Origin: Pirellulales bacterium
GTDB lineage: Bacteria > Planctomycetota > Planctomycetia > Pirellulales > Thermoguttaceae
Direction of reading: 5' to 3'
NCBI GenBank assembly: GCA_013360685.1
Contig: JABWBD010000008.1
Span: 1 to 47,523 of the forward strand
Length of the DNA stretch: 47,523 nt
Below, one piece after another: positions 1 to 47,523 of the stretch; positions within the stretch are counted from its first letter, which is position 1, and each line of letters opens with the position of its first letter. The position numbers were made by a program, and so were the translations under genes. A model generated the notes under the pieces. The model had not been told where the DNA came from, ran no database searches, and saw nothing but the letters and a program-made list of their open reading frames with translations.

Positions 1-108
1 TTGGCACGAGAGTTTCCAGGCTTTGTGTATGACCGAGCGAGCTGGCTGCGTGACCAAGCCCTATTGGCGGCGCAACCACCCAGGGAAACACACAACCCAA
101 CCGCGTAA
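1..108 (+). CDS. C-terminal end of an unknown protein (cut by window edge)
   Basis: The first frame is open from base 1 to a TAA at 106-108 and encodes 35 residues ending in PPRETHNPTA. I do not recognise a family. The sequence has reasonable amino-acid variety (FPGF, SWLRDQALL) and could be the tail of a gene that begins left of the window, but a stretch this short can be open by chance in GC-rich DNA. It lies next to a decayed gene on the other strand, so it may be part of the same disrupted neighbourhood. Confidence 0.3.
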   Translation: MAREFPGFVYDRASWLRDQALLAAQPPRETHNPTA

Positions 109-157
109 GTAATTGCCATTGCCCATCAGCAGCAGGGCATAAAAATGGTGGGGTGTA

Positions 158-490
158 CTACACCGTCAACGCCGCCTGGCAGCGCTGTAGTTTCTCCCTC
201 AGCTCAGATTGAACCTCGGGGCTGGACAAACCGGTGGACCCGTCACACGCGACCAGGTTCTGCCGCGACGATTCAGGCCAATCCTCCAAGTCGTCATCCA
301 GTGCGATCCACTGGCGGGGTTTCCTGCGCAGGGCATCTTCCTGAACCTGCAAGCCCCGTGGCATGGCTCGGAACATTGACAGGTTCCAGGGGTCCACACC
401 ATGCACCTGCTTGTGGTACGTCCCACCGATGAACCGGGCGCGCAAGGTGGCAGGGAGGGACGCATGAAGGGACTTGAGCTTGTCAACGCC
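158..490 (-). pseudogene. C-terminal remnant of a HAD-like (Swiss-Army-knife type) phosphatase
   Basis: The last roughly 110 codons of this minus-strand frame look like real protein. They carry RFIGGTYHKQ, an arginine-rich linker, then QWIALDDDLEDWP followed by NLVACDGSTGLSSPEVQ, which matches the C-terminal half of small HAD proteins: the ALDD acidic motif followed by a 'GL' segment. The N-terminal half with the DxDG nucleophile is absent. Upstream of about base 490 the frame stays open but reads as antisense of the ATPase gene on the plus strand. I infer that the gene was cut near 480-490 when the adjacent mobile DNA arrived. I did not find the missing N-terminal half at the other end of the element (6590-6800). 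The product is probably non-functional. Confidence 0.55.
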
Positions 491-1936
491 GCAACTACCG
501 GGCTGACCGTCGATCCATCCGTTGTCGAACCCGAACCCGCGCCCGAACCAAAACAGGATACGGGTTGCGAGGAATGGGACGAAATACACAAGTCGATCTT
601 CCAAGCCATGAAGGAGGACGGCCATGCGCCGATCCTGGAGCGGGTCAAGGGTAAGCTGTGCGGGCAATTGCATACCTGCTGGCTGCGTGGAGACCACAAG
701 CGGAATCAGCGGGCGGGGCGTTACTCGACCCGCAGCGAAGGGAAAGACCTGAACAAGCCGAACGCCCGCTTCTACCCGTTGCCTAACGGCGGCCTGGCCA
801 TCTACCGCTTTGGCGATGCCCAAGAAACAGCGGATTGGCACCGGACGGCCAAGGGCCACGTGTGCATCCATTACAACGTAGCGGTCCCCGAAGTGGCAAA
901 GCCTCGCATCTTGACCTGCGAGCAACTCAACAATCAGTGCTTCAAACTCCGCTTCTTGATCGACGGCGTATGGGTCGCGGAGCACCCCGGCTTCTTGGCC
1001 GGAGGCATGAAAGACCTGAAGACGACGATGGCCGTCAATGCCGGAATCTCACTGGCGACGGCTACGCCGTTCCTGGAGCGGTTCCCCGTTCCACAACCCT
1101 GCCGAGTGTTGATGGCGAGTGCCGAGAGCGGCCTGGCGACCCTGCAAGAAACGGCGCGTCGAATCTGCGAGGCGAAGGAGTTGTGCTTGGCCGACATCGA
1201 CAACCTCTTCTGGACGGATTGGTTGCCCATGCTGACCAGCGCAAGACATCTTGAGAGGCTTGAGCAGACCATCCAGGACACCGGCTGCGAAGTGTTGTTC
1301 CTCGATCCCGTCTACTTGATGATGCCCGGTGCGGACGCTTCCAACTTGATGATCCAAGGCGAGCGGCTGCGCCCGTTGAGCGAAATCTGCCAGCGGCATC
1401 GGGTTTCGCCGATTCTGCTCCACCATACCAGAAAGCGCGGCAAAGGCGACCGGAGTTTTGAGCCGCCCGAGTTGTCCGACCTTTCGTGGTCTGGGTTCGG
1501 CGAATACGCGCGGCAATGGGTTCTGCTTTCCCGGCGCGAAGCGTATCAGCCGGGGACGGGTCTGCATCGCCTGTGGATGAGCGCGGGAGGTTCGAGCGGC
1601 CACGGCGGGCTTTGGGCGCTGGACGTGGACGAAGGCCCGTCCGGGGAGCCTCGTCACTGGAAGGTTTCGCTTTCGACGCCTTCCGAAGCGCGGGAAGAGA
1701 AGCGCGGAGGGACCATTCGGGAGCGCATCCTGAATGCGGCGAAGGAATTCGCGTTGGGCGAAACGAAAAGCGAGCTTCTGCGCGTCGCCAAGGTCAAGTC
1801 CGATGCGGCCGTGCGAGCCATCTTCGACGCCCTGGTCCTTGAGGGGCTCTTGGTCCGCTGTTCGGTCAAGAAAGGCGCGGCCGGCTATGAAGGATTTCGA
1901 TTAGCAACCCCAGGAGATGACACATGTACAACATAG
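464..1936 (+). CDS. RepA-like AAA ATPase / replicative helicase-type protein
   Basis: This 490-residue protein has a RecA-fold ATPase core of the AAA_25/RepA type. The P-loop is the variant AGGMKDLKTTMAVN at about residues 179-192, and the Walker B strand is CEVLFLDPVYLM at about 277-288, followed by a conserved LLHHTRKR. The C-terminus, from TIRERILNAAKEF on, looks like a winged helix. Such proteins unwind DNA during replication of plasmids and integrative elements. I chose ATG 464 because GGGAGGGA lies just upstream; an in-frame ATG at 401 lacks this site. The frame is closed by TGA at 377. The first eight codons lie antisense to the HAD-like remnant, so the original N-terminus may be missing. 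The stop overlaps the next gene by 13 bases, suggesting coupled translation. The exact role (helicase or primase partner) is inferred. Confidence 0.8.
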   Translation: MKGLELVNAATTGLTVDPSVVEPEPAPEPKQDTGCEEWDEIHKSIFQAMKEDGHAPILERVKGKLCGQLHTCWLRGDHKRNQRAGRYSTRSEGKDLNKPNARFYPLPNGGLAIYRFGDAQETADWHRTAKGHVCIHYNVAVPEVAKPRILTCEQLNNQCFKLRFLIDGVWVAEHPGFLAGGMKDLKTTMAVNAGISLATATPFLERFPVPQPCRVLMASAESGLATLQETARRICEAKELCLADIDNLFWTDWLPMLTSARHLERLEQTIQDTGCEVLFLDPVYLMMPGADASNLMIQGERLRPLSEICQRHRVSPILLHHTRKRGKGDRSFEPPELSDLSWSGFGEYARQWVLLSRREAYQPGTGLHRLWMSAGGSSGHGGLWALDVDEGPSGEPRHWKVSLSTPSEAREEKRGGTIRERILNAAKEFALGETKSELLRVAKVKSDAAVRAIFDALVLEGLLVRCSVKKGAAGYEGFRLATPGDDTCTT

Positions 1937-2343
1937 GCGAAGAGGGGCAAGGCCGATACCAGGAGTTCTTGCGCTATCCGCCCGAGAAGGTGGAGGGCGA
2001 AGCGGCCATCTTGCGGCTGTGCGTGGAACGCGCGATGAAGGAGAACCGGCCGGCGCTCGTGAAATCGCTTTGCGACAGCTTGGCCAAGATCGCGGCCGTC
2101 TCGCAAGCCGTGAAGGTCAAGGAGGGTGTTCTGATGGAGCGCGAAACCGTTCTGAGAATCGCCAAGGGACTGGTCGATCTGCTTTGCGACGTGATGGAGA
2201 AGCGGAACCTGCCCGACCGGGAGGGCGTTTCCGACGAAATCCTTGCCGGTTTACCTGAACTCTTCGAGAGGATTGAACATGAACGTGAAACTCTGTACCT
2301 CCCTGCGCCGCGAAGTAGCGAACGACCCTCGGGCGGCAATTGA
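1924..2343 (+). CDS. Hypothetical helical protein of the integrative element
   Basis: This 139-residue protein starts inside the end of the ATPase gene, with GGAG about 8 bases before the ATG. It is predicted to be almost wholly helical, with regularly spaced leucines and many charged residues (ILRLCVERAMKENRPALVKS, then a long amphipathic middle). The composition resembles small DNA-packaging or coiled regulatory proteins of phages, but no motif allows a family call. Its 3' end overlaps the next gene from 2279. The position directly after the replication ATPase suggests a helper role in replication or maintenance of the element; this is inference only. Confidence 0.7.
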   Translation: MYNIGEEGQGRYQEFLRYPPEKVEGEAAILRLCVERAMKENRPALVKSLCDSLAKIAAVSQAVKVKEGVLMERETVLRIAKGLVDLLCDVMEKRNLPDREGVSDEILAGLPELFERIEHERETLYLPAPRSSERPSGGN

Positions 2344-2614
2344 ACCGACCCGAATCATGTCCAACGAAGCCAAGAGGCTCGCCATTGCAGCCGGCGCAAC
2401 CGACGTGGCGTGGTTGGTGAGCTTCCTGGTTCACTGCTACGACCGGGCGGACGCCGAACGGAGCCTTGCGGCCCTTCGCGCCACCTGCCCGGAACGATTC
2501 AAGAAGCCCCGCGCTATCAGGGTCAACGGGCGCGGTGTGGCTCTCCCGGCCCCGCATCTTTCTCAGGCGCGGGGTCGGGATCGGAAACAGGAAAGGGCGC
2601 GCTATGGCCGGTAG
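2279..2614 (+). CDS. Hypothetical small protein
   Basis: This is a 111-residue protein with no recognised family. I chose ATG 2279 (MNVKLCTSLRREVAND) because GAGAGG precedes it by 6 bases. An ATG at 2357 (MSNEAKRLAIAAG) is a second possibility and begins the better-structured helical part. The middle contains DVAWLVSFLVHCYDRADAER, a compact helical segment with aromatic and cysteine residues. The tail is basic and rich in arginine and glutamine. It overlaps both neighbours (65 bases upstream, 11 bases downstream), so the genes are probably translated as a unit. The function is unknown. Confidence 0.6.
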   Translation: MNVKLCTSLRREVANDPRAAIEPTRIMSNEAKRLAIAAGATDVAWLVSFLVHCYDRADAERSLAALRATCPERFKKPRAIRVNGRGVALPAPHLSQARGRDRKQERARYGR

Positions 2615-3011
2615 ACCGTGGTGGTCGATGCCATCGGGCCGCGAGCGAGCGGCGGCCAAGGCTCAATACGAGCAGGAGCATCCCCTGCCGGAACCGGAAC
2701 TACGCCCGGTGCGTACTAGTCAGCACGCCGGCTATTTCACGAGTCCCTCCGGCCATCAGCATTTCTACGGCGGCCGAACCGACCGACGTGTTGCCGAAAT
2801 CGCAGCGCGTGCCGACGTGCCGCCGATCCCCGACGACCTGCGGCCCTTTGAGCGCGACGGCCGGCTGTTTTGGTTGGGCCAGCGCAGCATGTACCCCATC
2901 GACCTTTCGACGCCGGAAGCGTTCCGCGCGTCGCTCAAGACTGCCATCCATTCCGATGCGTCGCAACAGGCGGCAGCCGTACCGGCCGGTTTGCCGGACA
3001 ACGAAAGGTGA
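2604..3011 (+). CDS. Hypothetical protein of the integrative element
   Basis: This is a 135-residue protein. I chose ATG 2604 (MAGRPWWSMPSG) because GGAAAGG lies about 9 bases upstream; the frame is open further upstream but only as a shadow of the previous gene. The central segment includes HAGYFTSPSGHQHFYGG and DDLRPFERDGRLFWLGQR, which read as a folded, aromatic-rich domain, followed by a short helical tail rich in alanine and glutamine. No catalytic motif or membrane segment is visible and I do not recognise a family. The stop is 5 bases before the next start, which keeps it in the same transcription unit. Confidence 0.65.
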   Translation: MAGRPWWSMPSGRERAAAKAQYEQEHPLPEPELRPVRTSQHAGYFTSPSGHQHFYGGRTDRRVAEIAARADVPPIPDDLRPFERDGRLFWLGQRSMYPIDLSTPEAFRASLKTAIHSDASQQAAAVPAGLPDNER

Positions 3012-3016
3012 GCACC

Positions 3017-3853
3017 ATGTACAAACCGGTTTCTGGTCTGCCCTACGCCATCGGCGTCCGTTCCGATGGTCGTGAGTGCATTTCGTGTACTCTGGGCGGG
3101 ATGCTGACCGGGGAATTCCTCTACGATCCCCGCGACCCGGCCGCCAAGGAAGCCGCGCTGAAAGCCTTCGACGAGTACGCCATCGGGCTTCGGCACAGCA
3201 TCGAAGACAACCTGGGGCGTCGGCTGACGGACAGGGAGATGTACCGCGGCTTGGAACACGTCGAAGACGAAGACCCCGTGACCCGCGCCAAGGTCAAGGC
3301 GGAGCGGGAGGCGCTGTTCGCGCCGCCTCCCGACACCCGCAACTGGGCCGAAAGGAAACTCGACGAGCACAAGGCAGCGAAGAAGCGCGAGCGTGACCCC
3401 GAAGGCGCTTTTCTGGAGGAGCAAGTGGAGCGGCTTGCCGCCAAGAAGGCAGAGGAAGAACGTCGCGCGGCCCTTGCCGCTAGCCCACGGCGGCAGAAGG
3501 TTGTGGCGCACGCAACGGCCGAAAAGTTGGCGGCCTTGTATGACCCCACGCTGCCGCTTTCGGAAATCCGCGCCGTCAATCATCGGCTGAAGCTCGCCAA
3601 GGAGGGCAACCTCAGACTGTACGCCAAGGAGGCCAACGAATTCTACGCCCGGCAGGAGCAACGTCTGCAAGAGCAATCCGCCCCCGTCCGCAAGACCTTC
3701 CAAGTCTGGGGCGAACGGCTAAGGAAGTCGCAGACCCGTTTTGAATTGCCCGTGGCCGACATCATGGAAGCGGGCAACGACCCCTACGCGACGGCAGAGG
3801 AACGCGCTATGGCCGCCGCACTGCAACATCAGCAACAGCAACAGGAGACTTGA
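3017..3853 (+). CDS. Hypothetical charged coiled-coil protein with poly-Q tail
   Basis: This is a 278-residue protein with start ATG 3017 preceded by GAAAGGTGAG. The first 60 residues look globular (a glycine-containing segment ending in GMLTGEFLYDPRD). From about residue 110 to 240 the protein is dominated by glutamate, lysine and arginine, with long helices of coiled-coil character such as LDEHKAAKKRERDPEGAF. It ends in alanine and a run of glutamines. Scaffold or structural proteins of phages and plasmid partition accessory proteins can look like this, but similarity of composition is not evidence of function. It is flanked by small unknown genes in the same direction, with 4 bases to the next one. 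Confidence 0.65.
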   Translation: MYKPVSGLPYAIGVRSDGRECISCTLGGMLTGEFLYDPRDPAAKEAALKAFDEYAIGLRHSIEDNLGRRLTDREMYRGLEHVEDEDPVTRAKVKAEREALFAPPPDTRNWAERKLDEHKAAKKRERDPEGAFLEEQVERLAAKKAEEERRAALAASPRRQKVVAHATAEKLAALYDPTLPLSEIRAVNHRLKLAKEGNLRLYAKEANEFYARQEQRLQEQSAPVRKTFQVWGERLRKSQTRFELPVADIMEAGNDPYATAEERAMAAALQHQQQQQET

Positions 3854-3857
3854 TCCT

Positions 3858-4115
3858 ATGAACCCCTTCACCCACGTCTTACGCGCCCGCTATCTCGACA
3901 ACGGCTCGACCGGGAGCCGAGGCGAATCCGCCGCGTTGTTCGTCGTCCTCAAAATCCTTGAGGGGGAGTACGCGGGCGGTTGCGACGGCAACCCCTGGCG
4001 CTACGTCCGGGATGCCATTCTTGCGTTCGCCGGCCCCGTCCCCAATCCGTTCGGCGTCTGGCTGGCGGAGAGCTTCGCCGGGGACATCGACAAGTATGAT
4101 CGCGGCTTGCGATAG
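3858..4115 (+). CDS. Hypothetical small protein
   Basis: This is an 85-residue protein starting at ATG 3858, with AGGAG about 10 bases upstream. It begins MNPFTHVLRARYLDNGSTG and continues with a hydrophobic helix (ESAALFVVLKILEGEYAGG), a NPWRYVRDAI segment and a C-terminal helix (WLAESFAGDIDKYDRGLR). The regular pattern of hydrophobic and acidic residues suggests a real folded protein. I do not recognise a family. It is the last gene of the tightly packed block that starts with the ATPase; the palindromic stretch at 4120-4220 follows. Confidence 0.6.
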   Translation: MNPFTHVLRARYLDNGSTGSRGESAALFVVLKILEGEYAGGCDGNPWRYVRDAILAFAGPVPNPFGVWLAESFAGDIDKYDRGLR

Positions 4116-4184
4116 GCTACCATCGGCCGGCGTTTCGGCCGGCTGCCCGGCAGTGCTGTAGCGAGCCACGGCCGGGCGACTGCG

Positions 4185-4218
4185 CCCGTGGCCGGGGAGT
4201 AGCGGCCCCGGCCACGGG
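4185..4218. terminator. Strong 13-bp hairpin after the first gene block
   Basis: CCCGTGGCCGGGG (4185-4197) is perfectly complementary to CCCCGGCCACGGG (4206-4218) with an 8-base loop. Weaker palindromes lie just before it (GCCGGC pair near 4130-4145, CGGGCG/CGCCCG near 4174-4188). There is no T-run after the stem, so it may be an atypical terminator, an operator for the HTH protein encoded immediately downstream, or a replication-related structure. Confidence 0.5.
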
Positions 4219-4248
4219 TATTCTTCCACCTTCTCGAATCCCGATGCC

Positions 4249-4770
4249 ATGCTGACGCCCAAGGAACAAGCTGTGCGCATCCTCCGGCAGCGAGGCTGGA
4301 GTTGCGCGCAGATTGCCGAGCATCTTGGGATCAGCCGCAACGCCGAGAAGTTCCGGGCATGGTGTGGCCGGCGACGAATTGCCAAGGGCGACCCGCTGAT
4401 ATTGCCGGGCTCCTATTGCGTGTTCCGTTTCGGCCCCTACACCGGCGTCTTGCCATCCCGTCTTCTGCCCGATTGGATGGATCGGGTCTGGACCGCTCGG
4501 CAAGGCATCACTTGGCTTGCCGGATTGGATCGGCAACCGGAAACCGAGAACCTCCTTGGCGCTGTGCCGCTGACGGCAAATGAAGCATCGACCGTGAGGC
4601 GACTTCTTGCCGGCACCCGAGCACCTGGCGTCTACAAGATCGACTGCCATAGCGGCAAGGTGACGTTCTACTCCGGCTTGAGAACGGCGGGGCGCGCCGA
4701 GGGAGTCAGCGCGGCGGCCATCCACAATCTCCGCCAGCGGGGGCACGGCCGCGGTTGCTATTGGCTCTGA
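4249..4770 (+). CDS. HTH-containing protein, putative DNA-binding
   Basis: This is a 173-residue protein. Residues 3-35 (LTPKEQAVRILRQRGWSC, then AQIAEHLGISRN) form a clear helix-turn-helix of the 'AEHLGIS' kind seen in small regulators and resolvase-type proteins. A second similar segment near the C-terminus (AEGVSAAAIHNLRQRGH) may be another HTH with the 'serine-asparagine' style seen in phage homing-type or NUMOD-like modules. In between are short beta-rich stretches (GSYCVFRFGPYTGVLPS; GVYKIDCHSGKVTFYS). The gene sits directly after a strong palindrome that could be its operator. A role in controlling the element is inferred. Confidence 0.65.
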   Translation: MLTPKEQAVRILRQRGWSCAQIAEHLGISRNAEKFRAWCGRRRIAKGDPLILPGSYCVFRFGPYTGVLPSRLLPDWMDRVWTARQGITWLAGLDRQPETENLLGAVPLTANEASTVRRLLAGTRAPGVYKIDCHSGKVTFYSGLRTAGRAEGVSAAAIHNLRQRGHGRGCYWL

Positions 4771-4894
4771 CCCGCGCCGGAACGGCGCTGGTCCGGCGCT
4801 GAATCCGCGCCGTGACCTGCTCGAATCGTTGTGTCCGTTGCAGGGAATCTGCGCATCGCGTAGGTTCGTTTCGACCACCTTGAGATCGCACCAC

Positions 4895-5104
4895 ATGACA
4901 GACATCCCCTCCTCCTCGATAGTCCATGATGCCCCGGTGATTGCCGTTCCGGCCGGCGCACCGCGTTGGGTGACGCCCGAATTACTGGCCGATACGCTCC
5001 GGGTTTGGCGGCCCTATTACCCGAACTTGACTCCTCAAGAGGGCCTGAGCATCATATTGAATGTGACCAACCTGTTCGATGTGCTTCGGAGCAGCAAGCC
5101 GTGA
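4895..5104 (+). CDS. Small recombinase-partner protein
   Basis: This 69-residue protein starts at ATG 4895 (MTDIPSSSIVHD). Its second half reads WVTPELLADTLRVWRPYY followed by LTPQEGLSIILNVTNLFDVL, an all-helical unit. I recall small proteins of this kind encoded just before serine recombinases in planctomycete and proteobacterial elements, but I cannot name a domain. Its stop codon overlaps the GTG start of the recombinase (GTGA), so the two are translationally coupled. A recombination directionality or regulatory role is plausible but is inference. Confidence 0.65.
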   Translation: MTDIPSSSIVHDAPVIAVPAGAPRWVTPELLADTLRVWRPYYPNLTPQEGLSIILNVTNLFDVLRSSKP

Positions 5105-6585
5105 CAAAGAAATACGTTGCCTTGGCCCGCGTGAGTTCCCGCGAGCAACAGCGCGAAGGATTCTCCCTTGACATTCAAGAGGATGCCCTGCGGCGCTACG
5201 CCGAGCGGATGGGCGGCACCATCGTCAAGCTGTTCAAGATCGCGGAGACTGCCACCAAGCAGGACGAACGGCGGGCGTTCAAGGAATTGCTCGCCTACGC
5301 CAAGAAGCACGCGGACGAGTTGACCGGCCTATTGTTCTACAAGGTGGACCGCGCCGCGCGGAACCTCTTCGATTACGTCGAATTGGAGCGGTTGGAATCC
5401 GAATACGGCTTGGAGTTCATTTCGGTTTCGCAGCCGACCGAGAACACCCCGGCCGGTCGGATGCAACGGCGGATGCTCGCCAGCATGGCGAGTTTCTATA
5501 CCGAGCAGCAATCCCTTGACGTGAAAGAGGGACTGGCGCGTCGAGTCAAGGAGGGCTGGTTCGTCGGTCATGCCCCCTACGGATACCGAAACGTCCGCAT
5601 CGACGGCCGGGGCATCGTGGAAGTGGACCCGGTGAACGGCCCGAAGGTCAAGCGGATATTCGAGCTATTCGCCTACCACGGCCTGACGCTCGATATGCTG
5701 ATTGAACGCTTGGCGGCAGAGGGCATCGTGTACCGGGACAGCGTGCCCCGATTCCCGCGAAGCACCTTGCACGCCATCTTGCACGACCGCGCCTACATCG
5801 GCGAAGTGGAGCACAAGGGGCAATGGTATCCTGGCAAGCACTCCCCGGTTGTGGACCGGGAGACTTGGGACCGAGTTCAAGCCCTGTTGGGCGGGCAAGT
5901 CTACCGCACGCACGAAATGACCTACGGGAGCGACCTGATTACCTGCCAATGCGGCCACAAGATCGTAGGGGAACGAAAGATCAAGAAGACGAAGGCCGGG
6001 GACCGGGACTACAACTACTACCGATGCTCCAAGTACGCCAGCAAAGGGCATCCCCGCATCCGTTTGACTGAGGCCGACCTGGACAAGCAAGTCTTGGCGC
6101 TGTTCGCCAAGCTGCGCATCGAGGATGCCGAAGTGCGGGACTGGGTTCTCAAGGTGCTTCGCGCCCGGACCCGCGAGGAGCAGGATTACACCCGCGAGCA
6201 ACGGGCCGAATTGCACCGTCAGCTTACGGTGATTCAGGGCCAGACCGACCAACTCCTCAACCTCCGGCTCTTGGAGGAAATCGACGCCGATACGTTTGCC
6301 GCCAAGAGCACCGAGCTACGCGACCGGGCGGCGCGGCTCAAGCTGCAAGCCGAAGTGCTGGACCGTGGGCACGATGAAAACGCCGACATCGCCATCAAGG
6401 CGTTTGAACTCTCGCAAAGCCTTACGAGCCAGTGGCTTACGGCGGATTACGCGGCCAAACGGCAGATTCTCGAAATCGTCTGTTTGAACTGGCTTCTCGA
6501 CGGCGTAACTCTAGTCCCTACAATGAGAAAGCCCTTCGACGTTCTCGCCGAAGGGCTTCTTTCTAAGGAAAGTCGGCACGGGTAG
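5101..6585 (+). CDS. Large serine recombinase (site-specific integrase)
   Basis: This is a 494-residue recombinase that cuts and rejoins DNA through a serine intermediate, moving the element in and out of the chromosome. The N-terminal resolvase domain begins YVALARVSSREQQ, with catalytic Ser12, and has the conserved YKVDRAARN. A recombinase domain follows (GWFVGHAPYGYRN; STLHAILHDRAYIGEVEHKG), then a zinc ribbon (CQCG ... YYRCS) and a coiled coil around residues 340-450. I chose GTG 5101, which overlaps the stop of the upstream small gene; the frame extends upstream only as its shadow. The C-terminus ends RKPFDVLAEG, and the DNA for that motif is also an inverted repeat. All domains and the catalytic residue look intact, so the protein is probably active. 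Confidence 0.93.
   Translation: MTKKYVALARVSSREQQREGFSLDIQEDALRRYAERMGGTIVKLFKIAETATKQDERRAFKELLAYAKKHADELTGLLFYKVDRAARNLFDYVELERLESEYGLEFISVSQPTENTPAGRMQRRMLASMASFYTEQQSLDVKEGLARRVKEGWFVGHAPYGYRNVRIDGRGIVEVDPVNGPKVKRIFELFAYHGLTLDMLIERLAAEGIVYRDSVPRFPRSTLHAILHDRAYIGEVEHKGQWYPGKHSPVVDRETWDRVQALLGGQVYRTHEMTYGSDLITCQCGHKIVGERKIKKTKAGDRDYNYYRCSKYASKGHPRIRLTEADLDKQVLALFAKLRIEDAEVRDWVLKVLRARTREEQDYTREQRAELHRQLTVIQGQTDQLLNLRLLEEIDADTFAAKSTELRDRAARLKLQAEVLDRGHDENADIAIKAFELSQSLTSQWLTADYAAKRQILEIVCLNWLLDGVTLVPTMRKPFDVLAEGLLSKESRHG
6529..6564 (+). terminator. Terminator-like hairpin overlapping the recombinase 3' end
   Basis: AAGCCCTTCG (6529-6538) pairs perfectly with CGAAGGGCTT (6549-6558) across a 10-base loop and is followed by the T-rich tail CTTCTTTCT. 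This is the layout of an intrinsic terminator, but it lies inside the coding sequence, where it encodes the conserved recombinase ending KPFDVLAEGL. Confidence 0.65.
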
Positions 6586-6808
6586 ATTTGAACCTGCCGC
6601 TCGCCTAAGATGGAAGCCCGTGAGACTGGATTCAGGTCATCCGGATCACTCGCACCTCGACCGAAGCGTAGCTGCGGCATGCGGTTCCCTCGCTTGCCCG
6701 TGGGGTTTCGTCGGGTTGGCGTGCGCCCATGCCGAGTGGCGCGCGGCTGGTCCGGGCAGAAATCACCATAACCGGAAAGTATTGGCCAATTACCGTGGAG
6801 GACATACG

Positions 6809-8179
6809 ATGGGTCAGGGGATCTCTCGCCGTGAATTGTTTCGGATTCTGGGCATCTCGGGCGTGGCGGCCGGGGTGGGCGGCTCGTTGGCGAGCGAGTC
6901 GGTTTTCGCCGATCCGCCGCGGACGGAAAGCGGATTCACGGGCAGTGTAATCAAGGACCATGTGGTGCAATCCACGGCAACCTGCCCGACCGTGGTCAAC
7001 GGCGAGGTGGTCCAGCCGGCGCGCAAGCTGTCGCTGCTGGGTTCGACCGACGTGCTGGTCGTCGGCGGCGGCTCGGCCGGAGTGGCGGCCGCCATCGCCG
7101 CCAAACGCGCCGGAGCCGACGTCGTCCTGGTCGAACGCTACAACCATTTCGGCGGCCTGTGGACCGGCGGATTGGTGCTGGTCGTGATCGGCCACATGGT
7201 GAAAGGGCCGAAGCAGGTCTGCATGGGGATCGGCGAGGAGATGATGCGCCGTCTGGAGAAATTCGAAGGGGGCATCATGAATCGCGGCCCCGGGCTCAAT
7301 CCGACCGTCGACGCCGAGGCCCTCAAGTTTGTTATGGTCGACATGATCCAGGAGGCCGGGGTGAAGGTCTTCCTGCACTGCTGGGGCGTGGACGCCGTGA
7401 TGGACGGCGACTCGGTCTGCGGCGCGGTCTTCGAGAGCAAGTCCGGACGCCAGGCAATCCTGGCCAAGACCGTGATCGACGCCACCGGCGACGGCGACCT
7501 GTTCGCCGCCGCGGGAGCCGAGTTCGAGCACCGCACATACAACATCGGCCTCGTTTCGCGGGTCGGCAACCTCGACAAGCTCGACGCGGCGGCGGCCAAA
7601 CAGTCGCCCAAGCCCCGCGGACTCGGTTCGGCCACGCCCATCCCGGGCGTCAACTGGGTAAATATGCTGGGACCGGAGACGGACGGGCTCGACGTGGCCG
7701 TATTGAGCCAGCTCGAAATGAGCCATCGCCGCTTTATCTGGGAGACCGTGCAGAAGATGCGCAAGACGCCGGGCTACGAAAAAGCGTCTCTGCTGGAGAC
7801 CGGTCCGCAGCTTGGGGTGCGGATCACGCGGACGTTGGCCGGCGTGAAGACGCTCACGCGTGAGAACATCCGTCGCGGAGAGCGGTGTCCCGATGTCGTG
7901 GCCGTCGGCGGTTTCACCAAGCCCGAGGGCGAGGAGTGGCACATTCCCTACGGAGTGCTCGTGCCGAAAAAGGTCGACAACCTGCTCACGTCCGGACGAT
8001 GCATTTCCTCGGCACTGAACACCGCCGACAACATCCGCTTGATCCCCGTCTGCTTTGCGACCGGCCATGCGGCGGGCGTGGCGGCGGCAGTCGCCGTCAA
8101 AGACGGTTGCCGGCCCCGCGAGGTCGAGATCCCCAAGGTCCAGCAGATCCTGCGCCAACAAGAGGCTTACCTCGGGTAG
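6809..8179 (+). CDS. Tat-exported FAD-dependent oxidoreductase
   Basis: This is a 456-residue protein of the FAD-dependent oxidoreductase family PF12831. It starts at ATG 6809 with GGAGG 8 bases upstream. The N-terminus SRRELFRILGISGVAAG is a twin-arginine signal, so the folded, cofactor-loaded enzyme is exported. The FAD-binding Rossmann motif is DVLVVGGGSAGVAAAIAAKR at residues 81-100, followed by the ribose-binding glutamate in VLVERYNHFGG. The C-terminal half has the family's SGRCISSALNTADNIR and a final GHAAGVAAAVAV helix that closes the FAD site. Planctomycetes encode many such proteins next to sulfatases and sugar oxidoreductases; the substrate cannot be read from sequence. The gene stands alone, convergent with the propeller gene at 8243. 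Confidence 0.88.
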   Translation: MGQGISRRELFRILGISGVAAGVGGSLASESVFADPPRTESGFTGSVIKDHVVQSTATCPTVVNGEVVQPARKLSLLGSTDVLVVGGGSAGVAAAIAAKRAGADVVLVERYNHFGGLWTGGLVLVVIGHMVKGPKQVCMGIGEEMMRRLEKFEGGIMNRGPGLNPTVDAEALKFVMVDMIQEAGVKVFLHCWGVDAVMDGDSVCGAVFESKSGRQAILAKTVIDATGDGDLFAAAGAEFEHRTYNIGLVSRVGNLDKLDAAAAKQSPKPRGLGSATPIPGVNWVNMLGPETDGLDVAVLSQLEMSHRRFIWETVQKMRKTPGYEKASLLETGPQLGVRITRTLAGVKTLTRENIRRGERCPDVVAVGGFTKPEGEEWHIPYGVLVPKKVDNLLTSGRCISSALNTADNIRLIPVCFATGHAAGVAAAVAVKDGCRPREVEIPKVQQILRQQEAYLG

Positions 8180-8242
8180 AGGGGGTGGGGAACCGACGTC
8201 GGCGACCAGGCCGCGGGCCTCATGAGGTCATCGCCGCGACCG

Positions 8243-9517
8243 TCAGCGTTTGGGTTGCGGGCCGACGGCCATCACGTGCGACACCGTGCGCAAGTACATC
8301 ACCCCGCCGGCGACGGCTGGAGTGCTGCTGCTGCGTTCCTCAAGGTTGATGCGTGCCAACAACTCGTACTTGTCGGCGGCAGCCAGGACGACCAGTTCGC
8401 CGTCGCGAGAGATACAGTACAGCCGATCGTCCACCCGCACCGGCGAACCGAAGTAGTTCCCGCCCACGCGTTTCTGCCACCGCTCGGCTCCCGTGGCCGC
8501 GTCGATGCACTTCATCACGCCCTGGTCGCCAAAGAGGAACACCAAGCCGTCCTTGGCCACGGGGGTCGGCACGTAGGGGACCGGCTTGGGGACGTCGTAG
8601 ACCACTTCCGCCTTGGCGCCCCGAGCCGGATCCCCGGGCCGGACGGCGACAAACGGTTTGCCGGTCCCGCCTCCGCCACAACCGGCGAAGACCATTCCTT
8701 CCGCGATCAAGGGGGAGCCCACCGCGCGATAGGTAAACACGGGCAGTTCCCACAGCGGCCTGCCGGTCTGCGGATCCAGGCCGCTGACCCCGTGGGCCCA
8801 GCTCGTGACGATCAATTGCGGCGGGCTGCCGGGCATCTCGAACAGGCAGGGGGTCGAGTACGCGGCCTTCTCCGAACGGCGTGGAGTCTTCCAGCGTTCG
8901 GCCCCTGTGGCCGCGTCCAGGGCGACGATGCTGCTGGGACCATTCTGTTCGTTGGTCAGGACCACCAATCCGTCCACCACGATCGGCGAAGCGCCGTAGC
9001 CGTGCTCTCCGTCGAACGGGCCCAGGTCGCGCCGCCAGACCTCGCTGCCATCGGAATGCTTCAACGCCAGCGCGAGGTACTGTTCGGGGGTTGCCCAGGT
9101 CAGGTACACGCGGTCGGCGTCCAAGGCCGGCGTTGCCGAAGCGTAGCTGTTGTTGGGACTCTTCGAATGGGTCGGCATCGGGAACTCGCGCCGCCAAAGC
9201 GTCCGCCCGTCGGCCGTGTGGAGGCACGAGATGATCCTCAGACCGTCTTTTTCCACGGCCGACGTGACATACAGCCGGTCGCCCCAGATCACGGGCGAAG
9301 AGTGGCCGACGCCCGGCAACTCCACGCGCCAGAGGCAATCCTTGAGGGTCCACTCCAGAGGAAGTCCGGGAGCGTGCCCGATCCCCGTGCCATTCGGGCC
9401 GCGAAAACGGGTCCACTCCTGAGCAAGGGTCTGGTGTGCGGCAATCAGCAGGCAGGCAATCAGCAGGCAGGCAATCAGCAGTAGTACCAGGTGGTTAAGG
9501 TGTTGATTGTCTTTCAT
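8243..9517 (-). CDS. Secreted PQQ-like beta-propeller protein
   Basis: This is a 424-residue protein with the repeated propeller blades of the PQQ-binding-like family: GDRLYVTSAVEKDGLRIIS, then LDAATGAERWKTP and IDAATGAERWQKRVGG, with several W-docking motifs. It opens after the signal peptide with QEWTRFRGPNGTGIG, a sequence typical of planctomycete PQQ-like proteins. I chose ATG 9517, which has GGAGAAG about 12 bases upstream, rather than the start at 9565. The signal segment is unusual: LLIAC is repeated in tandem because of a 15-bp DNA repeat, and each copy also fits a lipobox (LIAC), so the protein may be a lipoprotein or fully secreted. Such proteins may be scaffold or electron-transfer partners; no catalytic residues are evident. 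Confidence 0.85.
   Translation of the reverse strand: MKDNQHLNHLVLLLIACLLIACLLIAAHQTLAQEWTRFRGPNGTGIGHAPGLPLEWTLKDCLWRVELPGVGHSSPVIWGDRLYVTSAVEKDGLRIISCLHTADGRTLWRREFPMPTHSKSPNNSYASATPALDADRVYLTWATPEQYLALALKHSDGSEVWRRDLGPFDGEHGYGASPIVVDGLVVLTNEQNGPSSIVALDAATGAERWKTPRRSEKAAYSTPCLFEMPGSPPQLIVTSWAHGVSGLDPQTGRPLWELPVFTYRAVGSPLIAEGMVFAGCGGGGTGKPFVAVRPGDPARGAKAEVVYDVPKPVPYVPTPVAKDGLVFLFGDQGVMKCIDAATGAERWQKRVGGNYFGSPVRVDDRLYCISRDGELVVLAAADKYELLARINLEERSSSTPAVAGGVMYLRTVSHVMAVGPQPKR
9441..9481. repeat. 15-bp tandem repeat in signal-peptide codons
   Basis: The unit GCAATCAGCAGGCAG occurs twice and is followed by a third partial copy. On the minus strand it encodes LLIAC-LLIAC-LLIA in the hydrophobic core of the propeller protein's signal peptide. 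The unit length is a multiple of three, so copy-number change by slippage would lengthen or shorten the core without a frameshift. Confidence 0.9.
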
Positions 9518-9662
9518 TCGCAATGGACTTCTCCGAGTACGGGTGGAAGACACGACACTATTCATTTATCGGCCCCAGTTGAGCAGTAAGAATCGCGTTC
9601 ATGAGGAACAGCTCCTTGGTGTGCCAAATTCCTCGGAAGAATAATTCCAACGCTCGCGAGGG

Positions 9663-10592
9663 TTATTGCGGCGGACTTGCCGATTTTTCGGTTGCACGCA
9701 TCTGGGCGAGCCTCGCTTCGATGAACGCGATCACGTGCGGCCAGCACTCCGCCCCGCAGCGGCCGTGGTCGGCACCCTCGATCACGACGTGTTGGATCGC
9801 CTTGTGGCCGACGAGCTTCATCATGGAGACGAAATAAAGATTCTCCTCCGCTCGCATGAGCATATCGACTCCCCAGCCGCCGGTGACGCACAGGACAGGC
9901 GGCGTGTCTTTGCGAACGTGATAAAGAGGCGCGAATTGGTCGATTGTCGGCCGAAATTGGCTGGGTTCGATGCCTTGCTCCTTGCGAACGGTCTGGTGGG
10001 TGATCATCTGCCCGGTGACGGGGATAAGGCCGGCGACTTGATCGGCGTCGATGTCGTGCCTGGCGAGATAGGTTTTGTCGAGGCCGACCATCGCCGTGAG
10101 ATAACCTCCGGCGGAGATGCCGGTGACAAAAATCTTCCTCGGGTCGCCGCCCACCGACTCAATGTTCTTGAACGTCCAGGCCAGGGCTGCCGCCGCATCC
10201 TCGATGTAGACCGGATGCCGGACCTCCGGATGCAGCCGATAGCCGACGCCGGCCACGGCCCAGCCGCGATTGGTCAACGCGGCCGGGATGCTCCGGCTGC
10301 CGGCTTTCAGCCCGCCGCCGTGATAGAAGACAATGGTGGGGAACCCTTGGAGTCCTTCGGGACGATAGAGATCCAGGCGGCACATCTTATCGGCGTATTC
10401 GGATGCCGGCGGATCGCTTGTGGGCAGGTAAGCGATGTCCTTGTCGAGGGCGTACTTTGTTTCGCTGGTTCCCGGTTCCGCGGCGGCGAGCGGCTCCAAG
10501 GGAAGAAACCCTGCCAGCGCGATGGCAAGCATGGCGTGGGGGCGGACGAGATAGCGTCGAGAGTTTGAGAGTCGGAGCGGGAGTCCTCGCAC
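9663..10592 (-). CDS. Secreted alpha/beta-hydrolase (carboxylesterase/lipase type)
   Basis: This is a 309-residue alpha/beta-hydrolase of the BD-FAE/esterase group. The oxyanion motif HGGG is in VFYHGGGLKAGSR, the nucleophile serine is in VTGISAGGYLTAMVG (GxSxG), and the catalytic histidine is in GADHGRCG near the C-terminus. The N-terminus has a long basic region followed by a hydrophobic stretch (MLAIALAGFLPLEPLAAAEP) ending in a signal-peptidase site, so the protein is secreted. I chose GTG 10592 because AAAGGAA lies 6 bases upstream; ATG 10532 at the hydrophobic core would leave no basic n-region. The gene is divergent from the HEAT-repeat gene at 10834 and may share its promoter region. 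The substrate is unknown; acetyl or feruloyl esters of polysaccharides are common for secreted relatives. Confidence 0.87.
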   Translation of the reverse strand: MRGLPLRLSNSRRYLVRPHAMLAIALAGFLPLEPLAAAEPGTSETKYALDKDIAYLPTSDPPASEYADKMCRLDLYRPEGLQGFPTIVFYHGGGLKAGSRSIPAALTNRGWAVAGVGYRLHPEVRHPVYIEDAAAALAWTFKNIESVGGDPRKIFVTGISAGGYLTAMVGLDKTYLARHDIDADQVAGLIPVTGQMITHQTVRKEQGIEPSQFRPTIDQFAPLYHVRKDTPPVLCVTGGWGVDMLMRAEENLYFVSMMKLVGHKAIQHVVIEGADHGRCGAECWPHVIAFIEARLAQMRATEKSASPPQ

Positions 10593-10833
10593 AGTGGTTT
10601 CCTTTTTCGATGGTGTTCGTGGAGGTTTTTTCGAGTATATCCTCACAGGCCCGCCAAACGCAAGGAAGTCTGTTGACCGCAATGACTTGCGTGCCGCGGC
10701 AGGCCCGGCTAGCGCGGGGCGCGGCCCGGTGGATGCTGCCGCTGAATGTCATTGTCCCACTGCTGGCAGTGTGTCTGGGTAGAATCCGTGCTGCTCGAAA
10801 CGTCTCACACCTGGATCCGACGGAGTTTTTCCA

Positions 10834-13215
10834 ATGCGCGATCACCGCCATGGAACGGTCCCTCTGACTCGACGCGGCTTCCTGCATCGGGGTGCAGGCG
10901 CGGTCTCTCTCGCCATGCTCCCGACTTTGGTTTTCCCCTGCTCCAGCGAGGCGGAAACGGATGGCAAACAAGACTCGGGATGGCTGTACCTGGGCAAGCC
11001 GATGAGCCACTGGGTTGCCGACCTGCACGGCAAGGCGCCCCGGGATCCCGAATTCCTCGAAATGGAACAATACTGGGTGCTCGCCAACTTCGGCCAGGCT
11101 GCGGTCCCCCACCTGATTGACGCGATGAGGGAGCCGTGGAATGTTGACGCACTGGTGCAACTGGAATTCTTGGGCAGCACGGAAACGGTTCAACAAGTGG
11201 CCCAAGCTGTCCGCCACCCCCACGAGTGGATCCGGTGCGGAGCGTTGCAGGTGCTCTTCGGCTTGCAGTTCAAGAGGTTTCTCCAACCGGAAATCACTGC
11301 CGCATTGCGCGATGCGCTCCCGATCGTTGCCGAAGCCGCGCGCGAAAGCGAACCGGCTTTGGTCAGGCAAACGGCTGAACGGTTTGTCCAGGAGTATGGC
11401 CCAATTCTCGATCCCGCCTTTCCGCTTCCTTCGCAGGATTGGGAGGCTGAAGACTCGCGCCTGCGCCGGGCAGCCGTCGAGCGAGTCGCGCGGCTCCGAT
11501 GCCGGCCAGAAGAGGTCGCCGCTCTGGTGAAAGCGAAACTTCGCGATCCGGACGCCTCGGTCCGCTGGGCGGCGGCCGGGGTATTGTCGAGCCTCGAACC
11601 GGACCACCCCGATATCGTTCCGCTGGTCATCGAAGCCGTGATTCGTCGAGAGCACGGCTCTCTGCACGCGTTTCGAGGAGTGCAGCGGATCGTTTCGGCG
11701 GCCCTGCCCGTCCTGCAGGAGGCGCTCCGAGATCCGGATCCGCGAACGCGGGCGTCCATCGTGAACGCCTTGGGCTGGAGCAAATCGCCGACCGTCCTGC
11801 CCTTCCTCATCGAGATGCAGAAAGACGAATCCGCGATGGTGCGCCGGCGGGTCATCAACAGCTTGAACCTCCTGGATGCGCCGGAAATCGTCCCATGCCT
11901 GATGCGGGCTCTGGGCGACGGCGATTGCGAGGTCCGAGAAGAAACCATACGGGTAATACGACGGCAGCGAGCCCTGAGGCGTGAAATCCTGCAAGGCTTG
12001 ATCGGCGTTCTCGATTCCGGAAGCGAGGTCGCCCGGGTTGCCGCGGCATTGACGGTCGATGCCTTGGGCCAAGAGGGCCAGGATGCCTGGCCGGCGCTCC
12101 GCGAAAATCTTGACAATTCGGACCCGCGAGTCCGCCTTGCAGCCATCCTCGTCCTGGCTCGAAACGAACCCGGTCCGGATGGAGTCGTCCCACGGACCAG
12201 CGAAAGGGACGCGTTCTCGGCTCCTCCATTCACGGAAAGCCGCTTGAAAGCGTTGTTGCGGTTCGGGCAAAGAATCGAGGCTATCGTGGCGAAGCTGACC
12301 AATGGACTCAAGCCGGTTTCTTCGCGAGCGCTATCGGCCGGGTTGGTAAAGCTGCTGGGGCCTCTTGCGGCACCCGCCCTGCCACGGCTCATTTCTCTGC
12401 TGGAGGATACGTCTCTGGCCGAGCCGGGATCGATTCAGGACGCGATCGCCAACATCGGGAGTGCGGCCGTCGGGCCGCTCGTCGAACTGTTGGAGCATAC
12501 GGACCTGCGAGTGCGGAACCGGGCGATCAAGACCCTCGGCCTCATGGGCTTTCGCGCGGCTGCGGCAGTTCCGAAGCTGGTCGAAAGGCTGGCCGGAGGG
12601 TCGCTGTCGGAACGAATCCTGGCAACCGAGGCGCTGGGGAACATTGGTCCCGCTGCGGCCTCGGCGGTTCCCGCCTTCCGAGCAGCACTCGGAAACCGGG
12701 ATCTTGCCGTTCTTCGAGAGACCATGGATGCACTCGGTAAGATGAAGAGATGGGGAGAGCCGGCCGTGGCAGCGCTTGTCCGCCTGCTCGACGCGCCATC
12801 GCTGACTGCGACCATCAAGTGGCAGGTCGTGCGGGCTTTGAGAGGTATTGGCCCGGCCGCCACAACCGCGCTTCTGGCGTGTCTGGGACATCGAGATCCC
12901 CTGGTCCGCGCCTCTGCCGCGCGGGAGTTGGGCGGAAGGGGGCCGTGGGCCCGGGACGTGGTGCCCGCTCTCATGGTTTCCCTCCAGGATCCGGATGCCG
13001 GCGTGCGGGCCTCGGCCGCGGAGAGCCTCGGCAGCATGGCGGCGGCAGCGCATTGCGCGGCCCCCGGGCTTCGCCGGCTTCTGGACGACTGGTGCGACAT
13101 TGTCCGCGAGAAGGCACAAAAGGCGATCGAGGCAGTCCAAGCCGCAAGACGCTTGCAGGCTGCGGGCGGCCCGGATAACGTAAGCACAGGTTTGACTTCG
13201 AGGAGCGATTGCTGA
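10834..13215 (+). CDS. Tat-exported HEAT-repeat protein
   Basis: This 793-residue protein consists almost wholly of HEAT/PBS-lyase-type helical repeats (patterns such as RDPDPRTRASIVNALGWSKS and LGNRDLAVLRETMDALGKM). A dozen or more repeats are visible, in two blocks, with a less regular segment around residues 450-500. The N-terminus contains LTRRGFLHRGAGAVSLAML, a twin-arginine signal, followed by a cleavage region and an FPC motif that could be a lipobox (VFPC). HEAT solenoids bind partner proteins. An exported one may organise cell-surface complexes; no enzymatic motif is present. The start ATG 10834 follows a weak purine stretch (GACGGAG about 16 bases upstream). The stop lies in a region that in another frame already encodes the next gene's phosphatase-like segment. 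Confidence 0.88.
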   Translation: MRDHRHGTVPLTRRGFLHRGAGAVSLAMLPTLVFPCSSEAETDGKQDSGWLYLGKPMSHWVADLHGKAPRDPEFLEMEQYWVLANFGQAAVPHLIDAMREPWNVDALVQLEFLGSTETVQQVAQAVRHPHEWIRCGALQVLFGLQFKRFLQPEITAALRDALPIVAEAARESEPALVRQTAERFVQEYGPILDPAFPLPSQDWEAEDSRLRRAAVERVARLRCRPEEVAALVKAKLRDPDASVRWAAAGVLSSLEPDHPDIVPLVIEAVIRREHGSLHAFRGVQRIVSAALPVLQEALRDPDPRTRASIVNALGWSKSPTVLPFLIEMQKDESAMVRRRVINSLNLLDAPEIVPCLMRALGDGDCEVREETIRVIRRQRALRREILQGLIGVLDSGSEVARVAAALTVDALGQEGQDAWPALRENLDNSDPRVRLAAILVLARNEPGPDGVVPRTSERDAFSAPPFTESRLKALLRFGQRIEAIVAKLTNGLKPVSSRALSAGLVKLLGPLAAPALPRLISLLEDTSLAEPGSIQDAIANIGSAAVGPLVELLEHTDLRVRNRAIKTLGLMGFRAAAAVPKLVERLAGGSLSERILATEALGNIGPAAASAVPAFRAALGNRDLAVLRETMDALGKMKRWGEPAVAALVRLLDAPSLTATIKWQVVRALRGIGPAATTALLACLGHRDPLVRASAARELGGRGPWARDVVPALMVSLQDPDAGVRASAAESLGSMAAAAHCAAPGLRRLLDDWCDIVREKAQKAIEAVQAARRLQAAGGPDNVSTGLTSRSDC

Positions 13216-13351
13216 AATTGACGGCCGAGTCGTCGCCATCGGCGACATCCACGGTCATGCGGAGGCGCTGGCCGCACCGATGGAACTCGTCCGGCCCGCG
13301 GCCAACGAACTCGTGGTGACCCTGGGAGATTACGTGGACCGAGGTCCGGAC
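13196..13351 (+). pseudogene. N-terminal fragment of a Ser/Thr-type metallophosphatase
   Basis: The frame is open from 13196 and reads GRVVAIGDIHGHAEAL followed by LVVTLGDYVDRGPDSK, the first two metal-binding motifs (GDxHG and GDxxDRG) of PPP-family metallophosphatases. The third motif GNHE and the later histidines are absent; after GPDSK the similarity ends abruptly and the same frame continues into the DnaE-like segment. There is no ATG upstream of 13280, so the start is unclear (GTG, TTG or ATT). This is either a decayed gene fused to its neighbour or the N-terminal part of a chimeric protein. Confidence 0.65.
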
Positions 13352-14581
13352 TCCAAGGAGGAGCCTAAGTACCCACGTGACAAGCCCGTGGCATTTTGTT
13401 CCGATGAAGAGGCAGACGTGGCAGCGAAGATGGGATTCTCGATTCTCGGGAACGGAAAGATGGAAGACGATGCGAAGATTTGTGACGAACTTCGAGAACG
13501 CTGTCTTAGCGGGATACGGCACCGTTACTCTCAAGACGAGTTCCAACAGGCGGTCCTTCGTCTGGATCGCGAATTGGCCCTGATCCGCACGTCCGGCAAG
13601 GCCGAGAACTTCCTGGTCGCCGCTACCGTTGCAGAGTTTGCCAGGAGCCGGCAGATCGGATACCGGCTGGTCGGGGCGGGCTGCGGGTCCATCGTCGCCT
13701 ACGTGCTTCGGCTGTCGGATACCGATCCGCTTCGGCATGGGCTGTTGTTTGAACGGTTCTGCGGGCCAAAGAGGCCCTGGGCGGGTCGGTTCCTGCTGCG
13801 AGTGGAGCCCGGCCGGAAAGAAGAACTTCTTGGACTGGCCGATCGCACGTTCGGGGCGGTCCTGGTGGACAGGGCGATCTTGCTGTCCGACTTGACAGTC
13901 GAAGAGATGATTCCGCAGTTGGTTGCGGCGTCCATAGGGGAGCAGCGAGGGGCCGAGGGGGACCTGGGCAAGATCCCCGTGGACGATGCCGATGCGTTCG
14001 CACTGCTATGGTCGGGCCGAACCGAGGGCATCTTTCAACTGGACAGCGACGTTCTCCGACGATGGTTCGCGCGCATCCGGCCGAAAGGCGTTGGAGACGT
14101 GGCGGCGCTTACCGCGATCCTCGCATGCGGCCCGGCGCGAAGAAACGTGCTTCGTCGGTTCATCGGCCGCAAGGAGCTCCGAGAATATCCGGAAACGGTC
14201 CGGCACGATCTACTGCAACTGCTTGGGGAATCCCGAGGGATGCTCCTGTACCAGGAGCAGGTAATGAACTTGCTCGCCTGGTTCGGAGAGATTCCGTTGG
14301 CGGACGGTTACCGGTTCGTGAAGGCTGCCGCCGGCGGAAGGCGAGAGGTAGTCGACGAATTCCGATTGCGGTTCTGTTGTCATGCAGCGAGAGACGGGAT
14401 GGAAGAGACGGCGGCCAAGGCGTTGTTCGACCGTGTCGCGGAGGCTGCCGCGTACGCACGCTGCAAGGCCCATGAGTTCGCCAATGCCGTGCTGACCTGC
14501 CGGGCGGCCTGGTTGAAGGTTCATCATCCCGCGGAGTTTGAGCGAGTCGTTCGGACGTCGATGGTCCCGGACTTGAGGTAG
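13280..14581 (+). CDS. Chimeric protein with a catalytically dead DNA polymerase III alpha-like domain
   Basis: This is a 433-residue frame. After about 26 residues of phosphatase-like sequence and a linker, residues ~65-423 match DnaE. IGYRLVGAGCGSIVAYVL then SDTDPLRHGLLFERFCGP corresponds to the GPGRGSAAGSLVAY...DPL...LFERFLNP block. IPVDDADAFALLWSGRTEG then IFQLDSD matches the IPLDD..GxTxGVFQLES block, LLYQEQVMNLL matches ILVYQEQVM, and KAHEFANAVLTCRAAWLKVH matches NKSHAAAYA..YQTAWLKAHYP. Where polymerases carry the catalytic PDxDxDF, this protein reads AGRFLLRV, so the metal-binding aspartates are gone. The PHP, beta-clamp and OB segments are missing, and about 100 residues of the palm appear deleted. 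It cannot be an active polymerase. It ends 3 bases before the WYL regulator. It may be a relic, or a conserved inactive paralogue with a regulatory role. Confidence 0.7.
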   Translation: MELVRPAANELVVTLGDYVDRGPDSKEEPKYPRDKPVAFCSDEEADVAAKMGFSILGNGKMEDDAKICDELRERCLSGIRHRYSQDEFQQAVLRLDRELALIRTSGKAENFLVAATVAEFARSRQIGYRLVGAGCGSIVAYVLRLSDTDPLRHGLLFERFCGPKRPWAGRFLLRVEPGRKEELLGLADRTFGAVLVDRAILLSDLTVEEMIPQLVAASIGEQRGAEGDLGKIPVDDADAFALLWSGRTEGIFQLDSDVLRRWFARIRPKGVGDVAALTAILACGPARRNVLRRFIGRKELREYPETVRHDLLQLLGESRGMLLYQEQVMNLLAWFGEIPLADGYRFVKAAAGGRREVVDEFRLRFCCHAARDGMEETAAKALFDRVAEAAAYARCKAHEFANAVLTCRAAWLKVHHPAEFERVVRTSMVPDLR

Positions 14582-14584
14582 GCG

Positions 14585-15643
14585 ATGGCGAAAAAGAAGC
14601 CCGCAGTGCGACGCAAGACGCAAGGATCCGAGGGCGGCAAGTCGCGCAAGGCGCGTCCGGATCGGGACCGGCGGGTCCGGCAGCACGAGCGGATGGCGCG
14701 GGTGCTCAAGGTGCTGGAATTGGTCCAGAGCCGCGGCCGGTGGAACGCCCTCGCGATCGCAGAGGAGATCGGCTGCTCGGAGCGGACCGTGTACCGGGAT
14801 CTCGAGGTCTTGGAGTACGCCGGCGTGCCCTGGTATTTCGACGAGGCCGACCAGTGCTACCGGGTCCGGCCGGACTATCGGTTTCCCGTGTTTGGGTTGA
14901 CCGAGGAGGAGGCACTGGGCCAGGCACTGGCGACGGCCCTGACGAAGACGCCCGGACTGGACATTGGGCCGGGCGCCGCGGCGACGACGCGGAAGCTGCA
15001 GGCGACTTCGGCGGGGGAAATCCGGGACATCCTGGCCGACGCGGCCCAGTTGATCTCGGTGCTGGACCTGAAGCTGGCGGACCATAGCAAGCATCGCGAA
15101 GAGATCAAAACGGTGCAGTTCGCCCTGTTGGAAGGCCGCCAGATCACCGGGCTTTACGAAAGCCCATACCAGGCGGAACCGGTCCAACTGCGGCTCCATC
15201 CCTACCGCTTGTGTCTGATCAAGAGCGCCTGGTACATTGTCGCTCGGCAGGCCGACGCCGACCAGCCGCGGACCTACCGGGTTGCCCGGTTCAAAACGCT
15301 CCGCCCGCTCGACCAGCCCGCCGACGTACCCGAGGGGTTTGATCTCAAGGCATACTTCGGCAATGCCTGGGCCGTCTTCCGGGGAGAAAAGACCTGCGAC
15401 GTGGAGATCTGGTTCACCCCCGAGGCGGCCAAGGTCGTCACGGAGACGACGTGGCACCACACGCAGAAAGTGAAATGGCAGAAGGACGGAAGCATCGTTC
15501 TGACATTTCGTGTGGACGGGCTGGAAGAAATCACGAACTGGGTGTTGGGCTGGGCAGGGCAGGCGAAGGTTCTTGAGCCGGGAGAATTGCGAAGGATGGT
15601 TTGTGAGCGGTTACGGCGGGCCATTGAGATACAGAATGAGTAG
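14585..15643 (+). CDS. WYL-domain transcriptional regulator
   Basis: This is a 352-residue regulator. A basic N-terminal extension is followed by an HTH_11/DeoR-like winged helix at residues ~38-95 (MARVLKVLELVQSRGRWNAL; EEIGCSERTVYRDLEVLEYA). The WYL domain (QFALLEGRQITGLYES, with LHPYRLCLIKSAWYIVA carrying the core strand) and the WCX C-terminal extension (VEIWFTPEAAKVV; GLEEITNWVLGWAG) come next. WYL domains sense small or nucleic-acid ligands and often control stress and defence loci. The ATG is 3 bases after the stop of the DnaE-like gene, so both are probably co-transcribed. The gene looks intact, in contrast to the decayed look of its partner, which argues that the transcription unit is still used. 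Confidence 0.92.
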   Translation: MAKKKPAVRRKTQGSEGGKSRKARPDRDRRVRQHERMARVLKVLELVQSRGRWNALAIAEEIGCSERTVYRDLEVLEYAGVPWYFDEADQCYRVRPDYRFPVFGLTEEEALGQALATALTKTPGLDIGPGAAATTRKLQATSAGEIRDILADAAQLISVLDLKLADHSKHREEIKTVQFALLEGRQITGLYESPYQAEPVQLRLHPYRLCLIKSAWYIVARQADADQPRTYRVARFKTLRPLDQPADVPEGFDLKAYFGNAWAVFRGEKTCDVEIWFTPEAAKVVTETTWHHTQKVKWQKDGSIVLTFRVDGLEEITNWVLGWAGQAKVLEPGELRRMVCERLRRAIEIQNE

Positions 15644-15724
15644 CCAACACCAAACGGTGAGCAGACAACTCCTCATTTCGTACATTAAATCAAGGTCTCA
15701 ACCACGTTGTGGGGTCCTTCTTAT

Positions 15725-15943
15725 CCGCGAAGCGGCGTATGTCAATTGCCAGGGGTGTGAACCCCTGGTATACGGTTGACGAGTATTCCTTCCTACCAAG
15801 CCCCAAGGGGGCGGCAGCGGATCGATCGAGTGGCCGGCATTGTCTGTCGCCGCTGCCGCGGCTGGAAATACCTTGAAGTCACTCTTCGGCCTTCGTTCCA
15901 GGGGTTCACACCCCTGGCAATTGTCGATCGCCGCTCCGCGGCT
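15725..15943. repeat. MITE-like element with nested inverted repeats
   Basis: CAATTG followed by the palindrome CCAGGGGT-GTGA-ACCCCTGG (15743-15768) recurs in opposite orientation as CCAGGGGT-TCAC-ACCCCTGG followed by CAATTG (15898-15923). The match is exact over 26 bases and continues imperfectly outward through CGCCGCT/CGCGG (to 15725 on the left and 15943 on the right). The interior of about 130 bases contains a third CCGCTGCCGC motif and no gene. The layout is that of a small non-autonomous mobile element or a REP-type repeat. It lies between the WYL gene and a convergent gene. Confidence 0.75.
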
Positions 15944-16102
15944 GGTTGGCTGGCGGCGGATGGCTTGTTAAACGCCACCTTGAAATACAGAGGGAAGCGC
16001 AACTTGGCCTAGAGCGTGACTCGGTAATCGCTTGACAAGACCGGCCAAGAGCCATTTGGTGCTAATAGGGGCAGCAATGCTCCGATGCGTGTCGCGGGCT
16101 GG

Positions 16103-17101
16103 TTACTGAAGTGCGGCAGGTGGTACGTCAACACCTGCATACTTCATTCGCTCGCGCGTTGCCGCGATCAGATCGTGGGTTCGACCACCAAACGGTCCCA
16201 GAGCGGCCCAGTATTTCTCAAAGCTGAATTCATCGGCCTGGGCCTCGCAGGCAAGGTCCTTCCAATTCCATACCGTCACACGCGAGGGCACAGTCCGTTT
16301 GAAATCCTCGAAATAGCTGTCGAATCGGTGCATATTCAGGTTCTGCGTGTAGTAGTTCCGCAAGAGGCCGCGATACGACTCCAGTTGGTTCTGCAGATTA
16401 CGGAGCAGATGCGCATAATAGGTTGTATAATAGGTGTAGCACACATCGGGGCATACAAAGACGTACTGGAAGTCCCAATCCTGGTAGACGCTGCTCGTCC
16501 GAGTCAGCAAGTAGCCCGTTTCAAGGCCGCGCATCAATTGGTTGACGTAAGGGTAATGCTGTGTGCTGCGGCTTATGTCGGATGTTAACTTGCCTTCGAA
16601 GAAGACGAATTGCTTTATGCCGGGCAATAGCACCACTGCATCGAACTGGCCCCACTGCTGATTGATGTTCAAGAATGAGGGGCTGTCAAATGCATGGCCC
16701 CTATGGAATTCCGCGTTGCCGTCGGCTTGGAATTCGAACAAGAGAATGGCGTCCTGAACGCAAGCAGGCTCTCTGTCCAGGAGTCGCGCAATCCGCGAGC
16801 AAAGCGGCGTGTCCGCGAGATCGTGCAGGGGACCTTTTTGAACGGCGTCGAAGAAGTCGCGATTCCATTTGTTACCAATGCGCGGTCGAAGCTCGCCGAA
16901 GATGCTCCCGTTCTGACGCCACCTATGCAGTCGGCCGAGGAAGAACAATGTGAGAGCTGTTTCCGACTTCCGATTGAAAAACGAGTCGCGATTACTGGCG
17001 GCACTAGTGAGAGCGCTGCGTCTCTTGTTCGTGATGCCGTAGTACTCGTGCCAGTTGTCCGACAGGCCCTGTTCAGCACTGAGTAGAGCGGAATAGCACA
17101 T
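16103..17101 (-). CDS. Hypothetical protein with PD-(D/E)XK nuclease-like core
   Basis: This is a 332-residue protein. The segment QWGQFDAVVLLPGIKQFVFF followed by EGKLTSD has the spacing of a PD-(D/E)XK nuclease core: an acidic residue (Asp154), a short beta-hairpin, then E-x-K (Glu169, Lys171). A conserved-looking glutamate-containing helix (AILLFEFQADGNAEF) lies upstream, and the C-terminal half is rich in tyrosine and aromatic residues (CYTYYTTYYAHLLRN). No other domain is recognised. I chose ATG 17101; a TTG at 17110 has no usable spacing to a ribosome site. It lies 51 bases downstream of the MBL/beta-CASP gene in the same direction and is probably co-transcribed with it. Nuclease function is inferred from the motif only. 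Confidence 0.6.
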   Translation of the reverse strand: MCYSALLSAEQGLSDNWHEYYGITNKRRSALTSAASNRDSFFNRKSETALTLFFLGRLHRWRQNGSIFGELRPRIGNKWNRDFFDAVQKGPLHDLADTPLCSRIARLLDREPACVQDAILLFEFQADGNAEFHRGHAFDSPSFLNINQQWGQFDAVVLLPGIKQFVFFEGKLTSDISRSTQHYPYVNQLMRGLETGYLLTRTSSVYQDWDFQYVFVCPDVCYTYYTTYYAHLLRNLQNQLESYRGLLRNYYTQNLNMHRFDSYFEDFKRTVPSRVTVWNWKDLACEAQADEFSFEKYWAALGPFGGRTHDLIAATRERMKYAGVDVPPAALQ

Positions 17102-17152
17102 CGTAGTCAATTCCAGGTCTCACGGTTATTGAGTTCCTTACCAGATAACCAT

Positions 17153-18463
17153 TCATCCGACCTCGTACGCTTGACCATTTTCCAGCCGGTGGACCCGTTC
17201 GCAGAGATCGCCCAATCGCTCGGGACGCAGGGTGTGAATGGGAATCACCACGCGAGGATCGATCTCTCGGACGAAGCGGACCATGTCCTCTTCCAGGATG
17301 TGGCCGCTGGTGTGGACCGGCACCAGTTTCCCGCCGCTGGCCGCCAATCTCCTCTCCGTTTCCTGCCAATCCTGCCGGTCGAGGTAGCCTTCCCACTGGG
17401 AATAAAGGACCGTTGCCCCGTCAGGCAGCTTGCCGTGGAAATCGGAGTCCAGCATCGATGGCCGGAACATCATGAGGAAGTCGCTCGGATTCTGCCGGAT
17501 TTCGTCGAGGGTAATCTGCCGCGGACGGAACATGTCGTGGAGTTTGCTCCGTCTCTTTCTCGCGAAGTAGTAAGGATAGAACACCCGGATCTCTTCGTCC
17601 GCACTTGGATCCACAAGGTCGAGCTGTCGATGGACCAGGTAGATGACGAAGGCCGTATAGGCATCGGCGACAAAGGTCCTTCCGGCGTTCTTGGCCGCGT
17701 TGAGGAAGCCCATCAGCCGATCGACGTGCTGGGGGGAGAACGAGACAAGGGCCAAACCCTCAGCGCGTTGAACTTGTTCGGAAATCTGCTCATCGAGATT
17801 GTGCTCGGTGACCCGCTGTCGTCTGGAACCTCCCAGGTGAGTGCCCTCCATCAGGAGCGCATCCATCGTCTGGTTCTTCAGGGCCTTCAAGAGCTGCTCC
17901 GCCATTTCGGGATTTCGCCCGTGGAGGCGAAGGTCGCCCGAGTAGAGGACGGTCTTTTTTCCTGCCTCGATCAGAAAGGCCGAGCTGCCGTAGACGGAAT
18001 GGTCCACGGGAAACGTGGTCACCCGGAAGTCGCCGATGGTCTTCGGCCGTCCAGGTTGAAGCTTCCTGAACCGCTTTTTCGGTATCTCCTCGCCGTTGGC
18101 GAAGACCGATCCGGCCAGCATCATCTTGCTGGTCCCCTCGCTAGCATAGACCGGAATGCGTGGTTGTGTTTGGCCAAGAAACCCGCTGTGGTCCAAATGC
18201 GCATGAGAGAGCAGGATCGCGTCAGGATGCAGGTCACCCCGGAACAGCCCCGGCACATTGGGGAGGATGCCCTCGTCGAGCAGACTCTGCTTGCTCTTGC
18301 CTTTGAGCGACCTGGTATCGAACAACTCGCCCCGGCTGTCGATCAGGGGCACGCCGACGTCGACGACGATTCGGGTCGGGCCTGCACGAAGTTCGACGCA
18401 ATTGCCGCCGATCTCGGTAGTGCCCCGGTAGATGGTCAACGATAGGTCCGGCGTGCCTGGCAT
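17153..18463 (-). CDS. MBL-fold beta-CASP hydrolase, RNase J-like
   Basis: This is a 437-residue metallo-beta-lactamase fold protein with a beta-CASP insertion. The zinc site is LLSHAHLDHSGFLG (HxHxDH) near residue 90, followed by FPVDHSVYGSSAF, YSGDLRLHGR and LLMEGTHLGG. The beta-CASP part shows ALVSFSPQHVDRLMGFL, and the C-terminus has PVHTSGHILEEDM and VIPIHTLRPERL, which match the RNase J HxSGHA...IPxH elements. Such proteins process or degrade RNA or DNA. I chose ATG 18463 with GGAG about 10 bases upstream; the frame is open further up but without a good site. The likely partner is the nuclease-like gene downstream. The RNA or DNA preference cannot be read from sequence. Confidence 0.88.
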   Translation of the reverse strand: MPGTPDLSLTIYRGTTEIGGNCVELRAGPTRIVVDVGVPLIDSRGELFDTRSLKGKSKQSLLDEGILPNVPGLFRGDLHPDAILLSHAHLDHSGFLGQTQPRIPVYASEGTSKMMLAGSVFANGEEIPKKRFRKLQPGRPKTIGDFRVTTFPVDHSVYGSSAFLIEAGKKTVLYSGDLRLHGRNPEMAEQLLKALKNQTMDALLMEGTHLGGSRRQRVTEHNLDEQISEQVQRAEGLALVSFSPQHVDRLMGFLNAAKNAGRTFVADAYTAFVIYLVHRQLDLVDPSADEEIRVFYPYYFARKRRSKLHDMFRPRQITLDEIRQNPSDFLMMFRPSMLDSDFHGKLPDGATVLYSQWEGYLDRQDWQETERRLAASGGKLVPVHTSGHILEEDMVRFVREIDPRVVIPIHTLRPERLGDLCERVHRLENGQAYEVG

Positions 18464-18634
18464 TGGATGACTCCGCGACAACTGCGTAGCTCGGTCCGTG
18501 AGGTCTTTCGGGAGTATCATAAGGAATACCCGAAGGGGCTGACAAGCGTGGGTCAGCAGAGACTCTTGGGATGACGCACGCTCTGACCCACCGCTGACAG
18601 CTCCGTCGGGTATTCTCGGTAGGCAACGGTCCGT

Positions 18635-18893
18635 GCTCCCGGAGAGACGCAGGCCCCGCTGAGGGGCAGCGAGTCGGTGCAGTCCCGCCACGGAAAGTCC
18701 CCGGAGCCTTCTTGGGGCAACCAGGCTTCCGAACTGGCAAGAGGGGCTACGGCCGGCGCTAAGCTTCGGAAAACCCCATGCTCTCCGGGAGCCGGGCTCT
18801 CGTTTCCAGCGGCCTGGTGCTTAGAGGCCCTAACAAAACGGGCCCAGGAGACCTTCGGTCGGCGGTTTCGGCGGGGTCAGAGACCCACGCCGA
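18635..18893. ncRNA. Candidate structured RNA or hairpin-rich intergenic region
   Basis: In the 600-base gap between divergent genes, GCTCCCGGAGAG (18635-18646) is perfectly complementary to CTCTCCGGGAGC (18781-18792) and would close a 158-base unit. Inside are GCCCC/GGGGC (18653-18667), CCCC/GGGG and CCAG/CTGG hairpins. Downstream follow GGCCC/GGGCC (18826-18844), GACC-TTC-GGTC, and an 11-bp hairpin with one bulge (TCGGCGGGGTC-AGA-GACCCACGCCGA, given as two arms at 18868-18878 and 18882-18893). The strand is unknown. I compared it by eye with RNase P, tmRNA, SRP RNA, 6S and the common riboswitches and found no full match. In GC-rich DNA some pairing is expected by chance, but the 12-bp closing stem is not trivial. 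Confidence 0.4.
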
Positions 18894-19066
18894 GCGGTTT
18901 TGTTCGGCCCGCTCAACGCGAGCGAGCCGCGGCCAGGTGGAGAACGGGGCAGAGGAATGAGAGAATGATGGGGTGGCTGTTGAACACCATCGAGCCACAA
19001 CGGGCCGACAGTGCCCGCATGGTGCACAGATGCTGCGGACCGAGACTTTCTTCCAGGAGCTGACAC

Positions 19067-19915
19067 GTGGCGCCCGACTGGGAAACGAACATGGTGTACT
19101 TCTCCGGCCTTCTGGGCCGGCGATACCCTGGCCTCTGCAAGCGAGTGGTCGGTGTGCTCGAAAACCACGCAGTCCCCGTGAGGTTCCTGGAAGCAACGGC
19201 GGATATCTGGATTCGGGATTACGCTCCGGTCCAGGTCGCAGAAAGTCGCTTCGTCAAGTTCCGGTACAGCCCCGACTATCTTCAAGGTTGCGAACAGTTG
19301 ATCACCAAGGACGAGATCTGCGGGCAACTCGAAGCGCTGGGAGAGATCGTCTTCTCCGACCTCGTCGTGGATGGCGGCAACGTTGTGGCGGCGGGCAGCA
19401 GGGTGTTTCTCACGGAAAAGGTGCTCCGCGAGAACCGAACGTTGGGCCAAGCGGAAGTCGAAAGACGGCTTCGGGATGCCTTTTGCGGCCGGACGTGTGT
19501 CTTCGTGCCGACAGAACCCCGTGACCCGATCGGCCATAGCGATGGGCTGGTGCGACCGCTGGACGATGACCGGGTTGTGGTGAATGACTATTGCCAGGTA
19601 GACCCGCGGTATGCTCGCAGGCTCGAGCGGGTCCTGGCCGAGCACGGGCTGGAAATCCATCGATTGCCTTATCTGCCGGATACGAAATCCCGAAGAAAAA
19701 TACCACCGGCGACGGGAAACTACGTGAACTTCCTTCGCGTCGGCAAGCTCGTCATCGTTCCCGCCCACGGGCTTCCGGAGGACACGGAGGCAGTGCAGGT
19801 GCTGCAAAGACTCCTCCCTGCGGCCACCGTGGTATCGCTGGACTGCAAGGAGCTCGCGCGGGAAGGCGGTTGCTGGAATTGTGTTTCCTGGACGATCATT
19901 CACCCTGCCGCGTAG
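19067..19915 (+). CDS. Agmatine deiminase-family protein (PAD_porph)
   Basis: This is a 282-residue member of the peptidyl-arginine/agmatine deiminase family, which hydrolyses guanidino groups. The family motifs are ADIWIRDYAPVQ (substrate-binding Asp), DLVVDGGNVVAAG, the catalytic histidine in PIGHSDGLVRPLDDDRVVV, and the nucleophile cysteine in REGGCWNCVSW near the C-terminus. All catalytic positions appear to be present. It is shorter than classical agmatine deiminases (about 340-380 residues), mainly at the N-terminus. I chose GTG 19067, with CAGGAG 7 bases upstream. The gene stands alone and converges with the D-aminoacylase gene, overlapping its end by 20 bases. A role in arginine or agmatine use is likely; the exact substrate is uncertain. 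Confidence 0.85.
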   Translation: MAPDWETNMVYFSGLLGRRYPGLCKRVVGVLENHAVPVRFLEATADIWIRDYAPVQVAESRFVKFRYSPDYLQGCEQLITKDEICGQLEALGEIVFSDLVVDGGNVVAAGSRVFLTEKVLRENRTLGQAEVERRLRDAFCGRTCVFVPTEPRDPIGHSDGLVRPLDDDRVVVNDYCQVDPRYARRLERVLAEHGLEIHRLPYLPDTKSRRKIPPATGNYVNFLRVGKLVIVPAHGLPEDTEAVQVLQRLLPAATVVSLDCKELAREGGCWNCVSWTIIHPAA

Positions 19916-21545
19916 ACCGATGCCGCAGGGCCCGGCCGAACAGCTTTGAACCGGGCTTCCCACCGTCGACGGCCACTTGGCCGTTAAGGAAGACGTAGCG
20001 CACTCCCGTGGCGTACTCCTGCGGCTTCTCGAAGGTGGCCCGGTCGCGATACTCGGCCGGGTCGAAAACCACGATGTCGGCCTGATAGCCCTCGCGGAGG
20101 TAGCCGCGCTCGCTTAGGCCGAAAATGTCGGCGGGCAGTCCGGTGGCGCTGCGGATGGCCTGTGAGAGCGAGAGCACCTTATCCTGGATGGCATAGCGGC
20201 CGATCTTGCGGGCGAAGGTGCCGAAATTCCGCGGGTGGTGGTGCTCGTGGGGATTCAGCGCGCGGGCCGCGCCGTCGGACGCCGTGGCCACCCAGGGCAG
20301 CGCCATCGCCCAGCGGACGTCGTCCTCCGACATCGAATGGCTGACGATCTGCGGGGCCTCCTGGGCAACGATCTTGAGCACCAGGTCCACCGTTTCCATC
20401 TTCTCTTCGGCGGCGATCTCCTTGAGACTCTTGCCGACGTAGCCCGGAAACTTCTTGCTGGCCGCGATGACAATGTTCTCGGTCCGGCCAAGTTGGTCGG
20501 CAATCACGCGCCGGACCAGGACGGAAAACTCCGGCTCGCCGGCCATGCGTTTGCCGAGATCCGACGGTTTGCACCACTGGATCTGGGCGGCAGGAAGCGT
20601 GGCGTCGGCCAGGGAAAACGAGTTGGCCGTGTAGGGATATTGGTCGGCCGTGATCCGGAGACCTTCCGCCCTCGCTTTTTCAATCAGAGCCGCGGCATCA
20701 CGGACGCGGCCCCAGTTGGGGATCTGCATCGACTTGAAGTGCGAAATATGCACCGGCGCGCCCGACTCGCGGCCGATGCGAATCGCCTCGGCGACAGCCT
20801 CCACCACGCGGTCCCCCTCGTCGCGGATGTGGCTCACATAAATACCCCCGTGATTGGCCACCACGTTGGCCAGGGCGATGAGCTCGTCGGTCTCGGCGTA
20901 GGAGCTTGGCGCGTAGATCAAGCCGGTGGACATGCCCCAAGCCCCGTCGCGCATGGCCTGAGCGACCAGGGCTTTCATCCGTTCCAACTCGTCGGCAGCA
21001 GGCGCGCGGCGTGCCGAGCCCAGCACTTTGCCGCGGACCGTGCCGTGGCCGACCAGGTGCGCGATATTCGTGCCGGCGCCGTTGGAGTCAACATCTTCGA
21101 GGAACTTGGCAACGTCGCGCGCGCCGCCGCAGTTGCCGGTGCCCATCGTCGTGCAGCCTTGCAGGAGGTAGTTCAGGCAGGGGCGAACGCCAGGCTGGGC
21201 GAGCGTCTCGTCGGAGTGCGTGTGGAGATCGATGAGCCCGGGAGCGACGATCAAGCCGCGGCAGTCGATGGTCCGGCCTATCTTTCCCGGTACCACCTTG
21301 CCGACGGCCACGATCCGTCCCTCGCGAACCGCCACGTCGGCAACCGCCGGTTCCGCGCCCGAACCGTCGTGGATCGTGCCTCCCTGCAAAAGCAGGTCCG
21401 CATCGAGCGGCGCGGCCGGAGCCGGCGCGGCAAGCACCGCCAGGCCCAGTCCCAAGATCCTGGCGAAAGTCGCGGCAGCCGATGCCGTGGCACCTTGGGC
21501 GGATGCCGTTTGCGAGAATTGCCGGCGAGAAGGAGAGGATCTCAT
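19896..21545 (-). CDS. N-acyl-D-amino-acid deacylase (D-aminoacylase), exported
   Basis: This is a 549-residue amidohydrolase. The N-terminus has a serine/arginine-rich region followed by a hydrophobic helix (ILGLGLAVLAAPAPAAP), a signal peptide. The amidohydrolase core carries LIDLHTHSDE (metal-binding HxH), the family's TGNCGG cysteine, GLIYAPSSYAETDEL, VSHIRDEGDRVVEAV, VHISHFK and ATASDGAARALNPHEHHHP (catalytic aspartate). The C-terminus has the GYQADIVVFDP beta-sandwich typical of D-aminoacylases and dihydroorotases. The enzyme removes acyl groups from N-acyl-D-amino acids, possibly during peptidoglycan or protein turnover outside the cytoplasm. No clear ribosome site precedes ATG 21545. 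The 299 bases to the next gene contain nothing I can identify. Confidence 0.9.
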   Translation of the reverse strand: MRSSPSRRQFSQTASAQGATASAAATFARILGLGLAVLAAPAPAAPLDADLLLQGGTIHDGSGAEPAVADVAVREGRIVAVGKVVPGKIGRTIDCRGLIVAPGLIDLHTHSDETLAQPGVRPCLNYLLQGCTTMGTGNCGGARDVAKFLEDVDSNGAGTNIAHLVGHGTVRGKVLGSARRAPAADELERMKALVAQAMRDGAWGMSTGLIYAPSSYAETDELIALANVVANHGGIYVSHIRDEGDRVVEAVAEAIRIGRESGAPVHISHFKSMQIPNWGRVRDAAALIEKARAEGLRITADQYPYTANSFSLADATLPAAQIQWCKPSDLGKRMAGEPEFSVLVRRVIADQLGRTENIVIAASKKFPGYVGKSLKEIAAEEKMETVDLVLKIVAQEAPQIVSHSMSEDDVRWAMALPWVATASDGAARALNPHEHHHPRNFGTFARKIGRYAIQDKVLSLSQAIRSATGLPADIFGLSERGYLREGYQADIVVFDPAEYRDRATFEKPQEYATGVRYVFLNGQVAVDGGKPGSKLFGRALRHRSTRQGE

Positions 21546-21844
21546 GGTTTTGTTTCAGGAGGGTGATCGAGGCGGGGTTAAGTCGCGGCGAGGAGCCGTC
21601 CAGCCGATGCCGGCCATTGTAAGCCGGGCCAGGCCGGCGAATCAACCGCCCCGGCGCCGCCTGCCGTGCAACGATAGACCTTGCCGCGCGCCGCGACGGT
21701 CAACGTGAGTTCTGCCGGCGGCAACGATTACCCGACCGGATCGTCCGACGATCCACGCGCGCCGTAGCCGCGCCCCGGCGGCACGGGTCCCAGGTGCGGG
21801 ACCTTGATCCGCGCCGGTCTTGTTCGAATCGTCGCCAAGCGCAG

Positions 21845-22795
21845 TCAAGCCGAACGGAGTTCCGTGTAGCCGGCAACGCGGTCGCGCCGGCGGGCCAATT
21901 CGCTGGCGTAACGGCGTCCGAGTTCCTGGGCATTTTGCTGCGCCCACTGGGTAAGCGGCGTCGCTGCGGTCGGCGGAGAGTCGACGCAGAGGAGCCCGGC
22001 CATCAGTCCGCGGATCTCGTCGCGGGTGATGACGACGTCGCCGAGAAAGCGGCCAAGAATGCTTCCCGCCACGCGGCCCAAGCCCGGCCGGATCGACACG
22101 ATCGGCCGCGGCTTGCCGATGATGCGGCCAATCGATTCCACCAGTCCACGGTAGGTAAACGTCTCCGGCCCGATGGCATTGAGCACCACGTTGTCGCGTG
22201 CGCTGGCCTGTTCGACGGCAAGCTGGGCGAGATCGTCGACGTAGATCGGCTGGAGGCGGTAGCTCCCGTCGCCGAACACGCCGAAAACGGGAAAGCGGCG
22301 GAGCAGCCAGGCGATGTTGTTGATGAGGATGTCTTCCCGGCCGAAGAGTACGGCCGGCCGCAGGATGGCATGCGACAGGCCGGACTCGCCCAGCGCCTTT
22401 TCAACCTGTGCCTTGCCCCGGAAGTACTCCAGCGGCGACTCTTCGGAAGGGTTTGTAATGCTGACGTGCACCACCCGGGCGACGCCCGCGCGGCGCGCCG
22501 CGTCGAAGAGCGTGACCGAGTTGCGGACCGCATCGGCGAAGGTAAAGCCCCGATGGTTGAACCGGACCCAATAGGTGTTGTAGAGGACCTCCACGCCCCG
22601 TAGCGACTCAGCGAGCTTCTCCGGCCGGTCGAAGTGAAACATGGATGCGCGGACCGCGTCGCCGAACGGGTTGCGGCGGTGGGGTGAATTCGTCAGGGCG
22701 ACGACGGTCCGGCCCTCGTCCAGCAGCCGCCGGGCGATGTACTTGCCGGAATACCCGAACGCGCCGGTCACGGCGTGGGCCGAAGGGTCCGCCAT
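21845..22795 (-). CDS. Atypical SDR, NDUFA9-like NAD(P)-binding protein
   Basis: This is a 316-residue short-chain dehydrogenase-like protein of the extended/atypical class. The nucleotide-binding motif is VTGAFGYSGKYIARRLLDEG (GxxGxxG) at residues 9-28. ARVVHVSITNPSEESPLEYF, a KAQVEKAL segment and ILRPAVLFGREDILINN follow, with IYVDDLAQLAV near the middle; this order fits the NmrA/NDUFA9-type family (RPxxxFG is characteristic). The classical catalytic YxxxK is replaced by YFRGK, which keeps tyrosine and lysine. Family members act in redox metabolism, quinone or carotenoid-related reactions, or as complex I accessory proteins. The gene is alone; 183 bases separate it from the tRNA. Confidence 0.87.
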   Translation of the reverse strand: MADPSAHAVTGAFGYSGKYIARRLLDEGRTVVALTNSPHRRNPFGDAVRASMFHFDRPEKLAESLRGVEVLYNTYWVRFNHRGFTFADAVRNSVTLFDAARRAGVARVVHVSITNPSEESPLEYFRGKAQVEKALGESGLSHAILRPAVLFGREDILINNIAWLLRRFPVFGVFGDGSYRLQPIYVDDLAQLAVEQASARDNVVLNAIGPETFTYRGLVESIGRIIGKPRPIVSIRPGLGRVAGSILGRFLGDVVITRDEIRGLMAGLLCVDSPPTAATPLTQWAQQNAQELGRRYASELARRRDRVAGYTELRSA

Positions 22796-22978
22796 GGCGA
22801 TTGCTCCGAGGCTGCGAGATGATCGGACAGGGTTTCGGCCGGCGAAAGCTTAGGGAAGACATGGCATCGCAAGGCATCTCGTGCGCCCTTCTCCGGTGCC
22901 CTGATTGACACACGGTAGGCCTGGCCGGTACCATGAGAGCTCCTGCCTAAGTGTATCCTGGGATCCTGCGCAACCCAA

Positions 22979-23052
22979 GGGCGGCTAGCTCAGTTGGTTA
23001 GAGCACCTCGTTTACACCGAGGGGGTCGGGGGTTCGAGTCCCTCGCCGCCCA
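22979..23052 (+). tRNA. tRNA-Val (anticodon TAC)
   Basis: GGGCGGC (22979-22985) pairs with GCCGCCC (23045-23051). The D arm is GCTC..GAGC, the anticodon stem CCTCG/CGAGG holds the loop TTTACAC with anticodon TAC at 23013-23015, and the T arm contains GGTTCGAGTCC. The discriminator is A and CCA is not encoded. The 74-base cloverleaf is intact. Confidence 0.96.
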
Positions 23053-23181
23053 CTCAAGCGCAAGTCCAGCCAACTCCTAGACTTCGGATACCTGCTGACG
23101 GTGAGCAGCGCGGTTAAGACGTCCTGAAAACGGTGGTACCTGGTACTACTTTTCCCCAGGAGCCGCGAAACAGGGAAGATC

Positions 23182-23277
23182 CGGGGTCAGGCCGGCATTG
23201 GGGATTAGTGCGTTTCCCTGCCGACTTGTCCTCCTCTTCATTGCCCATGCTAATCCCTGTTCCCAGCCTGACCCCAG
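23182..23277. repeat. Imperfect inverted repeat between tRNA and patatin gene
   Basis: The left arm 23182-23208 (CGGGGTCAGGC ... GGGGATTAG) is the reverse of 23250-23277 (CTAATCCC ... GCCTGACCCCAG), with mismatches in the middle. Repeats with 'GGGGTCAGGC...ATTAG' recur in planctomycete intergenic DNA as far as I recall. It lies just downstream of the patatin-fusion gene's stop and could act as a transcript end. Confidence 0.65.
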
Positions 23278-23286
23278 CGTTTCTTC

Positions 23287-25764
23287 TTAATGTTCCGCAA
23301 ACACCGGCGCACCCAGTTCCTTGCGAAACCGCGGCACGCCGACAAGGCCGCCATCGTCCGATTCGCCGCGAGCATCGCGGTAGCCACGCTGGATCGAGGC
23401 ATCGATCAGGTTGTCGGCGAAGTCAAGCACGCAGAGGTGCGGCGCCTCGGGCGTCAGCGTGAAGACCATCACTTGCTGCTTCGAGCGCACGTCGGCCAAT
23501 TGCGTCTGCTTGTGGAGATGGGACAGCGCGGCGAGCACATTCTGGGCGAAATGGCGGTGGCGCGGCCGCTGGTCCGGCGTGGCCTCCAGGAGCACGATGT
23601 GCGTCGCCCCCCAGAGCACCGCCGCCTCGATGGGACTATTGTGGGCAAACCCGCCGTCCACGAGCTGCACCTCGCGCCCGGCGGCCGGGAAGTCGCGGAG
23701 CGTCCGGGAGGGAAACACCGGAAAGATCGACGAGGAACCCAGCACGACATCGAACAGCAGACGCGAATCGCCGGCGAGCGGCACTCCGCGCTGGCCGTAT
23801 TGTGGTTCTTCCGCCGCGTGTCCACCCGACCCGTGCGCGTAGAAATAGAGGTCGCTCGGCAGGCTCTCGGGCCGCTGTTGGAGACAATTGCCGGTGATCA
23901 CCAGGTCGCGCCGCAACTGGCGACGGTCGAGAATCTGCCTTCCCAGAAACTCGAGTCGCTCCGAGTCGCTTGCTGCGCCGCCCAAGCCCAGCGGCGATTG
24001 CCCGCTTCGCTCCAGGCGACGGTCGACCAGCGCAGGGAACTCCTTGGCCAGGGCATGCTCCATTCCGCCGCCTCCGGAGAGCGTCTCCTGGAAGAAGAGC
24101 ACTGTAACCAGTTGCACCGTCGGCAAGCCCACCAGAAGCACGGTGAGACACCAGAACGTCTGCCTTCGCGGCAGCGTGAGCGCGCGACGGCGGCGCGAGA
24201 GATGCCACTGCAGCGCGAGCCCTGCCAGGCCGGCAAGCGTCAAGCACCAGGCAACGGTCCAGGAGCCGAACGTATACCACAGCCAGGCATGGTGCACGCC
24301 GTGGTTCCCGCCAAGCAGGCTCCAGGGGCGGACCTCCACAAGACCCAAGAGCGCCATGACCAGCCCCAGGGCCGCCAAAAGCGAGGAGGCCGTCCAGGCC
24401 CGCCGGTCGGGCCGGGCAATCGTCCGCCGCACGATCCCCAGCACCACCCCGGCCTGGACGATCGCGAACCACAAGCCGATATTGAAACGGACCACGGCCG
24501 CCGGCCGCACGATCTCGCGCTGGTCGAGCGATTTCCATGCCCGCTGGAAGTCGCGGCGGCCCTCGGCCTCCGCGGTAATTCCCAGCGCGACGGGCACGGC
24601 ATTGATCGCCCCGCCCGAGGTGCCGACGACCAGGGCGATATCCAGCCCGTCCTCGGGCGAGTTCTCACGGAGTTCGCCGAGCATTTCCTCCAGCGCCGCC
24701 AGTGCCCCAACCTGGTAGGAGCATTTCGCTCCGCCGCCCGTCAGGACGACCGCCAGGCGCGGCGGATCGGGCTGGCTGCGGGCGCTGTGTAGCAGGATCT
24801 GGCCGATTTCATCGAGTGTGACCCGCTGGGCCTCCGCGCTTGCTTGGAGATTGCCACAGGCCTCGCGCCACCGCCGCACCTTGTCGTACGCCGCGGGGAC
24901 ATTCTCCTCCACCTGGAACTGCAATGCGCCATCGGGATCGCGGTAGCTCAGCAGCAGCGATTGCAGCACGGAAACCTCGGCGAAGCCTCGCCGGGCAATG
25001 ACGACGTTCTGAGGCAATTCCAGGGCATCGAGTTGCGGGAAGTTCAACGGCCGCAGCCGGTCGGCCAGTTCGGGCGCCTCGTGCAAGGCATCGTCCCAGA
25101 CGAATGCCACGCGCCGGCGAGCCTCGCTCCCCTGGGCGGCCAGACGCAAGGAACTGCTGTGCGAATGCGTGAAGACCATGTGCTCGCGCCGCGGCTCGAT
25201 CCCCAACGCCCGCAGCGCGAACGCCGGCGCCACGTAGCCGGATAGCGACAGGGGATGCACGAACAGGAATTCTACCTCTCCGAGCTCGGCCTTCTGCTTC
25301 AAGTCGTCGGCCGTCTTCAGCGAGGAGGCCCGGTCCACCACGCACACGCAGCGATAGCGGTAGTGATATCCCGCGGCGCGCCGCTCCGGGGAAGCCCAGA
25401 CGGAAACGGCCGGCGGAAGTCCCACGGTGGCGAGGTACTCAAAGCCGGCTGCTTGGTCCTCCGGCCCGGGCGATGTGAGACTTTCGGAGAAAACGCCCGG
25501 CGTGAGGACGGCCATGTCGATCATCTCGCGCCGGAGCCAGTGCAACACGTCGCCGTAGGTTCCCACCGCCAGCCGAAAGTGAAGGGGCGGTTCGTGCTGA
25601 CGGCCGATCGCCGCGAAGGCGCGTTGCCACTGCCGATACTCGGCATCGAAGTCCTCATAAGCGACCAGACCGACGCGGATCTCCTGGGGTGCGTCCGGCG
25701 GGGCTTCGGCCTGATCGGCAAGTGCCAGGAGAATCGCTGCTAGGTACACGAGGTTCCAGGACAT
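23287..25764 (-). CDS. PhnD-like binding domain fused to patatin-like phospholipase
   Basis: This is an 825-residue protein from ATG 25764 (a GTG at 25773 is possible). A signal peptide (LVYLAAILLALADQAEA) is followed by a domain at ~30-300 resembling PhnD/phosphate-type periplasmic binding proteins (GTYGDVLHWLRREMIDMAVL; VFVHP-like FVHPLSLSGYVAPAFALRAL). From ~340 a patatin domain begins: the oxyanion loop TGGGAKCSYQVGALAALEE, the nucleophile VGTSGGAINAVP, and later VDGGFAHNSPIEAAV with the catalytic aspartate. Between nucleophile and aspartate are about four hydrophobic segments (~430-560), so the patatin half appears split by membrane helices. Patatins hydrolyse phospholipids or acyl chains. 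The combination suggests a membrane-bound enzyme whose activity is tied to a bound ligand; this is inference. Confidence 0.82.
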   Translation of the reverse strand: MSWNLVYLAAILLALADQAEAPPDAPQEIRVGLVAYEDFDAEYRQWQRAFAAIGRQHEPPLHFRLAVGTYGDVLHWLRREMIDMAVLTPGVFSESLTSPGPEDQAAGFEYLATVGLPPAVSVWASPERRAAGYHYRYRCVCVVDRASSLKTADDLKQKAELGEVEFLFVHPLSLSGYVAPAFALRALGIEPRREHMVFTHSHSSSLRLAAQGSEARRRVAFVWDDALHEAPELADRLRPLNFPQLDALELPQNVVIARRGFAEVSVLQSLLLSYRDPDGALQFQVEENVPAAYDKVRRWREACGNLQASAEAQRVTLDEIGQILLHSARSQPDPPRLAVVLTGGGAKCSYQVGALAALEEMLGELRENSPEDGLDIALVVGTSGGAINAVPVALGITAEAEGRRDFQRAWKSLDQREIVRPAAVVRFNIGLWFAIVQAGVVLGIVRRTIARPDRRAWTASSLLAALGLVMALLGLVEVRPWSLLGGNHGVHHAWLWYTFGSWTVAWCLTLAGLAGLALQWHLSRRRRALTLPRRQTFWCLTVLLVGLPTVQLVTVLFFQETLSGGGGMEHALAKEFPALVDRRLERSGQSPLGLGGAASDSERLEFLGRQILDRRQLRRDLVITGNCLQQRPESLPSDLYFYAHGSGGHAAEEPQYGQRGVPLAGDSRLLFDVVLGSSSIFPVFPSRTLRDFPAAGREVQLVDGGFAHNSPIEAAVLWGATHIVLLEATPDQRPRHRHFAQNVLAALSHLHKQTQLADVRSKQQVMVFTLTPEAPHLCVLDFADNLIDASIQRGYRDARGESDDGGLVGVPRFRKELGAPVFAEH

Positions 25765-25769
25765 TGGTC

Positions 25770-26063
25770 TCACATCCAGCGGCCGGGCTGCTTTAGCATC
25801 GATCGAGAAATGACTGTCCGAAGTCGCGGCTGTCGTTGGCGATAGTCCGAGGAGATTCGGCCTCTAAATTCTGCCATGTCCTTCCGAAAGGTCTCCATCT
25901 TCGCCGAGGCGCGTTCATGCCCCGTGCCGATTTGGCCGATCTTGATCCGCTCTGGGGGCTTATCGGCCGCGGCTGCCGGCGATTGGAGCCACCGCCCGGC
26001 GAGGATGGCCGCACCCGCGCCGGCGGCGGTCGTCAGCAAATGACGGCGATCCAAGGTGTTCAT
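25770..26063 (-). pseudogene. Truncated Gfo/Idh/MocA oxidoreductase, N-terminal remnant
   Basis: The frame starts at ATG 26063 with NTLDRRHLLTTAAGAGAAI, a twin-arginine-like signal, followed by RIKIGQIGTGHERASAKMET, the beginning of a Rossmann fold. After about 70 residues similarity ends (FRGRISSDYRQRQ reads as random) and the frame stops at 25770, overlapping the start of the patatin gene. Full members have about 350-450 residues, so three quarters of the gene are missing. Confidence 0.7.
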
Positions 26064-26127
26064 GGCATACTCCCGTGGTGGTGACAATTCGAAGTTTCCG
26101 TCGGCTGATTCGATCTCCGGTTCGGCT

Positions 26128-26209
26128 ATCCGTGCCCCGGCCTTGCTATCCGTGGTATCCGAACCATTGGAAGGCAGGGTAGCACGGATGGCAAGGCCGG
26201 GGCACGGAT
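26128..26209. repeat. 27-bp inverted repeat (26 of 27 matching)
   Basis: 26128-26154 starts ATCCGTGCCCCGGCCTTGC and is the reverse complement of 26183-26209, with one mismatch. The arms are separated by 28 bases. Each arm itself begins and ends with ATCCGTG. There is no gene inside. It lies between two truncated oxidoreductase genes. Confidence 0.85.
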
Positions 26210-26272
26210 GAAGAAGAGGACAAATACTTCGCCGGGATCAAGGAGATCTCTGTTTCTACACGCGTGCCTGTT

Positions 26273-26316
26273 GCCTTTCGCTCCGCGAAAGTCGCGTCTT
26301 TCGCGGAGCGAAAGGC
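26273..26316. repeat. Perfect 19-bp palindrome repeat
   Basis: GCCTTTCGCTCCGCGAAAG (26273-26291) pairs perfectly with CTTTCGCGGAGCGAAAGGC (26298-26316) across a 6-base loop (TCGCGT). I recall 'TTTCGCTCCGCGAAAG' as a widespread planctomycete intergenic repeat. It sits 22 bases from the truncated end of the next gene. Confidence 0.9.
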
Positions 26317-26338
26317 GACAAGGATTGATCGGCCATTG

Positions 26339-26959
26339 CTACACCACCTCCTCGACCACCCATGGCTGGCGATATTCTCGCGTAAAGATCCGGCCCAGCT
26401 TTCCCTCTTCGAGGTAGCGCTTGGCAGCCATATTGTATGGGGCACTGCGGTTCTGCGTGCCGATTTGAACGACTCGCTTGTACTTTCGAGCGGCCGCCAC
26501 GGCCTGGCGGCCTTCCCAGCAATTGTGGCTCTGCGGTTTCTCGCAGTAGACGTCCTTGCCGGCACGGCAGCAGAGAATCGTCGCCAAGGCGTGCCAGTGC
26601 GGCGGGGTGGCGATCACCGCGGCGTCGATCGAAGCGTCGTCAAGCATCTCGCGGAAGTCCTGGACGCACTTCGGACGTTTGCCTCCTTGGCGCGAGGCGT
26701 ACTCGTTCGCTCGCGGTTCGTGCAACCGGTGGTCCACCTCGCAAATAGCGCCGATTTCGCAATCGCCGCGATCGAGAAACCCCATGGCCAGTGACTGCCC
26801 CCGGTTGCCGCCGACGCCGATCATCGCCAGCACGAGCCGGTCGTTGGCGGGAGTCGCGCGGGCCGAACGGGGGTTGACTAGAATGGTGACACCGCCGGCC
26901 AATCCGAGAGTCGCCTTTCGAGCATTGTCGAGGAATCGGCGCCGGTTGATTTCGGACAT
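26339..26959 (-). pseudogene. Truncated Tat-exported Gfo/Idh/MocA oxidoreductase
   Basis: From ATG 26959 the protein starts SEINRRRFLDNARKATLGLA, a twin-arginine signal. The NAD(P)-binding segment LVLAMIGVGGNRGQSLAMG follows, then DAAVIATPPHWHALATILC and the family's GKDVYCEKPQSHNCWEGR. The frame ends at 26339 after REYRQPWVVEEVV, about 206 residues, whereas full proteins have 400-450. The catalytic C-terminal domain is missing. The Rossmann half is undamaged, so truncation may be recent; the end lies beside two palindromic repeats (26128-26316). It may still be transcribed, but an active enzyme is unlikely. Confidence 0.8.
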
Positions 26960-27190
26960 GGAATCAGGGCCTTTGGACAACAGTGCTTGGTGCTTCAGGT
27001 TCGCCTCCCAGCTTATGTTGTCCGTTGCCGGTGCGCCAATGCAAGAAATCGTGACAAGTCCTTACACGAAAGGCGCAGTGGCACTGAGAAGCTGTTCAAG
27101 AGGGGGGTACCTTGCATCCGGGTGCGCGGTCTCCCCGAATTTCTGTCGTGTGGAGGGATTTCGAAAGTCACTCGCGATGCGAGACTCTCC

Positions 27191-27433
27191 TCACAGCGTC
27201 GCAGAGCCGACCACCGGCTGCGGAGCCGGCTTGGCGTAGACCTGCCGGTACTGGCACGGGGTGCGGCCGGTAGCCTGCCGAATTCGCGTGCTCATGTGCT
27301 GCACCGAACAGAATCCGGACTGTCGGGCAATCCGGGCGAAGCTCCAATCGGTCGAGATCATGAGTCGTTTGGCCCGCTCGATGCGCACGCGCTGGATCTC
27401 GTCGTGAACCGTGCGCCCCAAAACGGCCTTAAA
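27191..27433 (-). pseudogene. C-terminal remnant of an AraC/XylR-type regulator
   Basis: The last 80 codons of this frame read FKAVLGRTVHDEIQRVRIER, AKRLMISTDWSFARIARQSG, FCSVQHMSTRIRQATGRTPC and QYRQ, a nearly complete AraC-type double helix-turn-helix of the XylR kind. Upstream of 27433 the frame has no recognisable sequence; the ligand-binding half and the first HTH turns are missing. It is a relic of a sugar-responsive regulator. Confidence 0.7.
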
Positions 27434-27739
27434 CCGGACCTGGGAAGGCCGTCCTACACCCAAGAACGGAAGGGCCCCGTGGCCCGCTTGCGTGCCACCA
27501 ACGGGCCGCGAATGGTCCGCTATGCGCGGATCGATTGGGCCACGGAGTGCCCCGCTTTGCTGGAAACGCGACTTTTTGAGCAGGCTCCTTGGCGGGTAGC
27601 TTCCGCGCCGGGTATACTGAGCAGTTACGATCAAAGAACCCCCCTTCTTTCGGCCTGGAATCTGCAGCGAACCCGACGCAAGTCGCTACCCTCCACCTAA
27701 GAACGTACTGTCTCCCGCCCGTTTTCCTATTTTGCTGAC

Positions 27740-28747
27740 ATGACACGGATCGCTATTCTCGGTGCTACCGGCTATACCTCGCTGGAACTAATTAAGATCC
27801 TCCTCCGCCACCCCGAGGCAGAGATTGTGGCGATCACCAGCCGACAGGAAGGCAACCCGCACGTCGCAATGATCCACCCATCCCTGTCGAGGCGGCTGGA
27901 TCTCACGCTGGAGAACCTCACGCCCGCCGAGATCACCGCGCGCGCGGAGTGTGTTTTCAGTTGTCTGCCCCACGCTGCCAGCGCCGCGGTGATTTCGCAC
28001 CTCGTGGACGGAGGGTGCCGCGTCGTGGATTTCAGCGCCGATTACCGCCTGGACAATGTCGAGACCTTCGAGCGTTGGTACGGCGAAAAACACCCCGACC
28101 CCGCGCGTGTCGGAAAGGTGGTCTACGGTTTGCCGGAGTTGTTCCGCGAGCGGATTCCGGAAGCGAAACTGGTGGCCAACCCCGGCTGCTATCCCACCTC
28201 GGCGATTCTTGCGCTGGCGCCCCTCTTGAAGGCGAAGCTGATCGATCCGCGCGACGTGATCATCGACTCCAAGAGCGGGGTCTCCGGTGCCGGCCGAACG
28301 CCGAAACTGATCACCCACTACCCCGAGTGCAACGAGAGCATCTCCGCGTACAACGTCGGCCGGCACCGCCACACGCCCGAGATCGAGCAGATCCTCGGCC
28401 GGGCATGCGGCGAGACTGTCGAGGTGATCTTCACGCCGCACCTGACGCCCATGGATCGCGGCATCCTGACGACCGCCTACTCCCGGCCTGTCCGGGAGGT
28501 CACGGAAGAGCGCGTGCTGGAAACGCTCCGCGAGTTCTACGACGACGAACCGTTCGTCCGCGTCGTGGACCATCTGCCGGCCACCAAGGACTCGGTCGAC
28601 ACCAATTATTGCGACATTACCGCACGCATGGTCCGCGGCCGCATCCTCACGATCAGTTGCCTCGACAACCTCATCAAAGGCGCATCCGGGGCGGCGGTGC
28701 AAAACTTCAACCTGATGTACGGCTATCCTGAAACCACGGCACTTTGA
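27740..28747 (+). CDS. argC: N-acetyl-gamma-glutamyl-phosphate reductase
   Basis: This is a 335-residue enzyme that reduces N-acetylglutamyl phosphate to the semialdehyde, the third step of arginine synthesis. The NADPH-binding motif is [20 protein letters not shown] (GATGYxG-like) at the N-terminus. [19 protein letters not shown] and [10 protein letters not shown] follow, then the catalytic cysteine in [27 protein letters not shown], the HRHTPEIEQ active-site histidine and [15 protein letters not shown] are all present, so the enzyme looks intact. The start ATG 27740 has no strong ribosome site. It is followed 96 bases later by argJ in the same direction, with a repeat in between; the pair is probably one operon. 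Confidence 0.97.
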
Positions 28748-28748
28748 A

Positions 28749-28820
28749 TTTTGGATTTTGGATTTCAGATGTTGGATGGTGATCCGTAATCCAAGATCCA
28801 AGATCGGAAATCCAGAATCG
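28749..28820. repeat. Imperfect TTGGAT-rich inverted repeat between argC and argJ
   Basis: TTGGATTTTGGATTTC (around 28751-28766) and GATGTTGGAT face ATCCAAGATCCAAGATC and GGAAATCC (28789-28813). The arms match in about two thirds of positions. The stretch is AT-rich compared with its neighbours. Similar 'TTTGGATTTTGGATTT' repeats are frequent in planctomycete spacers as far as I recall. It would form a stem in the argC-argJ transcript. Confidence 0.5.
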
Positions 28821-28843
28821 TTCGACGGGAGAACACACGAGCA

Positions 28844-30037
28844 ATGGCAATTCGCGTTCCCAAGGGGTATCGAGTCGCGGGTGTCCACACGGGCGTCAAA
28901 CGAGACGCTCGCAAGCAGGATCTGGCCCTGGTGGTCTCGGATCGCAATGCGGCTGCCGCCGGCGTCTATACGCAGAATCTCGTCTACGCCGCGCCGGTCG
29001 CTCTGGACCGCGAGCGGACTCCCAGCGATCGCATCCGCGTGGTTGTGGCCAACTCCGGCAATGCCAATGCCTGCACCGGCCAGCGCGGGCTGGAGGACGC
29101 TCGGACCATGGCCCGCCTGGCGGCGGAAGCCGTCGGCGCGGAAGCGGACCAGGCGCTGGTGCTCTCCACCGGCATCATCGGCGTGTACCTCCCGCTGGAC
29201 CTGATCGCCAAGGGCATCGAGGCGGCCGCCGCCCTGCTCAGCTCCGACGAGGACGCCCTCATTCCCGCGGCAAGAGGCATGTTGACCACCGACACGGTCC
29301 ACAAACTGGCGGGCCGCACCGCAACCATCGGCGGCCGCGAGATCCAGATCACCGGCATGGCCAAGGGTGCGGCAATGATGGGCCCCAACATGGCCACCAT
29401 GCTGGCGGTCATCTACACCGACGCTCCCTTGGACAAGCAGACCGTCGACCGGTCGCTCAAGGCCGCCGTGCAGGACACGTTCAATTGCATCAGCGTCGAC
29501 GGCCATATGAGCACCAACGACACCGTCCTCCTCCTGGCCAACGGCGCCGCCGGCGGCCCGCCGCTGCAAGGCGCGGACCTTGCCGCCTTTGACCGCGTCC
29601 TGGACGAAGTCTGCGTCGATCTGGCCAGGTCGATCCCCGCCGACGGCGAAGGCGCCACGCACCTGATCACGCTGGAGATCACCGGCTGCGCCGACCGCGA
29701 CTCCGCGCTCCAGATCGCCAAGACGGTGGCCAACAGCCCCTTGGTGAAGACCGCGATCACCGGCGCGGACCCGAACTGGGGCCGCATCGTTTCCGCCGCC
29801 GGTTATGCGAACGTCCCCTTCGATCCGGCCGGAGTAACGCTCCACGTGAACGGCTTCATGCTCTACCGCGCCGGCGCCCCGGTTGAGTTCGACGCCAAGG
29901 TCGTATCCGACTCCATCCGCCAGAACCGCGATACCCTGATCGAACTCGATTTCAGCGAAGGCTCGGGGCGCACCCGCTTCTGGACGACCGACCTGACCAC
30001 CGAATACGTCCGCCTCAACGCCGACTACCACACGTGA
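28844..30037 (+). CDS. argJ: Bifunctional ornithine acetyltransferase / N-acetylglutamate synthase
   Basis: This 397-residue enzyme transfers the acetyl group from N-acetylornithine to glutamate, closing the arginine cycle. It starts at ATG 28844 (MAIRVPKGYRVAGVHTGVK). Typical blocks are VVANSGNANACTGQRG, LVLSTGIIGVYLP and TTDTVHKLAGRT. The self-cleavage site is KGAAMMGPNMATMLAVIYTD, where Thr after PNMA is the nucleophile. SVDGHMSTNDTVLLLANGA and ADPNWGRIVSAAGY follow. The usual KGSGMIAPNMATML is KGAAMMGPNMATML here, a conservative variation that keeps the Ala-Thr junction. It follows argC and converges with the beta-helix gene; a GC hairpin lies between. Confidence 0.97.
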   Translation: MAIRVPKGYRVAGVHTGVKRDARKQDLALVVSDRNAAAAGVYTQNLVYAAPVALDRERTPSDRIRVVVANSGNANACTGQRGLEDARTMARLAAEAVGAEADQALVLSTGIIGVYLPLDLIAKGIEAAAALLSSDEDALIPAARGMLTTDTVHKLAGRTATIGGREIQITGMAKGAAMMGPNMATMLAVIYTDAPLDKQTVDRSLKAAVQDTFNCISVDGHMSTNDTVLLLANGAAGGPPLQGADLAAFDRVLDEVCVDLARSIPADGEGATHLITLEITGCADRDSALQIAKTVANSPLVKTAITGADPNWGRIVSAAGYANVPFDPAGVTLHVNGFMLYRAGAPVEFDAKVVSDSIRQNRDTLIELDFSEGSGRTRFWTTDLTTEYVRLNADYHT

Positions 30038-30057
30038 TCGCGTCGGAAACCCGGCCC

Positions 30058-30075
30058 CGCGCGGACCGCCGCGCG
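30058..30075. terminator. GC hairpin between convergent argJ and beta-helix genes
   Basis: CGCGCGG (30058-30064) pairs with CCGCGCG (30069-30075) across a 4-base loop. It lies in the 48-base gap between two convergent genes and could end transcripts from both sides, though no T-run is present. Confidence 0.45.
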
Positions 30076-30085
30076 AAACGCAGGT

Positions 30086-33000
30086 CTACTCGATGAGTTC
30101 GTACGCCGAGTTGCTGCGATTGCCTTTCTCTTGGTCGTAGCTGCCTTTGACCTCGCTTTCGGTCAATGCTCGCTTGTAGATCTTCACCTCGTCCAACAGG
30201 CCAACGAACGGCTGCCACTGGGAGCCCACGGTGAGGTCGCCGCCTTCCGCATCCAGCGCGCCGCGGAACGCGGGCGGAATCTCCTGGACGCTGTCCAGCT
30301 TGCCGTTGAAATAGTACCGGGTCTTGGCGTTGGCACGGTCCACCACGACCACCAGATGGGTCCAGGAATTCTCCGGTATCGTGCCGTTCGGCCGGGCGGC
30401 GCAGGTCGCCTTGTTCGCGTCGACCATTTCGAGGAAAGGCCTTCCGTCCGTCGTGAGGTTCAGATTCCACCAGGTGTTGGGATAGTTGTCCTTGCTCATG
30501 AACCGGCGCCGGGCGTCCTTGGATTCGATGGCCAGCATGGTCGGGCAGATCCAGAGCTCGATCGAGAAATCCGAGGTGCCGAACCGCAGCATCGGATCGT
30601 CCCGGATGATGGCGCAAGTGGCGGTCGAATCGCAGAAGATGGCGCTGCCGAACTTGCCCGTGGCCCGAGTGGCCCAAAGGTCGCCGTCGTTCTTGCACCC
30701 GGAGCTGTCCTCGGCCACGTAGCCGTCGGCTTCGTCGAATTTCCAGTATCCCACAAGCCTCTGGTCGTTGGCAGGCTCGCGCGGCTTTGCCTTGGCGGGC
30801 TCCGACCTGCGTTTGCGCTGCGGCGGACCGGCGAGTTGCTCGGCCGTGCCGAGCTTCAGATTGTCCACGTAGAAGACGGTTGCCGCGTCGCTGGTGCTCG
30901 ATATGCCGAACCAGGTGATCCTCTCGAATGCCTCGCTGGCATAGGGGATCTCGGCGACGACCGGCTTGCGGTCGGGCGCGCTCAGAGTGAACCGGTAGGT
31001 CTTCGGCTTGCCCTTGCCCAACTCGATGCCGATCTCGACGTGGACCCACTGGCCCAGCGGAATCGCGCCGACGTCCTGCTTTCCCGCAACCACCCGGCCG
31101 TCGGGCGCCACCGATACCGTGGGGCCGACCCGGTACGGGCCGTCGTCCCATTGCCGGGCCTCGATATAGAAGCTGGCCGGCGCCTCCTTGCTGTTCATCA
31201 TGTCCCACGAGAGCTGCACTTTTCCCGTCGCGTAGGAAGGATTGCAGTAGAGGTGGGGCGCAAACCCGTGCTCCAGCCCCGGAGCGTCCACGAACTTGAG
31301 GCTTCGACTGCCGGTCGCGGCCGTGTCCTTGGAAACGACCAGCGATGCCTGTTCGCCGCCTCGGACGATCTTGACATCGAGGGGTTCCGCGCCCGGCTCA
31401 TCGGCCTCGAAGTCGAAGTTGACGACATACGGCGGCTCGACCGGCGCGGGAACCTCATTGAGCGGCCGGTTCCGGTACCGCTTCGGCAGCTCCACCCAGC
31501 TCTTGTCCCCGTACAGCCCGGTCTTGCTGAGATCGATCGGTTTGAACCCGAGCTTCAGGGCGGGAGATTCCGGCTTCAGCCGGAAATCGTCGCCGGCGAC
31601 GTCGACGAACAAGGGATCGGCAACGATCGAACCGACATCGTTGCCCTTCGTCTGCCAGGTCTGGAAATCCATGTTGGCAAACTTGGGCGCTCCGGCCGTG
31701 CTCCAGTAGACGTTCCTGCCGATCTTCCAGTCGCCGTTCTTCCATACGCCCCCGAGCATCTGCTCGATTTCGCCGAAAACGATGTTGCCCTCCGCGATGT
31801 AGTGGCACGGCGTGTCCTCCCGGCATCTCTGAAGCTGCCCCTGTCCGCCCAGGGCGAAGACGTTGTTTCGCACGATGTTGTCCTTGCCGTAATGCTGGAA
31901 CAGCGGGCACGTCCTGACCCGGTAGACGACATTGTTCTCGATCAGAATCTCCGAACTGCCCTCGTCCGGATACACTCCGGAGCCGTGCGACACGGGGGCG
32001 TAGTTGTAAACGTGGTGGATGTGGTTGTAGCGCTCGGTCGTGCCCGGCGAGATCCCCAACGTATAGATGCCTCCCATGTCGCTGAGCCCATCCCCGTTGC
32101 CGAGGTGGTGGATATGGTTGTAGTCCAGGATATTGTGGTGGGCCGAGCTGGGCTGGAATCCCCACGACCAGCCGCAGGAGATGCCCGAGTAGTCGAAGTT
32201 GGATATCTCGTTGTGGGTCACCGTGTTGTGCGAACTCGTGCCGATCCAGACGCCGTGCGCGCCGTGGAACAGGTGCGAGCCGTCGTGGATGAAGTTGTTG
32301 TCCACAACGATCCGCTGCGTCGGAGTCGCTTCGTGGTGCCCCCAGCCGCCGCCGAGGTAGACTCCGCCGCCGCCGAGGTCGTCGAGGTGGCAACGCTCGA
32401 CACGGACGTCTTCGCAACCGGCGGCGAGCCAGATCCCGTGAGCGCCGGTATGCGCGATGGTGCAGTCCTCGAAGCTCGCATTGCGCAGCCCGGTTGCCAT
32501 GATCATCCCGGGTTGATAGATCTCGCCCTGCCCAGGGTTCCGCAGCCGCGCCAGGTTCGCACTGGTGTGCAGGAACGAAATGCCGCGAAAATGCAGGTGC
32601 TCGACGGTATCGCTTTTCGACGCCTCGCCGTTGAAGCGGACCAAGGTCGACGTGACCGCCGGCGCAACAACCTCAACGTCCGCCATCGTCTCGCCCGGCA
32701 AGGGATAGTAGTAGAGCGTGCCCGTGGCTCGATTCAGATACCACTCACCGGGCTCATCCAGTTCCTCGAAGACGTTTTCGACATAGTACCGCTGCTGCCG
32801 TTCCCAGGCCCCCATGGCCCAGGGCGCCGGTTCGTGAAGCTCGACCACGCGGGCCTCGGTGTCCACGGAGCGGACATGATGGAGTGAGGTCTCCCAGGAA
32901 TGATAGACGACGAAGATCACTTCGCGCAGGTCGTTCCACGCCTTCACGTCGCCTTCGTGGAAATAGAACGCGCGCACGTTGCCCTTGGATGCGGGGCCGT

Positions 33001-33613
33001 CCGTGCGGAGGAACGAGCCCTTGTTGGGAACCCGCGCCCGCGTCCGGCGCCCGCCGTTGACAAAGAGCTGGTTGAATCGCCATTTCCCGCCTGCCTTTGC
33101 CGCCGGGACGGCGGCACGCCACAGTTTCCCGCCGTAACGGGTCCGGCTCTGGTCGCTGTCATCCGCTTCCCAGCCCCGGATGACGTTGCCGCCGCTGAGG
33201 ACCGGCTTCTCGCCCGGATACGCCTGGTAGGCGATCGGGCACGCTTTCGTCCCCGAGTCCGCGGCCGTGAACTCGATCGGCTCGGTCTGCGGATAGACGC
33301 CGCCTCGCAGCACGACGGTCGCGGCCCTGGCCGGGCCGCCCGTCGCCGCCTTGGTTTCACGAAGCATGTCGCGGGCCTTCTGGACCGTGGCCAGCGGGCC
33401 GTCCGTCCGGCCCGCGTTGGGTTCGGCGAACCTGCCGGACCACGAGTCGTTGCCCACGGTCGACACGTAGAGGGTGAGTGCTTCGGCATGGCTCCGCTCC
33501 GGCCCGGAAGCCGCCGCTTGGGCCGAAGCGTTGGAAACGCAGCAGGCGAGTCCCGCGAGCGTCAGACTCGCAGAAACGCTGCAGGCCGCAGACCGGAGAG
33601 TCCGTGCGAACAT
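30086..33613 (-). CDS. Large secreted right-handed beta-helix protein with LamG domain
   Basis: This is a 1175-residue protein with a signal peptide at residues 1-32 (SVSASLTLAGLACCVSNASA). From ~45 (LTLYVSTVGNDSWSGRFAEP and GPLATVQKARDMLRETKAA) it matches the start of planctomycete beta-helix/pectate-lyase-fold proteins. Parallel helix rungs run to ~640 (DVRVERCHLDDLGGGGVYLG; HNEISNFDYSG; HHNILDYNHIHHLGN). A second region at ~720-900 is beta-rich (possibly carbohydrate-binding). The C-terminus (~940-1165: LVGYWKFDEADG; FSIELWICPTMLA; NSWTHLVVVVDR; VGLLDEVKIYKRALTESEV) is a LamG/concanavalin-type domain. It probably binds and cleaves a polysaccharide outside the cell. The ATG at 33613 has AAAGGG upstream. 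Confidence 0.87.
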   Translation of the reverse strand: MFARTLRSAACSVSASLTLAGLACCVSNASAQAAASGPERSHAEALTLYVSTVGNDSWSGRFAEPNAGRTDGPLATVQKARDMLRETKAATGGPARAATVVLRGGVYPQTEPIEFTAADSGTKACPIAYQAYPGEKPVLSGGNVIRGWEADDSDQSRTRYGGKLWRAAVPAAKAGGKWRFNQLFVNGGRRTRARVPNKGSFLRTDGPASKGNVRAFYFHEGDVKAWNDLREVIFVVYHSWETSLHHVRSVDTEARVVELHEPAPWAMGAWERQQRYYVENVFEELDEPGEWYLNRATGTLYYYPLPGETMADVEVVAPAVTSTLVRFNGEASKSDTVEHLHFRGISFLHTSANLARLRNPGQGEIYQPGMIMATGLRNASFEDCTIAHTGAHGIWLAAGCEDVRVERCHLDDLGGGGVYLGGGWGHHEATPTQRIVVDNNFIHDGSHLFHGAHGVWIGTSSHNTVTHNEISNFDYSGISCGWSWGFQPSSAHHNILDYNHIHHLGNGDGLSDMGGIYTLGISPGTTERYNHIHHVYNYAPVSHGSGVYPDEGSSEILIENNVVYRVRTCPLFQHYGKDNIVRNNVFALGGQGQLQRCREDTPCHYIAEGNIVFGEIEQMLGGVWKNGDWKIGRNVYWSTAGAPKFANMDFQTWQTKGNDVGSIVADPLFVDVAGDDFRLKPESPALKLGFKPIDLSKTGLYGDKSWVELPKRYRNRPLNEVPAPVEPPYVVNFDFEADEPGAEPLDVKIVRGGEQASLVVSKDTAATGSRSLKFVDAPGLEHGFAPHLYCNPSYATGKVQLSWDMMNSKEAPASFYIEARQWDDGPYRVGPTVSVAPDGRVVAGKQDVGAIPLGQWVHVEIGIELGKGKPKTYRFTLSAPDRKPVVAEIPYASEAFERITWFGISSTSDAATVFYVDNLKLGTAEQLAGPPQRKRRSEPAKAKPREPANDQRLVGYWKFDEADGYVAEDSSGCKNDGDLWATRATGKFGSAIFCDSTATCAIIRDDPMLRFGTSDFSIELWICPTMLAIESKDARRRFMSKDNYPNTWWNLNLTTDGRPFLEMVDANKATCAARPNGTIPENSWTHLVVVVDRANAKTRYYFNGKLDSVQEIPPAFRGALDAEGGDLTVGSQWQPFVGLLDEVKIYKRALTESEVKGSYDQEKGNRSNSAYELIE

Positions 33614-33986
33614 GGGAGGGCCCTTTCTTGCTGGGAATGGTCCGGAAGGTGTTGCTGAGGCGGTCGACGATACGTTTTACCACGCAGCGAACGAGGCAGG
33701 AAGAGTGGCGTGTGACCCCGGCAAGGAATATCAGCATACGAACCCGAAGCGCCAGCGAGAGGCGTCTGCCCGCAACTCGTTTCGGTGTTGAGCATCGTTC
33801 TTGCCGGGTCGATATACGCTGCAGTGCCAAGAAAGCTTGCCGCCCAAGCCGGACCGCGCGCTTGCTTTGCCGGCTCCCGGCGATTAGCATGCGCGGAACC
33901 TGCCGTGCTCTCTGAACCGCACGAGGACTTCCCGTGCAGCGAGTTTTGCCGCTGTTTGGCGCGGCGCGTTTCAGACGCCTTGCCGA
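33614..33986. other. Gene-free gap with planctomycete-type repeat
   Basis: No gene is apparent. At 33735-33764 the sequence CATACGAACCCGAAGCG followed by CCAGCGAGAGG matches the 'AACCCGAAGCGCAAGCGAG' repeat I recall from planctomycete spacers. The rest shows nothing I can interpret beyond the promoter region of the beta-helix gene. Confidence 0.5.
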
Positions 33987-34961
33987 TCATTGGCCGGTTC
34001 GTATCAGGGCCATCGCTTTTTGCAGGGAAGCGATGGCAGCGGCGCAGGCTGCGTCGTCGTCCATTTCGTTGAGTGGCTTGTTGAAGGGTTCGGCGCGGAC
34101 CGGCCCGTCGTAGCCGATGCGGCGGAGCGCGCCGAGGAATGCGGCGACCGGGATCACGCCGGTAGCGCAAGGCAGTTCGCGCTGGCCGTCCTGCTGTTGT
34201 TCGAGCAGGATGCCGGCCGGCGCGTCGTTGAGGTCCACGGAGATCACGTCCGCCGCGGAGAGCGAGAGCAGGTCGCTCTCGGTTTCCCCGGCGGTCCACC
34301 AATGCCAACTGTCGAGCACGCAGCCGACGTTGCCGGCGCCGATCTCGGCCAACAGTTCGCGCAGTTCGCGCAACGAGTGAAGGAACGGATAGCGACGGTT
34401 CCGGCGCGCGCTCGGAGTGCCGACGTATTCCAGGCCCAGGCGCTGGCCGTGGTCTTTGAGGACCTCTGCCACGGCGCGGAGCCGCTGGGCATGGCGGCGG
34501 AAGTTTTCCAGGTAGGTCAGCTCGTCGTGGCCGGGCGAAATCCAGGTGCCCACCCGGTTCACCCCGGCTCGCTTCAGGCCGTTCGCCAGGCGAGGCAATG
34601 CATCCATCCCCTCGCGGAATTTCGCTTCGTCGCCGCGGAAATCGACGGGCAGCCCGGCGGCGCCGAAGACGACCGCCTTGGCCTTCATCTCGGCGAGCAG
34701 GTCGGCCATTTCGGCGTCGCCGAGGCCGGCCAGGAAGGCGGCGTTCGGCTCGACGGCGTCGAAGCCGTGCTTGTGGGCAATCGCGATCAACTCGCGCGGC
34801 GCGGCCTTCACGCCGATGGAGCCGGGCGAAAGCGAGAGTTTCATCCGGTGCCGAGGCGCCGAGGCACGCGCGAGAGAGAGAAAGCCCGGCACGCAGACCG
34901 CCGCCATGCCCGACAGCGTCAGACTGCGGGCAAAGTCACGTCGAGTACAGGTCCTGGTCAT
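33987..34961 (-). CDS. Tat-exported sugar phosphate isomerase/epimerase-like TIM barrel
   Basis: This is a 324-residue protein of the xylose isomerase-like / AP endonuclease 2 TIM-barrel superfamily. ATG 34961 was chosen because GGGGAG lies 8 bases upstream; the longer frame starts only as noise. The N-terminus TCTRRDFARSLTLSGMAAV is a twin-arginine signal. The barrel shows ELIAIAHKHGFDAVEPNAAF, AGVNRVGTWISPGHDE, LGLEYVGTPSARR (metal-binding Glu), VGCVLDSWHWWTAGE (Asp and His ligands), ISVDLNDAP and GYDGPVRAEPFNK (final Glu). The four metal ligands seem complete, so it is probably an active isomerase or epimerase acting outside the cytoplasm. The substrate is unknown. Confidence 0.87.
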   Translation of the reverse strand: MTRTCTRRDFARSLTLSGMAAVCVPGFLSLARASAPRHRMKLSLSPGSIGVKAAPRELIAIAHKHGFDAVEPNAAFLAGLGDAEMADLLAEMKAKAVVFGAAGLPVDFRGDEAKFREGMDALPRLANGLKRAGVNRVGTWISPGHDELTYLENFRRHAQRLRAVAEVLKDHGQRLGLEYVGTPSARRNRRYPFLHSLRELRELLAEIGAGNVGCVLDSWHWWTAGETESDLLSLSAADVISVDLNDAPAGILLEQQQDGQRELPCATGVIPVAAFLGALRRIGYDGPVRAEPFNKPLNEMDDDAACAAAIASLQKAMALIRTGQ

Positions 34962-35462
34962 GTTCATTTCTCCCCAAAAGGGTCTGTAGCAGGACATTAG
35001 AGCAAAGAGGAGAGCTGAACAGGAGGCGGCAGAGAGAACGGAGAAAGAAATCGGAGTTCGTGACTCATGCACCCGGAGGTGGGGTGCGGCGCGGCGTATG
35101 CAACGGCTCGACGCTGGTGTTGCATGGGTTACGGCGAGGCGCGACGCTGCAAGTGGTTGGCTGCGAGGAGGTTGCGTAGAGGGTATTTGACGTAAGCGGA
35201 CCCACCCTTTTGGATTGCGTGTTGCATCGGTTGCGAGTCTTGGCGGACGGTTTCGCGGTTTTCCGGTTGAGGCATGGAAAGCGATCCGAGTTTCGCAACG
35301 CGCTTCGTCGGTGGTGCAGATTTCCTCTTGGCCAGCCGGCTTTTCGGGCGGTTGCGGTCAGAGTCGATTGTTATGGACGTATGTATAGCATGCGAGGTGG
35401 CCCAATTTCAACGAAATTCTTGGGGCGGGAGACGGATTTTTGAAAGAAAGTTGTCCCACTGA
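34962..35462. other. Gap without recognisable gene
   Basis: About 500 bases between the isomerase and the toxin-antitoxin debris hold no frame with protein-like composition. No clear hairpin or repeat was found. The stretch around 35390-35460 is relatively AT-rich and may be remnant sequence. Confidence 0.5.
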
Positions 35463-35594
35463 TCCGTGCTTCGTGCGTCCGAGATCATCCGCGACTATTA
35501 TCCGGACCTTCATCCGGATGACATTCGCGCTTGCATCCAGTACGCGATCGACGTAGTGGCCGCCGAGGACATTCACTTGGCGACCGCGCCATGA
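35463..35594 (+). pseudogene. C-terminal remnant of a DUF433 antitoxin
   Basis: The frame reads ASEIIRDYYPDLHPDDIRAC and IQYAIDVVAAEDIHL before TGA at 35592. This is the 'EEILxDYPxLTxEDIRAxLxYA' winged-helix end of DUF433 proteins, the antitoxin-like partners of DUF5615 PIN-like toxins. The first half of the domain (xGxPxIRGTRI) is missing; upstream the frame closes at 35460. The stop overlaps the next start (ATGA), as in intact modules. Confidence 0.7.
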
Positions 35595-35650
35595 AGATTC
35601 TCGCTGACCAAGATGTCTACGCCGTCACCCTCACCTTTTTCCTGGCACGG
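35591..35650 (+). pseudogene. N-terminal remnant of a DUF5615 PIN-like toxin
   Basis: ATG 35591 starts MKILADQDVYAVTLTFF, the conserved beginning of DUF5615/Mut7-C-like PIN proteins (MKxLADxNV with the first catalytic aspartate). Similarity ends after about 18 residues and the frame runs on as unrelated sequence towards the convergent giant gene. With the DUF433 remnant it forms the central part of a toxin-antitoxin module that lost both outer ends. Confidence 0.65.
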
Positions 35651-35720
35651 AACGGTCCTTCCGGCTTGCCTCCCAGAATCGTGCAAGGTCATTTAGCTTT
35701 TGCGTCTTCTCCCCCTGCAA

Positions 35721-38700
35721 TCAACCGCCTGGGAGTTCCTCGATCCAGGGTCCCTCGAGCTCGAGGATATAATCGACCGCCTCCTTCTCGACCTTGTCGG
35801 TGCCTCCCAACGAGCAGATGGCCCGCACCAACTCAAACGCGATCGCCTCCAAGCGGAAATCGTTGTTGGAAAGGGCCGCCATTCCCCCACTGGCTTCCAG
35901 AAGGTCGCTGGCCGGCGAATCGTATAACTCGATTCTGTCCGACCCGCCCGATCCGTTCACGGCAATCGAACGAACATCTTCCCCGAACTCCCATCGGATC
36001 CCGTTGGCCACCACGAGGTGTTTCTCGGCACTCGTCGATTGCGTGCCGCCCGCGGGCACGAACTTGAACTCGTCGTTCTGGCTGGTCCCGATGAACTCGA
36101 CCTGCGAGCCGATCCGCCGCATCGTGGCCGCCTCGCCGCGGCGAATTGCCGCGGCGCGCGCCGTTTCGCCGGCGGCCTCTTCCGCCTTCGCGACAACCTC
36201 CCGGATGGATTGCTCCAGAGAGTAGGCCGAAGCCAGGAACCGCCGCGGCGAGACGGGCGAGTTGACGAGGGCCCGTTCCCCGAAGTCATAGCCGACGCCC
36301 TGCTGGCCCGCTGCGAGCACGATATCCGTTAGCGCGTCGTCGTGCAGGGTCCCGGACTGGTTGCCCCCAATGGTCCCAACAACATCGATGCCGTCCAGAA
36401 ATGCCTTCGGCTGGATTTCGCGGACCGTGTAGGTCCCCGCCGGCAACTCGTCGAATCGGTAGGCCCCGGCGGAGTCCGTCATCGAATCGATTTCCACCGT
36501 TTCCCCGCCGGCGCTCGTCCCCGAGAGAACAACCGTCACACCGGGGATCAGCGTCTCGCCGGCCTCCCGTTTGCCGTTGTTGTTCGCATCGTACCAGACC
36601 GTCCCCGCGATGCTCCCCGTCAGCACGTCCTCATTGATCAGCACGTCGTGCTGTTCGGGCGAGATCACGGTTACCTGGCCGCCCAGGGCGTCGCCGCCGA
36701 TCGCCAACCCCAGGCGGACGACCTCTTGCCCCTCGGCAAGTCCGTCGGGCACCAGGTTGATCGCAACCGCGCGCGTCGCGCCGTCGGCACTCCCCGCGGC
36801 GAAAGTGACCGTTGGATTGCCGATCGCGTAATCGGCGGGCGAGACGGCCGTGCTGCCGGCAACTGCTGCCACCGCGACCGTGACGTCCTCGCTCAGCGTC
36901 CCGCCGCCGGCCACCGACAGCCGCACGTCGACGCTGTGGCTGCCGGCCGTCTCGACTGCAAGGCTCGACGAGGCGGCGAACGAGACCGTTGCCTGATCGT
37001 CGTTGACGATGCGGCCCGTCCGCGAGCCCCCCTCGGCGCTGATGACCTCCGCCAGGGCCGGATCGAGGAAAATGATCTCCTCCAGGGTGACGACGAACGT
37101 CTCGTCGCGTTCGACCTTCGCGTCCTGGACGACCTCGACTTGGATCGTCTTCGTTTCGGCCGTTTCGCCGGAGAAACTGAGCACGCCGTCGTTGTCGATA
37201 TAGTCGCCGCCGGCCAGGGTCGCTGTCCCGTCGTTGGTGGTATACCGGATCTGCAAGCCACCCTGCACGGGATTCGAGATAGTTACTTCAAAGCTGAACG
37301 TGGTCCTCGCACTGCCGGTTCCCTCCGGCAGAGAGACCGCGGTTAGCGAGACGGTGAATTCCTCGTCGTCCAGGATCGCGAACTCGAGCGGCTCGCTCGC
37401 GACGTTGATCCTTGCCGCCGCGCCCGGGCCGATATTGGAGAGCCCCGCCAAGGCCGCGCGAAACGTCTCGTCCGCCTCGAGGATGTTGTCCGGATTGACC
37501 GCGACGGTGACCAGGTGGCTCTCGCTGTCGGTGCCGGCAAAAGCGATCGCGCCGTCGTTATCGACGTAGTCTCCTCCGGCGAGCGTGGCCGTCCCATCGC
37601 TGACCGCGTAGGCCACGGAAAAACCACCTTGGACCGCGCCGGAGAGCTTGACCTCGAAGGTCACTTGGGCGCTCGTCCCGCCCGTGCCCTCGAACACTTC
37701 AGTCTCGACGGCCTGGATCGTCAGCTCCGCCGAGTCGTCGTCCTCGTTCGTCAGCGCAAGTTCGACCGGCGCAAGACCGGTGTAATTCGGGTCGCTGCTG
37801 GTGGCGGTGGCCGTGATGGTGTAGTCCACGTTGCCATCGACCGCGTCGTCGTTCACGCCGGCGGCCGTTACGGTTTGCGGCGTATTCCAGTTCGCAGGCG
37901 TGAACGTGAGGGTCTGGGTGAGAAGGCTCCCCTCCGTTTCGTCCGACGATGCCAACTGCACGATGACGTCGGTCTCCGGCTGTGCCTTCAGGACGACGGA
38001 AAGGGCCGCGGTGCGGCCGGCTTCCCCCGTCGCGGCGTCTTCGCCCGCCGTCAACCGGATCCCGGGAACATCGTCGTCGCGATTGGCGACTTCCACCGAG
38101 GTCCCGTCCAGTTCCCGGTAGGCCGCATCGTCGCTCGCGGCGACTTCAACAAGGACCGTGTAGCCGACCCTTCCGTCGGTCAGGGAATCGTCCGTTCCGC
38201 GGACGGTCACGGTCTGGGCCACGCTCCACGTGGTGGGCGAAAAACGGAGCACGGCCGGATCAACCGTTCCCTCCGTGGGATCGCTCGACGTGACCGTGAT
38301 CTCCACGTCGCTAAACGGCTCGGTGTCGAGCTTGACCTCGAACGTGGCCGTGCCTCCCGCTTCCGTTGTCTCCAGGCCGGAACGCGGCGTGATCGTGATG
38401 CCCGGCACGTCGTCGTCGCGGTTGGTCACCGCCACGTCTTCGACGGCCCGATCGCCGTACTTGGGGTCCGCGCTCAAGGCCGGCGACGTGATGATCGAGT
38501 AGGAACGGTCCCCATCGGCGGCGTAGTCGTCGCTGCCGGTGACCGTGATCGTTTGTGGCTCGTTCCAGTTGGCCTCGGTGAAGACCACCTGCGACGGCGA
38601 AACCGTCCCCTCGCGCGGATCGCTGCTCGACAACCGGATCTCCACCGCGCCGGTCGGCCGGCTGGCGAGCACAATCGTGAACTCCGCCTCGTCCCCCTGT

Positions 38701-41700
38701 TCGCTGGTGACGAGGCCCGAGGTCCGCGAGACAATCACGCCGGCGGTGTCGTTGTCGGTGTTGGTGAACTCGACGCTCTGGGCGGCGACGTTGCGATAGC
38801 CGGCGTCGTCGCTGCCGGTCACACTGGCCGTAACGAGGTAAATGGCGTCGTCATCGTCGACCGCATCGTCCACGCCCGTCACGCGGACGGTCTGCGGCTG
38901 GTTCCAATTCGCGGAAGTGAACGTGAGGCTCCCGGGGGAGGCTGTTCCTTCGCCCGGCTTGCTCGACACCAGCCCGACCTCGACCGCCGCAACCGGTTCG
39001 CTCGTCAGTCGGACCTCGAAGTCCGCCGACCCGCCGGCTTCGCTGGTGGTCCGGCCGGCGGTGGGAGTCACGTGGATGCCGGCGACGTCGTTGTCGCGAT
39101 TGGTCACCGACGCGTCCTGGGGATCGATGCCGTGGTAGTTGGCATCCTCGCTGGTCGCCGCGGCGGTGACGATCTGGTAGACGATGTTGCCGTCGGCCCG
39201 CACGTCGTCCATTCCGGTGACCGTGACCGACTGCGGCGTGGCCCAGTTCTCCGGCGTAAAGACGAGCTGGCCGGGCGAAACCGTCCCCTCGCCGGAATTG
39301 CTCGAGGAAAGGTCGAGCGTAACCGGGGCCGAAGGGGCCGTTTTCAAGGCAATCTCGAACGATGCCGTCAGCCCCGCTTCGTCCGTAAACAGTCCGGACG
39401 CGTGCAAGAGAACGAAACCCGGAATATCGTTGTCCGCGTTGGTCACGTTCACGTCCCCCGGATCGCGACCGTCGTAATTCGGGTCGTCGCTGCCGGCGGC
39501 CGAAAGGACGATCGAGTAAACCACGTCGCCGTCCGTGAGTTCGTCGTCCTGACCCGTGACCGTCACCTTCTGCGGCTCGTTCCAGTTTGCCGCCGTGAAA
39601 ACGAGCTCGGCTGGGTTGACAGTCCCTTCGGTGAGATCCGTGGAAGATACCTCGATCGTAACGTCCGCGCTCGGCTGACTGGTCAGCACTACGGTGAACT
39701 CGGCCGTGGCGCCCGCTTCCGTCGTGCTCAGATCCGCGGTGGGCAAGATCGCAAAGCCAGCCTGGTCGTTGTCGAGGTTCGTCACCGCCACGTCCGCCGG
39801 GTCGAAACCGGCGTAGTCCGTGTCGCTGCTCGTTGCGGGCCGGATTTCGATCGAGTAGGCAATGTCCCCATCGTCGATCGGGTCGTCGACCGGGTTGATC
39901 GTCACGATCCGCGGACTAGACCAGTTTTCCGCCGTGAAAGTAAGGTGATCGACCGACGTCGTGCCCTCGCTCGGATCGCTCGACACGATCTCCACTGTGA
40001 CATCCGCGGTGGGACGGGTGTCGAGCACGACCTCGAAGGTCGCCGTCGCGCCCGCCTCGGAGGTTCCCAGCCCCGCCACGGGGCTCACCGAGATCCCGGC
40101 CACGTCGTTGTCGGTATTCGTCAGTCGCAGTTCATCCGAACCGACGCGGTCGTACTTCGGATCGCTGCTCCGCGCGCCGGTGACGATTCGATACTCGACG
40201 TCGCCATCGATGTCGTGGTCGTCCGCCCCGGCAATCGTGACGGTCTGAGGCGCGTTCCAGTTCGTCGCGTCGAACGTCAGTGCCGCCGGTTGCGGATTTC
40301 CCTCGCTGGGGTCGCTGGAAGTCACGTCCACGGTGACTTCCGCGGTAGGCTGGCTCAAGAGGACCACGCTGAACGACGTCGATTGCCCCGACTCGCTCGT
40401 GGTAAGCGGCCCGAGCACGGCGATCACGAACCCGGCCTGGTCGTTATCCCGGTTGGTGACGGTCGGATTGTCTGCATCCCTGCCGCTGTAACTGGAGTCG
40501 CTGCTCGCGGCCGGCGCCGTTACGACCGTATAGACCATGTCGCCGTCGTCTTGCGGATCGTCCGCGCCGGTTACGGTAACGGCTTGCTGATCATTCCAAT
40601 TGTCCGGCGTAAACCGCACGCTCGACGGCGAGACCGTCCCCTCGCCGGCATCGCTCGACGACAGATCGATGACCACGTCGGCCGTGGGCTGGCTGGTAAG
40701 CACGATGCGAAATTCGCACGTGCCGCCGCTCTCCGTGGTTTCCGATGTCCCGCTTGCCGTGATCAAAATGCCTGCCGAGTCGTTGTCCTGGTTCGTCATG
40801 GAAACATCGGCGGCGTTCCGTCCGGCGTAGCTGGGATCCGTGCTCGTGGCCGGCGCGGTGACGATGGTGTAGGGCCTGTTGCCGTCTGCACGCGCGTCGT
40901 CCTGGCCGGTGACGGTCACGGTCTGGGGGACATTCCACGTCGTGGGCAAGAACGTCACGGCGCCCGGCGAGACCGTGCCCTCCGCCGGGTCGCTGGAAGA
41001 CAGACCGATCGTGACGTCCGCCGTGGGACGGCTGCTGAGCACGACCGTGAAGCTCGCCGTGCCGCCCGCCTCGGTCGTCTGCCCGACTGTCGGCTGGACG
41101 GTGATGCCGATCGCGTCGTTGTCCAGGTTGGTCATCGCTACGTCGGCCGCATTGCGGCCGTGGTAGCTCAAGTCGCTGCTGACGGCCGGGGCAGTGACGA
41201 TCGTATAGGCCATGTTTCCGTCGGCCTCGTCATCGTCCTGGCCCGTCACCGTTACGTTCCGCGACACGTTCCAAGTGTCCGGCGTAAACGTCACGCTCTC
41301 GGTCGAGAGGGTCCCCTCGCTGGTATCCGTGGAGGACAGCGCGATGGTTACATCGGCCGCCGGCCGGCTCGACAAGGTGATCGCGAAGCCGGCGGTGCCT
41401 CCAGCTTCGGTGGTCTGCCCCGTGGTGGGCGCGACGGTGATGCCGACGGCGTCGTTGTCCAGATTGGTGATCGACACGTCCGGGACCGAGCGGCCGTTGT
41501 ATCCCGGGTCGCTGCTCGTGGCCGCGGAGGTCACGATCGTGTAGGCCACGTTTCCGTCGGCCACGTCGTCGTCCTGGCCGGTGACGGTGATGAGCCGCGC
41601 CAGGTTCCAATCCAACGGTGTGAACGTCACGCTGCTCGTGGAGACCGTCCCCTCGTTGGTGTCGCTGGAAGAAAGGTCGATCGTCACATTGGCCGTCGGC

Positions 41701-43451
41701 TGGCTGGCAAGCTGGATCTGGAAGCTGGTGGTCCCGCCCGTTTCCGTGGTCTGTCCCGTGGTCGGCTGGACGGTGATGCCCACCGCATCGTTGTCGAGGT
41801 TCGTCACCGACACGTCGGAGACCGGGAAGCCGTGGTACTGGGAATCGCTGCTAGAGGCCGCCGCGGTCACGATCGTGTACGTGATGTTTCCGTCGGCCAC
41901 GGGGTCGTCCTGGCCGGTGGCCACGATGGTCTGCGGGATATTCCAGTTCGCCGACGTAAACGTCACGCTTGCGGGCGAGACCGTTCCTTCCGTCGTGTCA
42001 GAGGACAACAGCCCGATGGTCACATCGGCGGTCGGCTGGCTGCTGAGCACGATCTGGAAACTGGCGGTCCCTCCCGCCTCCGTCGTCTGCCCGCTCGTCG
42101 GTTGCACCGTGATGCCGATAGCGTCGTTGTCCCGGTTCGTCAGCAGGACGTCGTCGGCGTTCCGGCTGTTGTAGTTGGCGTCGCCGCTGACTGCCGGCGC
42201 CGTCTCGATGCGATAGGCGATATGGCCGTCGGCCTGTCCGTCGTCCTGCCCTGTGACGGTGACGGTCTGCGCCTGGTTCCAGTTCGTCGGGGTGAACGTC
42301 ACGCTCGAAGGCGAAACCGTCCCTTCGCTGGTATCGGTCGAGGAAAGTCCGATGGTCACGTTCGCGGTGGGCTCGCTGGTGAGCACGATCCCGAAGGTAA
42401 CCGTCCCGCCGCTCTCCGTGGTCTCCGATCCGCTGATGCCCGTGATTTGAATGCCCGCGGAGTCGTTGTCGGCGATCTGAAGCGTGGCCTGGCGGTTGGC
42501 TGTGTCGATCGTGACACTGGGGCTACCGCTGGTGATGGTGTCCAGACTCACGGCGACCGTCTCGTTGCCCTCGACCTTTGCGTCGTTGATCACGGGCACG
42601 TTGATGGTAGCCGTAGTGTTTCCCGCCGGGATCCTCACCGAACCGCTCAGGACCGTGTAGTCGCTTCCCGGCGTCGCCGTCCCGCCCACGGTGTAGCTGA
42701 TCACCGTATCCGACGAAGTGATTGCCGTCTGGGTGACCGTGAAGACCCCGCCCACCGCGCCCGCCTCGTTCCCGTTCGTCGTTGCCGCAATGCTCACTTG
42801 CGGATTCACCGGCTGGGTGATGGCGATGAAAGTGTTGATGAATTCGATATCGCCCAACTGAACGGCAGTGGGGTCGGAGAAGAATAGCGTGGCGCGCGGG
42901 GTGAATTCGGAAAGCTGGGCGCCCAGATCGAGTGTGTTCGGCTGTTGAGTGTCGACGTGGAAAGGCATGCTGAACAAGAAAAATTCCGCACCTCGGTTCC
43001 CGGGAGGAATCCTATCCTGATCCAGTCCGCCGGCGTCGCGGACCCATCCGTCCGTCGAGGTGTCTGCGAAGTCGGCGTTGAGCGAGTACTCCGAGCCTTC
43101 GTGTGTGATCGGGCCGTTGATCGACACCAGATCGGATTCATAGGACACGTCGAAATACGCCTGAAGCACTCCCGTCGCCTGACTGGCCCGGTTGTCTCGA
43201 ACATAGGTCCGCACCAGGAATTCTTGCCCGACTTGGAGCGTTTCAAGCGGCGTCTGGCTCGGGTCACTCGCGTCGATGTATTCAAAACGGACCACGAGCT
43301 TCCCGTCCAAGAACAATCGACGTTCCAGCCATTCGTGGGCCAGTGTGCGTGTTCGGACAGTTGGTGCGGCCGACCGCCGCCTTTTGCCGCCGCGGCGTTT
43401 CGAACCTCGACGAGAAATGGGAAAACTGGCCCAAAGCGGCTTCCAGATCAT
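35721..43451 (-). CDS. Giant LEPR-XLL surface protein with 14 Calx-beta-like repeats
   Basis: This is a 2576-residue protein. The basic N-terminus and LAHEWLERRLFLDGKLVVRF fit the LEPR-XLL signature of planctomycete exported proteins. Residues ~50-210 look like a cohesin-type beta domain, and ~215-330 like a Calx-beta domain. From ~331 to ~1898 there are 14 tandem units of ~112 residues, each with a TTEAGGTA-like start, a VTxTGxDDxxxDG centre and an NxDND acidic end that probably binds calcium. Three more Calx-beta units follow, then an SdrD_B-type domain (GTVWYDANNNGKREAGETL; AGAYRFDELPAGTYTVREI) and a C-terminal region ending LEGPWIEELPGG. It is probably a calcium-stabilised adhesin or cell-envelope fibre. 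No ribosome site is evident at ATG 43451. Confidence 0.92.
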   Translation of the reverse strand: MIWKPLWASFPISRRGSKRRGGKRRRSAAPTVRTRTLAHEWLERRLFLDGKLVVRFEYIDASDPSQTPLETLQVGQEFLVRTYVRDNRASQATGVLQAYFDVSYESDLVSINGPITHEGSEYSLNADFADTSTDGWVRDAGGLDQDRIPPGNRGAEFFLFSMPFHVDTQQPNTLDLGAQLSEFTPRATLFFSDPTAVQLGDIEFINTFIAITQPVNPQVSIAATTNGNEAGAVGGVFTVTQTAITSSDTVISYTVGGTATPGSDYTVLSGSVRIPAGNTTATINVPVINDAKVEGNETVAVSLDTITSGSPSVTIDTANRQATLQIADNDSAGIQITGISGSETTESGGTVTFGIVLTSEPTANVTIGLSSTDTSEGTVSPSSVTFTPTNWNQAQTVTVTGQDDGQADGHIAYRIETAPAVSGDANYNSRNADDVLLTNRDNDAIGITVQPTSGQTTEAGGTASFQIVLSSQPTADVTIGLLSSDTTEGTVSPASVTFTSANWNIPQTIVATGQDDPVADGNITYTIVTAAASSSDSQYHGFPVSDVSVTNLDNDAVGITVQPTTGQTTETGGTTSFQIQLASQPTANVTIDLSSSDTNEGTVSTSSVTFTPLDWNLARLITVTGQDDDVADGNVAYTIVTSAATSSDPGYNGRSVPDVSITNLDNDAVGITVAPTTGQTTEAGGTAGFAITLSSRPAADVTIALSSTDTSEGTLSTESVTFTPDTWNVSRNVTVTGQDDDEADGNMAYTIVTAPAVSSDLSYHGRNAADVAMTNLDNDAIGITVQPTVGQTTEAGGTASFTVVLSSRPTADVTIGLSSSDPAEGTVSPGAVTFLPTTWNVPQTVTVTGQDDARADGNRPYTIVTAPATSTDPSYAGRNAADVSMTNQDNDSAGILITASGTSETTESGGTCEFRIVLTSQPTADVVIDLSSSDAGEGTVSPSSVRFTPDNWNDQQAVTVTGADDPQDDGDMVYTVVTAPAASSDSSYSGRDADNPTVTNRDNDQAGFVIAVLGPLTTSESGQSTSFSVVLLSQPTAEVTVDVTSSDPSEGNPQPAALTFDATNWNAPQTVTIAGADDHDIDGDVEYRIVTGARSSDPKYDRVGSDELRLTNTDNDVAGISVSPVAGLGTSEAGATATFEVVLDTRPTADVTVEIVSSDPSEGTTSVDHLTFTAENWSSPRIVTINPVDDPIDDGDIAYSIEIRPATSSDTDYAGFDPADVAVTNLDNDQAGFAILPTADLSTTEAGATAEFTVVLTSQPSADVTIEVSSTDLTEGTVNPAELVFTAANWNEPQKVTVTGQDDELTDGDVVYSIVLSAAGSDDPNYDGRDPGDVNVTNADNDIPGFVLLHASGLFTDEAGLTASFEIALKTAPSAPVTLDLSSSNSGEGTVSPGQLVFTPENWATPQSVTVTGMDDVRADGNIVYQIVTAAATSEDANYHGIDPQDASVTNRDNDVAGIHVTPTAGRTTSEAGGSADFEVRLTSEPVAAVEVGLVSSKPGEGTASPGSLTFTSANWNQPQTVRVTGVDDAVDDDDAIYLVTASVTGSDDAGYRNVAAQSVEFTNTDNDTAGVIVSRTSGLVTSEQGDEAEFTIVLASRPTGAVEIRLSSSDPREGTVSPSQVVFTEANWNEPQTITVTGSDDYAADGDRSYSIITSPALSADPKYGDRAVEDVAVTNRDDDVPGITITPRSGLETTEAGGTATFEVKLDTEPFSDVEITVTSSDPTEGTVDPAVLRFSPTTWSVAQTVTVRGTDDSLTDGRVGYTVLVEVAASDDAAYRELDGTSVEVANRDDDVPGIRLTAGEDAATGEAGRTAALSVVLKAQPETDVIVQLASSDETEGSLLTQTLTFTPANWNTPQTVTAAGVNDDAVDGNVDYTITATATSSDPNYTGLAPVELALTNEDDDSAELTIQAVETEVFEGTGGTSAQVTFEVKLSGAVQGGFSVAYAVSDGTATLAGGDYVDNDGAIAFAGTDSESHLVTVAVNPDNILEADETFRAALAGLSNIGPGAAARINVASEPLEFAILDDEEFTVSLTAVSLPEGTGSARTTFSFEVTISNPVQGGLQIRYTTNDGTATLAGGDYIDNDGVLSFSGETAETKTIQVEVVQDAKVERDETFVVTLEEIIFLDPALAEVISAEGGSRTGRIVNDDQATVSFAASSSLAVETAGSHSVDVRLSVAGGGTLSEDVTVAVAAVAGSTAVSPADYAIGNPTVTFAAGSADGATRAVAINLVPDGLAEGQEVVRLGLAIGGDALGGQVTVISPEQHDVLINEDVLTGSIAGTVWYDANNNGKREAGETLIPGVTVVLSGTSAGGETVEIDSMTDSAGAYRFDELPAGTYTVREIQPKAFLDGIDVVGTIGGNQSGTLHDDALTDIVLAAGQQGVGYDFGERALVNSPVSPRRFLASAYSLEQSIREVVAKAEEAAGETARAAAIRRGEAATMRRIGSQVEFIGTSQNDEFKFVPAGGTQSTSAEKHLVVANGIRWEFGEDVRSIAVNGSGGSDRIELYDSPASDLLEASGGMAALSNNDFRLEAIAFELVRAICSLGGTDKVEKEAVDYILELEGPWIEELPGG
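37758..42461 (-). repeat. 14 tandem ~336-bp coding repeats
   Basis: The repeats encode ~112-residue Calx-beta-like units of the giant surface protein. Units 2-5 (counted from the N-terminus) are clearly more alike (GITVQPTxGQTTEAGGTASF) than units 7-14, which points to recent duplication at the N-terminal side. Boundaries are given by the recurring NLDNDAVGI-type junction. Confidence 0.88.
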
Positions 43452-43688
43452 GGTGGGTGCATCTCAACTAGGGGGCAGAACGGAGGCGATCCGAATCTCG
43501 CCGTCTCGGTTCATCATGGCGGCGCGTTCGCAACGAGCCCAAACGACAAGAATGGGGGACTCGCCGCGACTTCGATCTTAACCCGACACTTCGTGCATTT
43601 CAACCAACAAACACAACGGTTGGCTGGAATGCGTCCATGCCCGAGAGGGGATGTCGCGTGCTGTCAAGGCCGCTGGCAGAAGTGCGGT

Positions 43689-43763
43689 ACCAGCAACCCG
43701 GCTGCTCCCCGGAATCGTTTGACGCCGGAGGGCACTCCGAAGTTCAGCAGCCGGGCTGCTGGT
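43689..43763. repeat. 18-bp inverted repeat between two LEPR-XLL genes
   Basis: ACCAGCAACCCGGCTGCT (43689-43706) and AGCAGCCGGGCTGCTGGT (43746-43763) are reverse complements with one mismatch. They lie 26 bases after the stop of the upstream minus-strand gene, where a transcript end would be expected, although there is no T-run. The gap 43452-43789 holds no other feature I can support. Confidence 0.65.
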
Positions 43764-43789
43764 TGGCCTGATTCCTGCGAATTTGCCTC

Positions 43790-45634
43790 TTACACCCAGG
43801 TGCCGAGCACGCCCTGGACGGGGTCGGGCTTTACTTCCGGCTCCTCGAACCAATCGTTGAAGACGTCGGCCACTCCCCCGCCGCCATGGATGAAGTTGGT
43901 GGGTGCTCCCAGAGCCGGCAAGATCGTATCGCCGAGCAAATCCAACTCGTCGGCACTGGCCCCCATAAAGATCTGCAACGAGGGAGAAAAACCGGATATG
44001 AACTGGATATCGGAAATCGTTACGTGGTCCACGCCGGTTCCGACCGCGTCGGGAGCAGCCAACGTATTGCCCGCCGTGTTGTAGAAAAGCCCCGAAATAA
44101 AGATGGGCGCCGCCGCTGCACCTTGGGCTATCGTGAAATCGTTGTCGCCGTCGTACAGTTCCACTCTGACTCGCCCACCGATCTGCGTGCCGGAAACGGT
44201 CGCCGTGTCGCGATTCCCGGCGGCAGCCTGATCGCCCTGGATCAACAGGGCGTCGCCGGCCGCGTAACCCGCAGCGACGAACGCCGCGGTAACCGCAGCG
44301 GGCAACCAGCCGGGAAGACCATTGGTTGGACCTCCCAGGCGAGTACCGATGTTGCTGTCCAGAACCGTCGTACTGCTGCCCTCCGTTCCCACCGGCGGTA
44401 TGGCCACGTACTCGTGTGTGATGAAGAGACCCCAGGGAGCGTCGGTACTCTCCATTCTGAAAAGATCCTGCCCGAGATCATTCGCGACTACCACGGGGTG
44501 GCCGATGACAGCGCCCGAACCGAGATCCGTGCCCAGGTGGCTGTTGGTGATCGTCACGTTGGAACCGCCCGGACCGCCGTCGTTGTCGACGAGCACCCCT
44601 TCCGTCACATCGATCTGGTCAATGCTGACGAAATCGATCACTCCCGCAATATTGGCCCCGTTGTTGATCTCCAGCCTGCCATAGACTTGGAGAGGACCGC
44701 CGTGCGTCGGCAGCGGCCCCATCGTGATCATGCTCCCGCCACCGTTGTTGTTGAGAATCAACGACCCTTGCCGGGGACTAGCGGGGATGTCCCTGCCGAA
44801 CGTGGTCTTTCCGTGGATATTGACGACGTCTTTGCCGATAAGGTTCGTCATCACAAAGCCGACGCCCGTAACAGCGCCTTCGTTGGTGTAGACACCGCCA
44901 GGATTGCGTACCACGGCGTCCGGGTCGGTGGTCGTGTTCCCGCGGAAATCACTGTCCACGATCAGCGTCGCCGTGGCGCCGGTGGAATTGCGAACGACGG
45001 TAGTGCCTTTGACCTCCGAGTTCCCGATTCGCAAAATGCTCGATCCGCTGGTCGTGCCGCCAATGGCGAGTTGACCGTTGACCGTCACTCCGGTCGAACC
45101 AACAACCTCGTGCGAGTTGGGGTCAAAATCGCCGATCTCGATCGTGTCGCCCCCCTCGCTCGTGATAAAGAGATTCGCCTTGGTCTGCGAATCGAGCGAG
45201 GCGCTTCGCGGGAGGAACTTGAAAACATCGGGTTGCGACAGCGCTCCGCCGACAAGGTCGTCCAGGTCGACGTAAATGTCTCCGGTGATATCGACCGTCT
45301 GCACGTCGTTGTCACCAGGCACGGCGGTGCCGTTGAACAAGAGCTGCGTCCCATTGAGGCCCTTGATTTCGTAAGTGTTGCCTGTCGCGCCTCCGATCCA
45401 CCGCAGGCTCACCTGGTCGGCAAACCCATCGGCGTCTCGGAGCAACAGGTCATCTGCCGTGATTGCCGGCAGTGCGCCACCCGGGAAGAGAGGCACGGCG
45501 GCGGCAGCGGCATTCGCGCCGGTAAGAATGTCTACCGCCAGAAGTTCCCGACGTTCCAGCGGCTCGAATCTCAATGACTTGTTACGCGAACAACCCCCAC
45601 GGACCTTCTTCGCCCTCTTGCTTCGACGAAACAT
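43790..45634 (-). CDS. LEPR-XLL surface protein, beta-rich
   Basis: This is a 614-residue protein. The basic N-terminus ends in SLRFEPLERRELLAVD, a clear LEPR-XLL domain, the planctomycete export/sorting signature. The rest is glycine-, asparagine- and threonine-rich with repeated short beta strands (SSILRIGNSEVKGTTVVRNS; SNVTITNSHLGTDLGSG; DHVTISDIQFISGF), which suggests a beta-helix or beta-solenoid. No catalytic motif, sugar-binding module or membrane anchor is visible. It ends GVADVFNDWFEEPEVKPD followed by a short tail. It lies upstream of the giant repeat protein on the same strand, 338 bases away, and may be a related envelope component. The start ATG 45634 is supported by the signature position. 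Confidence 0.87.
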   Translation of the reverse strand: MFRRSKRAKKVRGGCSRNKSLRFEPLERRELLAVDILTGANAAAAAVPLFPGGALPAITADDLLLRDADGFADQVSLRWIGGATGNTYEIKGLNGTQLLFNGTAVPGDNDVQTVDITGDIYVDLDDLVGGALSQPDVFKFLPRSASLDSQTKANLFITSEGGDTIEIGDFDPNSHEVVGSTGVTVNGQLAIGGTTSGSSILRIGNSEVKGTTVVRNSTGATATLIVDSDFRGNTTTDPDAVVRNPGGVYTNEGAVTGVGFVMTNLIGKDVVNIHGKTTFGRDIPASPRQGSLILNNNGGGSMITMGPLPTHGGPLQVYGRLEINNGANIAGVIDFVSIDQIDVTEGVLVDNDGGPGGSNVTITNSHLGTDLGSGAVIGHPVVVANDLGQDLFRMESTDAPWGLFITHEYVAIPPVGTEGSSTTVLDSNIGTRLGGPTNGLPGWLPAAVTAAFVAAGYAAGDALLIQGDQAAAGNRDTATVSGTQIGGRVRVELYDGDNDFTIAQGAAAAPIFISGLFYNTAGNTLAAPDAVGTGVDHVTISDIQFISGFSPSLQIFMGASADELDLLGDTILPALGAPTNFIHGGGGVADVFNDWFEEPEVKPDPVQGVLGTWV

Positions 45635-46301
45635 GGTTCAGTCTCCCATCATCAGAGCACAAGCCGGACAATCGCATCCTCCCTCAGCCCTTCTTGCGTT
45701 CTTTGTTGAAAAACCAGACTCTGATCCGTCGGAGCTGGGAACTGTCTCACCAGGAAAAGTCCGCCACGTGATCCACCGAACCGGCCGGCCGCTGACGGTG
45801 AAAGAGCAGGAAAACCAGATCACGTCCGATCGAGAGGCACAATTCTGAGGGTCACTACGGCTGTCGGCAGTATAGGTGTGATGTTTCCCAGCCGTCAATC
45901 CCCCCGGCTCCAAAAAATTCGACAAAATCCTAAGCGCTGCCTTCACCACCCTTCACCATTCCTTCGCCACCGTTCGCGCCTGCGGTCACCTCCGTCAAAC
46001 CTTGCCATCCGATCTCCGCAGAACGTCCGGACCCGCAGAAGAAACCTGCCAAACCCTGGGCCTAGAACCCCGCTTTGGCAAAGTTGCCGGAAACCGCAGA
46101 CTCCGCCAATCCTGCCCATTCATTGCGCCAGCCTGAGCGCGGTGCGATCTAAAGGGTGGGTCTGTTGACTCTGTAAGCGTAACTGTTATTCTGGGCATGG
46201 TCTCTGTGTCCGCTAGAATTGCCGGCCTCTGCCGATCCTGGCTTTTCGGTGTGGTCCTATGGCGGGTGCTCAGCTTTCTGGAGCGGTGTCCTGTGTTCGC
46301 A
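45635..46301. other. Gap between divergent LEPR-XLL genes
   Basis: About 670 bases contain no credible gene. There is a pyrimidine-rich stretch of short CCTTCACCA/CCTTCGCCA-type repeats near 45940-45985. The stretch should hold promoters for both divergent surface-protein genes, but I cannot identify a convincing -10/-35 pair. Confidence 0.5.
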
Positions 46302-47523
46302 ATGATCTCAAGGCGCCGATCCCGATGGAACGGTAAACGCGCAAAAGCTCAACGATCGCCGCATGGAAGCCGCTTATCGAACACCTTGAATCGACAGCTC
46401 GCGGTCGAGCCGCTCGAGGACCGCCGGCTTTTGTCGATGGGGCCGCCGCTGTTGGCCGCATCGCTGCCCTATCCTCCGGCCTCCACCATCATTTACGAGG
46501 AGCATTTCGAGAACGGCCCCGGCGGATACACTCCGGACAATTCCGGCGGCACAATGCAAGGCCTGTGGCACTATTCCCTTGGCCGTCGCGGGGACGGCCT
46601 CCCGGGGCACACGCCCAATCACAACTGGTACTACGGTCTTTTCGAGACCGCCAGAGGCTTCGGCCGCTATGACGTAGCGCCCTTTGACCATCAAGGCACC
46701 TTGACCTCGCCCGTCCTCCCCTCGATCCCGTTCCGCGGCAAGACGACCCTCTTCTTCAATTACTTCCTCGAGACTCGGGGCGAACCCGATCGTGACTTCG
46801 CCGAGGTCCGCATCGTCATCAACGGGGTCCAGTCGACAATCCTCAGCCGCGCGGACAATGGGCTTCGGGAGACGAACGGTCAGTGGCTTCCGGCCTCGTA
46901 CAAACTCGATGCGTTCGCCGGCAAGACGTTCCAATTGCAGTTCTTCTTCAACACCGCCGATCCACCCCGGTTCGACCCCGAGGGCTGGTACGTCGATGAC
47001 GTGGTGATCGTCAACGAGCCGGACCCTATCTCGGGTTACAAGTGGGACGATCAGGACCACGACGGCGTCTGGGACAGCGGCGAGCCGGGGTTGAACGGGT
47101 GGACGATCTATCTGGACCGCAACGGCAACAACAAGTGGGATCAGGATCAGGGCGAGGAGTCGTTCGTTACCCGGAACGACGGCCAGCACGATGGGGCCTA
47201 CTGGTTCGCGGACTTGCCGGCCGGGAAGTACACTGTACGGGAGGTGCTCAAGGAAGGCTGGAAGCAGAGCTATCCGGCGGAATCCGTCACTCCGCCTTTC
47301 GAGCACGTGGTCACGATCGATCCGTCCGCAGGCGTGCGAGTCAATGGAGGCTGGGAAAAAACCGAACCGCCGAACTTCGGCAATTTCGAACCGGACATTT
47401 CCGGCTACAAGTGGGATGACCGCATCGCGGACGGGGTGTGGGATGCGGACGGTGCGGACAACGTTGCCGGCACACCGGACGACGAAGAGGGCCTGAACGG
47501 CTGGATCATCTACATTGACCAAG
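46302..47523 (+). CDS. LEPR-XLL protein with SdrD_B-type repeats (cut by window edge)
   Basis: This frame is open from ATG 46302 to the right edge (407 codons). It starts with a basic region (SRRRSRWNGKRAKAQR), then QLAVEPLEDRRLLSMGPPLL, a textbook LEPR-XLL signature. Residues ~60-245 form a beta-sandwich-like domain (IIYEEHFENGPGGYTPDN; SPVLPSIPFRGKTTLFFNYF; FDPEGWYVDDVVIV), probably a lectin-like MAM/CBM-type fold. From ~250 SdrD_B repeats begin: ISGYKWDDQDHDGVWDSGEP, GLNGWTIYLDRNGNNKWDQD, then GAYWFADLPAGKYTVREVL, and a second unit starts ISGYKWDDRIADGVWDAD. These repeats bind calcium in staphylococcal surface proteins. The protein continues beyond the window and is probably long. Confidence 0.88.
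   Translation, partial: MISRRRSRWNGKRAKAQRSPHGSRLSNTLNRQLAVEPLEDRRLLSMGPPLLAASLPYPPASTIIYEEHFENGPGGYTPDNSGGTMQGLWHYSLGRRGDGLPGHTPNHNWYYGLFETARGFGRYDVAPFDHQGTLTSPVLPSIPFRGKTTLFFNYFLETRGEPDRDFAEVRIVINGVQSTILSRADNGLRETNGQWLPASYKLDAFAGKTFQLQFFFNTADPPRFDPEGWYVDDVVIVNEPDPISGYKWDDQDHDGVWDSGEPGLNGWTIYLDRNGNNKWDQDQGEESFVTRNDGQHDGAYWFADLPAGKYTVREVLKEGWKQSYPAESVTPPFEHVVTIDPSAGVRVNGGWEKTEPPNFGNFEPDISGYKWDDRIADGVWDADGADNVAGTPDDEEGLNGWIIYIDQ

Follow-up and report, generated by a model that had tools for sequence, protein, structure and literature searches.

The window (the whole 47,523-nucleotide stretch of DNA analysed here) carries a minus-strand gene in which a periplasmic-type binding domain and a patatin-family hydrolase are joined in one reading frame; an alternative in-frame GTG at 25773 would add three residues, giving a protein of 828 (ORF analysis, minus strand). 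In Pfam, Phosphonate-bd (PF12974) matches residues 32–275 at 53.7 bits against a curated cut-off of 27, and Patatin (PF01734) matches in two stretches, residues 339–451 and a C-terminal piece, at 66.2 bits against a cut-off of 27.7, confirming the preliminary description, which had taken the first ~300 residues for a PhnD-like binding protein and the remainder for a patatin and had proposed a search with these two families. The three motifs that it named are all present and follow one another in order (GGGAKC at 343–348, GTSGG with Ser383, and DGG with Asp703), and the catalytic domain is split between nucleophile and aspartate, as it had also held: Ser383 and Asp703 are 320 residues apart, with four hydrophobic segments between them detected by hydropathy. 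Ordinary patatins inspected in the same phylum have a Ser–Asp distance of about 168 and lack a membrane bundle between the two. The layout is as follows.

23287..25764, minus strand: whole gene of the binding-protein/patatin fusion, 825 residues from the ATG at 25764 (open reading frame and translation; homologues of the same build)
25702..25764, minus strand: probable Sec signal peptide (MSWNLVYLAAILLALADQAEA), residues 1–21 (hydrophobic N-terminus with an AxA-like end, read by eye)
24859..25683, minus strand: PhnD/ArrX-type periplasmic binding domain, residues ~28–302 (PF12974, profile and fold matches)
24529..24759, minus strand: patatin N-half with oxyanion motif GGGAKC and nucleophile Ser383 (codon 24618–24616), residues 336–412 (PF01734 339–451; motif residues invariant or nearly so; pLDDT mostly 91–98)
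24421..24498, minus strand: membrane helix 1, residues 423–448 (hydropathy and AlphaFold2 helix)
24340..24411, minus strand: membrane helix 2, residues 452–475 (hydropathy and AlphaFold2); the loop between helices 1 and 2 is Arg-rich
24277..24327, minus strand: conserved loop PWxxLGxNHxxHHxWLW at the outer end of TM2/TM3, residues 480–496 (Gly485 invariant; N-H-x-x-H-H in most members)
24193..24303, minus strand: membrane helix 3, residues 488–524 (hydropathy and AlphaFold2)
24091..24168, minus strand: membrane helix 4, residues 533–558 (hydropathy and AlphaFold2); the loop between helices 3 and 4 is strongly basic
23290..24090, minus strand: patatin C-half with DGGFAHN and catalytic Asp703 (codon 23658–23656), residues 559–825 (second PF01734 stretch; DGGF.HN invariant)

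To survey the architecture, as the preliminary description had suggested, 84,980 species genomes were scanned with a four-sequence alignment as the query, yielding 27 loci, with more copies coming from whole-genome searches; a scan of genome contigs with a single sequence had returned no relatives. The aligned set comprises 23 members including the window protein (three of them, L045, L056 and L058, are cut by a contig end), all of which match both PF12974 (at E ≤ 0.01) and PF01734, and the 22 further homologues, whether full-length or cut at a contig end, share the layout of the window protein. Most members belong to Pirellulales and other Planctomycetota, and others to Verrucomicrobiota, Acidobacteriota, Myxococcota (‘Deltaproteobacteria’) and unassigned bacteria. 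The recurrence of the same build across several bacterial phyla signifies that the fusion is a real protein family. A joining of two genes by a frameshift, a chimeric assembly or a chance reading frame might be suspected from the window being one of the 563 contigs in a fragmented draft and from a truncated oxidoreductase frame abutting the start of the gene, but the same single intact frame is found in at least 20 independent assemblies, the homologues carry the membrane helices in intact frames, and the joined model folds confidently in AlphaFold2, so that an artefact is scarcely conceivable.

Within Pirellulales the occurrence of the fusion is patchy (8 of 397 genomes sampled). Divergence is correlated among the binding domain, the patatin halves and the membrane part (Mantel r ~0.89, reached by none of 5000 permutations), from which these parts appear to evolve as one unit, as expected of one stable fusion. 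As the base of the family tree is poorly resolved and its deep branches are long, no conclusion is drawn on the direction of any transfer. Several related loci depart from the standard form. An acidobacterial copy (L059:469-3181) appears broken: its binding domain is in one frame and its catalytic half in another, and it lacks the GGGAKC stretch. In the genome of the window itself, a fragment of ~50 residues from the C-terminal part of the same patatin (HNSPIEA..LWGATHIVLLE; L037, G000:C521:6041-6181), the rest of which is absent, is the remnant of a decayed second copy. Two gammaproteobacterial proteins (L063:762-3857 and L064:1675-4728) are membrane-interrupted patatins with an exported N-terminal part that falls below Pfam detection, and for which profile comparison suggests a remote binding-type domain (hhalign probability 78%).

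The structure of the full-length protein was predicted with AlphaFold2 to a pLDDT of 90.5 and a pTM of 0.90 using 34 aligned sequences (four sequences only gave a pLDDT of 44.9), and the model shows four long helices between the nucleophile elbow and the remaining patatin core; confidence is lower in the loop around Asp703 (residues 701–710, pLDDT 68). The architecture, its conservation and a confident structure model are thus established. The N-terminal domain has a binding-protein fold, matching ArrX, PhnD, PtxB, AioX and GpxB in Foldseek (E down to 8.7e-11, TM by target 0.65–0.78 for most), and for the catalytic part the match is to CapE (E 1.2e-7, TM by target 0.55–0.57 across the insertion). 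With this N-terminal fold, and with membrane helices that homologues carry in unbroken frames, neither of the two outcomes that the preliminary description had named as refuting it has come about. Sequence profile searches agree, with matches to ArrX (1.9e-10), CapE (5.9e-13) and PlpD (2.6e-8) and, for the N-domain, also to PhnD1, PhnD, AioX and PtxB. Among the 50 Foldseek matches listed, no solved structure covers both domains (TM by query ≤ 0.26).

Transmembrane segments were assigned by scripted hydropathy and the signal peptide was judged by eye; the N-termini of the homologues are also hydrophobic. Most members have basic loops between helices 1 and 2 and between helices 3 and 4 (reaching +5 and +7, respectively, in the four-helix forms), and the loop between helices 2 and 3 is near neutral. 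From the signal-peptide-like N-termini and the positive-inside rule, we infer an N-out topology in which the binding domain, both patatin halves and the loop between helices 2 and 3 would lie outside the cytoplasmic membrane. Assembly of the catalytic domain on one side of the membrane requires an even number of helices, and four helices fit. The conserved PWxxLGxNHxxHHxWLW loop suggests that the bundle contributes something beyond anchoring, perhaps by binding a lipid or a metal close to the active site.

The pocket of the binding domain was compared with those of its solved relatives, in which four elements hold the oxyanion: a Tyr where helix 2 begins, an STS loop, a His and an Asp (PMC10284923; PMC5700983). 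The corresponding positions in the window protein are listed below.

25555..25557, minus strand: pocket Tyr70, present in 22 of 23 members; equivalent to PhnD1 Y44 by alignment (PMC10284923)
25354..25356, minus strand: hinge/pocket Tyr137, invariant; aligns with the hinge Tyr of PhnD/PtxB
25240..25248, minus strand: Ser173-x-Ser175, counterpart of the STS phosph(on)ate-binding loop; Ser173 invariant, Ser175 in 20 of 23 members and Ala in 3 of 23
25159..25161, minus strand: pocket His202 (SH motif), present in 22 of 23 members; equivalent to PhnD1 H156 and PtxB H160
25006..25008, minus strand: Asn253, hydrogen-bond acceptor position (Asp205 in PhnD); Asp, Asn or Glu in all 23 members, the next residue not being the capping Tyr

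The mean conservation of Y70, Y137, S173, S175 and H202 is 4.1 bits, compared with 2.25 bits domain-wide, a value unmatched by 20,000 random sets, and the pocket is therefore probably in use. The binding domain could instead have lost its ligand and serve only as a scaffold or for recruitment, leaving a constitutive outer-leaflet lipase: the Thr of STS is not kept, and one member (L060) has Glu at position 70 and Gln at 202. We nevertheless regard such a loss as improbable, since the pocket residues rank with the best-conserved positions of a domain that otherwise drifts.

The ligands of the fold and profile neighbours of the binding domain are phosphate, phosphite, phosphonates, arsenate or glycerol phosphate. 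Since position 174 (the Thr of STS) is variable across members and three of them have Ala in place of Ser175, the fusion may bind something other than a phosph(on)ate. The capping Tyr that is present in PhnD1 and PtxB (PMC10284923; PMC5700983) is absent, its position being occupied mostly by small or aliphatic residues and by Phe in one member. As cap loss accompanies larger ligands in PhnD and GpxB (PMC12718374), the composition of the pocket makes an organophosphate or phosphonate a little more likely as the ligand than phosphate or phosphite.

The genomic surroundings were inspected for hints of function. Next to the fusion gene in the window lie an NAD-epimerase-like gene and fragments of oxidoreductases; these fragments are truncated, frame-disrupted ORFs of the GFO/IDH/MocA type at 25770-26087 and 26146-26980 (both minus strand), the first of which abuts and overlaps the start of the fusion gene. 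No family-wide conserved neighbour hinting at phosphate or lipid metabolism was found, nor was any transporter gene (PhnCE-type ABC) among the immediate neighbours tested. The sole recurring neighbour is a gene for an Lnb_N-domain membrane protein, immediately upstream of and coupled to the fusion gene in all seven loci of one marine Pirellulaceae clade.

L047:6925-7983, with equivalents in L048, L050-L052, L054 and L055: Lnb_N-domain gene, directly upstream of the fusion gene

The draft genome of the window (77% complete) yielded no Patatin protein over the cut-off and no strong PF12974 protein other than the fusion.

Taken together, we give about an even chance to the protein being an extracytoplasmic, membrane-anchored lipid acyl hydrolase that is regulated by a phosphorus-type oxyanion or an organophosphate, a single-chain sensor-effector of the envelope. 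Ligand control of the lipase, which the preliminary description had suggested, is the best reading of the conserved pocket residues and of the two domains being predicted on the same side of the membrane. In the mechanism proposed, the exported N-terminal domain would bind a phosphorus-type oxyanion or a small organophosphate or phosphonate through its PhnD-type pocket, and a short helical linker would join it to the patatin serine hydrolase. Both patatin halves would be held on the outer side, stapled to the bilayer by the four-helix bundle inserted in the catalytic domain, which would keep the Ser383–Asp703 active site at the outer leaflet for cleavage of acyl esters in the lipids of the membrane. 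As it opens and closes, the binding domain may then alter activity, which would tie the turnover of lipids to the supply of phosphorus or to a headgroup. The identity of the ligand, the lipid substrate and the sign of the control are conjecture at this point.

Use of a PF12974 domain as a sensor is indicated by other fusions: two planctomycete Ser/Thr protein kinases (L012:1-1899 and L013:1-1998) contain a membrane segment and end in a PhnD-type binding domain, and TtrS carries a PF12974 domain on a histidine kinase (PMC5408782). These sensor roles speak against a rival reading in which the binding domain is a capture device rather than a switch, holding a headgroup or product (e.g., glycerophosphate or phosphate) beside the lipase and so presenting the substrate or retaining phosphorus for uptake. 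Capture would be consistent with the absence of the capping Tyr, which excludes bulky ligands, with the binding of glycerol phosphates by the fold neighbour GpxB (PMC12718374), and with picocyanobacterial PhnD1, for which headgroup recycling together with a neighbouring phospholipase has been proposed (PMC10284923). The immediate neighbours tested include no transporter gene, however, and the incomplete genome holds no second strong PF12974 protein, leaving capture a doubtful explanation.

A more novel form of ligand control, a one-protein switch shared by several phyla in which an outward-facing PhnD-type sensor of a phosphorus compound acts as the direct gate of a patatin that is embedded in the membrane and faces the same side, is a tentative proposal that we think rather unlikely to hold in full. 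If it did, phospholipid breakdown would be coupled to phosphorus supply without transcription or a second messenger, and the compound sensed might be the glycerophosphate headgroup released from lipids.

CapE/CapV-type effectors of bacterial defence are activated by cytosolic cyclic nucleotides. A role of the fusion as an effector phospholipase of the CBASS (CapE/CapV) or DS2 kind was considered, as among solved structures CapE (9iom/9ion) comes closest to the catalytic part, and weak matches were obtained to PADLOC phospholipase effectors as well as to the DS2_1 and CBASS_lipase models. The scores lie far below the curated cut-offs (DS2_1, NF053870, 37.6 bits against 400; CBASS_lipase, 21.3 bits against 200), and none of the seven flanking proteins matches PADLOC, with no cyclic-nucleotide synthase or defence gene adjacent among them; on these grounds the link to defence was rejected. 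Moreover, the fusion protein is predicted to lie outside the cytoplasm, unlike effectors of the CBASS type that are activated in the cytosol, and no relatives of the fusion were found in plasmid, phage and viral contig collections, making a defence role very improbable.

In bacteria, the control of phospholipases usually acts through their expression, their secretion or messengers in the cytosol. A lipase that faces outward, is stapled to the membrane and contains its own binding-protein sensor would, if true, constitute a direct switch from ligand to lipid turnover, and with domain borders and catalytic and pocket residues identified, and divergent natural variants at hand, the idea is readily testable. 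No description of the fusion was found in the literature covered, from which subscription journals were mostly absent, and the family is apparently undescribed. Each part belongs to a known family; what is new is the fusion to a sensor and the predicted outward topology. The statement in the preliminary description that the combination was not a known one thus stands for the fusion but not for the membrane-interrupted patatin by itself, because patatin-like proteins that are interrupted in this way and have no binding domain also occur in planctomycetes.

Among known systems, ArrX, PhnD, PtxB, AioX and GpxB have in common with the fusion their fold, the Tyr, Ser-x-Ser, His and Asp/Asn pocket positions and, as predicted for the fusion, export, but they are stand-alone partners of transporters or two-component systems, whereas the domain of the fusion is covalently joined to a hydrolase; relative to PhnD1 and PtxB, the fusion also lacks the capping Tyr, and the middle Thr of STS varies in its family. 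In TtrS and other PF12974 sensor kinases, L012 and L013 included, a PhnD-like domain likewise serves as an extracytoplasmic sensor on an effector, but the output is a kinase across the membrane and not, as predicted for the fusion, a lipase on the same side. PlpD and CapE/CapV share the GGGx[KR], GxSxG and DGG/A motifs and the patatin fold, without the intradomain membrane bundle and without a binding domain, and among the ordinary patatins of the phylum that were inspected, the close sequence relatives have no convincing membrane helices between Ser and Asp. Two planctomycete patatin/cPLA2-like proteins (L136:1764-4481 and L138:2162-5656) do have many membrane helices between the nucleophile and Asp motifs, as in the fusion, but belong to a different sequence family (SGGGIRSATF, TVSGGGYIG, LSDGGH) with no binding domain and no obvious signal peptide, and are an independent membrane interruption of a patatin-like domain. 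The fusion shows that a membrane bundle can interrupt a patatin domain, and this unrelated branch has the same arrangement. Finally, in the lytic transglycosylase MltF a binding-protein-like domain is fused to an envelope enzyme and allosteric control has been proposed, although MltF acts on peptidoglycan and both its catalytic domain and its binding-protein family are unrelated to those of the fusion.
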